Notes under the pieces: model-generated
What the model was told of the DNA's origin: nothing
What the model saw: only the letters and a program-made list of their open reading frames with translations
Database searches by the model: none
Source of the DNA: a virus
DNA: 64,000 nucleotides
IMG/VR virus record: IMGVR_UViG_3300025889_000002
Location: 1 to 64,000 of that record
Strand: one strand, 5' to 3'
Shown: positions 1 to 64,000 of the stretch, piece by piece
Position numbering within the stretch: the stretch's first letter is position 1
Layout: every line of letters begins with the position of its first letter
Made by a program: the position numbers and the translations under genes

Positions 1-432
1 GAAACTCTCAGTATTGGGTCAAATATTGATCTTGAGTGGGATATCCTACACGAGTTCTTCGAAGCACTCCCCACGCAAGGGCTTAACCGCTTCATCGGCC
101 ACTATATCAGCGGCTTCGATCTTCGCTTTATCCTGAACCGCGCTATCGTCCTTGGCGTCCAGTTGCCGCCTAGCGTCATGTTCCCTCGCGAAATTAAGCC
201 GTGGTCGGATAACGTGTTCGACACCATGGTCGCATGGGCAGGACCGAAAGACCGGATCAGCCTCGACAATCTTTGCAAGGCCCTCGGCATTCCCGGCAAG
301 GATGGCTTCGACGGCTCGATGGTGGCTGAAGCATGGGCGAACGGTGAGCATGAACGTATAGCCGCTTATTGCAAAAGCGACATAGAGAGGGTAAGGGCTG
401 TTTACAGAAAATTTCAAGCGGTTGGCTACTAA
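1..432 (+). CDS. 3'-5' exonuclease, RNase H fold, 5' end outside window
   Basis: C-terminal 143 residues of a PolB/DnaQ-type 3'-5' exonuclease. The complete counterpart at 40116-40781 supplies the missing N-terminus with the Exo I motif. Visible here are Exo II (HYISGFD) and the C-terminal Exo III region, which reads YCKSDIERV. It probably trims DNA for recombination, since Erf and SSB follow. The first 116 bases are identical to 40351-40466 of the second copy. The stop overlaps the ATG of the following HNH gene by one base. Confidence 0.85.
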   Translation, partial: ETLSIGSNIDLEWDILHEFFEALPTQGLNRFIGHYISGFDLRFILNRAIVLGVQLPPSVMFPREIKPWSDNVFDTMVAWAGPKDRISLDNLCKALGIPGKDGFDGSMVAEAWANGEHERIAAYCKSDIERVRAVYRKFQAVGY

Positions 433-977
433 TGGAAATCTGGAAAACAATTCCTGAATTTGAGGGCCTTTATGAGGCAAGTAATTTTGGCAACATCCGC
501 AGCCTAGACCGCTGGCATGAGGGAGTTTTTGGAAGATCTAAAAAGGTTATGCGAAAGCGTTGGCCGGGAAGGCCGATCCAGCCCTATGTCAACAAGGAGC
601 GTGGTGGTTATCGTTACGTAAACCTGCACAAAGAGAAGTCGCAGCATATGAGGCGAGTTGCCCGAATGGTGGCTTCGGCTTTTTTGGGGCCGTGTCCAGA
701 AGGGAAAGTGGTTTGCCACAACAATGGCATTCCCCACGATGATCGCCTTGAGAACTTGAGATACGATACCCCTAAGGCCAATAACGCGGACCAGATAAAG
801 CACGGGACTGCCATTTTGGGCGAGCGCAGTCCTAATTGCAAAATTAGCGACAATGACGTTCGCTTTATCCGTCGCAGCAAGCTTTCCCCTAGGATTTTGG
901 CAGAGCGTTTTGGCGTTCATCCCAACCACATAACCAACATCCGGTGTCGCCTTAAGCGCGCCAGAGTGGAGGATTAA
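432..977 (+). CDS. NUMOD4/HNH homing endonuclease
   Basis: 182 residues. The N-terminus reads WKTIPEFEGLYEASNFGNIRS, the NUMOD4 pattern of phage homing endonucleases. The middle has an HNH-like stretch (VVCHNNGIPHDDRLENL), and the C-terminus has a small helix-turn-helix (LAERFGVHPNHITNI) for target binding. Start chosen at 432, overlapping the exonuclease stop. In unit B the exonuclease and Erf genes are separated by one base, so this is a clean insertion here. It is probably a selfish free-standing endonuclease rather than a needed phage function. Confidence 0.85.
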   Translation: MEIWKTIPEFEGLYEASNFGNIRSLDRWHEGVFGRSKKVMRKRWPGRPIQPYVNKERGGYRYVNLHKEKSQHMRRVARMVASAFLGPCPEGKVVCHNNGIPHDDRLENLRYDTPKANNADQIKHGTAILGERSPNCKISDNDVRFIRRSKLSPRILAERFGVHPNHITNIRCRLKRARVED

Positions 978-979
978 TC

Positions 980-1564
980 ATGAGCAAAGCAATCATCACC
1001 GCGCTGGCGAAGGTTCTGCCTACGCTTGAGAATGCCAAGAAGAACGCGGCCAACCCGCACTTCAAAAGCAAGTATGCCAACCTATCGGCAGTCATGGAGG
1101 CTGTCGAGCCGATCAAGGCGCACGGTCTCTGGTATCGCCAGCAATCCCACGACAAGCCCGATGGAGCATGTATCGAAACCATCTACATGCACGAAAGCGG
1201 CGAGGAAATGAGCGCGGGCCTGACGTTCGTGAAGGCGGACAAGCAAAACGCGCAGGGCTTTGGATCCGCAATGACCTATGCGCGGCGCTATAGCCTGCAA
1301 ACGGCGTTCGGTCTGGATGCCGAGGATGATGATGGAAACGCTGCTAGCGCACCGAAGCAACATCCTGCACCCAAGGTCGAAACAATCACCGACGCCCAGC
1401 GCGAAGAACTCATGCTGCTGTGTGAGAGCCTCAATTTCCCAGTTGACCGGGTTCTTACAGCGAAAAAGATAGCAGACCTTAGCGATTTGCCCGCGACAAG
1501 TTTTAAAGGGGCAATGAAATGGATTGGCGACGAGGCCAAGAAGATGGAGAATAATAATGCTTAG
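980..1564 (+). CDS. erf: Erf-family single-strand annealing protein
   Basis: 194 residues. The conserved ERF core is clear: [20 protein letters not shown] near the N-terminus and [19 protein letters not shown] near residue 100. The C-terminal ~70 residues form a variable tail. Erf proteins anneal complementary single strands in phage recombination or genome circularisation, working with an exonuclease and SSB, which flank it here. The last codons overlap the ssb start, implying translational coupling. Confidence 0.93.
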   Translation: MSKAIITALAKVLPTLENAKKNAANPHFKSKYANLSAVMEAVEPIKAHGLWYRQQSHDKPDGACIETIYMHESGEEMSAGLTFVKADKQNAQGFGSAMTYARRYSLQTAFGLDAEDDDGNAASAPKQHPAPKVETITDAQREELMLLCESLNFPVDRVLTAKKIADLSDLPATSFKGAMKWIGDEAKKMENNNA

Positions 1565-1946
1565 AACATTCGCAGCGGGCCGACTTGGCCAAGACGCAAA
1601 GCACACCACAACGCAAAGCGGCACGGATATTTGCCGTTTCTCGCTCGCCACCGATGTAGGGTATGGTGAAAACAAGCAAACCATCTGGTTGGACGTTTCC
1701 AAGTTCGGCAAGGGCGCTGAAGGTCTGGCGCGCATCCTGCGCAAAGGTTCGGCTGTTGCCGTCACTGGCGAACTCTCAACGCGGGAATACGAAGGCAAGA
1801 CGTATCTACAATGCAAAGCTGACGACGTTACGATCCTGAACACTCCCGGCGATGGACGCGGTGAGCGCAAGCAATCGTATGACAGCGGCAATCAAGGTGG
1901 TGGCTGGGGCAATGACGGCCAGGACGACGGATACGCACCTTTCTAG
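1557..1946 (+). CDS. ssb: single-stranded DNA-binding protein
   Basis: 129 residues with an OB fold (TDICRFSLATDVGY, IWLDVSKFGKGAE, KGSAVAVTGEL), then a Gly/Gln/Asn-rich linker. It ends DDGYAPF, an acidic tip with terminal Pro-Phe like that used by bacterial SSBs to bind partners. It protects single strands for Erf/NinB recombination and replication. The start overlaps the end of erf. A structured RNA element follows the stop immediately. Confidence 0.9.
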   Translation: MLRTFAAGRLGQDAKHTTTQSGTDICRFSLATDVGYGENKQTIWLDVSKFGKGAEGLARILRKGSAVAVTGELSTREYEGKTYLQCKADDVTILNTPGDGRGERKQSYDSGNQGGGWGNDGQDDGYAPF

Positions 1947-1954
1947 TTACGGTC

Positions 1955-2020
1955 AGGCAATATCGAATACGGTTGCCTAGTGGAAGCTACGCGTCGGGCC
2001 GTAGCCGTGAAAAGCCCGAC
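1955..2020 (+). ncRNA. hairpin plus H-type pseudoknot RNA after ssb (copy A)
   Basis: Hairpin: AGGCAA 1955-1960 with TTGCCT 1973-1978. Pseudoknot stem 1: GCTACG 1986-1991 with CGTAGC 2000-2005. Stem 2: GTCGGGC 1993-1999 with GCCCGAC 2014-2020. Loop 1 is one base, there is no base between the stems, and loop 3 is eight bases, a normal H-type geometry. Unit B (41771-41834) keeps both stems with compensatory changes. A Shine-Dalgarno (AAGGAG, 2031-2036) lies 10 bases downstream, so it could act on translation of the next gene, or be an ssb 3' UTR element. Confidence 0.75.
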
Positions 2021-2043
2021 AATTTCAACCAAGGAGAATGACG

Positions 2044-2334
2044 ATGTTTATACCCGATAAAGCTAATGATGTTGAACTTGCTGACGGCAGCTGGCTGGCT
2101 GCAACTCAGATATTCGAGATGCAAAACGACACTGGGCCTGAATGTTGCGGCACACTAGGCTTTGCAATGGGGACTGCCATGGCCTTGGGAAATATCGCCG
2201 CAGCCTATGTGACGGGTGCCACCCCTAAACAGAAGAAAGACTTTCTGAAAATAATCCAGCGCACGGTTAAAGACTCATTCGACGAACCCATTACCACGGC
2301 GACCATCCGTGGTGTGGATGGTGTAACTCACTAA
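2044..2334 (+). CDS. hypothetical protein after the pseudoknot element
   Basis: 96 residues, family not recognised. The middle is Gly/Ala-rich (LGFAMGTAMALGNIAAAYVTG) and may be a short amphipathic or membrane-associated helix. An ATG at 2038 sits only one base from the AAGGAG site, so the ATG at 2044 (seven-base spacing) is preferred. Unit B lacks this gene: a HNH-type protein follows the RNA element there. It overlaps the next gene by one base. Confidence 0.6.
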   Translation: MFIPDKANDVELADGSWLAATQIFEMQNDTGPECCGTLGFAMGTAMALGNIAAAYVTGATPKQKKDFLKIIQRTVKDSFDEPITTATIRGVDGVTH

Positions 2335-2654
2335 TGCCCAAGGTCAATCACAACCGCATACGCCAGAAGTACAGCGCCAAGCCTACGGAGCGTGAACGTC
2401 AGTATCACCGCTGGTGCATCGATAACTTCCCATGCGCGTGCGGTTGTGGCTGTCCTTCAGAGATTGCGCACCACGTTCTCTCATCCATGCCGGAAAAGCG
2501 GTGGCGGCGCGATCATGAAGTGGTTGTTCCGCTCACTGCCGCCCACCATTTTGACCTGCACCTTGGCAATGCCCGCAAGATCGAGGCGGAATGGGGTGTG
2601 CCAGAGCGCGCGGTGGAACTGCGCAAGCGAGCTTACGAGTGCTATGTGTTATGA
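2334..2654 (+). CDS. HNH/DUF968-like recombination nuclease
   Basis: 106 residues with a compact Cys/His cluster (CACGCGC, then EIAHHVLSS) and a second His-rich segment (AAHHFDLHLGN). This is the pattern of small phage ββα-metal nucleases of the DUF968 or recombination-nuclease type. It sits directly upstream of ninB with a four-base ATGA overlap. The unit B gene in the same slot (41855-42196) is a different sequence with the same logic. Role in recombination is inferred. Confidence 0.6.
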   Translation: MPKVNHNRIRQKYSAKPTERERQYHRWCIDNFPCACGCGCPSEIAHHVLSSMPEKRWRRDHEVVVPLTAAHHFDLHLGNARKIEAEWGVPERAVELRKRAYECYVL

Positions 2655-3040
2655 GCCGCACGATATTCCTGATCGGAGAAAGTCAGCGCGACTATGCCAA
2701 GCGGTCAATTGATGAAGCCCCTGCGGACTATGTGTGCAAGATTGCCAAGGCTACCAGGAGCGACCGTCAGAACCGGAAAATGTGGGCGATGATTAAGGAC
2801 ATGTGCCAGCAGATCGAGGGCATGAACCGTTTTACCGCCGATCAAGTCAAGCTGCAATTCCTGAACGCTTTAGGCGTGGAAATGACTTTCCTGCCAGAGC
2901 TGGATGGGCAAGGTATGTTCCCGGTCGGGATGCGCAGTTCCACACTAACCAAAGAGCAATTTGCCGGACTGATAACGCTTATGCTCGCATACGGCGACAA
3001 GCATGAGGTTCGGTGGAGTAAAGAAAGTTTAGAGCCATGA
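2651..3040 (+). CDS. ninB: NinB-family recombination protein
   Basis: 129 residues. Matches the NinB/Orf pattern: an N-terminal strand (TIFLIGE), a basic DRQNRKMWAMIKDM segment near residue 40, and a C-terminal motif RSSTLTKEQFAGLI. NinB proteins bind single-stranded DNA and help load recombinases in lambda-type phages. It overlaps both neighbours by four bases, consistent with one operon with erf and ssb. Confidence 0.88.
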   Translation: MSRTIFLIGESQRDYAKRSIDEAPADYVCKIAKATRSDRQNRKMWAMIKDMCQQIEGMNRFTADQVKLQFLNALGVEMTFLPELDGQGMFPVGMRSSTLTKEQFAGLITLMLAYGDKHEVRWSKESLEP

Positions 3041-3630
3041 AAGTTCTCATAGCCTGCGAATATAGCGCCGTTGTGCGCGATGCCTTCCGCGCCCGCGGCT
3101 TCGACGCTTGGAGTTGCGACCTGTTGCCGTGTGAGCGCGATCCGCAATGGCATATCCAAGGCGATGCACTTTCGATCCTTGGCGATGGATGGGATATGAT
3201 GATCGCTCACCCCCCCTGCACGCATTTGGCAGTCAGCGGAGCGCGCTGGTTCAAGGACAAGCAGGAAGAACAGGCTGAAGCGCTTGAGTTCGTCCGTCTC
3301 CTGCTAAACGCACCGATCCGGCATATCGCTCTGGAAAATCCGGTCAGCATCATTTCAAGCCATATCCGCAAGCCTGACTGTACCTATCAGCCATGGGAGC
3401 ATGGCCACGGCGAGGTGAAGCGCACCTGTCTGTGGCTTAAGAACCTGCCCACCCTGAAGCCCTCTAATATTGTCGAGGGCCGGGAGGCTAAGGTGCACAA
3501 GATGCCGCCTGGACCTGATCGCTGGAAAGAGCGGTCCCGCACTCCTGTTGGCGTTGCTAAAGCCATGGCTGAGCAATGGGGCGACTACCTTCTATCACTT
3601 CCGAAACACAAGGAGGCAATCAATGCTTGA
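3037..3630 (+). CDS. cytosine-C5-methyltransferase-like protein
   Basis: 197 residues. An N-terminal SAM-binding strand (MKVLIACEYSAVV) is followed by HPPCTHLAVSGARWF carrying the PPC catalytic loop (residues 59-61) and ALENP (residues 99-102), equivalent to motif VI. It is shorter than classical C5 methyltransferases and has no obvious target-recognition domain, so activity is uncertain. It may modify phage DNA against restriction. Trp120 in QPWEHGH is the residue replaced by a stop codon in unit B. Confidence 0.75.
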   Translation: MKVLIACEYSAVVRDAFRARGFDAWSCDLLPCERDPQWHIQGDALSILGDGWDMMIAHPPCTHLAVSGARWFKDKQEEQAEALEFVRLLLNAPIRHIALENPVSIISSHIRKPDCTYQPWEHGHGEVKRTCLWLKNLPTLKPSNIVEGREAKVHKMPPGPDRWKERSRTPVGVAKAMAEQWGDYLLSLPKHKEAINA

Positions 3631-3784
3631 AGACCCATCTGTAACATACGCCCGCGCCTGCAATGACGCTCAATGGGCGGCCAAACTCGAATCCCGTCTG
3701 GCAGCACGCAAGCAAGCCCGACTTAACGGCGAAACACAGGTATCAGCGCATCGCCGCACTCTTTCAGTAAAGTTCTCGAAATGA
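3623..3784 (+). CDS. small conserved protein, 53 aa
   Basis: Small charged protein (contains ARACNDAQWAAKLESRLAAR), likely helical, family not recognised. A good Shine-Dalgarno (AGGAGG) lies eight bases upstream, inside the methyltransferase end. A close copy at 43721-43882 in unit B keeps length and sequence, which supports coding. It overlaps the next gene by four bases. Confidence 0.65.
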   Translation: MLEDPSVTYARACNDAQWAAKLESRLAARKQARLNGETQVSAHRRTLSVKFSK

Positions 3785-3948
3785 CCCCTTCCGAATATCT
3801 CCACCTAAAAGCCACGACATTGCGCAAGGCAGCTAACAATCCCCGCAAGGGATATGGCGAGGAAACGCGCGATTGCATGATCTACGCAGCCACACAGCTT
3901 GAAGTGACGGCAGACGAGATCCACGCCAAGTTTAACGAGGAAGAATGA
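3781..3948 (+). CDS. small conserved protein, 55 aa
   Basis: 55-residue helical protein (LKATTLRKAANNPRKGYGEE near the N-terminus). No family recognised. The same gene, same length, stands at 43879-44046. The ATGA overlap with the previous gene and the TGATG junction with the DnaA-like gene put it in the same operon. Confidence 0.65.
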   Translation: MTPSEYLHLKATTLRKAANNPRKGYGEETRDCMIYAATQLEVTADEIHAKFNEEE

Positions 3949-4667
3949 TGCTTGCCATCGATTTTGCAGAGCCAGAGCCATCGGAAGACTTTGCCGAATA
4001 TCGCGACACCATGCGCCGCAGTAGCCAAATGTATCTAACCGCGATCCAGACCGCCAAGGGGACACATTGGCTTTGCGGCCATCATCGCGGGCCGGATAAC
4101 ACGCACACCATTGCCGGAAAGACACAATGCAAAAAGTGCCGACGCGATAAAATCAACAGTGCGCTGAAGGTGATTGCGCAGCGTCAAGCTGTAGAGCGCG
4201 CCCTTGCTGTTCATGCTGCCGAGATGGAAGATCGGCGCATTGAGAGGCGTAAAGGCGAAAAGCAGCGCGAGGCCGAACGCTACAGGCGCGAGCGAGAGGA
4301 GAAGCGCCGGTTGCGCGATCAGGCCAACCGTAGAGCCAATGAAATACGTGCTTCTATTGTAGAGCGCACGATCATACACCCTGCGAATGGCCGCATTCCT
4401 TTGCATGATTTAATCCAGGCTGTTGCTACTGCGTTCGGCATTGACCCTGAGGGTGTGCGCAGCAAGGCGAGGGGGAAGAATTTCCTATATGCCCGATGCG
4501 TGCTTGTTAAAATCCTGCAAGAGCGGGGCGCGTCATATCCCGTCATTGGAAGGCTGCTAGGTGGCCGCGATCATAGCACCACGATCAACGCCTATCACAT
4601 GTTCCCGACATATTGCCGGAAAGACCCGCGTGTCGCCAGCACATACGAAAAGTATAAGGACCGCTAA
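3948..4667 (+). CDS. DnaA domain IV-type DNA-binding replication protein
   Basis: 239 residues in three parts. An N-terminal Cys/His knuckle (CGHHRGPDNTH, QCKKCRRDK, residues ~40-65) probably binds zinc. A highly charged coiled coil spans ~75-135. The C-terminus (~140-239) resembles DnaA domain IV, ending with GRLLGGRDHSTTINAYH, close to the DnaA box-recognition signature. There is no AAA+ domain, so it binds DNA but cannot unwind it itself. It may mark a phage origin or compete with host DnaA. Start set at 3948 because unit B offers only that ATG. Confidence 0.8.
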   Translation: MLAIDFAEPEPSEDFAEYRDTMRRSSQMYLTAIQTAKGTHWLCGHHRGPDNTHTIAGKTQCKKCRRDKINSALKVIAQRQAVERALAVHAAEMEDRRIERRKGEKQREAERYRREREEKRRLRDQANRRANEIRASIVERTIIHPANGRIPLHDLIQAVATAFGIDPEGVRSKARGKNFLYARCVLVKILQERGASYPVIGRLLGGRDHSTTINAYHMFPTYCRKDPRVASTYEKYKDR

Positions 4668-5008
4668 TGATCCTGCTACCTTACCCTGCGCCGCCCCTGT
4701 GGCCGAACAAGCGCGCCCATTGGGCCAAGAAAGCCCGCGAGACAAAGAAGCATCGTGCATGGGCGCATGGGGCCGCACTGGCGGCAAAGCCCTCTGCTGA
4801 CGGGGAGCCTATTCCGGTGCGAATCACGCTTTACCCAAAACCCAAAGGGCCAGCCCCGGACAAAGACAACGTTGTTGCCAGCGCAAAGGCGTATCTCGAT
4901 GGAATAGCTGAAGCGATGGGAATCAATGATCGTGCGTTCGCCTCGCCAATTGTTCGCATATCGGGAGAGCGACTTAGCCAGATGGGGATTGAAATTGGAA
5001 AAGCCTAA
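4667..5008 (+). CDS. rusA: RusA-type Holliday junction resolvase
   Basis: 113 residues. The RusA pattern is present: N-terminal LPYPAPPLWPNKR, then PDKDNVVASAKAYLDGIAEAMGINDRAF, with the metal-binding Asp residues of the family (two in PDKDN, one in LDG, one in NDR). It resolves four-way junctions made by Erf/NinB recombination. It overlaps the DnaA-like gene by one base. This gene and the preceding DNA-binding domain are nearly identical between the two units. Confidence 0.9.
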   Translation: MILLPYPAPPLWPNKRAHWAKKARETKKHRAWAHGAALAAKPSADGEPIPVRITLYPKPKGPAPDKDNVVASAKAYLDGIAEAMGINDRAFASPIVRISGERLSQMGIEIGKA

Positions 5009-5141
5009 AGCAGCACCGCCGTACTTTCCCTATCGCGACCACAGAACGATTGAGCAAATCGCGCGCGGTGAGCCACGGCCAGAGTTTATGCGCTCGGTTG
5101 TGGTGCATCCACTAGGACGTACACTAGCTGACTTGCTATAG
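4989..5141 (+). CDS. small protein overlapping rusA (TTG start)
   Basis: 50-residue reading frame starting at TTG inside the end of rusA and running to 5141. It has a Pro-rich start and then IEQIARGEPRPEFMRSVVVH. No family recognised. Unit B has a different small protein starting at the same TTG position (45087), which hints at a shared stop-start arrangement. The start is uncertain. Confidence 0.4.
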   Translation: MKLEKPKAAPPYFPYRDHRTIEQIARGEPRPEFMRSVVVHPLGRTLADLL

Positions 5142-5162
5142 ATATGAGCTTGTGGCAATAAG

Positions 5163-5206
5163 GCGGCGGGGAGCGTTAGCGCGCTCGACCCGCCTATTTT
5201 CTAAAC
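5163..5206 (+). terminator. imperfect GC hairpin with T-run
   Basis: AGGCGG pairs with CCGCCT and an inner GAGCG pairs with CGCTC around a short TTAG-type loop. The stem is followed at once by ATTTTCT. This looks like a factor-independent terminator or attenuator between the recombination block and the replication genes. There is no equivalent at this point in unit B. Confidence 0.45.
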
Positions 5207-5226
5207 GCCTGAAACGGAGGCGATGA

Positions 5227-5514
5227 ATGACAGAGTATCTAGACAAGCCAGTTCGTAAGCGCAAGGTTCTTACTCTAAAACTGGAAACCCCCAAAGAAGC
5301 GCTTGAACAAGTCTCCGCTGATCCTACCAGGTTCACGCGGCGCGAAGACTGTTTCTTCATGGTGTTCAATGAACAAGGCCATATGCCTAAGAGGGTATAC
5401 GGTCCGGACGAGATACACACGGCATATAAGCATGCTAGCCAATTGGCGCGCGAGACAGGCTATACTTTCCATGTCATGCGTAGCTGGCGGGTAGTGAAGC
5501 CGAGGGATGAATAA
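5227..5514 (+). CDS. hypothetical protein, 95 aa
   Basis: Basic protein, family not recognised. Reasonable Shine-Dalgarno (ACGGAGG) seven to eight bases upstream. It contains FFMVFNEQGHMPKRVYG and ends just before the next ATG with a one-base overlap. Not found in unit B. The position suggests a replication or early accessory role, but nothing in the sequence shows it. Confidence 0.6.
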   Translation: MTEYLDKPVRKRKVLTLKLETPKEALEQVSADPTRFTRREDCFFMVFNEQGHMPKRVYGPDEIHTAYKHASQLARETGYTFHVMRSWRVVKPRDE

Positions 5515-6251
5515 TGGCCGTTCCATTCATGCCCCTCTATGTTGCCGATTATATGGCCGATACGGCTCACCTGACCACAGTCGAACACGGTGCCTACCTT
5601 CTGCTGATAATGACCTATTGGCAGAGGGGGGAAGCGTTGCCAGACGATGATAAAAAGTTGGCCAGAATTGTTGGCTTACAGGGCCGAAACTGGAAGCGCG
5701 TCAGGCAGGAAATTGAGCCCTTTTTTGAGTTCCGAGACAACAAATGGGTGCATCAGAGGATCGAGCATCAATTGACTGTGATGAGGTCTCAGAGCCGCGC
5801 TAACTCATTGAATGGAAAGAAAGGAGGTTTAGCGAAGGCTAAAGGTTCGCCTAGCGAAAATCTAGCGAAACATAAGCGAACGCTAAGCCATACAGATATA
5901 GATATAGATACAGTAGAACCTAAAGGTTCTATTTCCGCTAGCGCGAAAAAGCCGAGCAAGAAGACCCTGCCTAAAGACTGGTTTCCAGAGGCTTTTAGCC
6001 CGTCCAGCAAATGCGCCAAGATAATCGGAACGTGGTCGCCTAGCGATATGTCGGATCACCTTGAACACTTCAGGGCGCATCATGAAGCGAGGGGCACGAA
6101 ATTTGAGAACTGGCAATCTGCTTGGCAGACTTGGGTGATAAACAGCGACAAGTTCAAGCCCCGCCAGCAAGTAGATAGCGCACGTGGTGGGTCGCTTGCA
6201 GATATTGGTGATGAAGTAAGAGGATTGCTGAATTATGGACAAGGTAACTGA
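5514..6251 (+). CDS. DUF1376/YdaU-type replication protein
   Basis: 245 residues. The N-terminal domain (PLYVADYMADTAHLTTVEHGAY) is typical of DUF1376 proteins in phage replication modules. A charged linker follows. The C-terminal part (LPKDWFPEAF to GTKFENWQSAWQTWVINS) is shared with the otherwise different protein at 45244-45849 in unit B. These proteins are thought to act at initiation and helicase loading. It overlaps the next gene by 17 bases. Confidence 0.8.
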   Translation: MAVPFMPLYVADYMADTAHLTTVEHGAYLLLIMTYWQRGEALPDDDKKLARIVGLQGRNWKRVRQEIEPFFEFRDNKWVHQRIEHQLTVMRSQSRANSLNGKKGGLAKAKGSPSENLAKHKRTLSHTDIDIDTVEPKGSISASAKKPSKKTLPKDWFPEAFSPSSKCAKIIGTWSPSDMSDHLEHFRAHHEARGTKFENWQSAWQTWVINSDKFKPRQQVDSARGGSLADIGDEVRGLLNYGQGN

Positions 6252-6594
6252 ATTACAGCGCTGTTTTGCGCTGGTGAGGCCTGTTGGAATGTCTGACTCG
6301 GCTGCCAGGGATTGGCTTTTGGCAGCCGCTGCGGAGGTCGATGAGTTTGCTACATATCGGCCTGACCAGTTTCGTTTTGCCTGTGCGGCCATCAGGAAGA
6401 CGGCCACGCATCACGGCCAGATAGTTCCTGGCATTTTGGCAAAGCAATTCTACGAGTGGGAAACCGTTTCAGGACACCATCGGAAAGGACTGGCTGCGCT
6501 ATGTGGGGGCAAGAAGCCTGACACTGCGCAGATTGAAAATCGCGGAGGCGTAAAGCGCATAGGCGATCTCACTAAGGATTTTGGCAATGAATGA
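6235..6594 (+). CDS. hypothetical protein after DUF1376
   Basis: 119 residues, mainly helical (WLLAAAAEVDEFATYRPDQF near residue 30). Its place just after a DUF1376 protein, where many phages carry a helicase loader or primosomal helper, suggests a replication role, but no Walker motif is present. Not found in unit B. Confidence 0.6.
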   Translation: MDKVTELQRCFALVRPVGMSDSAARDWLLAAAAEVDEFATYRPDQFRFACAAIRKTATHHGQIVPGILAKQFYEWETVSGHHRKGLAALCGGKKPDTAQIENRGGVKRIGDLTKDFGNE

Positions 6595-6739
6595 GCGCGA
6601 GCACCGCCAAGCCGATTTCAGGGCATGGGTGGCGAGCCTGAATGCGCAGCGCGACAGGGCCAACGTCACCCGCAGACGGTATCGTATCATTGAGAAAGAC
6701 GGGCTTATGTCGATGGAAGACTGCTGGCCTGCCCGCTAA
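6587..6739 (+). CDS. small basic protein, 50 aa
   Basis: Starts at an ATG overlapping the previous stop by eight bases. Arg-rich and helical (WVASLNAQRDRANVTRRRYR). It may bind nucleic acid. Family not recognised. It resembles in length and arginine pattern, though not clearly in sequence, the small proteins at 46689 and 48004. Confidence 0.5.
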   Translation: MNEREHRQADFRAWVASLNAQRDRANVTRRRYRIIEKDGLMSMEDCWPAR

Positions 6740-6763
6740 CACACATTACCCAAGGAGATAGGA

Positions 6764-7363
6764 ATGGAAGCTGTAACGATAGGGCGGGCCACGCTGTATT
6801 GTGGGGACTGCCTCGACATTATCCCGGCGCTTGGAAAGGTGGACGCGGTGGTGACCGATCCGCCGTATCCAAACAACGCTGGCCATTTTGTCGAGGACAT
6901 TCCCGCAGCCGTTCAAATGATGGCACAGGTTGAAGCGCCCCATTGGCTGGTCTTCTGGACGGAAATGGAGTTCCCGCCAGTTGTTCAGCCGATGGTTGCC
7001 GCTCACATTTGGCACCGGACCAACACGAACCGGCCCGACAATTACGAACCTATTTTTGAGTTCCACGAAGACGGCAAGAAACGCGCAAGCCGCGTCTTTC
7101 CTTATTGCGTCATCTTCCCCGGCCTGACCGGAATAGAGGCTACCGGGCACCCGACCGAAAAGAACGTTGATCTGATGGCCGCGCTAATCAAGCGCACCAC
7201 GGGCACCATTCTTGATCCGTTCCTTGGCAGTGGTGCGACGGGCGTGGCCGCAATGAAGCAGGGCCGCGACTTCATCGGGATTGAAAGGGAAGAGCGTTAC
7301 TTCGACATCGCCTGCAAGCGTATTGAAGACGCCCAGAGGCAAGGAGATATGTTCATTGCCTAA
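6764..7363 (+). CDS. DNA amino-methyltransferase, beta-class order
   Basis: 199 residues. Catalytic motif IV (VVTDPPYPN, near residue 30) comes before SAM-binding motif I (LDPFLGSGATG, near residue 150), the order of beta-class N6-adenine/N4-cytosine methyltransferases. DPPY favours N6-adenine. It ends FIGIEREERYFDIACKRIEDAQ, which reappears in the second methyltransferase at 7619. There is no restriction partner nearby, so self-protection of phage DNA is the likely use. Absent from unit B. Confidence 0.88.
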   Translation: MEAVTIGRATLYCGDCLDIIPALGKVDAVVTDPPYPNNAGHFVEDIPAAVQMMAQVEAPHWLVFWTEMEFPPVVQPMVAAHIWHRTNTNRPDNYEPIFEFHEDGKKRASRVFPYCVIFPGLTGIEATGHPTEKNVDLMAALIKRTTGTILDPFLGSGATGVAAMKQGRDFIGIEREERYFDIACKRIEDAQRQGDMFIA

Positions 7364-7622
7364 AGCCCAAATCCCCGCGCCTGGATTTACAGAATGTCAT
7401 GGCAGACGGCCACCCGGCTGGGCATCACTTCCGCAATCGACAAAGTTCTACGCACAGATACGCGGGGGAAGCCCTGAGACTGCGGGATTCGTCGATTCGG
7501 TTCCGTGGGTTTTGGAAAGAGCGAATTTCCGCCACGGCGACCACGCAGGCGACATTGTGGCTGCTAGATTGGTTGAGCAGATAAAAACTGAAGGCAGACA
7601 GGATAACGGGAGTTACGAATGA
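7356..7622 (+). CDS. small protein between methyltransferases (TTG start)
   Basis: About 88 residues from a TTG at 7356 overlapping the methyltransferase end, with an AGGAGA site upstream. It carries PAPGFTECHGRRPPGWASL, KFYAQIRGG and C-terminal GDIVAARLVEQ. The same three blocks appear in the unit B protein at 47331-47552 (PAPGYTKISGHR, LYVQIRAG, GDVVAIRRA), so this is a real shared family. Function unknown. A fragment of the C-terminal block recurs at 8386. Confidence 0.55.
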   Translation: MPKAQIPAPGFTECHGRRPPGWASLPQSTKFYAQIRGGSPETAGFVDSVPWVLERANFRHGDHAGDIVAARLVEQIKTEGRQDNGSYE

Positions 7623-8389
7623 GAGTTGAGCGAATAGGATTGGCCACGATGTATCTCGGAGACTGCCGGGAAGTGGTTAGCGTTCTTTCGGGTGTGTCAT
7701 GTGTGGTTACTAGTCCGCCATATAATCAGATGGAGGGAATCAAAGATCGTAAGCCTAGCGGGATTTGGGCGCAAAAAGGTGGTGGTGCTGGGTTTGTAGA
7801 TGCATGGAAAACGAGCGGTTATTCCGATGACACCCCAGAATCAGAGTATCAGACAGAACAATCCGATTTATTCTCAGCAATCGCTAACGCGTGCACTGCT
7901 GATGCATCGCTTTTCTACAATCACCAGTTGAGATGGCGGGATGGAGAATGTTTACACCCTGTCCAATGGTTCACGCCGGATGGCTGGGCGCTACGTTCAG
8001 AAATAATCTGGGATCGGGCGGGAGGCATGATGTTTAACGCCCGAATGTTTTGCCGTTTTGATGAGCGAGTGCTTTGGTTTGTGCGTGGAAAAAAATGGAA
8101 GTGGAACCAAGATCAAGTAGGTATGGGGACCGTCTGGCGGATTCCAAGAGCGCAAAACAAAGACCACCCTGTTGCCTACCCCGTTGAACTTCCAAAGCGA
8201 TGCATTCTAGCCACGACCGACCCTGATGATATTGTTTTGGACCCCTATTCAGGTTCAGCTTCGACCGGCGTGGCAGCTGTTCAAAACGGGCGGCGCTATA
8301 TCGGGATAGAGCGCGAAGAAAAGTATTTCGATGCAGCTTGCAAACGCATTGAAGATGCACAGCGACAGGCTGACCTGTTCATTCCATGA
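7619..8389 (+). CDS. DNA amino-methyltransferase, probably N4-cytosine type
   Basis: 256 residues, beta-class order. Motif IV is TSPPYN (near residue 36); a Ser at the first position is commoner in N4-cytosine enzymes. Motif I near residue 205 reads DPYSGSASTG, with Ser where the usual Gly-x-Gly is expected, so SAM binding is less certain. The C-terminus RYIGIEREEKYFDAACKRIE is nearly the same as the enzyme just upstream, pointing to module duplication or 3'-end recombination. Absent from unit B. Confidence 0.85.
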   Translation: MRVERIGLATMYLGDCREVVSVLSGVSCVVTSPPYNQMEGIKDRKPSGIWAQKGGGAGFVDAWKTSGYSDDTPESEYQTEQSDLFSAIANACTADASLFYNHQLRWRDGECLHPVQWFTPDGWALRSEIIWDRAGGMMFNARMFCRFDERVLWFVRGKKWKWNQDQVGMGTVWRIPRAQNKDHPVAYPVELPKRCILATTDPDDIVLDPYSGSASTGVAAVQNGRRYIGIEREEKYFDAACKRIEDAQRQADLFIP

Positions 8390-8442
8390 CAAGCAACACC
8401 GGCCACCCCGGCGACATCGTAGGGGCAAGGTTGGTGGAATAA
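8386..8442 (+). pseudogene. remnant of the 7356 gene C-terminus
   Basis: An 18-codon frame starting in the methyltransferase stop. It encodes a short peptide ending HPGDIVGARLVE, closely matching the C-terminus (GDIVAARLVEQ) of the gene at 7356. It reads as the tail of a second copy left by duplication of a methyltransferase plus small-gene unit. Confidence 0.45.
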
Positions 8443-8468
8443 ATGCGACGAGTTGAGTGTGATTGTGG

Positions 8469-8497
8469 TTGACCGATGGTCACAGGCGGGCTAGAAG
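8469..8497 (+). promoter_or_regulatory. predicted promoter for the 8545 gene (copy A)
   Basis: TTGACC, 17-base spacer, TAGAAG. The unit B gene with the same leader has TTTACA-17-TAGAAC at the same relative place (48552-48580). Downstream, a GGGGCA/TGCTCC inverted repeat and an A-rich ribosome-binding stretch are kept in both units. Confidence 0.55.
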
Positions 8498-8544
8498 GTT
8501 TTCATCGAAAGGGGCAATGCTCCACCAACGAAAGGGAAAATGAA

Positions 8545-8748
8545 ATGGCTACTTTTCAGAAAAACGGTCGGACCTACACCATTACCGGAACGCAGGATAA
8601 TTCGGCAACTGCCGCACACCTGCGCGGGCGCGGATTTGATGGGGTGGTTTATTTTGCTGAATCGCAGCCGGTAGGTCGCCAGCGTAAACCTTTCGTTGGT
8701 ATGTTTTACCGCTCGGTTAAGACCGGCCAGTTCCACAGCGCAATCTAA
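8545..8748 (+). CDS. small early protein, 67 aa
   Basis: Starts MATFQKNGRTYTITG and contains an RGRGFDGVVYF turn; basic and probably a small beta fold. Family not recognised. The leader has a GGGGCAATGCTCC imperfect palindrome (8511-8523) and AAAGGG before the start. Unit B has an unrelated sequence behind a very similar leader. Confidence 0.6.
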   Translation: MATFQKNGRTYTITGTQDNSATAAHLRGRGFDGVVYFAESQPVGRQRKPFVGMFYRSVKTGQFHSAI

Positions 8749-8758
8749 GGATCAGGCA

Positions 8759-8932
8759 ATGAATAAACTCGACTTTCTTACATCCCTCCGCGGCAAAGCC
8801 CTCAGCGAGGGAAATGCTGACGCATGGCGCGATTACGACATGCAAATCCGCGCCGAACTGGCTTATCTTCGTGCAGAGGTTAAGCTTGGCCGTCGCGATG
8901 CAGAAACATTCCGAATGGTCGCTCGCGCATGA
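8759..8932 (+). CDS. small helical protein, 57 aa
   Basis: Charged helical protein (MNKLDFLTSLRGKALSEGN at the start, QIRAELAYLRAEVKLGRRDA later). Shine-Dalgarno AAGGA upstream. No family recognised. It overlaps the HTH gene by four bases. Confidence 0.55.
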   Translation: MNKLDFLTSLRGKALSEGNADAWRDYDMQIRAELAYLRAEVKLGRRDAETFRMVARA

Positions 8933-9129
8933 CCCCCAAACAATTCCGTAAAATCCGCGAGCGGGCTGGTTATAGTGTTGACCAGCTTGCCGCAGTTCTC
9001 CGCATTAGCGACGGTCGATCCGTAAGGCGTTGGGAAGATGGAAGCCGCAAGGTATCCGGCCCCGTGTCTCTGATAATGTCGGCTTTGGAGCAGGGCTTAC
9101 TTACTGGCGAAGATCTTCTAAATCTTTAA
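8929..9129 (+). CDS. helix-turn-helix DNA-binding protein
   Basis: 66 residues, essentially one HTH: FRKIRERAGYSVDQLAAVL followed by SDGRSVRRWEDGSRKVSGP, the recognition helix with the RRWEDG pattern of phage HTH regulators related to XRE-type repressors. A close relative is at 49032-49247. It may control early or late genes. It is too small for a dimerising CI repressor. Confidence 0.75.
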   Translation: MTPKQFRKIRERAGYSVDQLAAVLRISDGRSVRRWEDGSRKVSGPVSLIMSALEQGLLTGEDLLNL

Positions 9130-9183
9130 TGGGCCTGTCGCTATTTTATAGACATTCTTTTGAGTTTGGTTTAGGTGTTTCCA

Positions 9184-9921
9184 ATGGAAAAATTCAAAAC
9201 CATTCCAATAGCGGAACTTAAAAAGTCTTTGGATTATAATCCTGAAACGGGAATATTCCTAAGAAAGATTGACCCGTCCGTTAGGGGGTCGCTTAGGGCA
9301 AGGTGGGGCAATAAGCCGACATCACCAAACCCAAACAAGCACGGGTATCTTCTGGTTAGTGTAGGTGCGGTGCAGTTTCTCGCCCATCGCGTGGCGTGGG
9401 CAATCCATTACGGAGAATGGCCCCAAGGGCAGATAGATCACATAAATCACTGCCGAAGCGATAACAGGATTTCCAATCTTAGGGTTGTGAATGACGCGGG
9501 AAACAAGAAGAACATGTCACTCAGGACCGATAACAAAAGTGGATGTGCTGGCGTTTCATGGCGTGAAAATAGGCAGAAGTGGCGCGCCAGAATTCATGTT
9601 GATGGCAAGGAAGTCTGCTTAGGTCATTTCGAAAATAAGGAATCCGCAATCGCAGTCAGAGCGAAGGCGTTAAAGGAATATCAATTTCACAAAAACCACG
9701 GAAACCCAAGCCATGATAACCCGCGTAACAACCGAGAACGGCCAGGATCTAGGCGAGTGGGAAACGCAGCACCCTATCCGCGCTGGCGAGGTAATCACCG
9801 ATGGCGGGCAGGAATACGAAGCCATGTTCTATCAGGGCGGTGGCTTGATTGTGAGGGAAGTATGAGCAAAGGTCTCGTGGTTTTAGCGATGCTCGCATTC
9901 CGCAAGGAACAGCAACCATGA
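9184..9921 (+). CDS. HNH homing endonuclease with AP2 domain, run-on C-terminus
   Basis: 245 residues. HNH region: FLAHRVAWAIHYGEWP then QIDHINHCRSDNRISNLR. An AP2-like domain follows (SGCAGVSWRENRQKWRARIH, then LGHFENKESAIAV). The relative at 39556 ends right after FHPNHGRD. Here the frame has no stop at the matching place and continues about 60 residues, through a small gene read in another frame. The natural stop was probably lost. An insertion between the HTH gene and the small genes that follow. Confidence 0.8.
   Translation: MEKFKTIPIAELKKSLDYNPETGIFLRKIDPSVRGSLRARWGNKPTSPNPNKHGYLLVSVGAVQFLAHRVAWAIHYGEWPQGQIDHINHCRSDNRISNLRVVNDAGNKKNMSLRTDNKSGCAGVSWRENRQKWRARIHVDGKEVCLGHFENKESAIAVRAKALKEYQFHKNHGNPSHDNPRNNRERPGSRRVGNAAPYPRWRGNHRWRAGIRSHVLSGRWLDCEGSMSKGLVVLAMLAFRKEQQP
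9713..9865 (+). CDS. small protein, 50 aa, hidden in the HNH run-on
   Basis: In a different frame from the HNH gene: MITRVTTENGQDLGEWETQH at the start, ending GGGLIVREV. It looks like a compact beta protein with ordinary composition, whereas the HNH frame over the same bases reads as Arg/Gly-rich low-quality sequence. Its stop overlaps an ATG at 9862. Function unknown. Confidence 0.5.
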   Translation: MITRVTTENGQDLGEWETQHPIRAGEVITDGGQEYEAMFYQGGGLIVREV

Positions 9922-10079
9922 GCCTCTACAGCGAACTTTCGTGGGCCGGCCCTAACTTCTACGGCCAGACATTCACCGCCCACCACTTCCACCACTGCGC
10001 AGCCCGTGACGAGCATATGCGCCTAGAACGCGCCCGAAGGATGGCGAGAGCAGCAGTCAGGAGTGTTAGGCATGGGTGA
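9918..10079 (+). CDS. small conserved protein, 53 aa
   Basis: Starts MSLYSELSWAGPNFYGQTF and ends in an Arg-rich helix (RLERARRMARAAVRSVRHG). Nearly the same protein occurs at 48344-48505, which supports coding. The basic tail suggests nucleic-acid binding. Its stop overlaps the start of the next gene. Confidence 0.65.
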   Translation: MSLYSELSWAGPNFYGQTFTAHHFHHCAARDEHMRLERARRMARAAVRSVRHG

Positions 10080-10284
10080 TAGAGTAGAACGAAAGCTAAC
10101 CCTTTATCGCGATGATAGCACCGCGCAGGTTGTCTACGATCGCGTGAAGACATGGTTCTGGACGGCAGGGAATACCGTGCTGGTCGTGAGTCGTTATGAC
10201 ACCGATACGGGAGGCGAGCATCATTACATTCATTGGCCACGCGAACGTTTCTGCTGGTTTAAGGACGAACCCCGCCATGACTAA
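10072..10284 (+). CDS. hypothetical protein, 70 aa
   Basis: Trp/Tyr-rich small protein (VVYDRVKTWFWTAGN, HHYIHWPRERFCWF). Overlaps both neighbours by eight bases. Family not recognised and no copy in unit B. Confidence 0.55.
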   Translation: MGDRVERKLTLYRDDSTAQVVYDRVKTWFWTAGNTVLVVSRYDTDTGGEHHYIHWPRERFCWFKDEPRHD

Positions 10285-10612
10285 AACAAGCGACCAAGAG
10301 GTGATCCAGGCGGATCGTGAGGTAGTGGATCGCATCATGTGCGATGACCCCGACGCGCCCGACTTCGACTACGCATATCGCGAGGTTGCAGCCCACCGCA
10401 TGACAGAGCGCGCGGCAATTGTGGCGTGGTTGAGGGCGGAGGCTCGTTCGAACTACAACACCGCATTTGAGTGCTGGAAGGAATCGCGACAGACCGGGGA
10501 CGCCGGCACTGGTTCAATCGGTGATAGCGCTTTCCACGAATATCAGATCAAGGATCGCATCATAGACGCCATCGAACGCGGTGACCACACGGAGACAAGC
10601 CATGAGCAATGA
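10277..10612 (+). CDS. mosaic small protein (MTKT family), 111 aa
   Basis: N-terminal ~55 residues (DQEVIQADREVVDRIMCDDP to HRMTERAAIVAWL) match the unit B protein at 49429, but the C-terminal halves differ. This is block-wise shuffling within a gene. Function unknown; mostly helical and acidic. Confidence 0.6.
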   Translation: MTKTSDQEVIQADREVVDRIMCDDPDAPDFDYAYREVAAHRMTERAAIVAWLRAEARSNYNTAFECWKESRQTGDAGTGSIGDSAFHEYQIKDRIIDAIERGDHTETSHEQ

Positions 10613-10878
10613 GATCGACTGGACTAAGCCGCGAACGCATAGCCTCTAACGGTGTAGCATCCATAACCGATGTCAGGGAGTGTGAGGCAATCGTGGCAGA
10701 GCGGAGGCAGGACCCGTTGGTGGAAGCTATAGCGGAACTGGTTCACGATGCCATGATGTGGGCCGTTGGCTGTGGTGGCGAGCCTAGAAATTGGGCGGGT
10801 GGCAAAAGCTTGGGTGAGGAAATGGCGCGGGAATACGCCATGGAGATCATCAAGAAACCGAAGATCGTAGAGGCATAA
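10609..10878 (+). CDS. conserved small protein, 89 aa
   Basis: The core IASNGVASITDVRECEAIVAE and EELVHDAMMW-type helix are nearly the same as in the unit B gene ending at 50089. The first ten residues here differ and overlap a second ATG at 10602 opening a 15-codon peptide (MSNEIDWTKPRTHSL), which looks like the broken start of the family at 10881. Function unknown. Confidence 0.6.
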   Translation: MRSTGLSRERIASNGVASITDVRECEAIVAERRQDPLVEAIAELVHDAMMWAVGCGGEPRNWAGGKSLGEEMAREYAMEIIKKPKIVEA

Positions 10879-10880
10879 CA

Positions 10881-11375
10881 ATGACCGAGATAGAGTGGAG
10901 CGCACCGCTTGATTTGAGTGAATTGCGAGAAATACTTAATGACTTTTTCCCTAACGATTTGCGCGTTTACGATTCTTGCCGAGGTCGCGGCGAGAGAGTG
11001 TTCGCGGATAGTATGCGGTATAGAGGTTATGAAATCCGCAACCGCACCACAAAGCCCGCCAATGCGCCTTCGCCGGAGTTGGTGGAGAGCCTTAAATCCA
11101 TGCGCGATCATTTAGATTTAGCGCGCAACAGGATTAGGGCCACCGCAATCAATTTCTCAGGCCTTGATGAACCGCGCTCCTATGAAGCATCGTATTGGGC
11201 GAATGAGGCAGACGAGCATGTGAAACAGTTTGACGCCATCCTCGCAGAACTAGAGCCGGTCGATCCTGACGAAGCATTGATTGACCAAGTTCTAGGCGAC
11301 CACGGCGGATTCGATGCTCGCACGGAAGCCATGCTTCGAGACGCAATCAAGCGCGTTAGAGCGGAGAAGGGGTGA
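10881..11375 (+). CDS. mosaic hypothetical protein, 164 aa
   Basis: Shares its start (MTEIEWSAPL), a middle block (IRNRTTKPANAPSPE) and its last residues (AIKRVRAEKG) with the unit B protein at 50092, while the stretches between are unrelated. The identical ends with swapped interiors are typical of recombination within genes. Function unknown. Confidence 0.6.
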   Translation: MTEIEWSAPLDLSELREILNDFFPNDLRVYDSCRGRGERVFADSMRYRGYEIRNRTTKPANAPSPELVESLKSMRDHLDLARNRIRATAINFSGLDEPRSYEASYWANEADEHVKQFDAILAELEPVDPDEALIDQVLGDHGGFDARTEAMLRDAIKRVRAEKG

Positions 11376-11560
11376 TGGAGACTTATTCAAACCAAGGTCC
11401 GCAGTGCCCTTATTGCGATAGGCAATATACGGCAGATGATTCGTTCTATTACGATGAAAGCGGATATACCGAAGAAACGTGCGACGAATGCGGCAAGACA
11501 TTTGACGTAGAGGTTTGCCATACTGTTGCATGGTCATGTGTGCAGCGTGATGAGGAATAA
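11375..11560 (+). CDS. small zinc-ribbon-like protein
   Basis: 61 residues with two CxxC pairs (CPYCDR and CDECGK) 23 residues apart, the arrangement of a small zinc ribbon. Strongly acidic between them. It may bind nucleic acid or act as an adaptor. It shares a TGATG junction with the gene before. The unit B gene in this slot (50586) is unrelated. Confidence 0.6.
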   Translation: METYSNQGPQCPYCDRQYTADDSFYYDESGYTEETCDECGKTFDVEVCHTVAWSCVQRDEE

Positions 11561-11589
11561 CCGCCGCACTACCCCTAACCACTCCCCAC

Positions 11590-11618
11590 TTGCCCAGACA
11601 GACAATAAAGGCTAGATA
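11590..11618 (+). promoter_or_regulatory. conserved promoter upstream of terminase (copy A)
   Basis: TTGCCC, 17 bases, TAGATA. The same hexamers with the same 17-base spacing occur at 50764-50792 although the surrounding bases have diverged. It is likely the main promoter for terminase and structural genes. Confidence 0.65.
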
Positions 11619-11624
11619 GAAACC

Positions 11625-11699
11625 ATGAACATCGAACGCGCAATCGGTCTGGTGATACTTGTCCTGCTGGTGATCTTCCTGGCGCGGCTGGTTGTATGA
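11625..11699 (+). CDS. membrane micropeptide, 24 aa
   Basis: MNIERAIGLVILVLLVIFLA then RLVV: almost entirely one hydrophobic helix with a charged N-terminus. It begins just after the predicted promoter. No Shine-Dalgarno is obvious, and unit B lacks it, so coding is plausible but unproved. Confidence 0.35.
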   Translation: MNIERAIGLVILVLLVIFLARLVV

Positions 11700-11726
11700 C
11701 TTTGAATTTTTTCAATGGAAATCAAG

Positions 11727-12032
11727 ATGGCGCACGGGGGTAAGCGGCCCGGTGCCGGTAGGCCTAAAGGGGCTAAGGACAAGCTGACACGCGAAGCGGG
11801 TGCCAGTCTTGCTGAGATAGCACGCGAGCACACTGAGTCTGCCATTGAGACACTTGTGCAGATTGCGGTATCTGGAGAGAGTGAAGCAGCTAGAGTAAGT
11901 GCGGCCAACGCGCTGCTTGATCGTGGCTATGGCAGGGCTCCGCAGTCAATCGAACACACAGGCGAGGTCACATTCAGCAAAGCCACTGAACTGTCAGACG
12001 ACGATCTAGCCAAGCTGGCAACAGGTCAGTGA
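11727..12032 (+). CDS. terS: terminase small subunit
   Basis: 101 residues. The N-terminus GKRPGAGRPKGAKDK is a basic DNA-binding tail common in small terminases. A helical oligomerisation region (residues ~20-70) follows, then an acidic C-terminus. An ATG at 11715 exists, but unit B has AAG there and only the ATG matching 11727, with the AGGAAA-type site in front, so 11727 is preferred. It recognises phage DNA for packaging. GTGA overlap with terL. Confidence 0.8.
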   Translation: MAHGGKRPGAGRPKGAKDKLTREAGASLAEIAREHTESAIETLVQIAVSGESEAARVSAANALLDRGYGRAPQSIEHTGEVTFSKATELSDDDLAKLATGQ

Positions 12033-13582
12033 CCACGATCACGCCGCAGGAGGCCGCAACAGAACTCCTGCGCAGACGACGCGCCAGAACCAACCTTGTC
12101 GATTACGCCCGCTACATCGACGTTCCCGGCGCGCCAGTTACAGAAGACGATCCCGACTGCGAGACGTTCAAGCCCGTCGAGACTGTTCTAGCCGAGCATC
12201 ACGAAATTATCCTCAACGCCACGCAGCGCTGCATAGAGCGTCATCGCGGGCGCACGATGCTGTTCCTGCCCCCTGGTAGCGCCAAGTCGACGTATGCCAC
12301 TGTTGTGTCGTCCACATGGGCTTTAGGTAGGCAGCCCGGGTACAAGGTTATCAATGTCAGTTATGCCAGCGATATAGCAAAGAAGTTTGGCCGCCGAATG
12401 AGGGCGATAACCAAGCAGAAGAAGTTCGAGAACCTTTTTGCCACTAGCCTTTCAAAAGAAAGTAGCGCTGCTGACGAATGGGCCTTGTTGAATGAATCTG
12501 AATTCATGGCTGGCGGTATTCTGTCTGGCATAACCGGGAACCGTGCAGATTTCGTATGTATTGACGACCCCATTCGCGGGCGACGTGACGCGGATTCGGA
12601 AACAATTCGGAAGAACACCCGAGATGCATACGATGAGGATGTTCTAACCCGCTTGAAGCCTGGGGGTAGCGTAATGATAACGCAAACCAGATGGCACATG
12701 GATGACCTTGCTGGTTCAATATTACCTGATGATTGGAAGGGTGAAAGCGGCATGATTGAATGCCGTGATGGCGAGACGTGGGAAGTTATCTGCATTCCTG
12801 CCAAGGCTGAGCGGCACGATGACATGCTTGGCCGATTGCCCGGGGAATACATCTGGCCAGAATGGTTCGGCCCTGAGCATTGGGCACCTTTCGAGCGCAT
12901 GCCAAGGACGTGGAATGCCCTCTACCAGCAACGCCCTGCCCCAGACACAGGCGATTACTTCAAGCGTGAATGGATCATCGAGACGGACAACGCGCCTCCG
13001 CGCGAAACCATGCAGATATTCGGCGCGTCCGATTATGCCGTGACCGCTGACGGCGGCGACTACACCGTTCATGTCGTGATGGGCATCGATCACACTGGCC
13101 GCTTGTGGCTGCTGGACCTATGGCGGCAACAGGCATCGTCCGATGTATGGGTGGATAGCCTGTGTTCGCTGGTAAAGCAATGGCGACCGATAGGCTGGGC
13201 TGAGGAAACGGGTCAGATCAAGTCCGGCGTCGGCCCGTTCCTGGTCAAGCGCATGCTTGAAACGGAAGCTTACGTGGCGCGCGAGCAATTCCCGACGCGA
13301 GGGGATAAGGCGGTGCGCGCACAGTCTATCCGTGGCCGCATGGCAATGCAGGGGCTGCATGTGCCAAGAGGTGCGCCATGGCTACCTGCGCTGATCAGTG
13401 AAATGATGTCTTTCCCGGTCGGTTCGCATGACGATCAGGTCGATGCGCTTGGATTGGCGGGCCAGCTCATTGCAAAAATGGATTTTGGTGCTACACCTGA
13501 AGACGCTAAACCGAAACCGGGAGCGCCGCCGCGTGTTGTTGCGGATGGTGTCATTGCTCCACCACTTAGGGCGCGTAGATGA
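12029..13582 (+). CDS. terL: terminase large subunit
   Basis: 517 residues with GTG start. ATPase domain: Walker A-like PPGSAKST (81-88), Walker B FVCIDD (175-180), coupling stretch MITQTRW. C-terminal RNase H-like nuclease: ASDYAVTADGGDYT then GSHDDQVDALGLAG, which provide the metal-binding Asp residues. It cuts and pumps DNA into the prohead through the portal. It overlaps the portal start by four bases. Confidence 0.97.
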   Translation: MTTITPQEAATELLRRRRARTNLVDYARYIDVPGAPVTEDDPDCETFKPVETVLAEHHEIILNATQRCIERHRGRTMLFLPPGSAKSTYATVVSSTWALGRQPGYKVINVSYASDIAKKFGRRMRAITKQKKFENLFATSLSKESSAADEWALLNESEFMAGGILSGITGNRADFVCIDDPIRGRRDADSETIRKNTRDAYDEDVLTRLKPGGSVMITQTRWHMDDLAGSILPDDWKGESGMIECRDGETWEVICIPAKAERHDDMLGRLPGEYIWPEWFGPEHWAPFERMPRTWNALYQQRPAPDTGDYFKREWIIETDNAPPRETMQIFGASDYAVTADGGDYTVHVVMGIDHTGRLWLLDLWRQQASSDVWVDSLCSLVKQWRPIGWAEETGQIKSGVGPFLVKRMLETEAYVAREQFPTRGDKAVRAQSIRGRMAMQGLHVPRGAPWLPALISEMMSFPVGSHDDQVDALGLAGQLIAKMDFGATPEDAKPKPGAPPRVVADGVIAPPLRARR

Positions 13583-15879
13583 ACGAATCCCGCAACTTTA
13601 CCGGAACGACCGAAGAAGCGCGCGAGAAAGCATCTGCGCCAATCCTTCAGGCGCTCAAGCGTTCACAGGATGCGTTTCGGGAGTGGGACGCCACCTGCCA
13701 CGGTATCGATGACCTCTATTCGCGCCACGGCTCAAGCTACGAGCGCCTGCTTGATATGGCCGCTTATGGCGACGGCGAGATGGATCTGTTCTGGTCCTCG
13801 TCCGAAGTTCTCAAGCCTGCTGTTTATGCCCGCCCGCCTGTCCCGGCCATTGCGCCGATCTTCAAGGATGGTGGCCCGGTAAAGTCCACTACTGCCGAAT
13901 TGCTGGAGCGTGCGGCTGTATCGACGTTCAAGCAGACCGGCATCGATGATGTCATGCAGTCGGTGCGTGATGATCTGTTGTTCTCTGGGCGCGGCGTCAT
14001 GTGGCTGCGTTACGAAAGCGAAGGCGGCAAGAAGGTCTGTGTCGAACACCTGGACCGTGATGACTTCCTGCATGATGTGGCACGCAAGTGGTCTGGTGTT
14101 GGCTGGGCTGCTGGCGGCTTCTGGATGTCCGAAGACGAGATCAAGGAGCGGTTCAAAGGCATTACGCAGGAGCAGATCGATCAGATCGAGTTCATGGAAT
14201 GCCGCGACGAAGCGAACCGGCAAGAAAAGGGTATGTCCCCCAAGGCGCGCGTGTGGGAAGTCTGGCACCGCGCGAACAACCGCGTCTATTGGGTAACGGA
14301 AGGGCTGGACGTTTATCTTGACGACAGCGAACCGCACCTGAAGCTTGAGGGCTTCTTTCCTTGCCCGCGTCCGGCTTATGGCACCTTGCAGCGTCGTTCG
14401 CTTATTCCTGTGCCTGACTTCGAACGCTACGGCGGCATGTTCGCCAAGATCAACACGCTGACGGCCCGCATTTACCTGTTGCTCGATCAGGTGAAGATGA
14501 AGGGTATTATCCCTGGCGGTGGGGATATAGCATCGGCCATTGAATCGCTGATGAAGTCCGAGGACGACAGCATCCTCATTGCGGTTCCCGGCGCTGCACT
14601 GATGGAAGGCGCGGCTGCGGTTGTGTGGATGCCATTGCAGGAACTTGCAGCGGCTATCACCGCGCTGATCGATGCTCGCCGTCAGCTTATCGAAGACTTC
14701 TATCAGCTTTCCGGCATATCCGACATCATGCGCGGTGCTACCGAGGCAGAGGAAACCCTTGGCGCGCAGCAGTTGAAGGCGCAGTTCGGTTCGGTGCGTG
14801 TTCGCCAGAAGATCGACGAGATGCAGCGGATCGCGGCAGAGGCGGTTAAGATTGCCTCCGAGATACTGGCTGAGAAATTCGACGGCAAGACGTTGCTGGA
14901 GATGTCGCAGATGGATTTGCCGACGCGGGCTGACATCAAGAAGCGCATCAAGGAAATCGAAGACGCGGCTGAGAAAGAACTCAAGGCGCTTGAAAAGAAC
15001 GTCATGCAGGCCGGGGGCAATATGGACCCTGAACAAGCGCAGCAGATGTTCCAGCAACAACAGCAGGCCATAGTCGGCAAATATGGTCCGATGCTGGAGG
15101 AAGCTGAAAACCTCGTTCCGATCGACGACGTGGTTGACCTGTTGCGGGATGATCGTGCGCGTTCGTTTGCTTTCGAGATTGAAACCGACAGCACAATCAT
15201 GGTCGACGAGATTGCGGAAAAGAGCGCCCGCAATGAGTTCATGGGTGTATTCAACAACGCCACGCAGGGCCTTATGGGTCTGGCCGGTATGGGTGAACCG
15301 GGGGCAAAGCTTGCCGGTGAACTGATGAAGTTCGTTCTGGCTCCCTATCGTGTCGGCAGACAGCTTGACGGGGCGATTGATGACTTTGTGAAGCAGGCCC
15401 CTGCTATGCTGGCCTCTCAGCAAGGTGAGGGTGACGAGCAAGGTGTTGCGGCACTGGCTGAGGCTGAGATGGAAAAGGCCAAGGCCCAGATGGCCAAGGT
15501 CGAAGCCGATAGCGCGCTCAAACAGGCTGAAAACCAGCGCAAGTTTGCCGAATTGCAGGTTAAGGCGCAGAAGGATCAATCCGACGCACAAGCAAAGATG
15601 GCCAAGCTGGAGCAGGATGCCAACGCCAACGCAATCAAGGCGCAGGAAGCTTTGGCCAAGGTGGATCTACTGCGCGCCCAGACCATGAAGGCGATGGCCG
15701 AAGCAGGTATAGCCATAGACACGGCGCAATTGGACGAGTTCAAGTCCCTTGCAGACATCGACATCAAGCAAAGCCAGGAGCAGCGCGCTATCGTGAACGA
15801 TCAGCGCCAAGCAGAGCGTGCCGACCGGCAGGAAGCGCGCGAAGTGATGCAGCCTGCCGAACGGGAGTTCCCGCAATGA
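13579..15879 (+). CDS. portal protein
   Basis: 766 residues, the size of short-tailed-phage portals. The core (DLFWSSSEVLKPAVYARPPV, GISDIMRGATEAEETLG) is typical. The last ~170 residues are a long Ala/Gln/Lys coiled coil (for example KAQMAKVEADSALKQAEN), comparable to barrel extensions that reach into the capsid. Twelve copies would form the packaging vertex and bind TerL. A poly-Gln run (MFQQQQQA) is near residue 490. Confidence 0.92.
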   Translation: MNESRNFTGTTEEAREKASAPILQALKRSQDAFREWDATCHGIDDLYSRHGSSYERLLDMAAYGDGEMDLFWSSSEVLKPAVYARPPVPAIAPIFKDGGPVKSTTAELLERAAVSTFKQTGIDDVMQSVRDDLLFSGRGVMWLRYESEGGKKVCVEHLDRDDFLHDVARKWSGVGWAAGGFWMSEDEIKERFKGITQEQIDQIEFMECRDEANRQEKGMSPKARVWEVWHRANNRVYWVTEGLDVYLDDSEPHLKLEGFFPCPRPAYGTLQRRSLIPVPDFERYGGMFAKINTLTARIYLLLDQVKMKGIIPGGGDIASAIESLMKSEDDSILIAVPGAALMEGAAAVVWMPLQELAAAITALIDARRQLIEDFYQLSGISDIMRGATEAEETLGAQQLKAQFGSVRVRQKIDEMQRIAAEAVKIASEILAEKFDGKTLLEMSQMDLPTRADIKKRIKEIEDAAEKELKALEKNVMQAGGNMDPEQAQQMFQQQQQAIVGKYGPMLEEAENLVPIDDVVDLLRDDRARSFAFEIETDSTIMVDEIAEKSARNEFMGVFNNATQGLMGLAGMGEPGAKLAGELMKFVLAPYRVGRQLDGAIDDFVKQAPAMLASQQGEGDEQGVAALAEAEMEKAKAQMAKVEADSALKQAENQRKFAELQVKAQKDQSDAQAKMAKLEQDANANAIKAQEALAKVDLLRAQTMKAMAEAGIAIDTAQLDEFKSLADIDIKQSQEQRAIVNDQRQAERADRQEAREVMQPAEREFPQ

Positions 15880-16055
15880 GCGGCTTCCCTGTAACCATAG
15901 TCGACAGCGGTGGTTATCCAGTCACCCATGTTCCTGCTGACACAACGCCTGTCGCGGCTGCGCCCGCTAACGTGGTTGATGAAGGCGGCTATCCGATCAC
16001 GATTGTTGAAAGCGGCGGCCTACCGCTGACCCTTATTGGCTACACACCGGAGTAA
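15876..16055 (+). CDS. small triple-repeat virion-region protein
   Basis: 59 residues made of three copies of a beta motif: VTIVDSGGYPVTH, VVDEGGYPITI and IVESGGLPLTL. Unit B keeps the repeats (55026-55181). Overlaps the portal stop by four bases, so it is co-translated with it. It could be a small portal- or capsid-associated decoration; function unknown. Confidence 0.65.
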   Translation: MSGFPVTIVDSGGYPVTHVPADTTPVAAAPANVVDEGGYPITIVESGGLPLTLIGYTPE

Positions 16056-16060
16056 ATGAA

Positions 16061-16315
16061 ATGGCAGATGCAAACAGATTGATTGGCTTGGGCGTCCCCG
16101 AACCAACCGCCGTGGAAATGGCCGCGCAGATCGAAGCGCAGGAAGGCAATGCCGACCGTTTGAAGGAATTGGGCGTTGTGCCTGAACTGGCAACAGAACT
16201 GGCCGGTCAGATTGACGCTGAGGGCACTACCAACGCGCCGAAGCTGGTCGACTACAGCATGATACCCGACATTGCGGTGGAGGTCGTGGCGCAGATCGAG
16301 GCGGATAGGGCTTAG
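16061..16315 (+). CDS. small protein with repeated helical motif, 84 aa
   Basis: A helical motif repeats: VEMAAQIEAQEGNADRLKEL, then ELAGQIDAEGTTNAPKL, then VEVVAQIEADRA. Three A-Q-I-[ED]-A units imply internal duplication. Conserved in unit B (55194). Between portal and scaffold genes, so probably head-related; function unknown. Confidence 0.65.
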   Translation: MADANRLIGLGVPEPTAVEMAAQIEAQEGNADRLKELGVVPELATELAGQIDAEGTTNAPKLVDYSMIPDIAVEVVAQIEADRA

Positions 16316-16348
16316 CAAGCTTGTGACGGGGAAACGAAAGGAACTGAC

Positions 16349-16504
16349 ATGACTACGAAGAAAGAGCAGGAAAAGATCGACAAGGACGACAACGGCCTGT
16401 CGGATCGTCTGAAGACCATGGACCCGCGCTTCGATGAGAAGGGCAAGGATGTCGAAACCGAGAAGAAAGAGGGCCAGACCTCGACTGCGAGCAAGTCGAA
16501 GTAA
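16349..16504 (+). CDS. small charged protein, 51 aa
   Basis: Very Lys/Asp/Glu-rich and probably disordered (MTTKKEQEKIDKDDNG, then MDPRFDEKGK). A good AAAGGA site precedes the ATG. Conserved in unit B (55584-55733). The stop overlaps the next ATG by one base. Role unknown. Confidence 0.65.
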   Translation: MTTKKEQEKIDKDDNGLSDRLKTMDPRFDEKGKDVETEKKEGQTSTASKSK

Positions 16505-16887
16505 TGCCTCTTTACGATTTCCGATGCGAGAATGAACACCGCTTTGAGCGGTTCGTCTCGCTTGCGTCCTTCGGGGATCGTCAGACATGCGAGTGCGGGG
16601 CTGGCGCCAAACGACTTATCAGCGCGCCTAGAGTGATTTCGGACAGCATGGAGCCGACACTTGGGCCTGATGGGAAGATGCATACCAGTCTCGCCTCGTA
16701 TCGTCATTCCTGCACTGCCGAGGGCAACCCGCAGGGCGAAACATATCTAGAGCTTGGGCGGGAAGAATTGCCTGAGTTCAAAGCGCCGGAGTTCGACCGA
16801 CGCAAGAGGCGTGAGGACATCCGCGCCGGGATCCAGGATGTCAAAGAGGGCCGCGTTCCGCCCGTTGTTGTAGGGGATCTACCATGA
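16504..16887 (+). CDS. FmdB-like zinc-ribbon head-region protein
   Basis: 127 residues. The start MPLYDFRCENEHRFERFV and the later CECGAG give the Cys pattern of FmdB-type zinc ribbons, although the second Cys of the first pair is replaced. C-terminal FDRRKRREDIRAGIQDVKEG is basic and helical. Such genes are common next to scaffold and capsid genes. Its unit B partner seems to start at ATT. Confidence 0.7.
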   Translation: MPLYDFRCENEHRFERFVSLASFGDRQTCECGAGAKRLISAPRVISDSMEPTLGPDGKMHTSLASYRHSCTAEGNPQGETYLELGREELPEFKAPEFDRRKRREDIRAGIQDVKEGRVPPVVVGDLP

Positions 16888-18080
16888 CTGAATTAGCCGA
16901 AGCAGAAAGCAACTCGACAGTCCTTGAGGAAAACGTGCCTGCGGGCGTGTCCGGTGGCGGTGAGCCTAAACTGGAGCCTGAAGAACCGACATCGTTGCGC
17001 GACACGCTTGCCGACGAACTCAAGAAGGATGCCGAAAGCCAGAAGGAGCCTGCCAAGGATGACGCCTACGCCGCCAAGGGAGCCGATGGGGACGAAGATG
17101 GCGAGGCCGAAGGAAAGGCGGACAAGGCCGATAAAGACGACGCCAAACCCAAGGAAAAGGCAGAGGGCGACGTAAAGCCTGCCAAGGAGCGGGCTGAAGA
17201 CGGCAAGTTCAAGGCGAAAGAAGCGAAAGAGGCAAAAGACGCCAAGGAAGCGGAAGGCGAAAAGCCGGGGCATTACCAGGCACCTGAGAAATTCCTGCCC
17301 GATGCGCGGGAAAAGTGGCTCAATGTGCCCAAGCCGGTGCAGCGCGACATCGACAACATGGCGCGCGAGCACGAAGCCGAGGTGACGCAGCTTCGTGAAG
17401 CAACGCAGCGGTATGAAAGCATCCGTCAATTCGATGAGTTGGCGCAAAGCAATGGCCGCGACCTGACAGAAAGCCTGACGAAGCTCAACGAGATCGAGAA
17501 CGTCATGCAGCAGAATCCCTATGCGGGTCTGAACATGATTCTGCAGGAAATCGGGCCGCGCAAGCCGGATGGCTCGCCTGTGTCGCTTTACGAAGTGGCG
17601 CAGTTCGTGGCGCAGCAGGGGCCGGACAAGTGGCAGCAGATGGTATCGGTGCAGCCGCAACAGCAGCAGCCGCAGGAAAACCCCGAGGTTGCGCAGTTGA
17701 AGCAGCAGATTGCGCAGATGCAGGTCCAGCAGACCGCGCAGAGCGTGATCGAACCATTCAAGGCAGAGCATCCCCGTTACGATGAATTGAAGGGGGATAT
17801 TGCAATGTTCCTGAAGTCTGGTAGGATACCAGCTAGCTTGAGCGCGGCAGACCGTTTGGAGGCTGCTTATTACATGGCTGAGAGGTTAAACCCTCCTTCC
17901 GATGTGCAGGACGCCCCGACGAAGCCAAGCCCTGACGCAGACCGCCGCGTTGACGACCTCAGCGGCACGAAATCCATCAAGTCCGCGCCGGGTTCTGCAT
18001 CTCCTGATATGGCTCCTCAGCGCGGTGGTTCCATCGCCGACATTCTTCGCGAAGAAGCACGAAGATCACGTCGAGCATAA
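16884..18080 (+). CDS. scaffold-like head assembly protein
   Basis: 398 residues. The first ~130 are disordered and made of Lys, Glu, Asp and Ala repeats. The middle (LPDAREKWLNVPKPVQRDID) is conserved with unit B, followed by a Gln-rich coiled coil (QPQQQQPQENPEVAQLKQQI) and a basic end (RRSRRA). Composition and place just before the capsid gene indicate an internal scaffold. No protease domain seen. Confidence 0.75.
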   Translation: MTELAEAESNSTVLEENVPAGVSGGGEPKLEPEEPTSLRDTLADELKKDAESQKEPAKDDAYAAKGADGDEDGEAEGKADKADKDDAKPKEKAEGDVKPAKERAEDGKFKAKEAKEAKDAKEAEGEKPGHYQAPEKFLPDAREKWLNVPKPVQRDIDNMAREHEAEVTQLREATQRYESIRQFDELAQSNGRDLTESLTKLNEIENVMQQNPYAGLNMILQEIGPRKPDGSPVSLYEVAQFVAQQGPDKWQQMVSVQPQQQQPQENPEVAQLKQQIAQMQVQQTAQSVIEPFKAEHPRYDELKGDIAMFLKSGRIPASLSAADRLEAAYYMAERLNPPSDVQDAPTKPSPDADRRVDDLSGTKSIKSAPGSASPDMAPQRGGSIADILREEARRSRRA

Positions 18081-18095
18081 TTGAGGGGTAGCGCA

Positions 18096-19106
18096 ATGGC
18101 TATCGTTTCAGATCGTAACTACGGGCAGATTCTGACTGCCTCCGTTGCTCGTCGTTCGTCCGACGTGCAAAATATCGTTTACAACTCCACTCCCCTGACA
18201 GCGATCCTTAAGGACATGGGGAAGATCAAGCAGAAGCGCGCGGGCGGGCCGGAACTTCGTGTCCCGATCATGTTCGACAAGCTCGAAGCACAGTGGTTCA
18301 CTGGCTACGACAAGCTGCAGATCACTCCCAAGGAACTGCTGAACAGCGCGGTCTACAACTGGTCGCGTTGCGTTGGTATGTTCTCGCTCACCGGCACTGA
18401 ACTGCTTTACAACAGCGGTGAAGACGAAGTTATCGACCTCATGGAAACCTACATGGATGCTGCTGAGCAGTCCGTGAAGGAAGCCTTCGAGGAAGGTCTC
18501 GTCGGTGATGGTACGGCAGACGGTGGTCGCCAGATGACGGGCCTTGGTTCGGCGGTTCCCATCGTCACCAATACCGGCGTATATGGCGGAATCGACCGTG
18601 CAACGGTTCCTAACTGGCGCACGTCCACCTTCGACATCCCGGCTGGCGATGTTGCGGGCTACACCACTTGGGACAGCACCACGGCACGGGCGATCATCGA
18701 AAAGATCACCCTGCAGCGTTCGCGCGGTGGCCGTTATCCTGACCTGATCATTGCCGACGCCAATTCGTATGCTGCCATCTCGGCTGCATTCGTGGCACAC
18801 CAGCGTCTCGCATCGGAACGTCTGGCACGCCTTGGCTTCACCGGCATGACGATCATCACCCCGGCAGGCCCGGTCGACGTGATCGCAGCAGGCGGTATCG
18901 GCAATGTCATGCCCGCAGATACGTTCTTCGGCATCGATACGCAGGGTATGGCGATCTACACGTTCCCCGGTCAGGAATTCGTTCCTTTCCATCCGGGCAA
19001 CGGCATGCGTCCTATCAATCAGGATGCGGTGGCTCAGGGTGTGGTCTGGACAGGGCAGCTTGTCCTTGAAAACCCGCTCTTCACCTATCGCGCCATCACG
19101 GCCTAA
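18096..19106 (+). CDS. major capsid protein
   Basis: 336 residues. Opens SDRNYGQILTASVARRS, with ELRVPIMFDKL and a conserved Gly-rich turn GDGTADGGRQM. HK97-fold architecture is inferred. Very similar to 57348-58358, as expected of a shell protein. The true start is the ATG at 18096 after GAGGGGTAGCGC; an upstream in-frame start at 18081 lacks support. No N-terminal prodomain is evident, which fits a separate scaffold. Confidence 0.88.
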   Translation: MAIVSDRNYGQILTASVARRSSDVQNIVYNSTPLTAILKDMGKIKQKRAGGPELRVPIMFDKLEAQWFTGYDKLQITPKELLNSAVYNWSRCVGMFSLTGTELLYNSGEDEVIDLMETYMDAAEQSVKEAFEEGLVGDGTADGGRQMTGLGSAVPIVTNTGVYGGIDRATVPNWRTSTFDIPAGDVAGYTTWDSTTARAIIEKITLQRSRGGRYPDLIIADANSYAAISAAFVAHQRLASERLARLGFTGMTIITPAGPVDVIAAGGIGNVMPADTFFGIDTQGMAIYTFPGQEFVPFHPGNGMRPINQDAVAQGVVWTGQLVLENPLFTYRAITA

Positions 19107-19121
19107 AGAGAGGACTGAAAC

Positions 19122-19439
19122 ATGGTTACTTCACCTTTCCGCACCACTGGCCAGCTTGGCCCGGATCTGCACCAGCAGGTTACTCCGGGCGAAGTCTGGT
19201 ACGACAATCCCGATCTTGTCAGCCCCGTCGTGGGGACTCGCGAGACCGGCGACGACGGTTTCGACTATGTCTGGGTTCGCGCTTCTGCGACCATCTCGGC
19301 AGCATCGGCACCGGGCACGCAGGTTTCGATCACGGTTCCTGCTTACACGGCAGCGGCTGGCGCAGGCGGGTTTTATGCCCCGATTGCCGGTGTAACATCC
19401 GGCGATTACTTCTGGGCCAAGAAGGGTTCGACCCTTTAA
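19122..19439 (+). CDS. capsid decoration-like protein
   Basis: 105 residues, nearly the same in unit B. Beta-rich with Gly/Ala/Thr (VSITVPAYTAAAGAGGFYAP). A small protein directly after the capsid gene suggests a head-decoration protein. A terminator-like hairpin follows. No enzyme motif. Confidence 0.65.
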   Translation: MVTSPFRTTGQLGPDLHQQVTPGEVWYDNPDLVSPVVGTRETGDDGFDYVWVRASATISAASAPGTQVSITVPAYTAAAGAGGFYAPIAGVTSGDYFWAKKGSTL

Positions 19440-19446
19440 TTCGGTG

Positions 19447-19470
19447 GGGGGCCTTTGTGCCCCCTTCCTT
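19447..19470 (+). terminator. hairpin terminator after capsid genes (A)
   Basis: GGGGGC (19447-19452) pairs perfectly with GCCCCC (19459-19464) over a six-base loop, followed by TTCCTTCC. The tail is weak, so read-through or attenuation is likely. Unit B has a different but similarly placed hairpin with a better T-run. Confidence 0.55.
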
Positions 19471-19492
19471 CCTCTAGTTGGAGCGTCCATCC

Positions 19493-20227
19493 ATGACACA
19501 GTTAGCAGTTATCGACGAACGGGACCTTTCGGTTACGCCCGTATTCAAAGTTATCCAGGTTGAAGACATCAACGCCTCCGAGCGCGCGGGCCATCTTGTG
19601 ATGAAGACGCGCGAAGTCGTAGAGGTGCGCATTGCGGGTTATCGCGATGTGAAGGTTTTCCCCTCTGACGCTGTATGGCGGCGCGAAGGCAACAGGGCGA
19701 TCACCTATGCCGAACGCTGGCCTGAACAGTACGCATCCTATCACAATGGCGACGACCAGATGGCAGTGGGCACGCCGCTTGAAATGCTGCGTCCGTATGG
19801 CATTTCGGAATCGATGATTTCGGTCTGCCGCGCGCTGAAGGTGTATTCGATTGAAGCCCTGTATTCTCTTGAGGATCGGGGCCTCAAGGCGCTCGGCATG
19901 AACGGCAATCGGCTAAAGGACGCGGCCCGCCAGTTTATGTCCGAGCGCCAAACCACTGCATCGGCACTGTCCGAGGTTGAAGCCCTTAAGCAGCGCATTG
20001 CCGAGCTTGAGGCATCTGGTTCCAAGGTCGAGGTTCCCAAGGAACTGCCGACTGATGACGATGTGGAGGCTGCGCTGGCTGCATCCGATAGCGAGTTTGA
20101 GGGTATGAGCGACGACAATATCAAGGAAGAGATCGCGTTGCTTGCAGGTTCCAAGCCGCGCGGGAACCCCTCTCGCGCCACATTAGTCAACTCCCTGCGC
20201 GAATTGCGCGAAGCAAAGGCGGCATAA
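19493..20227 (+). CDS. head-tail region protein with HeH/LEM-like end
   Basis: 244 residues. The middle helix set (LYSLEDRGLKALGMNGNRLK) resembles a helix-hairpin-helix. After a short coiled coil, the C-terminus (DNIKEEIALLAGSKPRGNPS, then LVNSLREL) resembles HeH/LEM-type nucleic-acid-binding helices. It may guide DNA or complete the neck. The ATG is chosen for its distance from GGAG; an in-frame TTG at 19478 also exists. Confidence 0.6.
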   Translation: MTQLAVIDERDLSVTPVFKVIQVEDINASERAGHLVMKTREVVEVRIAGYRDVKVFPSDAVWRREGNRAITYAERWPEQYASYHNGDDQMAVGTPLEMLRPYGISESMISVCRALKVYSIEALYSLEDRGLKALGMNGNRLKDAARQFMSERQTTASALSEVEALKQRIAELEASGSKVEVPKELPTDDDVEAALAASDSEFEGMSDDNIKEEIALLAGSKPRGNPSRATLVNSLRELREAKAA

Positions 20228-20950
20228 ATGACGGTTCTTGCGGCTCTCCAATCGGCGGCTCTGCGGCTTGCAGGCCGGAGGCCGCAGACCTTCTTCGATG
20301 CGTCTGGCCAGCTTGAGCAGGAACTGTGTGATCTTGTAAACGAGGTTGCACAGGACATCGCGCAATACACCGATTGGCAACAGCTTATCCGCCTGCATAC
20401 GATTGTGGGTGACGGGGCGACTTCGGAATTTCCTCTGCCCGACGATTATGGCAGCTTTCCTATCAAGGGAGACGTGCAGGACTATACGACGTGGGCGTGG
20501 GGGTATCACCACTACACCGACCTCGATACGTTCCTGTTCGATCAGGCGCGCAACTTCAACGCACTACCGGGCGGCTGGATTATCTACGGCGACCTGATGC
20601 GGTTCTCGCCTGTTCCGGGTGAGACTGTGCAGGCGCGCTTCCCGTATCTGACAAAGAACATCGTCCGTGCGTTTTCCACAGTTCCGAAAGAAGAGTTCAC
20701 GGCAGACGACGATACGTTTCTTCTGCCCGAACGCCTTCTGACGCTTGGACTCGTATGGCGCTGGCGCGAGAATAAAGGTCTTGCTAGCACTGGCGACCAG
20801 GAAGCGTATATCAAGGCTCTCGACGATTACGCAGCAAAGAGTAAGGGGCCGGTTGTGATCAGACGTAACGGCGCAAGGCACTTTCCAGGAACGCACGCCG
20901 CCTTTCCATGGCCCCTCGGTGAGGGTGCCAATTACTGGCCCGCTGGCTGA
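20228..20950 (+). CDS. head-to-tail adaptor (P22 gp4-like, inferred)
   Basis: 240 residues. Helical start (EQELCDLVNEVAQDIAQYTDW) then mixed beta (FPLPDDYGSFPIKGDVQDYT, NALPGGWIIYGDLMRFSP). The pattern and place are those of short-tailed-phage adaptors that extend the portal. Conserved at 59488-60210. It abuts the previous stop and overlaps the next start by one base. Confidence 0.7.
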   Translation: MTVLAALQSAALRLAGRRPQTFFDASGQLEQELCDLVNEVAQDIAQYTDWQQLIRLHTIVGDGATSEFPLPDDYGSFPIKGDVQDYTTWAWGYHHYTDLDTFLFDQARNFNALPGGWIIYGDLMRFSPVPGETVQARFPYLTKNIVRAFSTVPKEEFTADDDTFLLPERLLTLGLVWRWRENKGLASTGDQEAYIKALDDYAAKSKGPVVIRRNGARHFPGTHAAFPWPLGEGANYWPAG

Positions 20951-22866
20951 TGGTTTATCCTCGCCGCCGAATGCAACCCAAGCCAAGGCGCTCGCAGACG
21001 CGTAAGTGGCCTGCGCCTGTCTCCGGCTGGGTATCCAATCGCATGCTGTCTGATCCCAAGTCCATTGAGGGGCCGGGCGCTGCGGTCATGGATAACTTCT
21101 TTCCCCGCTCGACGGGTGTTGCGCTGCGCAGGGGCAAAGCGCGCTATGCCACGCTTGAAGATGAGGCGTTGGATGTCGAGGCTTTGTTCACCTATCACGA
21201 TGGCACAAGCGAGCAGATGTTTGCGGCAAATGAAACGACCATTTATGACGTAACCAACGTGGTATTCCCTGAGCCGCAAGACCTGGGCGATGGTGACGGC
21301 GATTCCTTCGGGGACGGTGAAGGCAATATCATTGGCTGGAACTCGACGGCGGGCCTTGATGTGGCAGGCGGTTATACCTCCGGCGACTGGTCGGTTATCC
21401 AGTTTGCCACAACAGGCGGGATTTACCTTGTCGGGGTCAATGGTTCGGATCTGGGCTTTATCTTCGACGGTGAGCGGTTTTATCCGGCTGTCGATGGCGG
21501 CACGACGCAGCTTAATTATGACGGGCTGACAGAAGACTTCGTAACCGGCGAAACGATCACGGGCGGCACAAGCGGGGCGACAGCTACGCTATGGCGGCAA
21601 GAAGTGGCAACCGATACAACCGGACAGCTATTCCTCTACAACGTGACAGGCACGTTCGTGGATGACGATGTTCTGACGGGTGAAACGGCAGGGGAGGCAG
21701 ATGCGATTGGCGCGCCTATTCCTGACGTAGCGCCGGGGATGGACTTCGGATCGCTGACTAGCGCAGACATGTCGTTCGTGTGGTCCTACAAGAACAGGCT
21801 CTATTTCGCGCAGAAGAACAGCCTTTCGGCATGGTATCTCGACGTTGATAGCATCGGCGGCACGGCAACCGAATTTCCGATGGGGGGCATTTTCGCCAAC
21901 GGCGGTTCGCTGATGTTCGGGCAGCGGTGGTCGCTGGAATCGGGCGGTTCTGGCGGTCTGTCGGAGCAGAACATATTCGTGTCGACCGAAGGCGAGGTGG
22001 CTATCTATCAGGGCACGTCGCCTAACGAAGCCTCTACATGGTCGCTGGTCGGGGTTTATCGCATTGGTGCGCCGCTTGGGAAACGCGCTTACATTCGCGG
22101 AGGTGGCGACTTGGCCATTGCCACGTCGGTCGGGCTGGTGCCGCTTTCCAAGGCTATTTCGCTGGATGTCACGGCCATGAACGTAGCATCGATCAGCTAC
22201 AAGATTGCCGACGCTTGGACGGAGGCTGTCAATCTGCGCGGAGAGCAGAACTGGCAGTGCATGATATGGCCGGAAAAGAAGATGGCCGTTATCGCGTTGC
22301 CAGACATGGTGGGGGGCAGCGATCCGGTGATGTTCGTTTCCAATACCGAAACGGGCGCATGGGGGCGTTATACGAACTGGCAGGGCCTTTCGATGGCGGT
22401 CTATCAGGGACAGCTTTATTTCGGCTCGCCTGAGGGGCGTATCTATCAGGCAGAAACAGGCGGGCTGGATGATGGGGAAACCTATTCGGGCGCAGTTGTG
22501 CCGCTGTTCGATGACATGGCGTTCTCTGCCGGCTCCAAGGTTGGCAAGATGGCGCGTGCGCGCGTGCGTGCCTCGACTACGATTGTCGATAATGTATCCC
22601 TGTTGGCCGATTATGACGTGACGCTTCCGCCTGCTCCCGATGCGACTGCCGTGTTCGCGTCCAACACATGGGGCGCAGGCGTATGGGGGCAATCGACATG
22701 GGATTCCGCAACGCCGAACGTGCTTAATCAGGAATGGCGATCTGCGGGCGCTATCGGGTATTCGCTTGCACCGTGTTACCAAGTAAGTAGCGGAAGTCCT
22801 GCGTCGATACAGGTCGAATTGATCGATATTGAAATGCTCTACGATGTCGCTGAGGCGGTGACTTGA
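20950..22866 (+). CDS. tail hub/stabilisation protein, beta-propeller-like
   Basis: 638 residues. Starts with an Arg/Lys/Pro stretch, then WVSNRMLSDPKSIEGPGAAV. Many beta strands with recurring Gly/Asp turns suggest propeller blades (LFTYHDGTSEQMFAAN, FISNTETG-type repeats). The position after the adaptor matches tail proteins that plug the genome exit, such as P22 gp10; this role is inferred. It overlaps the following TTG start by four bases. Confidence 0.7.
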   Translation: MVYPRRRMQPKPRRSQTRKWPAPVSGWVSNRMLSDPKSIEGPGAAVMDNFFPRSTGVALRRGKARYATLEDEALDVEALFTYHDGTSEQMFAANETTIYDVTNVVFPEPQDLGDGDGDSFGDGEGNIIGWNSTAGLDVAGGYTSGDWSVIQFATTGGIYLVGVNGSDLGFIFDGERFYPAVDGGTTQLNYDGLTEDFVTGETITGGTSGATATLWRQEVATDTTGQLFLYNVTGTFVDDDVLTGETAGEADAIGAPIPDVAPGMDFGSLTSADMSFVWSYKNRLYFAQKNSLSAWYLDVDSIGGTATEFPMGGIFANGGSLMFGQRWSLESGGSGGLSEQNIFVSTEGEVAIYQGTSPNEASTWSLVGVYRIGAPLGKRAYIRGGGDLAIATSVGLVPLSKAISLDVTAMNVASISYKIADAWTEAVNLRGEQNWQCMIWPEKKMAVIALPDMVGGSDPVMFVSNTETGAWGRYTNWQGLSMAVYQGQLYFGSPEGRIYQAETGGLDDGETYSGAVVPLFDDMAFSAGSKVGKMARARVRASTTIVDNVSLLADYDVTLPPAPDATAVFASNTWGAGVWGQSTWDSATPNVLNQEWRSAGAIGYSLAPCYQVSSGSPASIQVELIDIEMLYDVAEAVT

Positions 22867-23267
22867 TCGTAACCGGCGAACACGTCGCGCAATTCGTTTC
22901 CCAAAAGATAGGCGTGGGGTTGTGCCCACCTTACACGACGCTTGGGCTAGAGCGCGATGGTGTGCTTGTCGGCGGTGTCGTGCTGAATTGCTGGGAGGGT
23001 GCAGACATACATCTAACGGCAGCGGGGGCGCATTGGACGCCGGGTTTTATGCGTGCTGTAGGACGGTATGTTTTTGATCAGCTTGGATGCCTGCGTTTCA
23101 CGATGGAAACGGAAAAGCCTGCAGTGGCGGAATATGCCAAGAGGCTCGGCGGTGTGGTTGAGGGGAGATTAAGGGACCACTTTGGCGAGGGCCGCGATGC
23201 GATCATTATCGGGGTCTTGAAAAAGGATTACGCTTACTATAGACATGGCGAAACCGAGCGCCGCTGA
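22863..23267 (+). CDS. GNAT-like acetyltransferase fold protein
   Basis: 134 residues from a TTG overlapping the previous stop. The core LERDGVLVGGVVLNCWEGAD and RAVGRYVFDQLGCLRFTMET to YAKRLGGVVEG resembles small GNAT-fold proteins found between tail genes of podoviruses. The canonical acetyl-CoA loop is not obvious, so enzymatic activity is uncertain. Confidence 0.65.
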   Translation: MIVTGEHVAQFVSQKIGVGLCPPYTTLGLERDGVLVGGVVLNCWEGADIHLTAAGAHWTPGFMRAVGRYVFDQLGCLRFTMETEKPAVAEYAKRLGGVVEGRLRDHFGEGRDAIIIGVLKKDYAYYRHGETERR

Positions 23268-24123
23268 ATTCCTTCAGGTGCTTCCACTAAACAGGAAGCA
23301 TGCCTTGAAATCTCCTAAGCAGCCAACTCCGCCAGATCCTAACGTGGTCGCGCAAGCCCAAGCCGGGATGAACATCGACACGGCTCTTGCTCAGCAGAGC
23401 CTCAACATGGTTGATACGGTGAACCCGTGGGGCACGACCAGCTATGCGCAAAACGGCCAGACAAGCTTTGTCGATAGCAACGGTCAGCGCGTTACGCTGC
23501 CGCGCTATACCCAAACCACTAACTTATCGCCAGAACAACAGGCGATTTTCGACGCCTCGCAGGGCGCGCAGACGAACCTTGCCAATATCGCGCAGGAACA
23601 GTCTGGCCGTGTGCAGGAAACTCTTTCCGACCCGTTCCAGTTTACCAATCAGGATGCAGCCGATTGGGCCTATGATCTGGGCCAGTCACGCATTGCTCCC
23701 CAGCAGCAGCAGACCGAAGCCGCGCTTCGTGATCGGCTGATCAATTCCGGCATTCGCCCCGGCACACAGGCTTGGGATTCGGAGATGGCCCGCATGACGC
23801 AGGGCTTTAACGATCAGAACAACCAGTTAGCTTTGCAGGGCCGTGGACAGGCGTTTTCCGAGAACCTTGCCACGCGGAATCAGTCGCTTAATGAGTTGTC
23901 CGCGCTACTCTCCGGCTCGCAGGTATCGAACCCTGCGCAGATGTCGTCTGCCACGCCTCAAGTAGGGGTCGGTGGGGTCGATTATTCCGGCATGGTCCAG
24001 AACAATTACAACAACCAGATGCAGCAGTATAACGCCCAGATGCAAAATCGCGGCGGTATGCTCGGTGGCTTATTTGGCTTGGCAGGCTCGCTTGGCGGCG
24101 CTGCTATTCGAAGGGGTTTCTGA
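23245..24123 (+). CDS. Gln/Asn-rich tail or injection protein
   Basis: 292 residues, rich in Gln, Asn and Ala. The end is Asn/Gln/Met-rich with a Gly-rich hydrophobic C-terminus (MLGGLFGLAGSLGGAAIRRG) that could insert into membrane. Conserved with 62550-63383 except at the extreme N-terminus. Place among injected virion proteins suggests an ejection protein. The start overlaps the GNAT gene by 23 bases and is uncertain. Confidence 0.6.
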   Translation: MAKPSAAEFLQVLPLNRKHALKSPKQPTPPDPNVVAQAQAGMNIDTALAQQSLNMVDTVNPWGTTSYAQNGQTSFVDSNGQRVTLPRYTQTTNLSPEQQAIFDASQGAQTNLANIAQEQSGRVQETLSDPFQFTNQDAADWAYDLGQSRIAPQQQQTEAALRDRLINSGIRPGTQAWDSEMARMTQGFNDQNNQLALQGRGQAFSENLATRNQSLNELSALLSGSQVSNPAQMSSATPQVGVGGVDYSGMVQNNYNNQMQQYNAQMQNRGGMLGGLFGLAGSLGGAAIRRGF

Positions 24124-24887
24124 TGATCCTCCCACAGTCTGCAATGGCCGCAGTCGATCCCGTAGCGCAGGCTTTGACGCCTGAAGCCGCGTTCACTTGG
24201 GCGCATGGTGGCTTGAAGATGACGCCGGAACAAGCGGCAATGCAGCGTCAACAGGGTATGGCGCGTAGCCGGGGTGATTACTCGCCTATCCAGCATTGGA
24301 CACAGGGCCTTGCGCGTGTGGCGGATAACGTCATGGGTGCACTAGAGGCACGTAAAGCCGACAAGCAGATTGCAGCGGGTGCAGATGCAGACCGCGCGCT
24401 GATGGAAGCGATTGCGGGCGGTGGTGTGGATGACACCATGATCGCCCGCGCACTAATGGACCCTAATGTAGGGCAGGGCGTGAAAGAGTTTGCGGGCATG
24501 GAGTATGCCGCGCGTAGGCCCAAGCAACAGGCTCCGCTAGAGGTTGAGCGGCTAGCTATGCTGGCGAACGATCCCAGCGCAGCGCCTTACGTGCGCGAGG
24601 CAGCAGCGGCCAAGCTTCGCAATCAAAACGATCCGCTTATCACAACGACCTTGCCGGGTGACAGGTTCTATTCGGGGCCGCAATCCGGTCTGGCAGCAGC
24701 ATTGGGAGGAGGTGGTCAAGAATCTGGGGCACAGTCTACGGCGGTGCCTCCCGAGGCGGTGGCGGACCTAATGGCCGATCCGTCACCGCAGGCTATGGCA
24801 GAGTTTGATGACGCATTCGGACAGGGTGCGGCAGAGCGCGCTCTAGGAGGTCAGGCGTCCGCGCCTGATCCCTTTCCCGCAAGTTAG
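24123..24887 (+). CDS. virion protein ahead of the transglycosylase
   Basis: 254 residues. Conserved helical core (FAGMEYAARRP, ALEARKADKQIAAGADADRA) shared with 63383-64000. The end contains CCCTTTCCC just before the stop, and the +1 frame there continues directly into the lytic transglycosylase frame, so a frameshift fusion is possible. Likely an injected protein. Confidence 0.6.
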   Translation: MILPQSAMAAVDPVAQALTPEAAFTWAHGGLKMTPEQAAMQRQQGMARSRGDYSPIQHWTQGLARVADNVMGALEARKADKQIAAGADADRALMEAIAGGGVDDTMIARALMDPNVGQGVKEFAGMEYAARRPKQQAPLEVERLAMLANDPSAAPYVREAAAAKLRNQNDPLITTTLPGDRFYSGPQSGLAAALGGGGQESGAQSTAVPPEAVADLMADPSPQAMAEFDDAFGQGAAERALGGQASAPDPFPAS

Positions 24888-24894
24888 CGGAAAC

Positions 24895-25269
24895 ATGCTC
24901 GACAACATCACTATGCAGGCCGAAAGTAATGGCAGGCGTTATGGTGCAGGCGGTGGACTGCTGCGCTCACCTAAGGGAGCGATGGGGGAAATGCAGGTAA
25001 TGCCAGCGACAGCCCGAGATCCCGGCTATGGCGTGCGCCCTTGGGACGGTTCGTCGCCGGATGATCTAGCCCGCGTTGGCCGCGATTATCGCAGGGCCAT
25101 GGAGCGGGAGTTCGGCGGGGACTATGCGGCGATGTTCGGGGCTTATAACGCTGGGCCTGGCCGCGTAAGGCAATTGCTGGATCGTTACGGCGGCGACTGG
25201 TTGCGCTATGCTCCTGCTGAAACCCGTAACTATGTAAACAAAAACATGCGCGCTCTGAGGGGCAGATAA
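24895..25269 (+). CDS. lytic transglycosylase, SLT domain
   Basis: 124 residues with the SLT signatures in order: catalytic Glu in QAESNG (Glu9-11 region), GEMQVMPATA, and FGAYNAGPGRVRQLL. It cuts peptidoglycan glycan strands, probably at DNA entry. No ribosome-binding site is seen before 24895, and the ATG lies unusually close to the catalytic Glu. Its frame stays open back to 24847, so it may be made as a fusion with the previous protein. Confidence 0.8.
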   Translation: MLDNITMQAESNGRRYGAGGGLLRSPKGAMGEMQVMPATARDPGYGVRPWDGSSPDDLARVGRDYRRAMEREFGGDYAAMFGAYNAGPGRVRQLLDRYGGDWLRYAPAETRNYVNKNMRALRGR

Positions 25270-28025
25270 TGGCTGAAAATCGTTTCCAGAAATATGTCCA
25301 GCCACAGCAGGGCGTAGTGTTCACCGATCCGAACGCGGCGGCGGAGCAGCAGCGCGAAGAAGATCGCCTTGCGATGGATCGCGAGCGCATTAGGTTAGCT
25401 CGCGAAGCTGCCGACAGAGCAGCGGCTAACGACGCCATCACGCGCGAAGAAAAGGCTGCTGAAAAAGCGCAAGCTGACAAGGAGGCTGCGGCACTAGAGG
25501 CCGCGCAGCGTAGCCAAGTGCGCGAAACTGCCGCTACTATGAGCACGGTTATCGAGAAAGCAAAGGAGGCGAAGCGTAGATCGAACGATTGGTTCGCTAC
25601 TGGCTTTGGCGCGGAAACTGCTCTTGATTGGGGCGGCTCGGCAGCGGCAGACGTTCGAGAACTGCTTGCGCCGATTAAGGCTAATCAGGCTTTCACCACG
25701 CTTCAGAAAATGCGCGAGGCTTCGCCAACTGGTGGCGCGCTTGGTGCGGTATCCGAACGCGAACTTGCCCTGCTTCAAAGCACGATCACCGGCCTTGAGC
25801 AGTCGCAGTCTGATGCGCAATTCCAGTATGCAATGGACGAGATTGTCCAGCGTTACACGCGCGCCCTTGCCGCGCTGGAAGATGGCGACCGCTATTACCG
25901 TGAAAACGGCTCGATGGAAGGCTATGTCGGCCCTTCAGATGAATATCTGAACAGCTACAATCCTGACAATCCAGAGCCTAGAGGAGCCGCGGGTTCCGGC
26001 GCTACGCAAACCAGCCTTGAACTGCCGCAGGAATACCAGGATCGTCACGCGGCCTATCTGCGCCAGAATTGGGGCAATATCACGCCTGATGGTTATGCGC
26101 AGTTCCGTGCTGGGCTTGATAACGAGTTCCCAGAGTACGGCTCGCCTAACCTTGAGGCATACCGCGATATTGTTCCCTCCTTCAACCAGATGGCGGCAGA
26201 GGGGCAACCTCCTGAAGCCGCAGGGCAGGTTCCTGCTGCAACGCGCGAACTGTCTGGATTCGATCAGTTCCGTAATAATATTATCTCAGACCCTTTAGGT
26301 ACAGGGGTAACGTCCGCGATCAATAGTGCCACAGGCGGCCTTCCTGATTTGCTCGCGGGTCGCAGGTTGCAGGCGGCGGAAGAGCTTAACCCTAAAGCAG
26401 CCTTTGTGGGCGACCTTGTTGGCAGTACGGCAGGATCTGCACTTTTTGGTAGCGGCCTGACTGTTGCGGGGGCGGGCAAGTTCGCTCCGTTTCTCGGTGA
26501 TGCGCTTTACGGGACAATGTACGGCGCAACCAGCGATGAAGACCCTGTAACTGGCGCATTGCTTGGCTTAGGTTCGTCTATAGTGGGCGACCAGGCTGGT
26601 AAATACGCGGGCCGTGCAATCAACTCGATCCGTCTGCCTGATATGAACCTTTCCGAAGGGCAGCGGGTCATTACCCAGACGGTGCGCGAAGCGGGTAATC
26701 AGGATGAAATCGCACGCGCGCTAATGAGCGCCGATGAACTTGGCGTGCCGATGACGCTGGCCGACGCATCTCCTGAATTACAGTCTCTTGCCGGTTCGGC
26801 AGTTCGCTTCTCTCCGACCACGGCGGGCGTAGCGCGGCAGACCATGGCGCGCAGGAACGAAGGCCAGTTTGACCGGCTTGCCGAGGCAGTGGCGCGTGAT
26901 CTTGGCCCGGTTGAGAATATCCCTCAGCGCAGCGCCGATCTATTGCAGCAGGCACGCACTAATGCAGGGCCGTTGTATGAGCAGGCTTATGCGGCTCCAG
27001 GTGCGGATATGGTGGACCTTACCGACCTTGCCGACCGTCCGACATTCGAAAAGGCATTGCGCGAAGCCTATAACGAGGTGCTTGACGAAGGTCTTGACCC
27101 GTCTGCCGCTGGCATTGTCCAGACTGAAGGTGGCATGGTCATGGCCTCGCCGTCATGGCAGTCCTTGGACTATGCGAAGCGCGGTCTGGACAACATTATT
27201 GAACGCGGTATTCGGCAAGGCGATATGCCGGAAGTACGCCGTGCACAGGCTATGAAATCAACCCTATTGCAGCGCATGGATGAAGCCAATCCCGCCTATG
27301 CGGAGGCTCGTCGCGCTTATGCAGGGCCAGCGCAGGAGCGTTCGTTTATGGAGCGTGGACGCAACGTGTTCAAAGAAGATTCCGAACAGTTGGGCGTGGA
27401 TATAGCCAATCTGACGCCGGAACAAATCGGCCAAACGAGGCTCGGCGTTCAAAGCGGCACGATGCGCGAGGCGCGCAAGGTGCGGAACAACGGCAACCCG
27501 TGGGGTAGAATGGACAACCCTGAACGGGAAGCCATCTATAAAAATGTCTATGCCAGCGCCGAAGATGCCGACATCGCGCGGCTGCTGTCTCAGCGGGACC
27601 TGGAACTTCAGCTTGCAGGAAGCGCCAATCGTCTCATTGGCAACAGCGCCACGGCGGAACGCGAGATTCAAGACGAGTTCTTCAAGCATCGCACCGGCAT
27701 GGGCGGCGATGTCGCAATGGGTATTGTTGAAACCGGCGCGCTCGGTGGGCCGTGGCTGACCGTAGGCAAAGGTATTGCAGATCGCGTGTTCAAGGATCGT
27801 CGCGAAAAAGCTGCAGCAACCGCAAACCGCGCACTAGCCGACGATCTTGGCCCGCTGTTGCTCAATCAGTCGCCTACAAGCTCGGTTGATGCCTTGTCGC
27901 AGATGATGGCTGAGGATGAAGCCTATCGCGCTATTGCGGAAAGCCTGACGCAGCAGGGTGACATGTGGGGCCGCCGTATCGGAACAGGGGCAGCTACGGC
28001 GCTAACCGATTACCTGGCTTACTAA
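25269..28025 (+). CDS. large internal virion (ejection) protein
   Basis: 918 residues. Coiled-coil N-terminus rich in Glu/Arg/Ala (~20-110). A Gly/Ala hydrophobic segment (~360-450, including LVGSTAGSALFGSGLTVAG) could span the membrane. The C-terminal half is helical and Ala/Arg-rich. No catalytic motif. Size and place match short-tailed-phage internal proteins that form a channel for DNA. Start overlaps the transglycosylase end by one base. Confidence 0.65.
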   Translation: MAENRFQKYVQPQQGVVFTDPNAAAEQQREEDRLAMDRERIRLAREAADRAAANDAITREEKAAEKAQADKEAAALEAAQRSQVRETAATMSTVIEKAKEAKRRSNDWFATGFGAETALDWGGSAAADVRELLAPIKANQAFTTLQKMREASPTGGALGAVSERELALLQSTITGLEQSQSDAQFQYAMDEIVQRYTRALAALEDGDRYYRENGSMEGYVGPSDEYLNSYNPDNPEPRGAAGSGATQTSLELPQEYQDRHAAYLRQNWGNITPDGYAQFRAGLDNEFPEYGSPNLEAYRDIVPSFNQMAAEGQPPEAAGQVPAATRELSGFDQFRNNIISDPLGTGVTSAINSATGGLPDLLAGRRLQAAEELNPKAAFVGDLVGSTAGSALFGSGLTVAGAGKFAPFLGDALYGTMYGATSDEDPVTGALLGLGSSIVGDQAGKYAGRAINSIRLPDMNLSEGQRVITQTVREAGNQDEIARALMSADELGVPMTLADASPELQSLAGSAVRFSPTTAGVARQTMARRNEGQFDRLAEAVARDLGPVENIPQRSADLLQQARTNAGPLYEQAYAAPGADMVDLTDLADRPTFEKALREAYNEVLDEGLDPSAAGIVQTEGGMVMASPSWQSLDYAKRGLDNIIERGIRQGDMPEVRRAQAMKSTLLQRMDEANPAYAEARRAYAGPAQERSFMERGRNVFKEDSEQLGVDIANLTPEQIGQTRLGVQSGTMREARKVRNNGNPWGRMDNPEREAIYKNVYASAEDADIARLLSQRDLELQLAGSANRLIGNSATAEREIQDEFFKHRTGMGGDVAMGIVETGALGGPWLTVGKGIADRVFKDRREKAAATANRALADDLGPLLLNQSPTSSVDALSQMMAEDEAYRAIAESLTQQGDMWGRRIGTGAATALTDYLAY

Positions 28026-28265
28026 GAGGCAGACCGAGAGAACCCCGCCGATTGCATATAGCGGCCAGCGGGGTTTCGGTTCTTCATAACCTGCTTTGAA
28101 TCCGGCCAGATAGGCTTGGCGCACCATGCGGTCTTTGATGCCCTGCAATGACGCTTCGTTAAGCCTGCGACGTGAACGGCGCGCAAGAAAGCCTTCTGCC
28201 TCGCTTTCCTTGAAACGGGCGCGGTGTATTTCCCGCTCAATAGCCTCGATATTCGCGTCTGCCAT
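28002..28265 (-). CDS. leftward small membrane protein
   Basis: 87 residues read leftward in an otherwise rightward structural region. Charged helical N-terminus (ADANIEAIEREIHRARFKES) and a C-terminal hydrophobic helix (WPLYAIGGVLSVCLLVSQVIG). Its stop lies inside the end of the ejection-protein gene. A predicted leftward promoter sits on the same hexamers as a rightward one upstream. It could be a superinfection or lysogenic-conversion type gene; function unknown. Confidence 0.5.
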   Translation of the reverse strand: MADANIEAIEREIHRARFKESEAEGFLARRSRRRLNEASLQGIKDRMVRQAYLAGFKAGYEEPKPRWPLYAIGGVLSVCLLVSQVIG

Positions 28266-28272
28266 GCCGGTC

Positions 28273-28301
28273 TTGATAGCATTCGCCCTATCGTGTAACA
28301 A
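28273..28301. promoter_or_regulatory. bidirectional promoter with shared hexamers
   Basis: Rightward: TTGATA, 17 bases, TAACAA. On the other strand the same bases read TTGTTA, 17 bases, TATCAA. Thus each -10 box is the other's -35 box. It lies between the leftward membrane-protein gene (start 28265) and the tail collar gene (28363). Confidence 0.45.
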
Positions 28302-28362
28302 GGGACAACGCGGTTGAATCCACCTCACGCGATTGCCTTGAAACGCAAGCGGAGTTCAACCT

Positions 28363-29148
28363 GTGCCACGAAATTCATCTGGCGATTATTCTCTACCGGC
28401 TGGCACCACTGTCAACACAGGGGATACGCTGCTGGTTAGCCAGCACAATCCACCATTCCAGGATGTCGCACAGGCGCTTTCATCGTCTCTCGACCGTGAC
28501 GGTAAGGGCGGAATGCGCGCCAACCTGCAGATGAATGGTAACAAGATCACGGGCGCGGCACCGGGAACTGATCCTACAGACGTTGCTACCGTGTCTCAAT
28601 TGCCCGTTGGTGCGACATCGGGTGTCCCTATCGGGGCGGTAATCGACTATTGGGGGGCAACACCTCCTGCAGATTACCTCTTTGCTGCAGGTCAGGCTGT
28701 TTCGCGTACGACTTACGCGGCGCTGTTCGCGGTTATCGGCACAAGCGCGGGCGCTGGCGATGGATCCACTACGTTCAATCTTCCCGATTATCGCGGCAGG
28801 GTCGGGGCTGGACGTGAGAATATGGCAACACCTGCAACAACTCGCCTCAATACGCTGTCGAGTTCAACGCTTGGTGCTTCTGGCGGTGCGCAGACGCACA
28901 CCCTGACCGAAGCGCAGATGCCGGTTCATAACCACAGCGTTACCGATCCAGGCCACTCTCACACTTATACGCGGCCTGTGTTCGCCTTGGGCAATCCCAC
29001 GACGACAGATTCCGCGCTGGCTTCCACCTCATCGGCTACGACCAACCTTGCCACGACCGGCATAACAATCGGCAACAAAGGTGGAGGTGAGGCGCATAAC
29101 ATCGTCCAGCCCACCATCATCTGTCAAAAAATAATCAGGATAAGCTAA
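28363..29148 (+). CDS. tail collar-domain fibre protein
   Basis: 261 residues from GTG. The Phage Tail Collar domain is clear in the middle: VIDYWGATPPADYLFAAGQA and TTFNLPDYRGRVGAGREN. C-terminal His-rich segment (MPVHNHSVTDPGHSHTY), usual for trimeric fibre tips that bind metal. Probably a receptor-binding fibre or its assembly part. Overlaps the tailspike start by one base. Confidence 0.85.
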   Translation: MPRNSSGDYSLPAGTTVNTGDTLLVSQHNPPFQDVAQALSSSLDRDGKGGMRANLQMNGNKITGAAPGTDPTDVATVSQLPVGATSGVPIGAVIDYWGATPPADYLFAAGQAVSRTTYAALFAVIGTSAGAGDGSTTFNLPDYRGRVGAGRENMATPATTRLNTLSSSTLGASGGAQTHTLTEAQMPVHNHSVTDPGHSHTYTRPVFALGNPTTTDSALASTSSATTNLATTGITIGNKGGGEAHNIVQPTIICQKIIRIS

Positions 29149-30941
29149 TGGCTGTCATTCCTCCCAGAGACTTGAACGCGGCAGCTTCGGTTTCCGATAC
29201 TGATGTTCTAATCGTCGACAAAGGGTCTTCGGTTGAAAAGGCCCTGCCGTCACAGATCGTGGATGCGGCTATTCCCTTGGCCTCACAGGTCGAAGCTGAG
29301 GCTGGAACTGACAACGCCAAACGCGTCACGCCGCTACGGGTCAAGCAGGCGATCGATGCCATTGGTGTTTCTGCGGATTCTCTGGCTGCTGGATTGGCAA
29401 CCCGCGTTTCGACCTCTGCACTGGCCGATCCTGAAGGTGCTGCGCTAGCGGGCTTTAAACAGCTCGGTGTCGGTGCGGCGAACAGAAACGTACTGGAGAA
29501 ACTGCGAGACACCATAAGCGCCAAGGATTTCGGCGCAGCGGGTGACGGCGTGACGAATGATACACCTGCGCTTCAGGCTGCGATTGACAGCTTCGGCGCT
29601 GGTGGCGGTACGGTTATCGTTCCGTACGGGATGCGCTGCCTGGTCGACGCCAGCCTGACCGTGAAGTCCAACGTCTCACTGGTTGGACCGCACGAATATA
29701 TCGGGTCGCCCAACAATAATACGGACGCGCCCTACGGCAGTGTCGGCGGGGCTCTGATCGTCAATTCCAGCGCGACAATCACCCTGAAGGGCGGCGCGTC
29801 TTTGAAGGGCCTGCTAATCTACCGCAAGGGCATGACGTTCCCTGCGGCGAACTCGTCTGCCTTCGCTGGCACGGCGGTAACGATTGGCGGCGATGATGCC
29901 GCCGCTTCCTGCTCCATGATCCTTGGGTTCGAAAAGGCCGTCCTTAGCGATGGATACCAGCGCCCCCGCTTCTACAATTTGTGGCTGGATAACGTCAACG
30001 GCATTTCGATAACCGATGCCTATGACATCCCGCGCATCGAAAATGTGCATTGCTGGCCTTTCGCCACGATTGAGCAATATGCCATTGACCTCTTGCCCTC
30101 GCAACTACAGCGCAGCGGCACGGCGTTCCTGCTTGAAGGGGTGTCGGATTGGGTCAAGCTGAATAACTGCTTCGCCTATGGCTATTCGCGCGGGTTCGAT
30201 CTTAACAACGTCAACACGCCCACGCTGGTTAGCTGCACCGTGGACGGCACGGCCCCACCTAATGTGCTGGCAGGTTCGCGCGGTTTCTCGATTCGTGGCA
30301 CGTCCTATGACGCAAAGCTTATCGGGTGCCAGGCTGCGAGTCAGGAAATCGGGTTCTATCTCGACACGGACGCGAATATCCAGAACCAGCTCATCGATTG
30401 CATCGCTTGGAACGGCACCAGCCACGGCTTCTTTATCGGGTCGGGCGATTGGGTGTTTATGGGTGGCGCTACGCGACAAGTCTCGAACGGTATTCTTTAC
30501 AACAATGCCGCATCGCGGGTGACGTTGCGCGGGTTTCAGTTCGGGGCCTCGCTTACCAACCCGATTAACCTCAACGTCACGCCGACTACCGGCTTCGTGG
30601 ACTTCGACGGGGTGCAGGCCCCATCGGTTGCGGCGGGCGGTACGTTGGTTGCGGGCACCTCTGCCACAATCTCGGTGGCATCCGCGCAGCCATTGCTTGT
30701 CCCCGCGACGGGGCGGGCTTTCAACATTACCGGAAGCACCAACTTTAGCAACCTGCAAAGCGGGTGGGCGGGGCGTGAAGTTACGCTGATTTTTACTGGC
30801 GCGCTGACCGTTGTGAGCGGTACGGGCGCACCCGACGCCATTCGCCTGAAGGGAAATTCCAACTTTACCACCACGGCGGGCTCTACTTTGACCTTGTGGC
30901 ATAACGGTACGCAATGGTATGAAAAATCAAGCGCGGCATGA
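29148..30941 (+). CDS. tailspike with pectate-lyase-like beta helix
   Basis: 597 residues. After a ~120-residue head-binding part comes KDFGAAGDGVTNDTPALQAA, the classic start of the pectate-lyase-3 beta helix, and a long series of helix rungs (residues ~130-480). It probably binds and may cut host surface polysaccharide. Catalytic residues cannot be assigned by eye. Confidence 0.85.
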   Translation: MAVIPPRDLNAAASVSDTDVLIVDKGSSVEKALPSQIVDAAIPLASQVEAEAGTDNAKRVTPLRVKQAIDAIGVSADSLAAGLATRVSTSALADPEGAALAGFKQLGVGAANRNVLEKLRDTISAKDFGAAGDGVTNDTPALQAAIDSFGAGGGTVIVPYGMRCLVDASLTVKSNVSLVGPHEYIGSPNNNTDAPYGSVGGALIVNSSATITLKGGASLKGLLIYRKGMTFPAANSSAFAGTAVTIGGDDAAASCSMILGFEKAVLSDGYQRPRFYNLWLDNVNGISITDAYDIPRIENVHCWPFATIEQYAIDLLPSQLQRSGTAFLLEGVSDWVKLNNCFAYGYSRGFDLNNVNTPTLVSCTVDGTAPPNVLAGSRGFSIRGTSYDAKLIGCQAASQEIGFYLDTDANIQNQLIDCIAWNGTSHGFFIGSGDWVFMGGATRQVSNGILYNNAASRVTLRGFQFGASLTNPINLNVTPTTGFVDFDGVQAPSVAAGGTLVAGTSATISVASAQPLLVPATGRAFNITGSTNFSNLQSGWAGREVTLIFTGALTVVSGTGAPDAIRLKGNSNFTTTAGSTLTLWHNGTQWYEKSSAA

Positions 30942-30969
30942 TCGCCGGCTCGTATCGAAGGAAAATGAC

Positions 30970-31074
30970 ATGAAACACTACGCCGTATCGTCCATGTTCT
31001 ACGCAACCCGCAAACCCAAGCCCCTGCCGCCTGTGCTTCAGCCGAAGCCGTTTGTCGACGACGCGCGGGGATGA
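30970..31074 (+). CDS. small Pro/Lys-rich protein, 34 aa
   Basis: MKHYAVSSMFYATRKPKPLP then PVLQPKPF; good GAAGGAAAA site just before. It shares four bases with the next start. Function unknown. Confidence 0.45.
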   Translation: MKHYAVSSMFYATRKPKPLPPVLQPKPFVDDARG

Positions 31075-31163
31075 AAACTATTCTCGCCGTGATCGGTCTG
31101 CTATGGATCGTGAGTAGCCTGGAGCGTCACCGGCGCTTCTGGGCGACGGCGAGGCTCTGGTGA
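31071..31163 (+). CDS. membrane micropeptide, 30 aa
   Basis: One hydrophobic helix (TILAVIGLLWIVSSL) then an Arg-rich tail. ATGA overlap with the gene before and one-base overlap with the next. It lies at the start of the lysis group and may help holin function. Confidence 0.45.
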   Translation: MKTILAVIGLLWIVSSLERHRRFWATARLW

Positions 31164-31513
31164 TGCCGGATTCAGGAAACGCAGAACAAATCAGAATGGT
31201 TGCCGAGCAAGTGGCGGACACAGCCATATCTCGGTTCGCGTCGCAACATCCCGAGATAAGAAGGGGCACCGTGGTTTCTGAAATACCCGCACCACTAAAG
31301 TGGGCGGCTGCTGTGGTCGCAGCCCTATTCACCGCGGGGACTGCAACCCTCGCATTCTGGTTGTTCAATTCGGTTTCGCTGATGAGCGTCACCTTGGCGC
31401 GCATGGACGAGCGCATGGCCAATTACGCCACCGCCCAGGAGGCTCGGATCGACCAGCTTGAAGGTCGGGTCGAAGGGCTGGAATTATATCACCGACAGGG
31501 ACCTGTGAGATGA
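31163..31513 (+). CDS. membrane protein with coiled coil, lysis region
   Basis: 116 residues. Soluble start, one membrane segment (WAAAVVAALFTAGTATLAFW, near 47-66), then a heptad-like end (ARIDQLEGRVEGLELYH). Such proteins often accompany holins. A GTG at 31160 is also in frame. Four-base overlap with the holin-like gene. Confidence 0.6.
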   Translation: MPDSGNAEQIRMVAEQVADTAISRFASQHPEIRRGTVVSEIPAPLKWAAAVVAALFTAGTATLAFWLFNSVSLMSVTLARMDERMANYATAQEARIDQLEGRVEGLELYHRQGPVR

Positions 31514-31854
31514 AATGGACCGAATTTCTCCGCGGACACAACGGCGGACTGGAGATCAATCGGCTTGTTGGCTTCATCGGCGGTGTTGCCTACATCGCCA
31601 GCGCCATCACGTTCCAATGGTGGAACTGGGCAACCTTCGACGTCACGGCCTTCTGCCTAGCCTTCTCTGGCGGCTTGTCGGTCATCGTGGGTGGCACGGC
31701 TGGCGCGGTGGCCCTGAAGGATCGGCAGGTAGCTTCTGCCGCTGTCATCGCCGAAACAGGCAGCAAACCTGCCAAGCCCCCTGCACCCGCTCCGAAGCCG
31801 CAAGAGGGGCTGGATGATGGGGCAGAAGACAAGCGGCCTCCGTATGCTCGGTGA
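31510..31854 (+). CDS. holin-like membrane protein
   Basis: 114 residues with two membrane segments (LVGFIGGVAYIASAITF near 20-37 and FCLAFSGGLSVIVGGTAGAV near 48-68) and a Pro/Lys-rich cytoplasmic tail. It sits immediately before the endolysin, overlapping it by 41 bases. Probably the pore former that times lysis. Assignment rests on topology and place. Confidence 0.65.
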   Translation: MKWTEFLRGHNGGLEINRLVGFIGGVAYIASAITFQWWNWATFDVTAFCLAFSGGLSVIVGGTAGAVALKDRQVASAAVIAETGSKPAKPPAPAPKPQEGLDDGAEDKRPPYAR

Positions 31855-32629
31855 ACCGCAATGGGCCTTAATCTTTGGCGCGGCCCGCAAGCGCGGAGCA
31901 ACGTGGGATGACCTCGCAGACGTAAACGCCTTCAAGCGCGAGATCGAGGTGGCCTTGGATGACGGCACCATCATCGTCACGGGGAACAAGCCCCCCGAAG
32001 TCCTGCCATGGGCAGACATGCTTGCCAGCATCACGAACACGAACGCCCCAGCCCTCACGCAAGACGATTACGAGCGCGCCGCCGTCGAGTTGGGCAATGG
32101 TGTCACCCCCAAGCACATGCGTGCCAGCAAGACGGTTGAGGCGCCGCGTGGGGCATTCGATGACAATGGCCGGCCTTCGATCCTCTACGAGCGCCACGTA
32201 TTCGCCCGCAACACCACGCCCAAGGGGCGGTTCAATTCATCCTACCCCGACCTGTCGGCCATCCGTGGCTATGGTGCAGGCGGCTATGGGCCGTTCTCGT
32301 CGCAATACACCAAATTGCAGCGCGCCTACGCGCTAGATCCGGAATCGGCTTTTGAGGCGTGTTCATGGGGCGCGTTTCAGGTGCTTGGTGAGAATGCGGT
32401 GCAACTAGGTTATGCGTCTGCCCGCGATATGGCCTGCGAACTGGCCAAGAGCGAAGCGGCGCACCTCGATAGCTATGTGCGATTCATCAAGGTCAATGGA
32501 CTGGCAGACGAACTAGGCAGATGCCGCGCTGGCGATCCTGAAAGCTGCATACCCTTTGTCGAGCGATACAACGGCAGCGGGTTTCGCAAATTCAGTTACC
32601 ATGTCAAATTCGCGGAGGCTCTGCTATGA
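31814..32629 (+). CDS. N-acetylmuramidase endolysin (DUF3380 type)
   Basis: 271 residues. N-terminal ~70 residues look like a small helical/peptidoglycan-binding part. The catalytic domain shows RPSILYERHVFAR, ACSWGAFQVLGENA and FVERYNGSGF, the N-acetylmuramidase pattern, with Glu of YERH the likely acid. No signal peptide, so release depends on a holin. Start with AGAGGGG site five bases upstream; overlaps the holin gene. Confidence 0.85.
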   Translation: MMGQKTSGLRMLGEPQWALIFGAARKRGATWDDLADVNAFKREIEVALDDGTIIVTGNKPPEVLPWADMLASITNTNAPALTQDDYERAAVELGNGVTPKHMRASKTVEAPRGAFDDNGRPSILYERHVFARNTTPKGRFNSSYPDLSAIRGYGAGGYGPFSSQYTKLQRAYALDPESAFEACSWGAFQVLGENAVQLGYASARDMACELAKSEAAHLDSYVRFIKVNGLADELGRCRAGDPESCIPFVERYNGSGFRKFSYHVKFAEALL

Positions 32630-32715
32630 ACGATAGGCTATGCAAAGCAATGCCCACGATAGCCCTTGCGCTGACCTGCTTGGCGCTTGGCCTGTTTATA
32701 GGAGTTACGGCATGA
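32626..32715 (+). CDS. membrane micropeptide, 29 aa
   Basis: MNDRLCKAMPTIALALTCLA then LGLFIGVTA: one hydrophobic helix. ATGA overlap on both sides supports translation in the lysis operon. Role unknown. Confidence 0.45.
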   Translation: MNDRLCKAMPTIALALTCLALGLFIGVTA

Positions 32716-32969
32716 TTGCGGAAGTAGCTACCCTTTACGAAACCAACGCGCGTTCGATTCCTGACATGCTTCGCCAAGCGGCGGATAGCATCGAAGAGGA
32801 AGCCAGCGAAGATTGCTCACCGACCGTTGCCATGGTGGCTGTCCAAATATCAGAAAGCGGTCAGGTGCATGTTTATGGATGGGGCGACACTGATGACCTC
32901 CGCGCTATTGGCCTAATGGAGCGCGGAAAGCATAGCCTCTTGGCTTCTATCGAGGAACTTACGGCATGA
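32712..32969 (+). CDS. hypothetical protein, 85 aa
   Basis: Acidic protein (SIPDMLRQAADSIEEEASED, then VHVYGWGDTDDLRAIGLMER). The pattern of a helix followed by a short beta motif is common in small early-phage proteins. ATGA overlap with both neighbours in the lysis operon. Family not recognised. Confidence 0.6.
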   Translation: MIAEVATLYETNARSIPDMLRQAADSIEEEASEDCSPTVAMVAVQISESGQVHVYGWGDTDDLRAIGLMERGKHSLLASIEELTA

Positions 32970-33337
32970 TTACCACATTCTTTGCCTCGACCATCAATAA
33001 GGTATTCGCAGGTGTCGTTCTCGCGCTTCTGGTGGCCCTTGGGATAGCCATGTGGTCGAACGCCCGCAAGGACGCCACAATTGAAACCCTGCGCAACGCA
33101 GTGGCCGTCTCGGAGGCACAGCATAGCGTAACCGCTGCATCACTGGACTCACTGACCCGCCGCATGAAGGAGCTTGTCGAACAAGGGCAGTTGCGGGAAA
33201 GCCTGCTAGCCGAAGCCATGAAGGAAGCGGAAGAAGAAACGTCCGAATTGCAGGACGAAGCCGACGCCCTACGCAAGGAAGGTGTTACCGACCAGTGTGT
33301 GACGCCCGCTGGGGTGCTTCGAAGCCGTGGCTTGTGA
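32966..33337 (+). CDS. Rz: Rz-like inner-membrane spanin
   Basis: 123 residues. One N-terminal membrane helix (KVFAGVVLALLVALGIAMW) then a periplasmic coiled coil (RRMKELVEQGQLRESLLAEA to DEADALRKEG), the i-spanin layout. The lipoprotein partner follows at 33468. It completes lysis by joining inner and outer membranes. Confidence 0.75.
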   Translation: MITTFFASTINKVFAGVVLALLVALGIAMWSNARKDATIETLRNAVAVSEAQHSVTAASLDSLTRRMKELVEQGQLRESLLAEAMKEAEEETSELQDEADALRKEGVTDQCVTPAGVLRSRGL

Positions 33338-33338
33338 T

Positions 33339-33454
33339 GCTGCGGCGGGTCAGGATTTGAACCTGAGACTGACCCGCCTTCGATCCACTAGGGCCATCGA
33401 CGCAGCGCTCTATCCTACAGGGCTTGGCTCCCTTCTGAGCTACGCCGCCGCAGC
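33339..33454 (-). tRNA. tRNA-like element with atypical arms, CUA in middle loop
   Basis: On the minus strand a ten-pair end stem (33445-33454 with 33339-33348) includes a tRNA-like GCGGCGG acceptor. A T arm follows the consensus (TCAGG, loop TTCAAAT, CCTGA; 33350-33366), and a D-type stem GCTC/GAGC (33437-33440, 33407-33410) encloses a 26-base loop, far longer than normal. The middle stem TCGAT/ATCGA holds an 11-base loop centred on CTA. U33 is missing. It could be an unusual suppressor tRNA, a decayed tRNA or a mimic. No CCA is encoded. Confidence 0.4.
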
Positions 33455-33467
33455 AAGGAGAAACTAG

Positions 33468-33737
33468 ATGAAACGCATCGCCATCGCAAGCCTGTTGTTG
33501 CTTTCCGCCTGCAATCACCCGCAGCCTGGAATTGAGATACGTGAAATCCCGGTTGTCGTACCATCCCCTTGCTTGGCCAAAGACGACATCCCACCCGAAC
33601 CAGCCCAAGTAGGCGACCAGCTAACCGGCAATGCCGCGTCAGACCTGCTTATCGTGGCGGCGTCTGCGCTGGAATTGCGGGCGGCGGTTATCACGATGAG
33701 AAGCGCGCTTTTGGCTTGTGCGGAGGGTGAGGGTTAG
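33468..33737 (+). CDS. Rz1: Rz1-like outer-membrane spanin lipoprotein
   Basis: 89 residues with a lipoprotein signal (MKRIAIASLLLLSAC, lipid-modified Cys15), then a Pro-containing periplasmic part (VVVPSPCLAKDDIPPEPAQ). AAGGAG lies eight bases upstream. Separated from Rz by the tRNA-like element instead of overlapping it. Its stop overlaps by four bases the end of the leftward gene. Confidence 0.7.
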   Translation: MKRIAIASLLLLSACNHPQPGIEIREIPVVVPSPCLAKDDIPPEPAQVGDQLTGNAASDLLIVAASALELRAAVITMRSALLACAEGEG

Positions 33738-33967
33738 CTGTTCCTGTAGGCGCTATATGCGTCCGCAACATCGGCAAGAGCGTTGGCGTGGAACCCTTCG
33801 TCAATGGCACTGTAATGTTCAGCGCGTTTGCGAAGGTCGGCCACGACAATAGCGATAGCGGCGTCTGCGTCAGGCAGCCAGCAATCAACCATCTCAGCCA
33901 CGTCTGTTTCAGACAAGCTTGGGAAGTTCCGGCGGATCATCGCCTTCGCCACTTCATCCCTAAGCAT
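33734..33967 (-). CDS. leftward cluster: hypothetical, 77 aa
   Basis: Last gene of the leftward cluster. Contains YSAIDEGFHANALADVADAY, which matches YTEIDEGYHANAVSDAADA in the rightward unit B protein at 49429, so this helix module occurs in genes on both strands. Function unknown. Confidence 0.6.
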   Translation of the reverse strand: MLRDEVAKAMIRRNFPSLSETDVAEMVDCWLPDADAAIAIVVADLRKRAEHYSAIDEGFHANALADVADAYSAYRNS

Positions 33968-33990
33968 ACCACACTCCTTCCCCTGCGCCG

Positions 33991-34311
33991 TCATCCGGCA
34001 TTCTCGGTTAGTATGCCAGAGGGTTTGGGCGCATGAACCGCGCTTTCGTCCTTCGGATCGAGCCCTTCGGTCTCGCCGGTTCCCGCTTCAATCGCTTGCG
34101 CGAGTATCCGGCTCAGCTCGGGGTCTGGCTTAGGCGGGTGGCACCATTCGCAAGGGCGGATGCATAAACAAGAACCCTCGCCTTCATCGTAGGTGTCGCA
34201 TTGCCAATCCCACGAGCATCCGTAGATAAAGCCTTCGCCGTGGCAATTCGCGCAATCGCTTTCATCAAAATCCCAGTAGGGGTCATCCCCCCGCTCAATA
34301 CCAATCGGCAT
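33991..34311 (-). CDS. leftward cluster: Cys-rich protein
   Basis: 106 residues from the ATG at 34311. Cys motifs CANCHGEG, CSWDWQC, CLCIRPCEWC suggest zinc binding, with a DnaJ-like CxxCxGxG first motif. A longer in-frame start to 34422 would overlap the neighbour heavily and is not preferred. Confidence 0.55.
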   Translation of the reverse strand: MPIGIERGDDPYWDFDESDCANCHGEGFIYGCSWDWQCDTYDEGEGSCLCIRPCEWCHPPKPDPELSRILAQAIEAGTGETEGLDPKDESAVHAPKPSGILTENAG

Positions 34312-34612
34312 CGGTCTGCTCCATAAAACCAAGGGGGTAATTTTCTGGCAAGGGCATCCAAATGGCACCGCGCAGAAAATCATCGCCCAGAGGAAAGGCG
34401 TCTTCGCCATCAAGCGGACCATCGTCGCTCATCATCGCAAGGGATGACGAGCAGCCATCATCGCAGACTATGACAACCTTTTGCCCTGGTTGCGGCGGGT
34501 CGATTTCCCAAGACGCCCACGCGTCAGGGATTGAAGCCTTTGGTGGAGACGGCACGGCTCCATCGCGAAGCGACGAAAGCCCGCCCGGACGCACATCATC
34601 CTTATCCATCAC
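34295..34612 (-). CDS. leftward cluster: DUF551-like protein
   Basis: 105 residues. The middle WEIDPPQPGQKVVIVCDDGC and end DDFLRGAIWMPLPENY follow the DUF551-type pattern (work-out of Trp, then W-P-L-P at the end) of small phage proteins. Function unknown. 17-base overlap with the next gene. Confidence 0.55.
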   Translation of the reverse strand: MMDKDDVRPGGLSSLRDGAVPSPPKASIPDAWASWEIDPPQPGQKVVIVCDDGCSSSLAMMSDDGPLDGEDAFPLGDDFLRGAIWMPLPENYPLGFMEQTDADWY

Positions 34613-34761
34613 ACCCTCCCTCCGTTAAGCGCATCCAGAGCGGCTTTAAGCAAAGACCTGCGGGGTGTTTCCATGGGCAATATCCGCCCGGTGTAGCGAT
34701 GACCTCCGCCGAATGCGTGGGGATCGCGATTAGTGCGGGTAAGGCGTTCTATGCGGCTCAC
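34609..34761 (-). CDS. leftward cluster: FGGG small protein (GTG start)
   Basis: 50 residues from GTG. Contains HAFGGGHRYTGRILPMETPR. The protein at 36150-36290 has FGGGYHYNARILPMERPG, so the two are paralogues inside one cluster. Four-base overlaps with both neighbours support the start. Function unknown. Confidence 0.5.
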   Translation of the reverse strand: MSRIERLTRTNRDPHAFGGGHRYTGRILPMETPRRSLLKAALDALNGGRV

Positions 34762-35063
34762 TTTGCGGCTCCTTTCAGGGATCGGATGGCTTGGGCAACA
34801 TCGTTGCAAGCCTCATTGTAGATGTCGGGCCGCATGTCTCCAGCAGACGCAGAGGCATCAACGTAGTGCTGCGCATAGCGTTCGCCTTCAGCAGACTCCG
34901 CCGCCCGCTCGTATGCCTCTCGCACCTGTTCCTCCAACCGAGTGTTACGGGCTTCGAGTGCGGCGATGTGGTCGCGGGCAGCAAGGAACGTGCACTCAGG
35001 GCGACCGCACTTGCAATCGAGCAAGACAAGCATGTCCTGCGTCTGCTGTGCTAGATCACTCAC
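34758..35063 (-). CDS. leftward cluster: coiled-coil protein (GTG start)
   Basis: 101 residues. CKCGRPECTF near the N-terminus may bind zinc; then a coiled coil (IAALEARNTRLEEQVREAYE). GTG start gives a four-base overlap with the upstream gene. Function unknown. Confidence 0.55.
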   Translation of the reverse strand: MSDLAQQTQDMLVLLDCKCGRPECTFLAARDHIAALEARNTRLEEQVREAYERAAESAEGERYAQHYVDASASAGDMRPDIYNEACNDVAQAIRSLKGAAK

Positions 35064-35665
35064 TGGCCTGATCCTTCGTTGAGTAGGTTGTCGATGCGAG
35101 TGATAGCCTCCCATGCGATTGCATCGTTCATTTCATGCCCACCGCCGGGGTCGCCTTCGCAAACCGCACAGCCACGACAATTGTTGCTTATGCGCTCCAG
35201 ATACTCCCTCACTGTCATGAACCCTTCCCGCTCTCGCGTGGGGGCGGATAGGGCGGCGCAAGAGGGGCATGGCAGACCTAAATCAGACGGCAGCATGGTG
35301 CGGTGGCCAACGGGTGGATCGACTGCATAAACTCGAGCGGCTTCACGCGCCGCTGCCACCTTGTCGGCTTCGGTTTCGCAGGCGTCCTTATCCCAAGCCA
35401 GTTTTGCCAAAAGGCCCGTTGCCGCCTCGACGTTTGCCACCCAGTCGGCAAACTCATCCCGATAGCGGTCGTCGTCCCATTCATACGGCCCGCGCCCTTC
35501 CAGCAGCCAGCGATGCCCGTTGAGCGCGCGTTTAATGTGGCCAAGTGCGATTGCCACAATGTAGCGATCACGGTCGAGCAGATGGCGCATGTCTTCCAAC
35601 CCCGCCGCGCTCGGCTCGGTCTTGGCGGATTTCAGCATTTCTCCTGCTTTGTTACCATCGGTCAT
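35060..35665 (-). CDS. leftward cluster: hypothetical, 201 aa
   Basis: Largest non-nuclease protein of the cluster. Helical N-terminal half (DRYIVAIALGHIKRAL), four Cys in the second half (CPSCAALS, NNCRGCAVC) that may bind zinc. Four-base overlaps on both sides. Family not recognised. Confidence 0.6.
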   Translation of the reverse strand: MTDGNKAGEMLKSAKTEPSAAGLEDMRHLLDRDRYIVAIALGHIKRALNGHRWLLEGRGPYEWDDDRYRDEFADWVANVEAATGLLAKLAWDKDACETEADKVAAAREAARVYAVDPPVGHRTMLPSDLGLPCPSCAALSAPTREREGFMTVREYLERISNNCRGCAVCEGDPGGGHEMNDAIAWEAITRIDNLLNEGSGQ

Positions 35666-36150
35666 GTGTTATTTCCTCGTCTGGCGAGACTAACGGCACG
35701 GTGACGCAAATTCTTGCATGCCTTGCATCTCTTATATCCCGTCTTTTTGTTTATATATGTATTCTCTGGCGTGTACTCGTGGCCCCGTCCACAATGGGTC
35801 ATCCCCTGAGTGGCCATCTTCCTAGAAATGCCACTGTTGCCCCTCTGAATGTTCACAATGTGGGTAACGGGCTCAAGGTGTTCTGGATTGCAACACGCCC
35901 GATTGCGGCACAAGTGGTCAACTACTAAGTCTGTAGGAACCCGCCCCTTAGTAAGATGGTAGGCAAATCGGTGAGACGATACCCGACCGAGCGGCTTGAA
36001 GTTGAATGACCCATAGCACTTAGGATTTAGATAGCCTTTCCACATCCAGCATTGGTCGCGCGTTCCGCGGTCTATTTTTGACCAAAACCTATCCTTCACT
36101 TTTTGCGAGATCGCTTCTGGGTCTGGGATGGGTTTGATTTTAATAGGCAT
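35662..36150 (-). CDS. HNH homing endonuclease (HNH_3 type)
   Basis: 162 residues. Core: SSHRFAYHLTKGRVP, VVDHLCRNRACCNPEHLEPV with the His and Cys of HNH_3 nucleases, then MTHCGRGHEYTPENT and a CKAC pair as a second zinc site. Upstream WSKIDRGTRDQCWMWKG is typical. A selfish insertion in the leftward cluster. The ATG at 36150 is chosen for its one-base junction with the previous stop. Confidence 0.85.
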   Translation of the reverse strand: MPIKIKPIPDPEAISQKVKDRFWSKIDRGTRDQCWMWKGYLNPKCYGSFNFKPLGRVSSHRFAYHLTKGRVPTDLVVDHLCRNRACCNPEHLEPVTHIVNIQRGNSGISRKMATQGMTHCGRGHEYTPENTYINKKTGYKRCKACKNLRHRAVSLARRGNNT

Positions 36151-36290
36151 CACCTCGATCCTTTAAATATCCGCGCAAACAGTCCGGGCCTCTCCATGGG
36201 CAGGATGCGCGCGTTGTAGTGGTAGCCGCCGCCAAAGTTCTGGCGGGGTGCGAACCTGTGGCTGCGTTCGTATGTGTGCGAGCGGGTCAT
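36150..36290 (-). CDS. leftward cluster: FGGG small protein, second copy
   Basis: 46 residues, starts MTRSHTYERSHRFAPRQ and contains FGGGYHYNARILPMERPG. Paralogue of 34609-34761. It flanks the HNH gene on its upstream side. Function unknown. Confidence 0.5.
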   Translation of the reverse strand: MTRSHTYERSHRFAPRQNFGGGYHYNARILPMERPGLFARIFKGSR

Positions 36291-36622
36291 GATGCGCCTC
36301 GGGCTTTGGCGATGGCGGCGCGGGCGCGTCGCTCACACTGTCCCTTGATCGTGAATCCGCCATGCTCGCGCAGGCATTCCTCCAGCGCTTCCAGTAATTC
36401 CGGTGCGGCTGCGATTAGGCGAGCGTTTGCCTCCCAAGGATCCGTCCCGGCTTCACGATGCTTGGCCAGCGTGATTGCATCCCTCGCTTCCGGATCAGAG
36501 GCTTGGCAGATGATGCCTCCACGGAATTGCCCCTGCTCGGTGACAGGTGCGCGGACACAACCCCAATCGTCATACTCATCGGGTCGGTAAGCCCACGGTC
36601 CCGGCGTGTGGTTCGTTCCCAT
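36287..36622 (-). CDS. leftward cluster: conserved phage protein, 111 aa
   Basis: Starts MGTNHTPGPWAYR and includes AKHREAGTDPWEANARLIAAAPELLEAL-type helix (split here as ANARLIAAAPELLEALEEC). The HTPGPW start with a NARLIAAAPELL motif is a common small family in phages and prophages, function unknown. Four-base overlap with its neighbour. Confidence 0.7.
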   Translation of the reverse strand: MGTNHTPGPWAYRPDEYDDWGCVRAPVTEQGQFRGGIICQASDPEARDAITLAKHREAGTDPWEANARLIAAAPELLEALEECLREHGGFTIKGQCERRARAAIAKARGAS

Positions 36623-36623
36623 C

Positions 36624-36812
36624 TCAAACACTCCCTGCCATTGATTGTGCGTCGTCTATGGATATGCCCTGCGCTGCCAGCGATCGCACAAGTGCGGCAA
36701 AGGCGTCTGCATGTCGCTGCTCGACCTCGGGATATTCGCCTGTGCCGTCTGCTGCCATTTCCACGGCCAGGTTGGCGTCCTTCATTTCGAGATAGGCTTC
36801 CTTGATGGTCAT
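36624..36812 (-). CDS. leftward cluster: small helical protein, 62 aa
   Basis: Acidic helices (TIKEAYLEMKDANLAVEMA, HADAFAALVRSLAAQG). Tight spacing to both neighbours. Family not recognised. Confidence 0.55.
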   Translation of the reverse strand: MTIKEAYLEMKDANLAVEMAADGTGEYPEVEQRHADAFAALVRSLAAQGISIDDAQSMAGSV

Positions 36813-37180
36813 GGCTGCTTCCTTTTGGCGAGGATGGCGCGAAGGCCAGCCAATGCATTGGCTTGTTGATCGATGAGGCTGCGGAGATTGCCTTTGGCGT
36901 CCCGCATCTCTGCGTTGGACAGGGCGTCATACGCCGCAGGGAAAAGTCGTACCGCCTCCATCGCCTCATCCAGTTGAGCACGTAGGTCTGCTATCTCTGC
37001 CGTGAGGGGGCGGGCGGCTTCGGTGCGGTGGCGGGCAAAGGCTTTGACGATGGGAAAGTGGTCACCTTGTCCCAGCCGAATTTCTTTGGCCTGCCAGTCT
37101 TGGCCACCGGCTTCCAAAAGACGAACTGCACCATTCCGATCAGCCTGCGTCACCTCCGGCACGTCCTTGGTCCTATCCAT
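36809..37180 (-). CDS. leftward cluster: coiled-coil protein, 123 aa
   Basis: Starts MDRTKDVPEVTQADRNGAVR; coiled region (LTAEIADLRAQLDEAMEAVR) and basic end (AILAKRKQP). The ATG at 37180 gives an eight-base overlap with the gene before and a GGAG-type site. Function unknown. Confidence 0.55.
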   Translation of the reverse strand: MDRTKDVPEVTQADRNGAVRLLEAGGQDWQAKEIRLGQGDHFPIVKAFARHRTEAARPLTAEIADLRAQLDEAMEAVRLFPAAYDALSNAEMRDAKGNLRSLIDQQANALAGLRAILAKRKQP

Positions 37181-37598
37181 GGGTTTCTCCTGTGGGGGTT
37201 TCGGTGTGTTCTTTTCGAATTTCGCGCTCACGGATAAAAATCCGGTCTAGGGTATCATGCGGAACCAGCTCAATCACCGCTCTACGGAAGGCGTCTGCAT
37301 CTTGAATATCGTGCATCCGCTGATTGATAAGCGTGAGACGCTTCTGGATGCTCTGATGCTTTAAACCCAACGCCTCGACAGACCGCTTATCCCCCTCAGC
37401 TTTCGCTCCCATCAATTCATTCTGAATGCGGACAAGCTCGGTTACCAATTGCCGTCTCTCGCTAAGGCATTCATCCTTGGAATAGTTCGCAGCCGACTGA
37501 ATTAGGTCATCTTCAGCGACGAAACCCGCCTGAGCCACGGGAGCAACAACAGTTCGGCGCGCCCTACGCTGAAGGCTGCGTGATGTGCCTTTATACAT
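37173..37598 (-). CDS. leftward cluster: basic coiled-coil protein, 141 aa
   Basis: Very basic start (YKGTSRSLQRRARRTVVAP) and a long helix (LVTELVRIQNELMGAKAEGD). It may bind nucleic acid. Start at 37598 gives a one-base gap with its upstream neighbour. Family not recognised. Confidence 0.55.
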   Translation of the reverse strand: MYKGTSRSLQRRARRTVVAPVAQAGFVAEDDLIQSAANYSKDECLSERRQLVTELVRIQNELMGAKAEGDKRSVEALGLKHQSIQKRLTLINQRMHDIQDADAFRRAVIELVPHDTLDRIFIREREIRKEHTETPTGETHG

Positions 37599-37599
37599 A

Positions 37600-37899
37600 T
37601 CAGGCCTCCATCCAATTCCGCCTGCGCGGATCAACGCCGTGATAAGCACGCATAGCCGCAGCATGGTGTTCCGCGTCGAAAACGTCCTGACGTTCGATCA
37701 TCTCCCGCAGTTCCGCGTCGTCTCCCGTGTCGATTGCAGCCTGTGCTTCATCCATCCACTGTTGGCGGGTGAAGAGAGGGTAATCGGCCTTGGGGAGGTC
37801 GCCTGAGAGGATGGCGTAAGCACGCTCGCGGTGCGGCAAGCTGCGGGCCGTCTGGTTGTAGGCGGTTAGGGCGCGGGTGAGCGGGGTTACGGCGTTCAT
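37600..37899 (-). CDS. leftward cluster: hypothetical, 99 aa
   Basis: Starts MNAVTPLTRALTAYNQTAR; helical, with LFTRQQWMDEAQAAID and a basic C-terminus. Four-base overlap with the upstream gene. Family not recognised. Confidence 0.55.
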   Translation of the reverse strand: MNAVTPLTRALTAYNQTARSLPHRERAYAILSGDLPKADYPLFTRQQWMDEAQAAIDTGDDAELREMIERQDVFDAEHHAAAMRAYHGVDPRRRNWMEA

Positions 37900-38225
37900 G
37901 CCAGACCTCCGCGCGGGCATTCCCAGTCGCATTCTTCGGATCCTGCCTTTGAGCAGTAACCGTCCGGCATCATCCCACAGTCGAAGTTATTCCGGCAATG
38001 CTCCCACGTCTCGCCGCAGCAATCGCAAAGACCATCATCATCCTCTGGTCCGCAATGATATTCGGCAACCGCTTCAGCGTCCGGATAGCCACACTGGCGG
38101 CATTCGTCGGGAAGGTGAGCGCCATCTTCCAGCCACTCCGATCGAGCGATAAGACCGCCGCAGGAAGGGCACCAATGTCCATCCTCGTTGACAGACCAGC
38201 AAGCCACTTCGTCATCCAACGTCAT
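37896..38225 (-). CDS. leftward cluster: zinc-binding protein, 109 aa
   Basis: Twelve Cys in paired motifs: CPSCGG, CRQCGY, CDCCGETWEHC, CDWEC. A multi-zinc ribbon is likely. It may act as an adaptor or nucleic-acid binder. Four-base overlaps on both sides. Confidence 0.6.
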   Translation of the reverse strand: MTLDDEVACWSVNEDGHWCPSCGGLIARSEWLEDGAHLPDECRQCGYPDAEAVAEYHCGPEDDDGLCDCCGETWEHCRNNFDCGMMPDGYCSKAGSEECDWECPRGGLA

Positions 38226-38416
38226 GCGCCTTGCTCCAGCGCGAGATCCGCGTCTTCTACCGCCTCGGCAGCCTTGCGAAGGTGATCCTGCGCGCAGATG
38301 GATGAGTCCAGAACTGCATCAATCAGTTCATAAGCCTGCTTGAGGCGGCTGTCGTACCAATCGGTGGATTGGCTCTGCACCCCACCCTCGGCGCGTTCGA
38401 TCTTGGAGGGGGTCAT
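38222..38416 (-). CDS. leftward cluster: small acidic protein, 64 aa
   Basis: Starts MTPSKIERAEGGVQSQ; helical acidic end (LRKAAEAVEDADLALEQGA). Start at 38416 gives a four-base overlap. Family not recognised. Confidence 0.5.
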   Translation of the reverse strand: MTPSKIERAEGGVQSQSTDWYDSRLKQAYELIDAVLDSSICAQDHLRKAAEAVEDADLALEQGA

Positions 38417-38634
38417 TTCCAGCTCTCCACCTGATCGCAAAGCGGGCAGAACCCATCAGCAGCGGGTGTTGAAAAAGCCTTCCGGTCCGCCTCTGTTGCG
38501 GTGCGCACCCTTGTGATGCGGTATATCCCGCCAGCCAAGCGCGGCTCGCCATCTTTGTAGATGAATGCGGCGCAATGGTTCGGCAGGTTCGCGGAGAGGA
38601 TCATTGCCTCATATCCGCTGTCTTGCTCAGCCAT
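38413..38634 (-). CDS. leftward cluster: first gene, 73 aa
   Basis: Promoter-proximal gene of the cluster. MAEQDSGYEAMILSANLPNH, then a beta stretch and a terminal CPLCDQ pair. Not a recognisable repressor. Family not recognised. Confidence 0.55.
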   Translation of the reverse strand: MAEQDSGYEAMILSANLPNHCAAFIYKDGEPRLAGGIYRITRVRTATEADRKAFSTPAADGFCPLCDQVESWK

Positions 38635-38773
38635 CGGTGAAACTCCCACCCGACAGATCTGCGGGATGCAGTCCTTCGTCGGTGTGGGGCCTTTCTGTAC
38701 GACTTTAGCACCCATGTCAACAACAGAATGTGCGATTATCGAAAATAAATGTCTTGCACGGGGTGCGATTATC
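38635..38773. promoter_or_regulatory. divergent switch region with 11-bp direct repeat
   Basis: Lies between the leftward cluster and the rightward HTH gene. GTGCGATTATC occurs at 38730-38740 and 38763-38773, 33 bases (about three helical turns) apart, the second ending at the ATG. A leftward TTGACA is at 38715-38720 with a weak TACAGA 15 bases on. The repeats are plausible operators. Confidence 0.5.
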
Positions 38774-38992
38774 ATGCAGAAGCTGGTTATGGAAAATGCA
38801 AAATCATATGCGAGCCGGGTGATTGATGCACTTGGGGGCACAACCAGCGTGGCGAAGGAAATAGATTCGCCAAAGTCTACAGTTCATAGCTGGAGGGTCA
38901 ACGGTATTCCGTCTTCCAGGCTATCTCACCTCAAGCTGCTTGCGTGGTCAAAACGCATCGACTTGCCCGAACAGGATATTGGCAATGAGTGA
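38774..38992 (+). CDS. Cro/repressor-like helix-turn-helix protein
   Basis: 72 residues from ATG 38774; other in-frame ATGs at 38714 and 38789. HTH: SYASRVIDALGGTTSVAKEI and SPKSTVHSWRVNGIPSSRL, like YdaS/Cro-type regulators that count on a W-R-x-x-G-I-P helix. It likely binds the repeat beside its start. There is no dimerisation or cleavage domain, so it is not a classical CI. No good ribosome-binding site, so it may be leaderless. Confidence 0.65.
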   Translation: MQKLVMENAKSYASRVIDALGGTTSVAKEIDSPKSTVHSWRVNGIPSSRLSHLKLLAWSKRIDLPEQDIGNE

Positions 38993-39233
38993 ATGGCAAG
39001 ACATTTCGACTGCGCCGAAGGATGGGACGTGGATACTGGTAGCGGGCACCGTTTGGGCCGGCGAAGTCGCCGGCATTGCAAGAAACGCAAAGCCTGAAGT
39101 GAGTATAGCGAACTACACAGGCGGCAACAGCGATTATCCCGGCGATTGGTGGAATGAGGCTGGTGGAGATTATTACGCTTGCTGGTGCCAACCCACCCAC
39201 TGGCAGCCCCTTCCCACCCCTCCCGAACAGTAA
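38985..39233 (+). CDS. DUF551-like protein
   Basis: 82 residues: WQDISTAPKDGTWILVAG at the start and CWCQPTHWQPLPTPP at the end are the DUF551 hallmarks. Function unknown; frequent in early phage regions. It overlaps the HTH gene by eight bases. Confidence 0.8.
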   Translation: MSEWQDISTAPKDGTWILVAGTVWAGEVAGIARNAKPEVSIANYTGGNSDYPGDWWNEAGGDYYACWCQPTHWQPLPTPPEQ

Positions 39234-39240
39234 GGAACGC

Positions 39241-39384
39241 ATGATGGAATACTACGAACACAAGCCGGTTGAATACCCAAACCTACCCATCGGACTTCGC
39301 ATCCTGTCATGGGCTATCGGCGCTGCAATAGGCACTGCGCTTTATCTGGTGGCCTATCACCTTGCACAGGTTCTTGCGGCATGA
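39241..39384 (+). CDS. small membrane protein, 47 aa
   Basis: One membrane helix (ILSWAIGAAIGTALYLVAYH) after a polar, Tyr/His-rich N-terminus. AAGGA site upstream. Four-base overlap with the next gene. Role unknown. Confidence 0.5.
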   Translation: MMEYYEHKPVEYPNLPIGLRILSWAIGAAIGTALYLVAYHLAQVLAA

Positions 39385-39563
39385 CCCCCGACTACCGCGA
39401 CCGCTACTTGCAATCCAGGATCCAGTTAGCCGACACCAAGGCTGCTCTTGGAAATGTGACCCACGCACTCCTACTCGCCTGCAAAGCTTTGGAGAGCGAG
39501 GGCCACGATGTCAGCCACCTTAGAACAGCCGCAACAGAGACTGAAGGATTACGCTATGAATAG
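39381..39563 (+). CDS. small helical protein, 60 aa
   Basis: MTPDYRDRYLQSRIQLADTK then GNVTHALLLACKALESEG; helical. Overlaps the HNH gene by eight bases. Family not recognised. Confidence 0.5.
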   Translation: MTPDYRDRYLQSRIQLADTKAALGNVTHALLLACKALESEGHDVSHLRTAATETEGLRYE

Positions 39564-40113
39564 GCCAGTGGAGATAACCCCTGCTGTCCTGCGCGATCTC
39601 ATATCATACGATCCGGAAACTGGCGATATGGTATGGAAAGAAAGGCCCGCAAAGTTTTTCATCGGAGCGAAAAGGGACGGCGATTGGTCGGCTAAGCAGT
39701 GGAATAGTCGGCTAGCGGGTAAGCCAGCTTTGGCTTCGGTTGCCGCTACCGGTTGCCTCAACGGAAGCGTTTTTGCGCAACCCCTTCTGGCTCATCGCGT
39801 GGCGTGGGCCATCTACCATGGAGAATGGCCTAAAAATGAAATTGACCACATCAATGGGAATAGGGCCGATAACCGAATTGTTAATCTACGAGATGTTCCG
39901 CGCTCTTTGAACGTCAAAAACTGCAAACGCCGAAAAGACAACACTTCAGGTTTCGCAGGAGTGTACCGGTATAAGAACCGATACCTCGCCCATCTTCGCA
40001 TTAACGGAAAACTGAAGATCGTTGCTCGGTGTGACACGCCAGAAGAAGCTTTCGCCATTCGCGAGCAGGAAAAACTCAAATATGGCTTTCACCCAAACCA
40101 CGGAAGAGATTGA
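39556..40113 (+). CDS. HNH homing endonuclease with AP2 domain
   Basis: 185 residues. HNH: LLAHRVAWAIYHGEWPKNEI, DHINGNRADNRIVNLR. AP2-like: SGFAGVYRYKNRYLAHLRIN. Relative of 9184 but with a normal stop after FHPNHGRD. Directly upstream of the exonuclease; because unit A is cut there, it is unknown whether A has it too. Confidence 0.87.
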   Translation: MNRPVEITPAVLRDLISYDPETGDMVWKERPAKFFIGAKRDGDWSAKQWNSRLAGKPALASVAATGCLNGSVFAQPLLAHRVAWAIYHGEWPKNEIDHINGNRADNRIVNLRDVPRSLNVKNCKRRKDNTSGFAGVYRYKNRYLAHLRINGKLKIVARCDTPEEAFAIREQEKLKYGFHPNHGRD

Positions 40114-40115
40114 GA

Positions 40116-40781
40116 ATGAACGATATTTTTCTTGATTGCGAGACACTGCCAAGCCAATCGGCTGAATACCGCGCAGAGGTCCGCGACAGCATTACCGCCC
40201 CGGCACAATACAAGAAGCCGGAAAGCATTGCGCAGTGGATCGCAGACAACGGCGATGCGGCGGCTGACGAGATTGTAGCCAAGACTAGCTTTAATCCCGC
40301 GCACGGCCATATCTGCACGATTGGTTTTGCGATTGGTGATGAGCCAGTAGAAACTCTCAGTATTGGGTCAAATATTGATCTTGAGTGGGATATCCTACAC
40401 GAGTTCTTCGAAGCACTCCCCACGCAAGGGCTTAACCGCTTCATCGGCCACTATATCAGCGGCTTTGATCTGCGCTTTATCCTGAACCGCGCAATCGTGC
40501 TTGGCGTCCAATTGCCGCCTAGCGTCATGTTCCCCCGCGACATTAAGCCGTGGTCGGATAATGTGTTCGACACGATGGTAGCATGGGCGGGGCCGCGCGA
40601 TAAGATCAGCCTAGACGATCTGTGCAAGGCTCTCGGCATTCCCGGCAAGGATGGCTTTGACGGATCGATGGTGGCTGAAGCATGGGCGAACGGCGAGCAT
40701 GACAAGATCGCCAGCTATGCAAAGGATGATGTCGAGCGCGTGCGTTCGGTGTTCCGCAAGTTCGCAGAAGTGGGCTACTGA
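40116..40781 (+). CDS. 3'-5' exonuclease, RNase H fold (complete)
   Basis: 221 residues. Exo I IFLDCETLP (Asp7, Glu9), Exo II GHYISGFDLRF, Exo III YAKDDVERV. PolB-type proofreading-like nuclease without polymerase. Full version of the truncated gene at the window start. It likely provides single strands for Erf. Confidence 0.88.
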   Translation: MNDIFLDCETLPSQSAEYRAEVRDSITAPAQYKKPESIAQWIADNGDAAADEIVAKTSFNPAHGHICTIGFAIGDEPVETLSIGSNIDLEWDILHEFFEALPTQGLNRFIGHYISGFDLRFILNRAIVLGVQLPPSVMFPRDIKPWSDNVFDTMVAWAGPRDKISLDDLCKALGIPGKDGFDGSMVAEAWANGEHDKIASYAKDDVERVRSVFRKFAEVGY

Positions 40782-40782
40782 T

Positions 40783-41367
40783 ATGAGCAAAGCAATCATT
40801 ACCGCACTGGCGAAGGTTTTGCCGACGCTTGAGAACGCCAAGAAGAACGCGGCTAACCCGCACTTCAAAAGCAAGTATGCCAACCTGTCGGCGGTCATGG
40901 AAGCCGTCGAGCCGATCAAGGCACACGGTCTATGGTATCGCCAGCAGCCCCACGACAAGCCTGATGGTGCATGTATCGAAACCATATATCTGCACGAAAG
41001 CGGCGAGGAAATGAGCGCGGGTTTGACGTTCGTAAAGGCCGACAAGCAGAACGCACAGGGCTTTGGATCTGCAATGACCTATGCGCGGCGCTATAGCCTG
41101 CAAACGGCGTTCGGTCTGGATGCCGAGGATGACGATGGCAATGCGGCCTGCCCGCCCAAGCAACAGCCTGCACCCAAGGTCGAGACAATCACCGACGCCC
41201 AGCGCGAAGAACTCATGCTGCTGTGTGACCGGCTTAACGTCCCTGTTGACCGCTTCCTGAGCGTTGGCGGGGTCAAGGATTTAAGAGAAGTTCCCGCATC
41301 ACAGTTTGGACAAGCCAAGCAGTGGATCGAAGCGGAAGGCAAGAAACTGGAGAACAACAATGCTTAA
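40783..41367 (+). CDS. erf: Erf-family annealing protein (unit B)
   Basis: 194 residues, same core as 980-1564. The last ~50 residues differ ([19 protein letters not shown]), so the variable tail has been exchanged. Starts one base after the exonuclease stop; overlaps ssb. Confidence 0.93.
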
Positions 41368-41761
41368 TCGTGCAATGATCATTGGCCACCTTGGCGCTGA
41401 TCCTGAAATTCGCTCCTTCCAATCGGGAGGTAAGGTCGCAAACCTGCGCATTGCCACTACGGAAAAATGGAAAAAAGACGGCGAGCAGCAAGAGCGCACC
41501 GAATGGCACAGCGTTGCGATTATGAATGATGGGCTTGTCGGTGTGGTTGAACGCTTCCTGCGCAAAGGCAGTAAGGTCTACATTGAAGGCCAGCTTCAGA
41601 CGCGCAAGTGGCAGGACCAGTCTGGCAATGACCGCTACAGCACCGAGATTGTTTTACGCGGCTTCGGTGGATCGCTTGTGATGCTCGATGGCGCGCAAGG
41701 CCAGAGCAACAACGACAGCTACAATCAGGACGCTGGCGATAGCGGCGGCGGTTGGGGTTAA
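41360..41761 (+). CDS. ssb: single-stranded DNA-binding protein (unit B)
   Basis: 133 residues. [20 protein letters not shown] start and [20 protein letters not shown] give a canonical SSB OB fold, closer to bacterial SSB than the unit A protein. It ends SGGGWG without the acidic Asp...Phe tip, so partner binding may be lost. The structured RNA follows directly. Confidence 0.93.
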
Positions 41762-41770
41762 GTTACGGTC

Positions 41771-41834
41771 AGGCAATATCGAATACGGTTGCCTGAGGAA
41801 GCCACGCGGCGGGCCGTGGCCGTTAGAGCCCGCC
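41771..41834 (+). ncRNA. hairpin plus H-type pseudoknot RNA after ssb (copy B)
   Basis: Hairpin AGGCAA 41771-41776 with TTGCCT 41789-41794. Stem 1 GCCACG 41801-41806 with CGTGGC 41815-41820. Stem 2 GGCGGGC 41808-41814 with GCCCGCC 41828-41834. Relative to copy A, one pair in each pseudoknot stem changed on both sides (T-A to C-G, T-A to G-C). The loop-3 sequence and the genes on each side diverge. AGGAG follows ten bases later. Confidence 0.75.
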
Positions 41835-41854
41835 AATCAATTCAGGAGAAACAC

Positions 41855-42196
41855 ATGCTCCCCCGTAAAATCGCCAAGAAGGGAAACCGCACCGCGCGCT
41901 GGAAAAGCCAAGCCCATTGCACCTTCGTTCGTGGACATCATTGTTCCGTTCCAGGATGCGAGGAAATGCCTATCGAGGTGGCTCATGTCCGCTGCGGTTC
42001 GGATGCAGGAATGGGTCGCAAGCCGTCAGACTGGCACACGATAAGCCTTTGTCGCGAGCATCACTCCCAGCAGCACGCTATCGGGGAAGGTTCGTTCGAA
42101 GACCTGTATAGCATCGACATGTCCGAACTGGCAGAAGAGTTTGCCAAGGCCTCGCCCAAGTGGCGGGAGATACAAGAGGCGCGGCGCAATGGGTAG
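41855..42196 (+). CDS. HNH/DUF968-like recombination nuclease (unit B)
   Basis: 113 residues. CSVPGCEEMPIEVAHVRCGS with later TISLCREHHSQQHAIGEGSF gives the Cys-Cys-His-His set of a ββα-metal nuclease. Not a close relative of 2334-2654, yet it occupies the same position before ninB. Overlaps ninB by eight bases. Confidence 0.75.
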   Translation: MLPRKIAKKGNRTARWKSQAHCTFVRGHHCSVPGCEEMPIEVAHVRCGSDAGMGRKPSDWHTISLCREHHSQQHAIGEGSFEDLYSIDMSELAEEFAKASPKWREIQEARRNG

Positions 42197-42581
42197 CCGC
42201 ACGATATTCCTGATAGGTGAAAGCCAGCGCGACTATGCCAAGCGGTCCATTGATGAAGCCCCTGCGGACTATGTTTGCAAGATCACGAAGGTAACACGTA
42301 GCGATAAGCAGAACCGCAAGCTTTGGGCCATGATTCGAGACATCCAGGAACAGGTGCCCGAAACCGCGACACGTTCGGCTGACGATGTGAAGTGTCAATT
42401 CCTGAATACGCTCGGTGTAGAGATGCGCTATTTACCAACGCTTGATGGGGGCGGCGTCTTCCCAACCGGAATGCGCTCGTCACAACTCAACAAAGAGCAA
42501 TTCGCAGCGCTGATTGAATTGATCTTCGCTTGGGGCGCGCGTCACGAAATCAGGTGGAGTAAGGAGAGTTTAGAGCCATGA
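42189..42581 (+). CDS. ninB: NinB-family recombination protein (unit B)
   Basis: 130 residues; SRTIFLIGESQRDYAKRSID start and RSSQLNKEQFAALIELIF end as in unit A. Four-base overlap with the next gene. Confidence 0.88.
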   Translation: MGSRTIFLIGESQRDYAKRSIDEAPADYVCKITKVTRSDKQNRKLWAMIRDIQEQVPETATRSADDVKCQFLNTLGVEMRYLPTLDGGGVFPTGMRSSQLNKEQFAALIELIFAWGARHEIRWSKESLEP

Positions 42582-43147
42582 GAGTTCTGGTAGCATGTGA
42601 ATATAGCGCGGTTGTGCGTGATGCCTTCCGTGCCCGCGGCTTCGATGCCCGTGATATAGAGGGCTTTCCCGGTTATGTTGTCACGGCCTGCGGGCAGGTG
42701 TTCAGCCGTAACCACCCGACCGGACCGCTCCGTTGGTTCAAGCCGCTAAAAGGCCACATTGATAAGAAGGGCTATCATGGTCTGACGCTGTGCAACTCTG
42801 ACGGGCACTTCCCCCGCCGTGTGCATCGCTTGATTGCAGATGCTTTTCATCCGAACCCGGACGACCTTCCCTGCGTCCGCCACATCAATGGCAATCCTGG
42901 AGATAACCGGGCTGAAAATCTCGCGTGGTCCACTTACGCAGAAAATGAGGCTGATAAATGGGCGCACGGGACCTGGAATACCCGTCGCAACGGGAAGCTT
43001 TCCATCCCCCAAGTAAAGGCTATCAAGCGCCAGATTGCTGCTGGCGAGGTGCACCAAGAGATTGCCGACAAATACGGTGTCAGCAGAATCACCGTGACCC
43101 GTATAGCCAAAGGCACGACGTGGGGAGATGTCCCATGCGTGTCCTGA
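42578..43147 (+). CDS. methyltransferase N-terminus fused to NUMOD4/HNH endonuclease
   Basis: 189 residues. The first 24 (MRVLVACEYSAVVRDAFRAR, then GFDA) are the start of the cytosine-methyltransferase gene, matching unit A in 22 of 24 positions. They then run in frame into a homing endonuclease: IEGFPGYVVTACGQVFSRN (NUMOD4), VHRLIADAFHPNPDDLPCV and HINGNPGDNRAENLAWST (HNH), plus an HTH end (EIADKYGVSRITVTRI). The full methyltransferase restarts at 43135, overlapping by 13 bases. The element therefore captured the host gene's start. Confidence 0.8.
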   Translation: MRVLVACEYSAVVRDAFRARGFDARDIEGFPGYVVTACGQVFSRNHPTGPLRWFKPLKGHIDKKGYHGLTLCNSDGHFPRRVHRLIADAFHPNPDDLPCVRHINGNPGDNRAENLAWSTYAENEADKWAHGTWNTRRNGKLSIPQVKAIKRQIAAGEVHQEIADKYGVSRITVTRIAKGTTWGDVPCVS

Positions 43148-43728
43148 TTGGTTGCGAGTTTTCCGGCTCTGTCCGTGAAGCGTTTCGCACAAAGGGATTT
43201 GAAGCATACTCATGCGACATTCTCCCTGCTGAAGATGCCAGCCCGTTCCACATCGAGGGCGACGTCCTCGACGTTCTGAATGACGGTTGGGCACTTGGAA
43301 TTTTCCATCCGCCATGCACTCACTTGGCAGTAAGCGGCGCACGCTGGTTCAAGGACAAGCGGCAAGAACAGGCGGAGGCGTTGGAGTTCGTCCGCACCCT
43401 GCTTGAGGCGCCAATCCCACATATTGCTCTGGAGAACCCCGTCAGCATCATATCAAGCCGCATCCGCAAGCCAGACTGCACCTATCAGCCGTAGGAGCAC
43501 GGGCACGGCGAGATCAAGCGAAGCTGCCTGTGGCTCAAGAACCTGCCGCCGATTAAGCCATCTAAAGTGGTCGATGGACGGGAAGCGAGGGTTCATAAGA
43601 TGGCTCCTGGACCTGACCGTTGGAAAGAACGATCCCGAACTCTTGAGGGTGTAGCCAAAGCTATGGCCGATCAGTGGGGCGACTACCTTTTATCACTTCC
43701 GAAATACAAGGAGGCAATCAATGCTTGA
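43135..43728 (+). pseudogene. cytosine methyltransferase-like gene with amber codon 120
   Basis: 198 codons, the same length as 3037-3630, but codon 120 is TAG (43492-43494) where unit A has TGG (Trp). Frame and sequence after it are intact and conserved (GHGEIKRSCLWLKNLP, HKMAPGPDRWKERSR). PPC (59-61) and ENP (100-102) precede the stop. Either a fresh nonsense mutation or amber read-through. The N-terminus (IGCEFSGSVREAFRTKGFEA) differs from the copy captured by the HNH gene. Confidence 0.75.
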
Positions 43729-43882
43729 AGACCCTACCGTTACCTACGCCCGCGCCTGCAATGACGCTCAATGGGCGGCTAAACTCGAATCCCGTCTGGC
43801 ATCACGCAAGCAAGCCCGACAGTCTGGCGAGACACAGGTATCAGCCCACCGTCGCACTCTCAGCCCACGTTACGCAAAATGA
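43721..43882 (+). CDS. small conserved protein, 53 aa (unit B)
   Basis: Close copy of 3623-3784 (MLEDPTVTYARACNDAQWAA), same AGGAGG site and overlap with the methyltransferase end. Function unknown. Confidence 0.65.
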   Translation: MLEDPTVTYARACNDAQWAAKLESRLASRKQARQSGETQVSAHRRTLSPRYAK

Positions 43883-44046
43883 GCGCCGCTGAATACCTAC
43901 GCCACAAAGCCACCATTCTGCGCAAAGCCGCTGACAATCCCCGCAAGGGCTACAGCGAAGAGACACGCGGGAACATGATCTACGCGGCAACGCAGCTTAA
44001 TGTTGCTGCCGACGAATTGCAGAACGAATTTAACGAGGAAGACTGA
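43879..44046 (+). CDS. small conserved protein, 55 aa (unit B)
   Basis: Counterpart of 3781-3948, same length; SAAEYLRHKATILRKAADNP. Function unknown. Confidence 0.65.
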   Translation: MSAAEYLRHKATILRKAADNPRKGYSEETRGNMIYAATQLNVAADELQNEFNEED

Positions 44047-44765
44047 TGTTAGCCATCGACTTTGCAGAGCCCGAACCATCGGAAGACTTTGCGGACTATC
44101 GCGATTCCATGCGCCGTAGCAGCCAAACGTTCCTGACTGCGATCCAGACAGCGAAAGGGACACATTGGCTTTGTGGCCATCATCGCGGGCCGGATAACAC
44201 GCATACCATAGCCGGAAAGACGCAATGCAAGAAGTGTCGCCGAAATAAAATTAACAGCGTTCTAAAGGTGATTGCGCAGCGCCAAGCTGTAGAGCGCGCC
44301 CTTGCTGTTCATGCGGCGGAGATGGAAGAACGTAGGATTGAAAGGCGTAAAGGCGAAAAGCAACGCGAGGCCGAGCGCTACAGGCGCGAGCGAGAGGAAA
44401 AGCGCCGGTTGCGCGATCAGGCCAACCGAAGGGCCAATGAAATACGTGCTGCTATTGTAGAGCGCACGATCATACACCCTGCGAATGGCCGCATTCCTTT
44501 GCATGATTTAATCCAGGCTGTTGCCACTGCGTTCGGCATTGACCCTGAGGGTGTGCGCAGCAAGGCGAGGGGTAAGAATTTCCTATATGCCCGATGCGTG
44601 CTTGTGAAAATCCTGCAAGAGCGAGGCGCGTCATATCCCGTCATTGGAAGGCTGTTAGGCGGTCGCGATCATAGCACCACGATCAACGCCTATCACATGT
44701 TCCCGACATATTGCCGGAAAGACCCGCGTGTCGCCAGCACATACGAAAAGTATAAGGACCGCTAA
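44046..44765 (+). CDS. DnaA domain IV-type protein (unit B)
   Basis: 239 residues, counterpart of 3948-4667 with the same zinc knuckle, coiled coil and GGRDHSTTINAYH helix. From about 44453 on the DNA is almost identical to unit A, while earlier parts differ more, marking a recombination patch. Confidence 0.8.
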   Translation: MLAIDFAEPEPSEDFADYRDSMRRSSQTFLTAIQTAKGTHWLCGHHRGPDNTHTIAGKTQCKKCRRNKINSVLKVIAQRQAVERALAVHAAEMEERRIERRKGEKQREAERYRREREEKRRLRDQANRRANEIRAAIVERTIIHPANGRIPLHDLIQAVATAFGIDPEGVRSKARGKNFLYARCVLVKILQERGASYPVIGRLLGGRDHSTTINAYHMFPTYCRKDPRVASTYEKYKDR

Positions 44766-45103
44766 TGATCCTGCTACCTTACCCTGCGCCGCCCCTGTGG
44801 CCGAACAAGCGCGCCCATTGGGCCAAGAAAGCCCGAGAGACAAAGAAGCATCGTGCATGGGCGCATGGGGCCGCACTGGCGGCAAAGCCCTCCGCTGACG
44901 GGGAGCCCATTCCGGTGCGAATCACGCTTTACCCAAAACCCAAAGGGCCAGCACCGGACAAAGACAACGTTGTTGCCAGCGCAAAGGCTTATCTCGATGG
45001 GATAGCTGAAGCGATGGGAGTCAATGATCGTGCGTTCGCCTCGCCAATTGTTCGCATATCGGGAGAGCGCCTTAGCCAGATGGGGATTGAAATTGGCAAA
45101 TAA
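44765..45103 (+). CDS. rusA: RusA-type Holliday junction resolvase (unit B)
   Basis: 112 residues, same PDKDNVVASAKAYLDG core as unit A and almost the same DNA. The near-identity ends at about 45093; downstream genes are unrelated. Confidence 0.9.
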   Translation: MILLPYPAPPLWPNKRAHWAKKARETKKHRAWAHGAALAAKPSADGEPIPVRITLYPKPKGPAPDKDNVVASAKAYLDGIAEAMGVNDRAFASPIVRISGERLSQMGIEIGK

Positions 45104-45242
45104 CCCTAAATTATGCGCGCACCATCAAACTCGGCGTCATGGGTTCTTTCACTCTGCCTGTACGAATTGCGGGGCGCTGTTTGTTGTGGTTCGCAAAGAT
45201 CAGGTTGACGCTGCTTTTAGGCGCGTATTGTTGGGGAAATGA
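45087..45242 (+). CDS. small Cys-containing protein (TTG start)
   Basis: 51 residues from TTG inside rusA. CAHHQTRRHGFFHSACTNCG suggests one zinc knuckle, then VVVRKDQVDAAFRRVLLG. Coding supported by AT-free composition and the tight junction with the next ATG. Start uncertain. Confidence 0.5.
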   Translation: MKLANNPKLCAHHQTRRHGFFHSACTNCGALFVVVRKDQVDAAFRRVLLGK

Positions 45243-45243
45243 G

Positions 45244-45849
45244 ATGCAGCCCTACGATCCAGTTTTGACAGTGATAGCCAACGAGGCCCGCGTGCGTACT
45301 CCGCATGTCTTTCACCTGATACACGCCATGAAGGCCGGTAAGTTCCACCAGGCTGCGTTCGCGCAATTCACAGGGCTAGAGGAACGCCATGTCGAACGGA
45401 TGCTAGAGGCAATCGAAAAACACGGCGTGGAGATTAAGGCGAAGCGTCAGCAGACGACACGGGGGCACCGCCTGCCCGATGACTGGACCTTGCCACAGGA
45501 ATGGCGCGACTGGGCAATCAAGGAACGCAAGTGGGAGCCTTCTGTGGTATTGGAAGAAGCCGCGAACTTTGCCGATTACTGGCATGGCGTATCCGGCACG
45601 AAAGGCACGAAACTGGACTGGCAGGCAACGTGGCGCAATTGGGTTCGCAATTCCCGGCGCGCCACTGGCGATTATGTGCCAGTAGAGCAGCGCCAGACAG
45701 CGGAGGGCTGGGTAGCGTATTGCGAGCAGCAGCTACAGCGGTGCAAGGAAAAGAACTATCGTCAGGGCATCGAGGAATGGACTGCGAAGCTGAACGCGGC
45801 GCGCGATAAGGTAGCTGCCAATGTTCTGCCATTCCGGCGCGAAGCCTAA
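45244..45849 (+). CDS. replication protein with DUF1376-type C-terminal domain
   Basis: 201 residues. N-terminal ~70: a winged-helix-like unit (VRTPHVFHLIHAMKAG, then LEERHVERMLEAIEKHG). The C-terminal part (RLPDDWTLPQEWRDWAIK, GTKLDWQATWRNWVRN) is shared with the DUF1376 protein at 5514. Occupies the same slot, so it is the likely replication initiator or loader of unit B. Confidence 0.65.
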   Translation: MQPYDPVLTVIANEARVRTPHVFHLIHAMKAGKFHQAAFAQFTGLEERHVERMLEAIEKHGVEIKAKRQQTTRGHRLPDDWTLPQEWRDWAIKERKWEPSVVLEEAANFADYWHGVSGTKGTKLDWQATWRNWVRNSRRATGDYVPVEQRQTAEGWVAYCEQQLQRCKEKNYRQGIEEWTAKLNAARDKVAANVLPFRREA

Positions 45850-45876
45850 ATTATTTTTTCTCCTGTCATTTTCCAC

Positions 45877-45905
45877 TTTACAAGGTGGAATATCCACTAC
45901 ATAAA
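45877..45905 (+). promoter_or_regulatory. early promoter with AGGTGGAA spacer
   Basis: TTTACA, 17 bases starting AGGTGGAATATCC, CATAAA. A TTCCAC/GTGGAA inverted repeat (45871-45876 with 45885-45890) overlaps the -35 box. The same spacer motif recurs at 47561 and 48552. Confidence 0.55.
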
Positions 45906-45930
45906 GGGGACATAGACAAGGAGATACGAA

Positions 45931-46086
45931 ATGACGGTTCAGTTTCAGATCAACGGCCAGACCCGCATCGGCAAAGTCATTGCGCGTGGGTATGGGAAAG
46001 TTGATTCGCCAGAGTCGTTTGAGGTTGAAGTCAACAAATACGGCTTCACCAAGTGGATCCCCGTCAAGGACTGCAAGGTCATCTAA
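45931..46086 (+). CDS. small protein, 51 aa
   Basis: MTVQFQINGQTRIGKVIARG, then a beta stretch ending WIPVKDCKVI. AAGGAG site eight bases upstream; first gene after the promoter. Family not recognised. Confidence 0.55.
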   Translation: MTVQFQINGQTRIGKVIARGYGKVDSPESFEVEVNKYGFTKWIPVKDCKVI

Positions 46087-46268
46087 TGGATAGGGAATTC
46101 TGGGCCGCTCCCATTGGTGACAACCGATTGAGCGGCCTGCTCTCCGAACTTTGGGAGGCAATCGAGGACTGCGACGATCCCGACCGCCTTTATCGATTTC
46201 ATCGCCGCTTAACGATGGGAATTGTGAACCATGCCAAACGCCGAGAAAATGAACTGCGAGACGTGTAG
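46086..46268 (+). CDS. small helical protein, 60 aa
   Basis: LLSELWEAIEDCDDPDRLYR with a basic end. One-base overlap with the previous gene. Function unknown. Confidence 0.55.
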   Translation: MDREFWAAPIGDNRLSGLLSELWEAIEDCDDPDRLYRFHRRLTMGIVNHAKRRENELRDV

Positions 46269-46665
46269 GGGTTGGGGTGTCAACGATATGACAGGACAAA
46301 CTTGTCAGCACTGCAATGGAAAAGGAACTATTGAGCAATCCTCAAAGGTTGCCGTTGCTTCGTCACACTGGCGCAGCGGCAAAAGCCTTGATAGCCTCGG
46401 AGCCGATGGGCAGGAGGTCGCAACTGTCAATAATTCCTTGACGGTTCAAGTGCAAGACCGCCTTGAAGGCTTGCGGGAGTGGGTAGACGATAACTGCCCC
46501 GAAGGCGTGGCTGGTATTCCCGACGATGTGCGCTGGCTCTTGTCCTATGCCGAATCTGTAGCAGCCGCAGATCTGAAACAACGCCTAAGCGATGCGGTCA
46601 CGCTGCTTTATACGCATGGCGTGATTACCGAAAAGATGCGCGCCCATGCTCGGCGCAACCTGTAA
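46231..46665 (+). CDS. DnaJ-type zinc-finger protein
   Basis: 144 residues. N-terminal CETCRGWGVNDMTGQTCQHC followed by NGKG is one DnaJ-like pair of CxxCxGxG motifs. The rest is helical (GLREWVDDNCPEG, DLKQRLSDAVTLLY). No J domain. An ATG at 46249 would give a 38-base shorter overlap and may be the real start. Confidence 0.6.
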   Translation: MPNAEKMNCETCRGWGVNDMTGQTCQHCNGKGTIEQSSKVAVASSHWRSGKSLDSLGADGQEVATVNNSLTVQVQDRLEGLREWVDDNCPEGVAGIPDDVRWLLSYAESVAAADLKQRLSDAVTLLYTHGVITEKMRAHARRNL

Positions 46666-46688
46666 GCAATCGTTACAAGTTGGAAACT

Positions 46689-46841
46689 ATGACCGATTGG
46701 CGTGAACACCTAACCCCCGAAGAGGCCAAGCGCCTCGACGATATCGAAACGGAAAAGCTGACCCTGCGCCGTGAACATCGCCGCATCTTTGATCGTGCGC
46801 GCAAGCGAGCAGTAAGGGGCTTGCAATCCAAATCAGGATAG
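46689..46841 (+). CDS. small basic protein, 50 aa (paralogue 1)
   Basis: TDWREHLTPEEAKRLDDIET, then RRIFDRARKRAVRG. Paralogue of 48004-48168 (PDWRDTLTEDEAQRLEEI, RRIFDRARKRADRG). A TTACAAG-TTGGAAAC stretch similar to the early promoter spacer lies directly upstream. Confidence 0.6.
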   Translation: MTDWREHLTPEEAKRLDDIETEKLTLRREHRRIFDRARKRAVRGLQSKSG

Positions 46842-47330
46842 CGCATAAAGTTTGGGCCGGAACGCTGGTGGAAGCGCCCGGCCCGATTGCTTTGAACAAG
46901 CCCCTTATAGGCCCCGCAATCGGACAATGCAAGGTTCGAATTGGCGCTTGGCCTAATCCACCCAAAAAGCTGCCTTGATCGACCACGTGCGCCGAGTTTT
47001 TCCGGCAAAGTGCAATCGGTCACAACGTGTTGAGTGCCACGTAAAAGCGGCTCCAGGGGTTCTTTTGCCTGTGACAAGGGATGCCTCGGGTGTTTACCCC
47101 CGCACCGCCGATGCGTGAACCGCGCTAAGGCATGGCCGAACCACGTAATGCCGCTCGCAAGAGTGAAATCGAGGACGACGCTCTAAACGGTCGAGACTAT
47201 CGCTGGCCACGATCCCGGAAGGGCAAAAGGCAGGTTCGGAATAAACGAGGCTAAAGGTTCAGGTGATCCGTCGCTATCGGTAAGGTAGCACCTCGACGGG
47301 GGTATGGGCTATGTCCAAAGGAGACGCAGA
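46842..47330. other. 489-base region without a confident gene
   Basis: Starts with a strong hairpin (GGGCCGG/CCGGCCC around CGCT/AGCG, 46855-46886), then CGATTGC/GCAATCG (46884-46922). Several short weak stems follow. Three tiny frames with non-ATG starts chain by stop-start overlaps (GTG 46868-46978; TTG 46975-47118; GTG 47115-47186), and an ATG frame of 40 codons, very basic, is at 47132-47254. Either a structured RNA or decayed micro-genes. No group I, RNase P or tmRNA core recognised. Confidence 0.4.
46904..46932 (-). promoter_or_regulatory. leftward promoter inside the geneless region
   Basis: On the minus strand: TTGCAT (46927-46932), 17 bases, TATAAG (46904-46909). A transcript would run through the strong GGGCCGG hairpin and be antisense to the gene at 46689. 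Confidence 0.4.
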
Positions 47331-47552
47331 ATGGAAAAGAGACCAGTGCCGGCCCCCGGATACACAAAGATAAGCGGGCATCGATCACCTCCGAAAAGCA
47401 TGGGCACAAACCTGTACGTGCAAATACGCGCTGGCCACTGCGACCCTACGCCATGGCCTGTAGCAACCACGCGGTGGAAATGGCAGAGAGATGAAGCAGG
47501 CAACGTGATCGAACACGCGGGCGATGTGGTCGCGATTCGCCGGGCGGAATAA
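47331..47552 (+). CDS. small conserved protein, 73 aa
   Basis: MEKRPVPAPGYTKISGHRSP, NLYVQIRAGH and end GDVVAIRRA match the unit A protein at 7356. AAAGGAG lies upstream. The interior (WPVATTRWKWQRD) is different. Function unknown. Confidence 0.65.
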   Translation: MEKRPVPAPGYTKISGHRSPPKSMGTNLYVQIRAGHCDPTPWPVATTRWKWQRDEAGNVIEHAGDVVAIRRAE

Positions 47553-47560
47553 TTGTCCGC

Positions 47561-47588
47561 TTGACATAGGTGGAAATCCGCTTATTGT
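47561..47588 (+). promoter_or_regulatory. early promoter flanked by inverted repeat
   Basis: TTGACA, 16 bases containing TAGGTGGAAATCC, TATTGT. TTGTCCGC (47553-47560) and GCGGACAA (47590-47597) form an exact 8-base inverted repeat around it, so repression by a bridging or dimeric protein is plausible. AAGGAG and ATG follow. Confidence 0.6.
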
Positions 47589-47609
47589 GGCGGACAAGGA
47601 GAAAAAAAT

Positions 47610-48011
47610 ATGTCTTGGAATCTTTGGGATAAGGAAGCTGAGATTTCCACCATGCTCGGATGCGTGTTCGATAAAATCGAAGGTGCGGAAGATGGCTCGG
47701 ATGAAATCAAGTTCTACGAAAATGGCGTAGAGCGCTTCCGTATGTATCACACACAGGATTGCTGCGAGCATGTCAGGCTTGAGGATACCGCTGGCGACAT
47801 AGCGGATCTGATTGGCTCACCTATCCTCGAGGCGGAATGTGTCACAAACAGCGAAGACGATCCGCCTGAATATGCCGATAGCTGGACGTGGACGTTCTAC
47901 AAGCTTGGCACCATCAAGGGCCATGTGACCTTGCGCTGGCTAGGTGAGAGTAACGGATACTACAGCGAAAGCGTAGATCTTGCGGACATGCAGAAGATCG
48001 GCAATGCCTGA
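47610..48011 (+). CDS. DUF7448-like phage protein
   Basis: 133 residues. RMYHTQDCCEHVRLEDTAGD and LIGSPILEAE are the conserved features of a small early phage family. Acidic, mixed alpha/beta. Function unknown. First gene after the 47561 promoter; overlaps the next by eight bases. Confidence 0.75.
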   Translation: MSWNLWDKEAEISTMLGCVFDKIEGAEDGSDEIKFYENGVERFRMYHTQDCCEHVRLEDTAGDIADLIGSPILEAECVTNSEDDPPEYADSWTWTFYKLGTIKGHVTLRWLGESNGYYSESVDLADMQKIGNA

Positions 48012-48168
48012 TTGGCGCGACACATTGACCGAAGATGAGGCGCAAAGGCTGGAAGAGATACCAGCCGAACGGTATGCGCTTTCGGCGGAATATCGCAGGA
48101 TATTTGATCGGGCTCGCAAGCGGGCAGATCGCGGCAGAGTACGCAAGCACAGGGCGGAGAAGCAGTGA
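48004..48168 (+). CDS. small basic protein, 54 aa (paralogue 2)
   Basis: Paralogue of 46689. Its end (GRVRKHRAEKQ) and the DNA coding it (from 48133) recur at the end of the HTH gene at 49032, showing 3'-end exchange. One-base overlap with the next start. Confidence 0.6.
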   Translation: MPDWRDTLTEDEAQRLEEIPAERYALSAEYRRIFDRARKRADRGRVRKHRAEKQ

Positions 48169-48347
48169 TGGATGATGAAAAACTATGGACCCTGCGCGGT
48201 ATATGGTCGCAGATGACCGCCGCTGAGCAAGACGTTGTTTTCATGCTCGCAGACCGCAAGTTCACTAAGTCTCGCAAGCGCGACCTGATTGCGCGCCTTG
48301 AACATCTGATTGAGCAAATCGAATACGTGCAGGAGGGTGGGACATGA
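48168..48347 (+). CDS. small helical protein, 59 aa
   Basis: WTLRGIWSQMTAAEQDVVFM, then a basic helix and LEHLIEQIEYVQEGG. Four-base overlap with the next gene. Family not recognised. Confidence 0.55.
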   Translation: MDDEKLWTLRGIWSQMTAAEQDVVFMLADRKFTKSRKRDLIARLEHLIEQIEYVQEGGT

Positions 48348-48505
48348 GCCTCTACAGCGAACTTTCGTGGGCCGGCCCTAACTTCTACGGCCAGACGTTC
48401 ACAGCCCACCACTTCTACCACTGCGCAGCCCGTGACGAGCATATGCGCCTTGAACGCGCCAGAAGGATGGCGAGAGCGGCAGTCAGGAGTGTTAGGCATG
48501 GGTGA
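48344..48505 (+). CDS. small conserved protein, 53 aa (unit B)
   Basis: Nearly the same as 9918-10079 in DNA and protein, yet in a different gene neighbourhood, evidence that these tiny genes move as units. Confidence 0.65.
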   Translation: MSLYSELSWAGPNFYGQTFTAHHFYHCAARDEHMRLERARRMARAAVRSVRHG

Positions 48506-48551
48506 GCAATTCAAGCGCGTCGAATAATTTTCGGGATGGTGCATTTTCCTC

Positions 48552-48580
48552 TTTACAAGGCGGAACAATGGCCCTAGAAC
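48552..48580 (+). promoter_or_regulatory. early promoter with AGGCGGAA spacer
   Basis: TTTACA, 17 bases starting AGGCGGAACAATGG, TAGAAC. CATTTTCC precedes it, as at 45868. Downstream a perfect GGGGCACTGCCCC palindrome (48595-48607) matches the leader of 8545. Confidence 0.55.
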
Positions 48581-48628
48581 GGACTTAACGAAACGGGGCA
48601 CTGCCCCACCAGACAAGGGAAATTGAAA

Positions 48629-48820
48629 ATGACTTACGGATGGACCACTACGAAGAACGAAGCAGGCTTCACTTGGGCCGTTACCGCAACCGAATGGAGT
48701 GAAGAACTCGGTCGCGGTGTTAGCAAAGTTCTCAAGTCTGGCACAGTCGCAACCCGTGCCAAGGCAGCAGGCGCCGCAAAGCGTTGGGTTCTCTTTTTTC
48801 GTCGCGGGGGCTCGATCTGA
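48629..48820 (+). CDS. small early protein, 63 aa
   Basis: TYGWTTTKNEAGFTWAVTAT, then a basic C-terminal half (RAKAAGAAKRWVLFFRRGG). Behind the conserved leader. Possibly DNA-binding. Shares only the leader with 8545. Confidence 0.55.
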   Translation: MTYGWTTTKNEAGFTWAVTATEWSEELGRGVSKVLKSGTVATRAKAAGAAKRWVLFFRRGGSI

Positions 48821-49035
48821 TGGCCACCTACAAGAACCCTTGGCACAAAGATGGGCGCCCAGAGTATGGGCCGCTTGATTATGTGACAGACGTAGAGCCC
48901 AAAGAATACCGCGGGTATTTGATATATAATCGCAATCCAGTCGTCTGGGATGTGGTAAAAGACGGCGTGTGCGTAACGCAACTTGCAGGTTCTCGTGGCG
49001 CTCGTGACGCAATCGACAGGATTTTAAGGAAATGA
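48820..49035 (+). CDS. hypothetical protein, 71 aa
   Basis: MATYKNPWHKDGRPEYGPLD then YLIYNRNPVVWDVVKDGVCV; looks like a small beta fold. One-base and four-base junctions with neighbours. Function unknown. Confidence 0.55.
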   Translation: MATYKNPWHKDGRPEYGPLDYVTDVEPKEYRGYLIYNRNPVVWDVVKDGVCVTQLAGSRGARDAIDRILRK

Positions 49036-49247
49036 CTCCCACAGAGTTCAAAGCAATCCGAAACGGTGCAGGGTATTCTCAAAATGCCCTCGCTGACCTC
49101 CTGCGCATATCTGATGGCAGAACCGTGCGCAGATGGGAGGATGGGTCCAGACCCGTCACAGGGCCTATTTCGATCCTCATGGAGGGCTTGAGGGATGGCT
49201 GGTTCCATGACGGCAGAGTACGCAAGCACAGGGCGGAGAAGCAGTGA
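49032..49247 (+). CDS. helix-turn-helix protein with swapped C-terminus
   Basis: 71 residues. Same HTH as 8929 (FKAIRNGAGYSQNALADLL, SDGRTVRRWEDGSRPVTGP). The last 11 residues (GRVRKHRAEKQ) are instead shared with 48004-48168, encoded by the same ~38 bases. Confidence 0.75.
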   Translation: MTPTEFKAIRNGAGYSQNALADLLRISDGRTVRRWEDGSRPVTGPISILMEGLRDGWFHDGRVRKHRAEKQ

Positions 49248-49432
49248 TGAGCAAGTCACCATTAGAGCACCTTCTTTCAGAGTTTACCGAATGGCCCGAC
49301 AGCGAGCTTGTCCAGCTTTGTCTCGCACCGCCTCCCGGAGAGCACAAGGGCGGACCCGTTGTAGCTGCAACACTTGGCCAACTTCGCAGGAGCGTCTTGA
49401 AGGAGCAGCCCAGCATTGGAACTCACCCATGA
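49247..49432 (+). CDS. small protein, 61 aa
   Basis: MSKSPLEHLLSEFTEWPDSE, then GGPVVAATLGQLRRSVL. Four-base overlap with the next gene. Family not recognised. Confidence 0.55.
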   Translation: MSKSPLEHLLSEFTEWPDSELVQLCLAPPPGEHKGGPVVAATLGQLRRSVLKEQPSIGTHP

Positions 49433-49722
49433 CTAAAACAATCGACCAAGAGGTGATCCAGGCGGATCGTGAGTTGGTTGATTGCATCATGTGCGATGAT
49501 CCAGCCGCGCCTGACTTTGAGTACGCATACCGCGAGGTTGCAGCCCACCGCATGACAGAGCGCGCGGCAATCGTGGCGTGGTTGATAAGGCAGGCGGTCT
49601 ATTACACCGAGATAGACGAAGGTTATCACGCTAACGCCGTTTCAGATGCCGCAGACGCTATCGAACGCGGCGGCCACATGGAGACAATCAAGCGCGTTCG
49701 AGCAGAAGGGGCGCAGGGATGA
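49429..49722 (+). CDS. mosaic small protein (MTKT family), 97 aa
   Basis: N-terminal half as 10277-10612; middle YTEIDEGYHANAVSDAADA as in leftward gene 33734; C-terminal IKRVRAE as in 10881 and 50092. Three sources in one small gene. Function unknown. Confidence 0.6.
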   Translation: MTKTIDQEVIQADRELVDCIMCDDPAAPDFEYAYREVAAHRMTERAAIVAWLIRQAVYYTEIDEGYHANAVSDAADAIERGGHMETIKRVRAEGAQG

Positions 49723-49828
49723 GTGGCCTAATCTTGGGGAGTGGTATTGGAACGCGCGTCGTGGTTCGCGCGTCATAGGCTACAAACCCAAAGCCACCAC
49801 CGAAGCAAAGCCCGACGACACCCGCCTC

Positions 49829-50089
49829 ATGGCAATCATCGAACGCATAGCCTCTAACGGCGTAGCATCCATAACCGATGTCAGGGAGTGTGAGGCAATC
49901 GTGGCAGAGCGGAGGCCGGTTGATCCGTTGGTTGAGAGCGTAGCGGAACTGGTTCACGATGCCATGATGTGGGGCGTTGGATGCGGCGGGGAGCCTAGTA
50001 ATTGGGCAGGCAAGAAAAGTCTCGGTGAGGAAATGGCGCGCGAATACGCCAAGGAAATTATCAAGAAACTCAAGATCGTAGAGGCATAA
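49829..50089 (+). CDS. conserved small protein, 86 aa
   Basis: MAIIERIASNGVASITDVRE onward matches 10609-10878. The frame is open upstream to 49646 and reads sensibly (WPNLGEWYWNARRGSRVIGY), so a longer form from a non-ATG start is possible. Function unknown. Confidence 0.55.
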   Translation: MAIIERIASNGVASITDVRECEAIVAERRPVDPLVESVAELVHDAMMWGVGCGGEPSNWAGKKSLGEEMAREYAKEIIKKLKIVEA

Positions 50090-50091
50090 CA

Positions 50092-50586
50092 ATGACCGAG
50101 ATAGACTGGAACGCACCGCTTGAGGCCGTGCATGATGATGGCAGGGTTGTTAGTGTAACTAAAAGTCGCGGTTGGGAGTGTGCCGATGCCGATGGTGAGT
50201 ATCGTTTAGACGGAATCCCTGAAAGCATGTATGCTCCGTATTTCAGCAGTACCGGGCGCGGTGACGATCCTTCGTGGCAAATCCGCAACCGCACCACAAA
50301 GCCCGCCAATGCGCCTTCGCCGGAGTTCATGCAGTCGGTAAAGGCATTGGCCAAAGGTGCGCTAATGCAGTGGTCGAGCGGAGTGTATCACGATCACGCA
50401 AAAGCCATCCTCGCAGAACTAGAGCCTAAGCCCGATGCTTTGGATGAAGAGTTCGATAAGTGGATTGAAGGCTACTGCGGCAAGTTCGATCCAGAAGAAA
50501 CAAACATACGCTTTACGGCAAACGAAATGCGTAAAGCATTCAAGGGCGGTTCCGCAATCAAGCGCGTTAGAGCGGAGAAGGGGTGA
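50092..50586 (+). CDS. mosaic hypothetical protein, 164 aa
   Basis: Shares the start, IRNRTTKPANAPSPE and end with 10881-11375. The interior (AVHDDGRVVSVTKSRGWECA, EGYCGKFDPEETNIRF) is different. Function unknown. Confidence 0.6.
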   Translation: MTEIDWNAPLEAVHDDGRVVSVTKSRGWECADADGEYRLDGIPESMYAPYFSSTGRGDDPSWQIRNRTTKPANAPSPEFMQSVKALAKGALMQWSSGVYHDHAKAILAELEPKPDALDEEFDKWIEGYCGKFDPEETNIRFTANEMRKAFKGGSAIKRVRAEKG

Positions 50587-50789
50587 TGGGTGACTATGAA
50601 GCCGTACCGTGCCAGAGACCTGCGGGCCTTAGCGATAGCGATGTTATCATAACCCACGAATACACGCGAGGATGGGGAAGCTGTTGCTACAAGCGCAAGG
50701 TGGCCGACATTGATTGGTCTTTGGTGTTTGGCATTCATCGCGCACCCATAACCCAAACCCCACTTGCCCACAAAGGCAATACAGGCTAG
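50586..50789 (+). CDS. small protein, 67 aa
   Basis: MGDYEAVPCQRPAGLSDSDV, then WGSCCYKRKVADIDWSLVFG. In the slot of the zinc-ribbon gene 11375 but unrelated. The end overlaps the late promoter. Function unknown. Confidence 0.5.
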   Translation: MGDYEAVPCQRPAGLSDSDVIITHEYTRGWGSCCYKRKVADIDWSLVFGIHRAPITQTPLAHKGNTG

Positions 50790-50792
50790 ATA
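50764..50792 (+). promoter_or_regulatory. conserved promoter upstream of terminase (copy B)
   Basis: TTGCCC, 17 bases, TAGATA, as in unit A at 11590-11618. Confidence 0.65.
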
Positions 50793-50851
50793 GGGCAGTA
50801 TGGCTTCGACCCCTAAAATCCTGCACATGATTTTTTTCAAAGGAAATCAAG

Positions 50852-51157
50852 ATGGCGCACGGGGGTAAGCGTCCCGGTGCCGGTAGGCCTAAAGGGGCTA
50901 AGGACAAGCTGACACGCGAAGCGGGTGCTAGCCTTGCTGAGATAGCGCGGGAACACACGGAATCCGCCATAGAGACACTTGTGCAGATTGCGGTTTCTGG
51001 TGAGAGCGAGGCTGCTAGGGTGAGTGCAGCAAACGCGCTGCTTGATCGTGGTTACGGTAGGGCTCCACAGTCAATCGAACACACGGGCGAGGTCGCATTC
51101 AGCAAAGCCACTGAACTGTCAGACGACGAACTGGCAAAGCTGGCAACCGGGCGGTGA
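50852..51157 (+). CDS. terS: terminase small subunit (unit B)
   Basis: 101 residues, nearly the same as unit A with the GKRPGAGRPKGAKDK tail. AAAGGA site nine bases upstream fixes the start. GTGA overlap with terL. Confidence 0.8.
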   Translation: MAHGGKRPGAGRPKGAKDKLTREAGASLAEIAREHTESAIETLVQIAVSGESEAARVSAANALLDRGYGRAPQSIEHTGEVAFSKATELSDDELAKLATGR

Positions 51158-52704
51158 CGATAACTCAGCAGGAGGCTGCAACGGAACTCCTGCGCCGCCG
51201 CCGCGCCAGATCCAGCCTTGTTGATTATGCCCGCTATATCGATGTTCCCGGCGCACCTGTCACTGAAGACGATCCCGACTGCGAGACATTCAAACCGGTC
51301 GAAACTGTTCTAGCCGAGCATCACGAAATCATCCTGAACGCCACACAGCGGTGCATAGAGCGCCACCGTGGGCGAACGATGCTGTTCCTGCCCCCTGGTA
51401 GTGCGAAGTCGACATACGCAACGGTCGTGTCATCAACATGGGCGCTGGGTAGGCAAGAGGGGTACAAGGTTATCAATGTCAGCTATGCCAGCGACATAGC
51501 TAAGAAGTTTGGCCGCCGAATGAGGGCGATAACCAAGCAGAAGAAGTTCGAAAATCTATTCTCCACCAGTTTATCGAAAGAGAGTAGCGCCGCTGATGAG
51601 TGGGCCTTGTTGAATGAATCTGAATTCATGGCTGGCGGCATTCTTTCTGGCATAACCGGGAACCGTGCAGATTTCGTATGTATTGACGATCCCATTCGCG
51701 GGCGACGTGACGCGGATTCGGAAACAATTCGGAAGAACACCCGCGATGCATACGATGATGATGTTCTAACCCGCTTGAAGCCCGGTGGGAGCGTGATGAT
51801 TACGCAAACGCGCTGGCATGAAATGGACCTTGCTGGCTCTATCCTGCCTGAAGGATGGAATGGCGAAAGCGGCATGATTGAGTGCCGTGATGGCGAGACG
51901 TGGGAAGTTATCTGCATTCCTGCCAAGGCTGAGCGTCACGACGACATGCTTGGGCGTTTGCCGGGTGAGTATATCTGGCCAGAATGGTTCGGTCCTGAGC
52001 ATTGGGCTCCGTTCGAGCGGATGCCCCGTACATGGAATGCCCTCTACCAACAGCGACCAGCCCCCGACACAGGCGACTACTTCAAGCGCGAATGGATTAT
52101 CGAGGAAGATGCTGTTCCACCTCTCCAGACCATGCAGATATTCGGTGCATCCGATTATGCCGTGACCGCAAACGGCGGCGATTACACGGTGCATGTCGTC
52201 ATGGGGATAGATCACACGGGCCGCTTGTGGCTGCTTGACCTATGGCGGCAACAGGCATCGTCCGATGTATGGGTGGATAGCCTGTGTGCGTTGGTGAAGC
52301 AGTGGAAGCCGATAGGATGGGCAGAGGAAACCGGGCAGATCAAGTCGGGCGTTGGCCCGTTCCTGGTGAAGCGGATGCTTGAGACTGAGGCTTACGTGGC
52401 CCGCGAGCAGTTCCCGACACGCGGCGACAAAGCGGTGCGAGCCCAGTCCATTCGTGGGCGCATGGCAATGCAGGGGCTGCACGTTCCCCGTGGTGCGCCA
52501 TGGTTGCCAACACTCATTTCCGAGATGATGTCTTTCCCCGTCGGCAGTCACGACGATCAGGTCGATGCGCTGGGTTTGGCAGGACAGTTGATTGCGAAGA
52601 TGGATTTCGGTAAGACACCTGAAGACGAGAAACCTAAACCGGGGGCACCGCCGCGCGTCGTGGCGGATGGTGTTATCGCCCCGCCATTGAGGATGAGGCG
52701 GTAA
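51154..52704 (+). CDS. terL: terminase large subunit (unit B)
   Basis: 516 residues, GTG start. Walker A PPGSAKST, Walker B FVCIDD, nuclease ASDYAVTANGGDYT and GSHDDQVDALG all kept. Colinear with 12029-13582. Confidence 0.97.
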   Translation: MTITQQEAATELLRRRRARSSLVDYARYIDVPGAPVTEDDPDCETFKPVETVLAEHHEIILNATQRCIERHRGRTMLFLPPGSAKSTYATVVSSTWALGRQEGYKVINVSYASDIAKKFGRRMRAITKQKKFENLFSTSLSKESSAADEWALLNESEFMAGGILSGITGNRADFVCIDDPIRGRRDADSETIRKNTRDAYDDDVLTRLKPGGSVMITQTRWHEMDLAGSILPEGWNGESGMIECRDGETWEVICIPAKAERHDDMLGRLPGEYIWPEWFGPEHWAPFERMPRTWNALYQQRPAPDTGDYFKREWIIEEDAVPPLQTMQIFGASDYAVTANGGDYTVHVVMGIDHTGRLWLLDLWRQQASSDVWVDSLCALVKQWKPIGWAEETGQIKSGVGPFLVKRMLETEAYVAREQFPTRGDKAVRAQSIRGRMAMQGLHVPRGAPWLPTLISEMMSFPVGSHDDQVDALGLAGQLIAKMDFGKTPEDEKPKPGAPPRVVADGVIAPPLRMRR

Positions 52705-52713
52705 GGCATAGTG

Positions 52714-55026
52714 ATGGACAGCACCCAAGACTTCACCGGCACGCCTGAGCAGACGCGCGAGAAAGCCTCCGCGCCTATCCTGCAGGCCCTCAAGCGCTCG
52801 CAGGACGCGTTCAAGGAATGGGACGCCACCTGCCACGGTATCGATGACATCTACTCGCGCCACGGATCGTCCTATGAAACCCTGATGACCGATTATGGCG
52901 GATCCAGCTGGAAAGATGCACAGATGGACCTGTTCTGGTCATCGTCGGAAGTGCTGAAACCTGCAGTGTATGCGCGCCCGCCTGTTCCTGCGATTGCGCC
53001 GATCTTCAAGGATGGTGGCCGTCTGAAGTCAACCACGGCTGAATTGCTTGAGCGTGCGGCGGTATCGACCTTCAAGAAGACTGGCATTGACGATGTGATG
53101 CAGTCGGTGCGCGATGACCTGCTGTTCTCCGGCCGCGGTGTCATGTGGCTGCGGTATGAGAGCGACGATGGAAAGCGCGTCTGTGTAGAACACCTCGATC
53201 GCGATGACTTCCTGCATGACGTGGCCCGCAAGTGGTCTGCCGTCGGCTGGGTGGCTGGCGGTTTCTGGATGTCTCGTGAAGAGATCAAGGAGCGGTTCAA
53301 GGGTCTGACTGAAGACCAGATGGACACCATCAAGTTCCTTGAGCGCCGCGACGTGGACAACCGCGACGAAAAGGCAATGACTGCCAAGGCGCGTGTGTGG
53401 GAGGTCTGGCACAAGGCCAACAACCGCGTTTACTGGGTTACTGAGGGTCTGGATGTCTATCTGGACGATGGTGAGCCCCACCTGAAGCTTGATGAGTTCT
53501 TCCCCTGCCCACGGCCAGCCTATGGCACGCTGCAGCGGCGTAGCCTTATTCCTGTGCCCGACTTCGAACGCTATTCAGGCATGTTCGCCAAGATCAACAC
53601 GCTGACGGCGCGCATTTACCTGCTGCTTGATCAGGTCAAGATGAAGGGCCTTATCCCTGCAGGAGGGGACATTGCAGACGCCATCCACCAGGTTATGCGC
53701 TCGGATGACGACAGCATCGTTATCGGTGTTCCTGGCGCTGCCATGATGGAGGGCGCCGCAGTAGTGCAATGGTTGCCACTCGACCAGATCGCCGCCGCCA
53801 TTACGGGCCTGATCGAAGCCCGCCGCCAGCTGATCGAAGACTTCTACCAGCTTTCCGGAATATCGGACATCATGCGCGGTGCGACACAGGCGGAAGAAAC
53901 GCTTGGCGCCCAGCAGTTGAAGGCGCAGTTCGGTTCTGTGCGTGTGCGCCAAAAGATCGACGAGATGCAGCGGATTGCGGCTGAAGCGGTCAAGATCGCA
54001 TCGGAGATACTGGCCGAAAAGTTCGACGGTGACACGCTGCTTGCCATGTCGCAGATGGAATTGCCGACACGCAAGGACATCGAAAAGCGGCTTAAGGAGA
54101 TTGAAAGCGCCGCCGAAAAGGAAATGAAGGCGCTGGCTGACAAGGCCATGGAAGGCGGGCAGGACATGGATCCTGCACAGGCCCAGCAGATGCTTCAACA
54201 GGCGCAACAGGAGATTGTCTCCCGCTATGCGCCGATGTTCGAAGAAGCCGAGAACCTTGTGCCGATCGATGACGTGGTGGACCTGCTGCGCGATGACCGG
54301 GCGCGCTCGTTTGCCTTCGAGATCGAGACCGATTCCACTATCATGGTGGATGAGATTGCCGAGAAACAGGCCCGCAACGAGTTCATGGGGGCGTTCAACA
54401 GCGCCACGCAGGGGCTTATGGGGCTGGCTGGCATGGGTGAGCCCGGGGCCAAGCTTGCGGGTGAGTTGATGAAGTTCGTGCTGGCGCCCTATCGCGTCGG
54501 CCGGCAGATGGACACGGCGATTGACGACTTCGTGAAGCAGGCGCCTGCGATGATGGCAGGACAGGGTGAAGGTGAAGATCAGCAGGGCGTTGCGGCACTG
54601 GCTGAAGCCGAGATGGAAAAGGCCAAGGCTCAGATGGCCAAGGTCGAGGCCGATAGCGCGCTCAAGCAGGCTGAAAACCAACGCAAGTTCGCTGAATTGC
54701 AGGTAAAGGCGCAGAAGGATCAGGCGGACGCTCAGGCCAAGATGGTCAAACTGCAGCAGGATGCGGATGCAATGGGAATCAAGGCGCAGGAAGCGTTGGC
54801 CAATGTCGATCTGCTGCGGGCACAGACCATGAAGGCCATGTCCGAGGCTGGAATAGCTATCGACACCGCGCAGCTTGACGAGTTCCGTTCGCTGTCGGAC
54901 ATTGAGATCAAGCGCAGCCAGGAACAGCGCGCCATCGCCAATGACGCAAGGCAGGCTGCACGGGCCGATCGCCAAGAGGTGCGGGAGGTTATGGAGCCGC
55001 CCGAAACCGAGATGGAGGACGATTGA
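52714..55026 (+). CDS. portal protein (unit B)
   Basis: 770 residues. Same core and coiled-coil tail as 13579-15879. A ten-base gap now separates it from terL and the start is MDSTQDFTGTPEQ, aligned with MNESRNFTGTTEE. GTG at 52711 is also in frame. Confidence 0.92.
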   Translation: MDSTQDFTGTPEQTREKASAPILQALKRSQDAFKEWDATCHGIDDIYSRHGSSYETLMTDYGGSSWKDAQMDLFWSSSEVLKPAVYARPPVPAIAPIFKDGGRLKSTTAELLERAAVSTFKKTGIDDVMQSVRDDLLFSGRGVMWLRYESDDGKRVCVEHLDRDDFLHDVARKWSAVGWVAGGFWMSREEIKERFKGLTEDQMDTIKFLERRDVDNRDEKAMTAKARVWEVWHKANNRVYWVTEGLDVYLDDGEPHLKLDEFFPCPRPAYGTLQRRSLIPVPDFERYSGMFAKINTLTARIYLLLDQVKMKGLIPAGGDIADAIHQVMRSDDDSIVIGVPGAAMMEGAAVVQWLPLDQIAAAITGLIEARRQLIEDFYQLSGISDIMRGATQAEETLGAQQLKAQFGSVRVRQKIDEMQRIAAEAVKIASEILAEKFDGDTLLAMSQMELPTRKDIEKRLKEIESAAEKEMKALADKAMEGGQDMDPAQAQQMLQQAQQEIVSRYAPMFEEAENLVPIDDVVDLLRDDRARSFAFEIETDSTIMVDEIAEKQARNEFMGAFNSATQGLMGLAGMGEPGAKLAGELMKFVLAPYRVGRQMDTAIDDFVKQAPAMMAGQGEGEDQQGVAALAEAEMEKAKAQMAKVEADSALKQAENQRKFAELQVKAQKDQADAQAKMVKLQQDADAMGIKAQEALANVDLLRAQTMKAMSEAGIAIDTAQLDEFRSLSDIEIKRSQEQRAIANDARQAARADRQEVREVMEPPETEMEDD

Positions 55027-55181
55027 TGAACGTCACCATAGTTGAAAGCGGGGGCTATCCCGTTACGCCTGTAGATGACGGCGCACCTCCTGCCGAAGTG
55101 GTCGATGAAGGCGGTTATCCCATTACCATCGTGGAAAGCGGCGGCGTTCCGTTCGTTCTCAATAATTACACACCCGCATAA
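55026..55181 (+). CDS. small triple-repeat protein (unit B)
   Basis: 51 residues: VTIVESGGYPVTP, VVDEGGYPITI and IVESGGVPFVL. A shorter linker than unit A, but the repeats are kept, so they matter for function. Confidence 0.65.
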   Translation: MNVTIVESGGYPVTPVDDGAPPAEVVDEGGYPITIVESGGVPFVLNNYTPA

Positions 55182-55193
55182 GGACTGAGTGAC

Positions 55194-55451
55194 ATGGCGA
55201 ATGCAGAAAGATTGATGGCTCTGGGCGTAACAGGCCCGATGGCTGTGGAAATGGCGGCACAGATCGAAGCGCAGGAAGGCAATGCCGACCGTCTTCGTGA
55301 ACTGGGCATGGTCCCTTCGCTTGCCGCGGAACTGGCTGGCCAGATCGACGCTGAAGGCGCGACCGACGCGCCGAAGCTTGCCGCGCATAGCATGGTGCCC
55401 GATGTCGCGGTGGAAACCGTGGCGCAGATCGAGGCTGACAGGGCTGAATAA
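55194..55451 (+). CDS. small repeated-helix protein (unit B)
   Basis: 85 residues, counterpart of 16061-16315 with the same A-Q-I-[ED]-A units. One-base overlap with the next gene. Confidence 0.65.
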   Translation: MANAERLMALGVTGPMAVEMAAQIEAQEGNADRLRELGMVPSLAAELAGQIDAEGATDAPKLAAHSMVPDVAVETVAQIEADRAE

Positions 55452-55555
55452 TGCCGGGGCTTGTCCGTCGTCTGGTCGATACTGGCATGTCCTATCAGCA
55501 GGCCCAGCAGTTCAGCGACCTGTCTGGAAGCGACATTGCGACACCAGTTACATAA
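55451..55555 (+). CDS. small protein absent from unit A, 34 aa
   Basis: MPGLVRRLVDTGMSYQQAQQ, then FSDLSGSDIATPVT. In unit A only a short scar (GCTTGTGACGGGG) is left at 16318-16331. Possibly a dispensable head accessory. Confidence 0.5.
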   Translation: MPGLVRRLVDTGMSYQQAQQFSDLSGSDIATPVT

Positions 55556-55583
55556 CTTGCGACGGAAAATGAAAGGAACTGAC

Positions 55584-55733
55584 ATGACTACGAAGAAAGA
55601 ACAGGAAAAGATCGACAACGACGACAACGGCCTTGCCGATCGCATGAAGACGATGGACCCGCGCTTCGATGAGAAGGGTAAGCCCGTCGAAGAGGAAAAG
55701 AAGGAAGGTCAGACCAAGACCGCCAGCAAATAG
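55584..55733 (+). CDS. small charged protein, 49 aa (unit B)
   Basis: Counterpart of 16349-16504, Lys/Asp-rich. Its stop codon is also part of the AGGAGG site for the next gene. Confidence 0.65.
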   Translation: MTTKKEQEKIDNDDNGLADRMKTMDPRFDEKGKPVEEEKKEGQTKTASK

Positions 55734-55742
55734 GAGGCTGTC

Positions 55743-56126
55743 ATTCCGTTGTACGATTTTTTGTGCGAGAACTATCATCGTTTCGAACGGTTCGTTCCGC
55801 TTGCGTCCTTTGAAGATCGTCAGGAATGCGAATGCGGGGCCGGTGCTTCGCGTCTTATCAGTGCGCCAAGGATCATATCGGACAGCATAGAGCCGACCAT
55901 GGGGCCAGACGGTAAGATGCACACCAGTCTCGCATCGTATCGCCACAGCTGCACGCCAGAGGGTAATTCCCGCGGCGAAAAGTTCGAAGAGTTGGGGCGG
56001 GATGAATTGCCCGCTTTCAAGGCGCCGGAATTCGACCGACGCAAACGGCGTGACGACATCCGCGCCGGGATCCAGGATGTCAAAGAGGGCCGCGTTCCGC
56101 CCGTTGTTACCGGGGATACACCATGA
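55743..56126 (+). CDS. FmdB-like zinc-ribbon protein, apparent ATT start
   Basis: Counterpart of 16504-16887. The aligned first codon is ATT instead of ATG. An in-frame stop at 55731 excludes any upstream start, and AGGAGG (55732-55737) lies five bases before ATT. The alternative is TTG at 55749, two codons in, with an 11-base spacing. Residues continue PLYDFLCENYHRFERFV. Confidence 0.7.
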   Translation: MPLYDFLCENYHRFERFVPLASFEDRQECECGAGASRLISAPRIISDSIEPTMGPDGKMHTSLASYRHSCTPEGNSRGEKFEELGRDELPAFKAPEFDRRKRRDDIRAGIQDVKEGRVPPVVTGDTP

Positions 56127-57334
56127 CCGATCTAGCCGATATTGAGACTGTTTCGACCAACCTTGAGGAAACCACGCCTTCCAGCCCGTCCGGTGGGGGC
56201 GTTGTTAATCCGCCTGCCGAAGATGGCAAGGAGGAAACCTCTCTGCGCGATACGCTGGCCGACGAACTGAAGAAGGACGAAGGCCGCAACAAAACTGAAA
56301 AGCCGGAGAAGCCTGAGAAAGCTGAAAAGCCCGCAAAGGAGCCTGCCAAAGATGACGCCGACGCCGCCAAGGGAACCGATGGGGACGAAGATGGCGAGAC
56401 CGAAGGAAAGGCGCAGCAGGGCGATAAAGACAACGCCGAACACAAGGAAAAGGCAGCGGCCAAGCCCGACGATGTAGAGGGTGACAAGGGGCGTGCTGAA
56501 GGCAAGACTGAAGACAAGCCCGGGCATTATCAGCCGCCGAAGAACTTCCTGCCCGATGCGCGCGAAAAGTGGCTCAATGTTCCGCGCCCTGTGCAGCGCG
56601 ACATCGACAACATGGCTCGCGAATACGAAACGCAGGTGCAGCAGTATCAGAAGGCTACGGAACGCTACGAATCCCTGCGCGAGTTCGATGAACTGGCACA
56701 GACGAACGGGCGCGATCTGACCGAGAGCCTGACGAAGCTCAACGAGATTGAGAATCTGATGCAATCCAACCCGATTGCGGGCTTGAACGCTATCCTGCAG
56801 GAGATTGGCCCCCGTCGCGCTGACGGAACGGCGCCCTCTCTGCGCGAAGTGGCTGCATTCATCGCTCAGCAGCCGGATGACAAGTATCAACAGATGGTAG
56901 CACAACGTCCGCAGCAGCAAGAGCAGCAGGCTGACCCTCAGGTTGAGGCACTGCAGCGCCAGATTTACGAGATGCAGATTCAGCAGACGGCCCAGAATGT
57001 CATCGAACCATTCAAGGCCGAGCATCCGCGCTACAATGAATTGCAAGGGGCTATTGATAAAATACTTCGTTCTGGTATGGTGCCTTCTAGCTTGAGTGCG
57101 CCTGACCGACTGGCAGCGGCTTACGACATGGCTGAGAGGCTTAACCCTCCTTCGAATGTCGAACAGCCCGCCTCACAGGCAAACCCTGACGCAGATGCCC
57201 GCGTTGATGACCTCAGCGGCACGAAATCCATCAAATCTGCGCCGGGGTCAGCATCACCCGATCTCGAACCCGACCGCAGCGGCCCAACACGCGACATCCT
57301 ACGCGAGGAAATGCGCAGGCGTCGTGCAAGCTAA
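56123..57334 (+). CDS. scaffold-like protein (unit B)
   Basis: 403 residues, same architecture as 16884-18080: disordered Lys/Glu/Ala start, LPDAREKWLNVPRPVQRDID, Gln-rich coiled coil, basic end. The disordered part differs most between units. Confidence 0.75.
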   Translation: MTDLADIETVSTNLEETTPSSPSGGGVVNPPAEDGKEETSLRDTLADELKKDEGRNKTEKPEKPEKAEKPAKEPAKDDADAAKGTDGDEDGETEGKAQQGDKDNAEHKEKAAAKPDDVEGDKGRAEGKTEDKPGHYQPPKNFLPDAREKWLNVPRPVQRDIDNMAREYETQVQQYQKATERYESLREFDELAQTNGRDLTESLTKLNEIENLMQSNPIAGLNAILQEIGPRRADGTAPSLREVAAFIAQQPDDKYQQMVAQRPQQQEQQADPQVEALQRQIYEMQIQQTAQNVIEPFKAEHPRYNELQGAIDKILRSGMVPSSLSAPDRLAAAYDMAERLNPPSNVEQPASQANPDADARVDDLSGTKSIKSAPGSASPDLEPDRSGPTRDILREEMRRRRAS

Positions 57335-57347
57335 GAGGGGATAGGAC

Positions 57348-58358
57348 ATGCCTATCGTTTCAGATCGTAACTACGGGCAGATTCTGACTGCCTCGGTTGC
57401 ACGTCGTTCGCGCGATGTGCAGAATATCGTCTACAACTCCACTCCACTGACTCGCATCCTGCGGGACCAGAATCGCATCAAGATGAAAACTGCCGGCGGG
57501 CCGGAACTTCGTGTTCCGATCATGTTCGACAAGCTGGATGCACAGTGGTTCACCGGCTATGACAAGCTGCAGATCACGCCCAAGGAGCTGCTGAACTCGG
57601 CAGTCTTCAACTGGTCGCGGTGTGTCGGCATGTTCTCGCTTACTGGCACCGAACTGCTTTACAACAGCGGCGAAGATGAAGTCATCGATCTCATGGAAAC
57701 CTACATGGATGCTGCAGAGCAGTCCGTGAAGGAAGCCTTCGAAGAAGGTATCGTGGGCGATGGCACTGCCGACGGCGGTCGCCAGATGATCGGCTGGGGT
57801 GCTGCTATCCCGACCGTGACCAACACGGGCGTTTATGGCGGAATCGATCGTGCAACAGTTCCTAACTGGCGTACCTCGACCTTCGACATCCCGGCAGGCG
57901 ATGTCTCGGGCTTCACCACGTTCGACAGCACCACGGCTCGCCAGATCATCGAACGGATTACCCTGCAGCGCTCGCGCGGCGGTCGTTATCCCGACTTGAT
58001 CATCGCGGATGCCAAGTCCTACGAAGTCATCTCTTCGGCCTTTGTCGCTCATCAGCGGCTGGCTTCGGAACGCCTCGCGCGTCTCGGCTTCCAGGGCATG
58101 TCGATCGTCACTGGCGCAGGCATCGTCGATGTCGTGGCAGCTGGCGGTATCGGCAACGTCATGCCGGAGAATACCTTCTTCGGTATCGATACCAAGGGCA
58201 TGTCGATCTACACCTTCCCGGGTCAGGAATTCGTTCCTTTCCATCCGGGCAACGGTATGCGTCCGATCAACCAGGATGCGGTGGCTCAGGGTGTGGTATG
58301 GACGGGACAGCTTGTCCTCGAAAACCCGCTCTTCACCTATCGCGCCATCACGGCCTAA
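57348..58358 (+). CDS. major capsid protein (unit B)
   Basis: 336 residues, same length as unit A and colinear; differences cluster at ILRDQNRIKMKTAG and IGWGAAIPT. AGGGGATAGG before ATG. Confidence 0.88.
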   Translation: MPIVSDRNYGQILTASVARRSRDVQNIVYNSTPLTRILRDQNRIKMKTAGGPELRVPIMFDKLDAQWFTGYDKLQITPKELLNSAVFNWSRCVGMFSLTGTELLYNSGEDEVIDLMETYMDAAEQSVKEAFEEGIVGDGTADGGRQMIGWGAAIPTVTNTGVYGGIDRATVPNWRTSTFDIPAGDVSGFTTFDSTTARQIIERITLQRSRGGRYPDLIIADAKSYEVISSAFVAHQRLASERLARLGFQGMSIVTGAGIVDVVAAGGIGNVMPENTFFGIDTKGMSIYTFPGQEFVPFHPGNGMRPINQDAVAQGVVWTGQLVLENPLFTYRAITA

Positions 58359-58374
58359 CCGAGAGGATTGAAAA

Positions 58375-58692
58375 ATGGTTACTTCACCTTTCCGCACCAC
58401 TGGCCAGCTTGGCCCCGATCTGCACCAACAGGTCACTCCGGGCGAAGTCTGGTACGATAACCCGGATCTCGTCAGCCCCGTCGTGGGCACGCGGGAAACC
58501 GGCGATGATGGCTTCGATTATGTCTGGGTTCGCGCCTCGGCAAACGTCGCAGCAGCATCGGCTCCGGGCACGCAGGTATCGATCACGGTTCCTGCCTACA
58601 CTGCGGCTGCAGGCGCGGGCGGTTTCTACGCTCCGATTGCAGGCGTAACGTCCGGCGATTACTTTTGGGCCAAGAAGGGCTCAACACTTTGA
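58375..58692 (+). CDS. capsid decoration-like protein (unit B)
   Basis: 105 residues, the most conserved small structural protein between units (only a few changes near RASANVAAASA). Confidence 0.65.
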   Translation: MVTSPFRTTGQLGPDLHQQVTPGEVWYDNPDLVSPVVGTRETGDDGFDYVWVRASANVAAASAPGTQVSITVPAYTAAAGAGGFYAPIAGVTSGDYFWAKKGSTL

Positions 58693-58700
58693 TCGTCACG

Positions 58701-58731
58701 CGGGGGAGGTTTCGGCTTCCCCCGTTATTTT
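58701..58731 (+). terminator. hairpin terminator after capsid genes (B)
   Basis: CGGGGGAGG pairs with CTTCCCCCG (one G-T) over a six-base loop, followed by TTATTTT. A stronger terminator than in unit A, same position. Confidence 0.65.
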
Positions 58732-58752
58732 CTCTAATTGGAGCGTCCATCC

Positions 58753-59487
58753 ATGACTGAAGCCGTACTTATCGACGAACGTGACCTTCAGGTCACTCCC
58801 ATGTTCAAGGTCATCCAGGTCGAAGACATCAACGCCTCGGAACGCGAAGGCCACCTCGTGATGAAAACTCGCGAAGTGGTCGAAGTCCGCATTGCCGGCG
58901 CGCGCGATGTGAAGGTGTTTCCCTCGGATGAAGTCTGGCGCCGCGAAGGCAATAGGGCGATTACCTATGCCGAACGCTGGCCTGAACAATACGCCACCTA
59001 TCACAACGGCGACACGCAGCAGGCGCTAGGCACGCCGCTGGAAATGCTGCGCCCCTATGGCATCTCGGAATCGATGGTTTCGGTCTGCCGCGCGCTCAAG
59101 ATTTATTCGGTTGAGGCCCTGTATGCTCTAGAGGGTGCGGGTCTCAAGGCGCTCGGTATGAACGGCAATCGGCTAAAGGACGCGGCCCGTCAGTTCATGG
59201 CCGAGCGCCAATCTTCTGTCAGCGCCATGTCGGAAGTCGAAGCCCTGAAGGCTCGCATTGCCGAACTGGAAGCCAATGGTTCGAAGGTGGACATTCCCGC
59301 CGAATTGCCTACTGATGCAGAGATGGATGCGGCGGTGGCTGCTTCCGATGCGGAGTTTGCGGATATGAGCGACGAGGCAATCAAGGAAGAGATCGGGAAG
59401 CTTGCCGGATCCAAACCCCGCGGAACTCCTTCGCGCTCGACACTTGAAAACTCCTTGCGCGAACTTCGCGCTGCAAAGGCTGCTTAA
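58753..59487 (+). CDS. head-tail region protein (unit B)
   Basis: 244 residues, colinear with 19493-20227, including the ALGMNGNRLKDAARQFM helix pair and HeH-like end. The GGAGCGTCCATCC leader is identical. Confidence 0.6.
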   Translation: MTEAVLIDERDLQVTPMFKVIQVEDINASEREGHLVMKTREVVEVRIAGARDVKVFPSDEVWRREGNRAITYAERWPEQYATYHNGDTQQALGTPLEMLRPYGISESMVSVCRALKIYSVEALYALEGAGLKALGMNGNRLKDAARQFMAERQSSVSAMSEVEALKARIAELEANGSKVDIPAELPTDAEMDAAVAASDAEFADMSDEAIKEEIGKLAGSKPRGTPSRSTLENSLRELRAAKAA

Positions 59488-60210
59488 ATGACGGTGCTTG
59501 CGGCCCTCCAAAAGGCTAGTATCAGGCTAGTGGGTCGCAAGCCCAATACGTTCTTTGGCGCCAAGGGTCAGTTCGAACTTGAATTGACCGACCTTGTTAA
59601 CGAGGTGGCGCAGGACATTGCCCAGTATCAGGATTGGCAGGAACTTGTCCGCATAGGCACGGTGACGGGCGATGGCGTGGCAACCGATTTCGATCTGCCG
59701 ACCGATTACAGTCGCTTTCCCGTCAAGGGTGCCATTCAGGACTATACGAATTGGGCTTGGGGATATTTCCACTATCAGGACCTCGACACGTTCTTGTATG
59801 ATGAAGCGCGCAACTTCAATGCACTGCCGGGTGGCTGGATCATCTACGGCAATTTGATGCGTTTCTCGCCTGCTCCTGCAACGGATGCGCAGGCCAAATT
59901 CCCTTACATCACGAAGAACATCGTGCGGGATTTCTCAACCAACACGAAAGAGGAATTCACCGATGACCGCGATGAGTTCCTGCTGCCCGAACGCCTGCTG
60001 ACGCTGGGCCTCGTGTGGAGGTGGAGGGAGAATAAGAAACTTGATTCCACTGGCGACCAAGAGGCATTCATCAAGGCTCTGGACGAATACGCTGCCAAGT
60101 CGGGCGGCCCTGTGGTTATCCGTCGCAATGGCGCCCGCGGTATCCCCGGTACGCATCCGGCCTATCCTTGGGAACTTGGACAGGGCGCTAACTACTGGCC
60201 CGTCGGCTGA
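59488..60210 (+). CDS. head-to-tail adaptor (unit B)
   Basis: 240 residues, counterpart of 20228-20950, same length. FNALPGGWIIYGNLMRFSP kept. Confidence 0.7.
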   Translation: MTVLAALQKASIRLVGRKPNTFFGAKGQFELELTDLVNEVAQDIAQYQDWQELVRIGTVTGDGVATDFDLPTDYSRFPVKGAIQDYTNWAWGYFHYQDLDTFLYDEARNFNALPGGWIIYGNLMRFSPAPATDAQAKFPYITKNIVRDFSTNTKEEFTDDRDEFLLPERLLTLGLVWRWRENKKLDSTGDQEAFIKALDEYAAKSGGPVVIRRNGARGIPGTHPAYPWELGQGANYWPVG

Positions 60211-62123
60211 TGGTGTACGCACGCCGCCAGTCGCGGCCTAAGCCCCGCCAAGCCCAAACCCGTAAATGGCCCGCCCCTGTGGCCGGCTGGGTTTCCAACA
60301 GGATGCTTTCTGATCCCAAGTCGATCGAAGGCCCTGGCGCTGCGGTGTTGGACAACTTCTTCCCCCGTGCAACTGGTGTGGCCTTTCGCCGCGGGAAAGC
60401 ACGTTACGCCACGCTTGAGAATGACACGCTGGATGTGCAGGCGCTGTTTACCTATGACAATGGCACAAATGAAAGCCTGTTTGCTGCCAATGCAAGCACG
60501 ATCTATGACATTTCGGATGTGATATTCCCTGAAGCGCTCGACATTACCGACGGCGATGGCGATGCACTGGTTGACGATCTGGGCAATATAATCGGATGGA
60601 GTTCGACCGAAGGACTGGACCGCGCCACTGGCTACACGTCGGGCGATTGGTCCGTTATCCAGTTTGCCACCACGGGCGGGATATTCCTTGTTGGCGTAAA
60701 TGGATCGGACATCGGCTTCATCTATGACGGGACCAACTTCTACCCGAACGTCGTGGGCGGCACGACACAGGTCAATTATGACGGCCTGACCGATGATTTC
60801 ACGCCGGGCGAGGTTATTACGGGCGGCACAAGCGGGGCCACAGGCACGCTATGGCAGCAGAAGTCTGCGACCGATACGACGGGCCAACTGTTCCTGATCG
60901 ATGTCACAGGCACATTTGAAGACGATGAAGAACTGACCGGCGCGACCACTGGCGTTGCTGATGTTATCGGTGATCCGGTAATTGCGGCTCCGGGCATGGA
61001 TTTTGGCGCTTACACGTCTGCCGATATGTCTTTCGTGTGGTCCTACAAGAACCGCCTGTATTTCACCCAGAACGATAGCCTGACGGCTTGGTATCTGCCT
61101 GTCGATCAGATTGGCGGCACGGCAAGCGCGTTCCCTATGGGCGGCATTTTCGCCAATGGCGGCTATCTCATGTTCGGACAACGCTGGTCGCTTGAAGCGG
61201 GCGGGTCCGGCGGCCTTTCCGAACAGAACATCTTCGTGTCGTCTGAAGGCGAGGTCGCAATTTATCAGGGCACGTCACCCGATGAACCTTCAACGTGGTC
61301 GCTGGTGGGGGTCTATCGGATTGGAAACCCGCTCGGGAAACGCGCCTACCTTCGCGGCGGCGGTGACTTGGCCATCGCCACGTCTGTCGGTCTTGTTCCC
61401 TTGTCGAAGGCTATTTCGCTGGATGTGACTGCGCTCAACGTGGGCACGATCAGTTACAAGATCGCCGATGCATGGACTGAAGCCGTGCAACTGCGTGGAC
61501 AGCAGAACTGGCAGTGCATGATCTGGCCCGAAAAGAAATTGGCCGCGATTGCTTTGCCCGACATGATCGGCTCCAGCGATCCCGTCATGTTCATTTCGAA
61601 CACTGAAACAGGCGCATGGGCACGCTATACCAACTGGCAGGGACTTTCTCTGGCAGTGTTCCGCGGGCAACTTTATTTCGGATCCACGGGCGGCAAGGTA
61701 TATCAGGCCGAGGTTGGCGGGCAGGACGACGGGGAAACCTATTCCGGTGCCGTTGTGCCGCTGTTCGATGACCTTGAGTTTTCGGCCGGTGCCAAGGTTG
61801 GCAAGATGGCCCGGGCTCGCGTGCGTGCCTCGACCGAGATCGTGGACAATGTTTCCCTGCTGGCCGATTACAACGTGGACCTTCCTCCCGCTCCCGATGC
61901 GACGGGCGTGTTCGCTTCCAACACTTGGGGCGCAGCCGTTTGGGGTGAGGCGACGTGGGGTGCTGCGGTGCCGAGCGTTATTAATCAGGAATGGCGATCG
62001 GCAGGGGCAGTGGGATATTCGATTGCGCCCTGCTACCAGGTGACCAGCGGAGCCCCTGCGCCTCTGGACGTAGAATTGATCGACATCGATATTCTCTACA
62101 ACACGGCAGAGGCGGTGACTTGA
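60210..62123 (+). CDS. tail hub/stabilisation protein (unit B)
   Basis: 637 residues, counterpart of 20950-22866. Most change is in the Gly/Thr-rich loop around GEVITGGTSGATGTLWQQ, likely surface exposed. Confidence 0.7.
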   Translation: MVYARRQSRPKPRQAQTRKWPAPVAGWVSNRMLSDPKSIEGPGAAVLDNFFPRATGVAFRRGKARYATLENDTLDVQALFTYDNGTNESLFAANASTIYDISDVIFPEALDITDGDGDALVDDLGNIIGWSSTEGLDRATGYTSGDWSVIQFATTGGIFLVGVNGSDIGFIYDGTNFYPNVVGGTTQVNYDGLTDDFTPGEVITGGTSGATGTLWQQKSATDTTGQLFLIDVTGTFEDDEELTGATTGVADVIGDPVIAAPGMDFGAYTSADMSFVWSYKNRLYFTQNDSLTAWYLPVDQIGGTASAFPMGGIFANGGYLMFGQRWSLEAGGSGGLSEQNIFVSSEGEVAIYQGTSPDEPSTWSLVGVYRIGNPLGKRAYLRGGGDLAIATSVGLVPLSKAISLDVTALNVGTISYKIADAWTEAVQLRGQQNWQCMIWPEKKLAAIALPDMIGSSDPVMFISNTETGAWARYTNWQGLSLAVFRGQLYFGSTGGKVYQAEVGGQDDGETYSGAVVPLFDDLEFSAGAKVGKMARARVRASTEIVDNVSLLADYNVDLPPAPDATGVFASNTWGAAVWGEATWGAAVPSVINQEWRSAGAVGYSIAPCYQVTSGAPAPLDVELIDIDILYNTAEAVT

Positions 62124-62524
62124 TCGTAACAGGCGACCACGTTGCCCAGTTCGTATCTCAACGGCTAGGCTTTGCTCTCTGTCCTCCCTTTACTGCACTC
62201 GGCCTTGAGCGCGATGGCGCATTGGTCGGCGGGGTCATTTTCAACCAGTTCGAAGGCGCGGACGTGCATGTCTCGGCAGCAGGGTCTTGCTGGACACGCG
62301 GCTTTTTGCGGGCGGTGGGGTCTTATGTGTTCGACCAGATGGGGTGCCTGCGCATGACATTCACGACCGAGCAACCCGATGTAGCGGAGTATGCCAAGCG
62401 GCTTGGCGGTGATGTGGAAGGCGTGCTTCGGGACCATTACGGGGAAGGCCGGGATGGCGTGATTATCGGGGTATTGCGAAAAGATTGGAAATTCGGTAAC
62501 AAGAGGGCAACCGAGCGCGGCTGA
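62120..62524 (+). CDS. GNAT-like protein (unit B)
   Basis: 134 residues, TTG start overlapping the previous stop exactly as in unit A, supporting TTG as the true start in both. LGLERDGALVGGVIFNQFEG kept. Confidence 0.65.
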   Translation: MIVTGDHVAQFVSQRLGFALCPPFTALGLERDGALVGGVIFNQFEGADVHVSAAGSCWTRGFLRAVGSYVFDQMGCLRMTFTTEQPDVAEYAKRLGGDVEGVLRDHYGEGRDGVIIGVLRKDWKFGNKRATERG

Positions 62525-62549
62525 ACCTTACTTCACGCGCTTTCCGTGA

Positions 62550-63383
62550 ATGGAAAGCGAGCAAGTGAAGACACCTAAAGCGCCCCCTCCCCCGGATCCA
62601 GTAGCGACAGCGCAGGCCCAAGCGGGCCTCAATCTGTCAACTGCCATCACGCAGCAGAACCTCAACATGACCGATCAGGTCAATCCTTGGGGAACGACAA
62701 GCTACACGCAGAACGGCAACACGCGATTCCAGGATAGCTTCGGGAATTGGGTGGAGGTTCCACGCTACACCCAGACAACCGAGTTTTCTCCCGAACAGCA
62801 GGCGATCTTCGACAAGTCGCAGGCTGCACAGACGAACCTTGCCGGTATCGCACAGGAACAGTCTGGCCGCGTGTCGGAAGCCTTGGCTGATCCGTTCTCT
62901 TTCAACAATCAGGACGCAGCAGATTGGGCCTATGACCTTAGCCAGTCTCGCATTGCCCCGCAACAGGCGCAGCAGGAAGCGGCTCTCCGCGACAGGCTGA
63001 TCAATCAGGGTATCCGCCCGGGCACAACTGCTTGGGATGCGGAGATGGGCCGTCAGACGCAGGGCTTCAACGACCAGAACAACCAGCTTGCCCTTACGGG
63101 TCGCAATCAGGCATTTTCGGAAGCCCTCGCAACGCGCAATCAGCCGCTTAATGAGTTGTCCGCGCTGCTCTCCGGGTCGCAAGTGTCGAACCCCGCCCAG
63201 ATGTCTGGCGCCACTCCACAGGTCGGCGTCGGCGGTGTGGACTATTCCGGTATGGTCCAGAACAACTACAACAACCAGATGCAGCAGTATAATGCGCAGA
63301 TGCAGAACCGCGGCGGTATGCTGGGAGGACTGTTCGGGCTTGCAGGTTCCTTGGGTGGGGCCGCTATTCGAGGAGGTTTCTGA
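62550..63383 (+). CDS. Gln/Asn-rich tail or injection protein (unit B)
   Basis: 277 residues, counterpart of 23245-24123 without its first ~17 residues. Same Gly-rich C-terminus (MLGGLFGLAGSLGGAAIRGG). Confidence 0.6.
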   Translation: MESEQVKTPKAPPPPDPVATAQAQAGLNLSTAITQQNLNMTDQVNPWGTTSYTQNGNTRFQDSFGNWVEVPRYTQTTEFSPEQQAIFDKSQAAQTNLAGIAQEQSGRVSEALADPFSFNNQDAADWAYDLSQSRIAPQQAQQEAALRDRLINQGIRPGTTAWDAEMGRQTQGFNDQNNQLALTGRNQAFSEALATRNQPLNELSALLSGSQVSNPAQMSGATPQVGVGGVDYSGMVQNNYNNQMQQYNAQMQNRGGMLGGLFGLAGSLGGAAIRGGF

Positions 63384-64000
63384 TGATCCTCCCCCAAGCA
63401 GCAATGGCCGCAGTCGATCCGGTTGCACAGGCTCTTGCGCCGCCTGAAGCCTTCGTCTGGGGGCACGGCGGGCTCAAGATGACCCCGCAACAGGCCATGA
63501 TGCAGCGGGAGCGCGGTATCGCCCGATCGCAAGGTGACTTTTCGCCTATCCAGAATTGGACGCAGGGCTTGGGCCGTGTGGCCGAGAATGTGCTTGGCGC
63601 CCTTGAGGCACGCAAGGCGGATAAGGCTCTTGCTGCAGGTGCGGAAGCCGATCGAGGGCTTGCAGAGGCTATCGCTGCTGGAGGTGTGGATGATGCCACC
63701 ATTGCCCGGGCGCTGATGGATCCGAATGTGGGTCAGGGCGTGCGCGAATTCGCGGGCATGGAATATGCGGCACGTAGGCCAAAGGCGGCGGCTCCTACCA
63801 ACATCGAAAAGCTTATGATCTCGCGCGGCATTCAGCCCGGTTCGCCGGAATGGAATCGCACGCTTGACGCGGCCCTGCAGAACGAAACCGATCCGTTCGT
63901 GACGTTCCAGGGTCCGACCTATGGTTATACCGGCAGGCAATCTGGTCTTGCCGCTGCAATGCAGGGAGGAGGTGGTCCGGTATCTGGAGCGCAGCCGGGT
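63383..64000 (+). CDS. virion protein ahead of transglycosylase (unit B, cut by window edge)
   Basis: 206 residues visible, open at the right edge. MILPQAAMAAVDPVAQALAP and ARALMDPNVGQGVREFAGME match 24123-24887. It contains an extra segment (MISRGIQPGSPEWNRTLDAA) absent from unit A. Confidence 0.65.
   Translation, partial: MILPQAAMAAVDPVAQALAPPEAFVWGHGGLKMTPQQAMMQRERGIARSQGDFSPIQNWTQGLGRVAENVLGALEARKADKALAAGAEADRGLAEAIAAGGVDDATIARALMDPNVGQGVREFAGMEYAARRPKAAAPTNIEKLMISRGIQPGSPEWNRTLDAALQNETDPFVTFQGPTYGYTGRQSGLAAAMQGGGGPVSGAQPG

Follow-up and report, generated by a model that had tools for sequence, protein, structure and literature searches.

A structured RNA element, built of a hairpin, an H-type pseudoknot and an outer helix, lies directly 3′ of the single-stranded DNA-binding protein gene (ssb) in a small set of phages. 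It was found in six distinct copies: two in the window (the whole 64,000 nt stretch analysed here, positions 1 to 64,000 of IMG/VR record IMGVR_UViG_3300025889_000002) and four (L086/L087, L088, L007 and L194) in other viral contigs. Judged from the sequences, it is probably a conserved structured RNA, a working RNA part kept by matching mutations despite swapped neighbour genes, and it apparently constitutes an undescribed phage RNA family, which looks rare. The sole constant partner of the element is ssb. As to its role, we tentatively propose, giving the idea somewhat less than even weight, that the family consists of cis-acting pseudoknotted RNAs which, in relatives of alphaproteobacterial phages, would bound the ssb cistron on its 3′ side and would protect or insulate it.

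The element in the two phage genomes of the window

The window belongs to an 80572 bp record which consists of two co-linear phage genomes of ~40.2–40.3 kb arranged head to tail (units 1 and 2), with blocks about 70–96% identical; the starts of both genomes (window 1–116 and 40350–40465) have exactly 116 nt in common, and no Phage_integrase match was found anywhere in the 80572 bp. The record is probably two distinct phages merged during assembly, not tandem prophages, and other assemblies of the same two phages were recovered (L003/L005 and L004/L085). The ssb gene of unit 1 (1557–1946, + strand, stop TAG at 1944–1946) encodes a 129 aa SSB (Pfam SSB, PF00436, E = 1.8e-17), that of unit 2 (41360–41761, + strand) a 133 aa SSB (Pfam SSB, E = 2.5e-31) without an acidic C-terminal tip, and the two proteins share 28% identity. 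The unit 2 protein ends in ...DSGGGWG; an acidic ...PF tip is present in 100 of the 143 SSBs compared, and unit 2 ssb may have lost it on joining to the RNA element. Related SSB and terminase genes suggest that the carriers infect Alphaproteobacteria or neighbouring groups. The closest named relatives by terminase, Mwe-JY13 (L143, 70%) and Pan3 (L144, 59%), are both recorded as cyanobacterial phages, the remaining close SSB matches belong mostly to phages of Alphaproteobacteria, and the recorded hosts of Mwe-JY13 and Pan3 are possibly worth checking.

The unit 1 copy occupies 1947–2020 on the + strand (cmsearch R2, 101.4 bits, the copy itself being in the model seed). Its first bases, TTACGG (1947–1952), adjoin the ssb stop codon and form the 5′ strand of the outer helix, P1. 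They are followed by the P2 hairpin (1955–1978), in which AGGCAA (1955–1960) pairs with TTGCCT (1973–1978) around a 12-nt loop, and by the pseudoknot, whose stem 1 (P3) joins GCTACG (1986–1991) to CGTAGC (2000–2005) and whose stem 2 (PK) joins GTCGGGC (1993–1999) to GCCCGAC (2014–2020). Loop 1 is the single nucleotide C1992, loop 2 has 0 nt and loop 3 (2006–2013, CGTGAAAA) has 8 nt. The Shine-Dalgarno sequence of the next gene (AAGGAG, 2031–2036, + strand) lies 10 nt after the pseudoknot, and that gene (start 2038 or 2044, + strand) encodes 98 aa with no Pfam match. The unit 2 copy (41763–41834, + strand) has the P1 5′ strand at 41763–41768 with one mismatch, P2 at 41771–41794, P3 at 41801–41806/41815–41820 (GCCACG/CGTGGC), PK at 41808–41814/41828–41834 (GGCGGGC/GCCCGCC) and a loop 3 of 7 nt (CGTTAGA); 9 nt beyond the pseudoknot end at 41834, the Shine-Dalgarno sequence AGGAG (41844–41848, + strand) precedes an HNH/DUF968 nuclease gene starting at 41855 (+ strand, Pfam HNHc_6 and DUF968).

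The original prediction of a hairpin and an H-type pseudoknot directly 3′ of the ssb stop in both units (1955–2020 and 41771–41834) is borne out by the sequence: the hairpin is identical between units, the loop lengths of 1, 0 and 7–8 can be read off directly, each stem holds one compensated pair (U-A to C-G in stem 1, U-A to G-C in stem 2), and the downstream genes, a 98 aa frame lacking a Pfam match and an HNH/DUF968 gene, are unrelated. The stems it described are real, but its limits were too narrow, the true 5′ edge lying 0–2 nt past the stop codon and P1 having been overlooked. Pattern searches returned two matches each in the window, against 0 or 0.04 expected from shuffles.

Comparative evidence for the fold and its outer helix

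The further copies were reached through ssb: L086/L087 and L088 via the closest SSB relatives of unit 1, L007 via relatives of the unit 2 SSB, and L194 through SSB relatives of L007. Four of the six copies are close and two, L007 and L194, are divergent; L007 matches the four-copy model over its full length at the correct site, weakly (12 bits), and both were counted as members by position and architecture. The evidence for the fold is comparative because the nested folding energy of a single sequence is unexceptional (z −0.29). Across P1, P2, P3 and PK of the four close copies 96% of cells are paired, with five double-changed pairs, two of them in P2 of L088; none of 500 shuffles reached as high a value, and sliding the partners by 1–3 columns left 20–41% paired. 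The 3′ strands of P3 and PK are likewise assigned by the covariation test. Once L007 and L194 are aligned by hand with these, standard pairs fill 154 of the 156 cells, the PK helix being kept in the divergent copies as GGCGGGCC/GGCCCGCC and GGCAGGC/GTCTGCC (a G-C pair becoming A-U in L194) and P3 as CACCC/GGGTG and CCCCG/CGGGG. For each of five copies tested, 0 of 1000 dinucleotide shuffles matched the strength of the pseudoknot. The wobble cells, seven in number, all read G-U on the + (ssb) strand and would be A-C mismatches on the opposite one, which points to an RNA read in the ssb direction. More homologues might have broken one of the stems; the four further distinct copies keep every helix.

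The two window copies alone cannot separate RNA from codon selection, because none of the three differences between units in P3 and the PK 5′ strand alters an amino acid in the frame GTG-GAA-GCT-ACG-CGT-CGG-GCC-GTA, which moreover continues into the next gene in L086, L088 and unit 2. The region might on these grounds be a short reading frame (VEATRRAVAV...) or a product of stop-codon readthrough, not an RNA. What separates the two explanations is the PK 3′ strand together with the further copies: a 1-nt deletion in unit 2 loop 3 shifts the frame with the pairing retained, the frame in which P2 lies differs between the units, and the frame meets a stop 2 codons after ssb in L007 and within loop 3 in L086 and L088, so that we regard a coding origin as extremely improbable.

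The outer helix P1 pairs the bases behind the stop codon with loop 3, in unit 1 joining 1947–1952 to 2005–2010, most of the latter strand being supplied by loop 3. It reads TTACGG/CCGTGA in unit 1, TTAACGG/CCGTTAA in L086 and L088, TTAACGCGG/CCGCGTTAA in L007 and CTGACGCGG/CCGCGTTAG in L194, and is a perfect 7–9 bp in the last four, with one pair broken in unit 2. The longest post-stop Watson-Crick match in non-member ssb flanks is usually 3–4 bp, and reaches at least 7 in 2 of 138. The strand that forms the P1 3′ side and loop 3, about CGTTA(A/G), is the only unpaired-region sequence alike across the six copies. Were P1 stacked on P3, 2–3 nt would have to span 11–15 bp to the pseudoknot junction, which is infeasible, so on this model P1 and the pseudoknot would compete as alternatives, or a sharp bend would be required. 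By energy estimates in which the pseudoknot energy proper is not included, the nested P1 form and the PK hairpin form come out similar in most copies; L194 clearly prefers P1, whereas unit 2 prefers the PK form.

Such competition could make the element a two-state switch read by the ribosome, with the strand ~CGTTARRA acting either as P1 partner or as crossing loop, the footprint of the ribosome terminating at ssb selecting between them, and ssb translation thereby coupled to what becomes of the recombination genes downstream. We consider a switch of this kind distinctly unlikely.

Neighbours, mosaic joints and distribution

Between the ssb stop and the first base of the element lie 0 nt in unit 1 and L088, 1 nt in unit 2, L086 and L194, and 2 nt in L007. 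From the pseudoknot end to the next start codon the distance is about 18–27 nt in five of the six copies and 54 nt in L194, yet the L194 copy lies 1 nt from its ssb stop, which ties the element to ssb and not to the next Shine-Dalgarno sequence; the closeness to the latter that had been pointed out earlier holds in unit 1 (10 nt) but is not general. The upstream recombinase is of the ERF type in both units, Rad52-type in L007 and without a Pfam match in L088. The directly downstream genes comprise an HNH gene, an RNA ligase gene (L007 4567–5106, PF09414, E = 8e-14), a reading frame that by eye looks similar to DUF2312 and two unknown genes, and a DUF968/HNH-type gene occurs within two genes downstream in at least five of the six copies, although the Pfam scores of those in unit 1 and L194 fall below the cutoff.

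Units 1 and 2 can be aligned through the ERF gene (980–1449, 91%) and then not at all through ssb, until a homology island (1945–2038/41761–41850, 85% identical) that begins within the stop codon of ssb and extends as far as the next Shine-Dalgarno region; the following block begins only from NinB at 2654. Further recombination joints fall close by: the homology of unit 1 with L086 runs to 2037 and that with L088 to 2021, and unit 2/L088 homology starts at 41765. L007/L010 homology ends at 4470, just ahead of the stop, and L007 has an ssb C-terminus nearly identical to those of L010 and L190 with abrupt divergence within 3 nt of the stop codon, which places the element and the stop codon exactly at a recombination joint.

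Breakpoints at the element edges (both sides between units 1 and 2, the right side in unit 1/L086 and unit 1/L088, the left side in L007/L010) would suit a homology linker, that is, a boundary sequence kept for recombinational exchange of ssb and downstream modules in which the structure is incidental. A linker needs identity, however, and what the divergent copies retain is the structure without the sequence, as double compensations and strand-polar G-U pairs show; we rate it as very unlikely.

The element is present in 6 of 143–144 distinct ssb 3′ flanks. A descriptor search of 143 such flanks scored true copies at 47–61 and the best other flank at 41, missing the unit 2 copy because of its one P1 mismatch. 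It is absent from about 137 of 143 ssb flanks of related phages, and is thus dispensable for ssb expression in general. Loci collected through NinB gave the same phages only, plus two without the element, a GTDB scan with the unit 1 SSB gave three gamma/beta-proteobacterial loci, all without it, and L006, L089, L139 and L143–L147 (SSB or NinB relatives, including Mwe-JY13 and Pan3) were also without it. A BLAST search with the element against phage and plasmid collections, a method insensitive to diverged RNA, gave nothing or chance fragments and so no member among cultured phages or plasmids, and covariance-model scans of Pseudomonadota genomes (about 860 distinct genomes and a partly overlapping class sample of 385), run with the stricter filters of that scale, gave no convincing copy, hence divergent copies were possibly missed. 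The first of four viral pattern scans returned only the same two phages, and the other three the known copies and chance matches without structure, several of them within reading frames. Of four weak model matches, L152, L153 and L176 overlap apparent coding regions in sense or antisense and have no pseudoknot, and L177 is unconvincing as judged from its alignment alone; a descriptor match (L035/L237) lies inside an HNH gene. Different strong hairpins, for example GCGCGGGC...GCCCGCGC, occur shortly after ssb in L091 (641–800) and L110 (4279–4420), suggesting that structured ssb 3′ ends are possibly commoner than the present family.

Relation to known RNAs and possible roles

At the gathering score Rfam 15 gave no match in the window, and a permissive E of up to 10 produced sub-threshold chance matches; the later Weinberg survey (224 candidate RNAs) was compared through Rfam only. 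With the fold kept in four further copies, the earlier impression that this is no named family stands. No intrinsic terminator (GC hairpin and U-run) was detected on the + strand in 900–3000, and with no U-run behind its stems the element is not an ordinary terminator.

SAM-II and preQ1 are H-type pseudoknot riboswitches, and the present H-type pseudoknot likewise stands shortly before a Shine-Dalgarno sequence in most copies. The P1/P2/P3 junction and pseudoknot resemble riboswitch architecture and, like the pseudoknot end about 18–27 nt ahead of the following start codon in five of the six copies, would accord with a metabolite riboswitch or ribozyme of unknown class that governs the recombination operon downstream. 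The element differs from SAM-II and preQ1, however, in having no sequestered Shine-Dalgarno sequence, no conserved unpaired core and no Rfam match to a riboswitch or ribozyme, and L194, at 54 nt from the next start, does not keep the position. Between the two subfamilies almost no unpaired base is conserved, with loops and joiners differing in the six-copy comparison, which makes a metabolite aptamer or ribozyme unlikely, and the genes to be controlled are unrelated. The ligand sensor first suggested is accordingly disfavoured, and we place it a little below even the linker.

STAXI (RF01728; Ssbp, Topoisomerase, Antirestriction, XerDC Integrase) is a pseudoknot candidate RNA near single-stranded DNA-binding protein genes, with 2–3 tandem pseudoknots and often UUCG tetraloops (PMC2864571). 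The present element is likewise a pseudoknot RNA near ssb, standing directly after it in six of six copies, but it consists of a single pseudoknot with the P2 hairpin and the outer P1. There is one model match per carrier record and no tandem repeat, except that the window record has its two copies 40 kb apart. Membership of STAXI was rejected, as tandem pseudoknots are absent and the STAXI covariance model matches none of seven carrier records at E ≤ 10; nor does STAXI occur in the permissive Rfam results. The L17 downstream element, a structured RNA directly after one gene, has been proposed as a 3′ UTR element for that gene (PMC2864571). The present RNA resembles it in standing directly 3′ of one gene; the L17 element differs in following a ribosomal protein gene in Lactobacillales and Listeria, and the present RNA has no Rfam match.

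The T4 gene 32 operator is a leader pseudoknot and, like the present element, a structured RNA that a phage carries next to its ssb gene. The gp32 proteins of T4 and RB69 act as repressors on structured targets in mRNA, and diverged targets can still serve for either protein (PMC535899), a precedent for an operator at which the phage SSB or a co-encoded recombinase would bind the pseudoknot and repress ssb or later genes. The constant link to ssb fits such an operator; against it, the gene 32 operators lie upstream, in the translation initiation region, and the present element 3′ of the ssb stop in six of six copies. We know of no sequence shared between them. RNAs 85% identical stand behind SSBs of 28% identity, and the upstream recombinases differ too, leaving the SSB-binding site of the original prediction possible but unsupported, and a protein-bound operator in general unlikely.

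The fold is compact, stable, self-contained and conserved independently of either neighbour, as would be expected of a trans-acting or independently processed phage RNA (an sRNA, sponge or decoy) cut from the ssb message. Against this, the element without exception adjoins an ssb stop codon, no promoter-like site was detected ahead of the element, and the viral, phage and plasmid collections searched held no independent copy; we think it rather improbable, as we do the ribosome-read switch. A trans-acting or protein-bound role would have the same appearance in sequence as the cis-acting one.

Of the roles first suggested, a stable 3′ RNA fits best, predicted here to act at the ssb 3′ boundary. 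In the boundary role that we favour, the compact, GC-rich pseudoknot would be a roadblock and boundary in a polycistronic recombination-gene message, shielding the abundant ssb message from 3′-to-5′ decay and keeping ssb translation and stability separate from the next, variable cistron. A ribosome finishing ssb at its stop codon would lie over the P1 5′ strand, so that the pseudoknot would be favoured while ssb is actively translated and the P1 form while it is not. We infer this decay and insulation role from position and stability alone.

A phage RNA family with a defined pseudoknotted fold thus outlasts the replacement of its flanking genes, even of its ssb, and joints of the phage genome mosaic are placed at the edges of a structured RNA. 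If ssb or the downstream nuclease and recombinase genes are controlled by it, the element would be one of few examples in which an RNA controls a bacterial-virus gene from its 3′ side, and would offer an accessible model for ribosome-gated folding.
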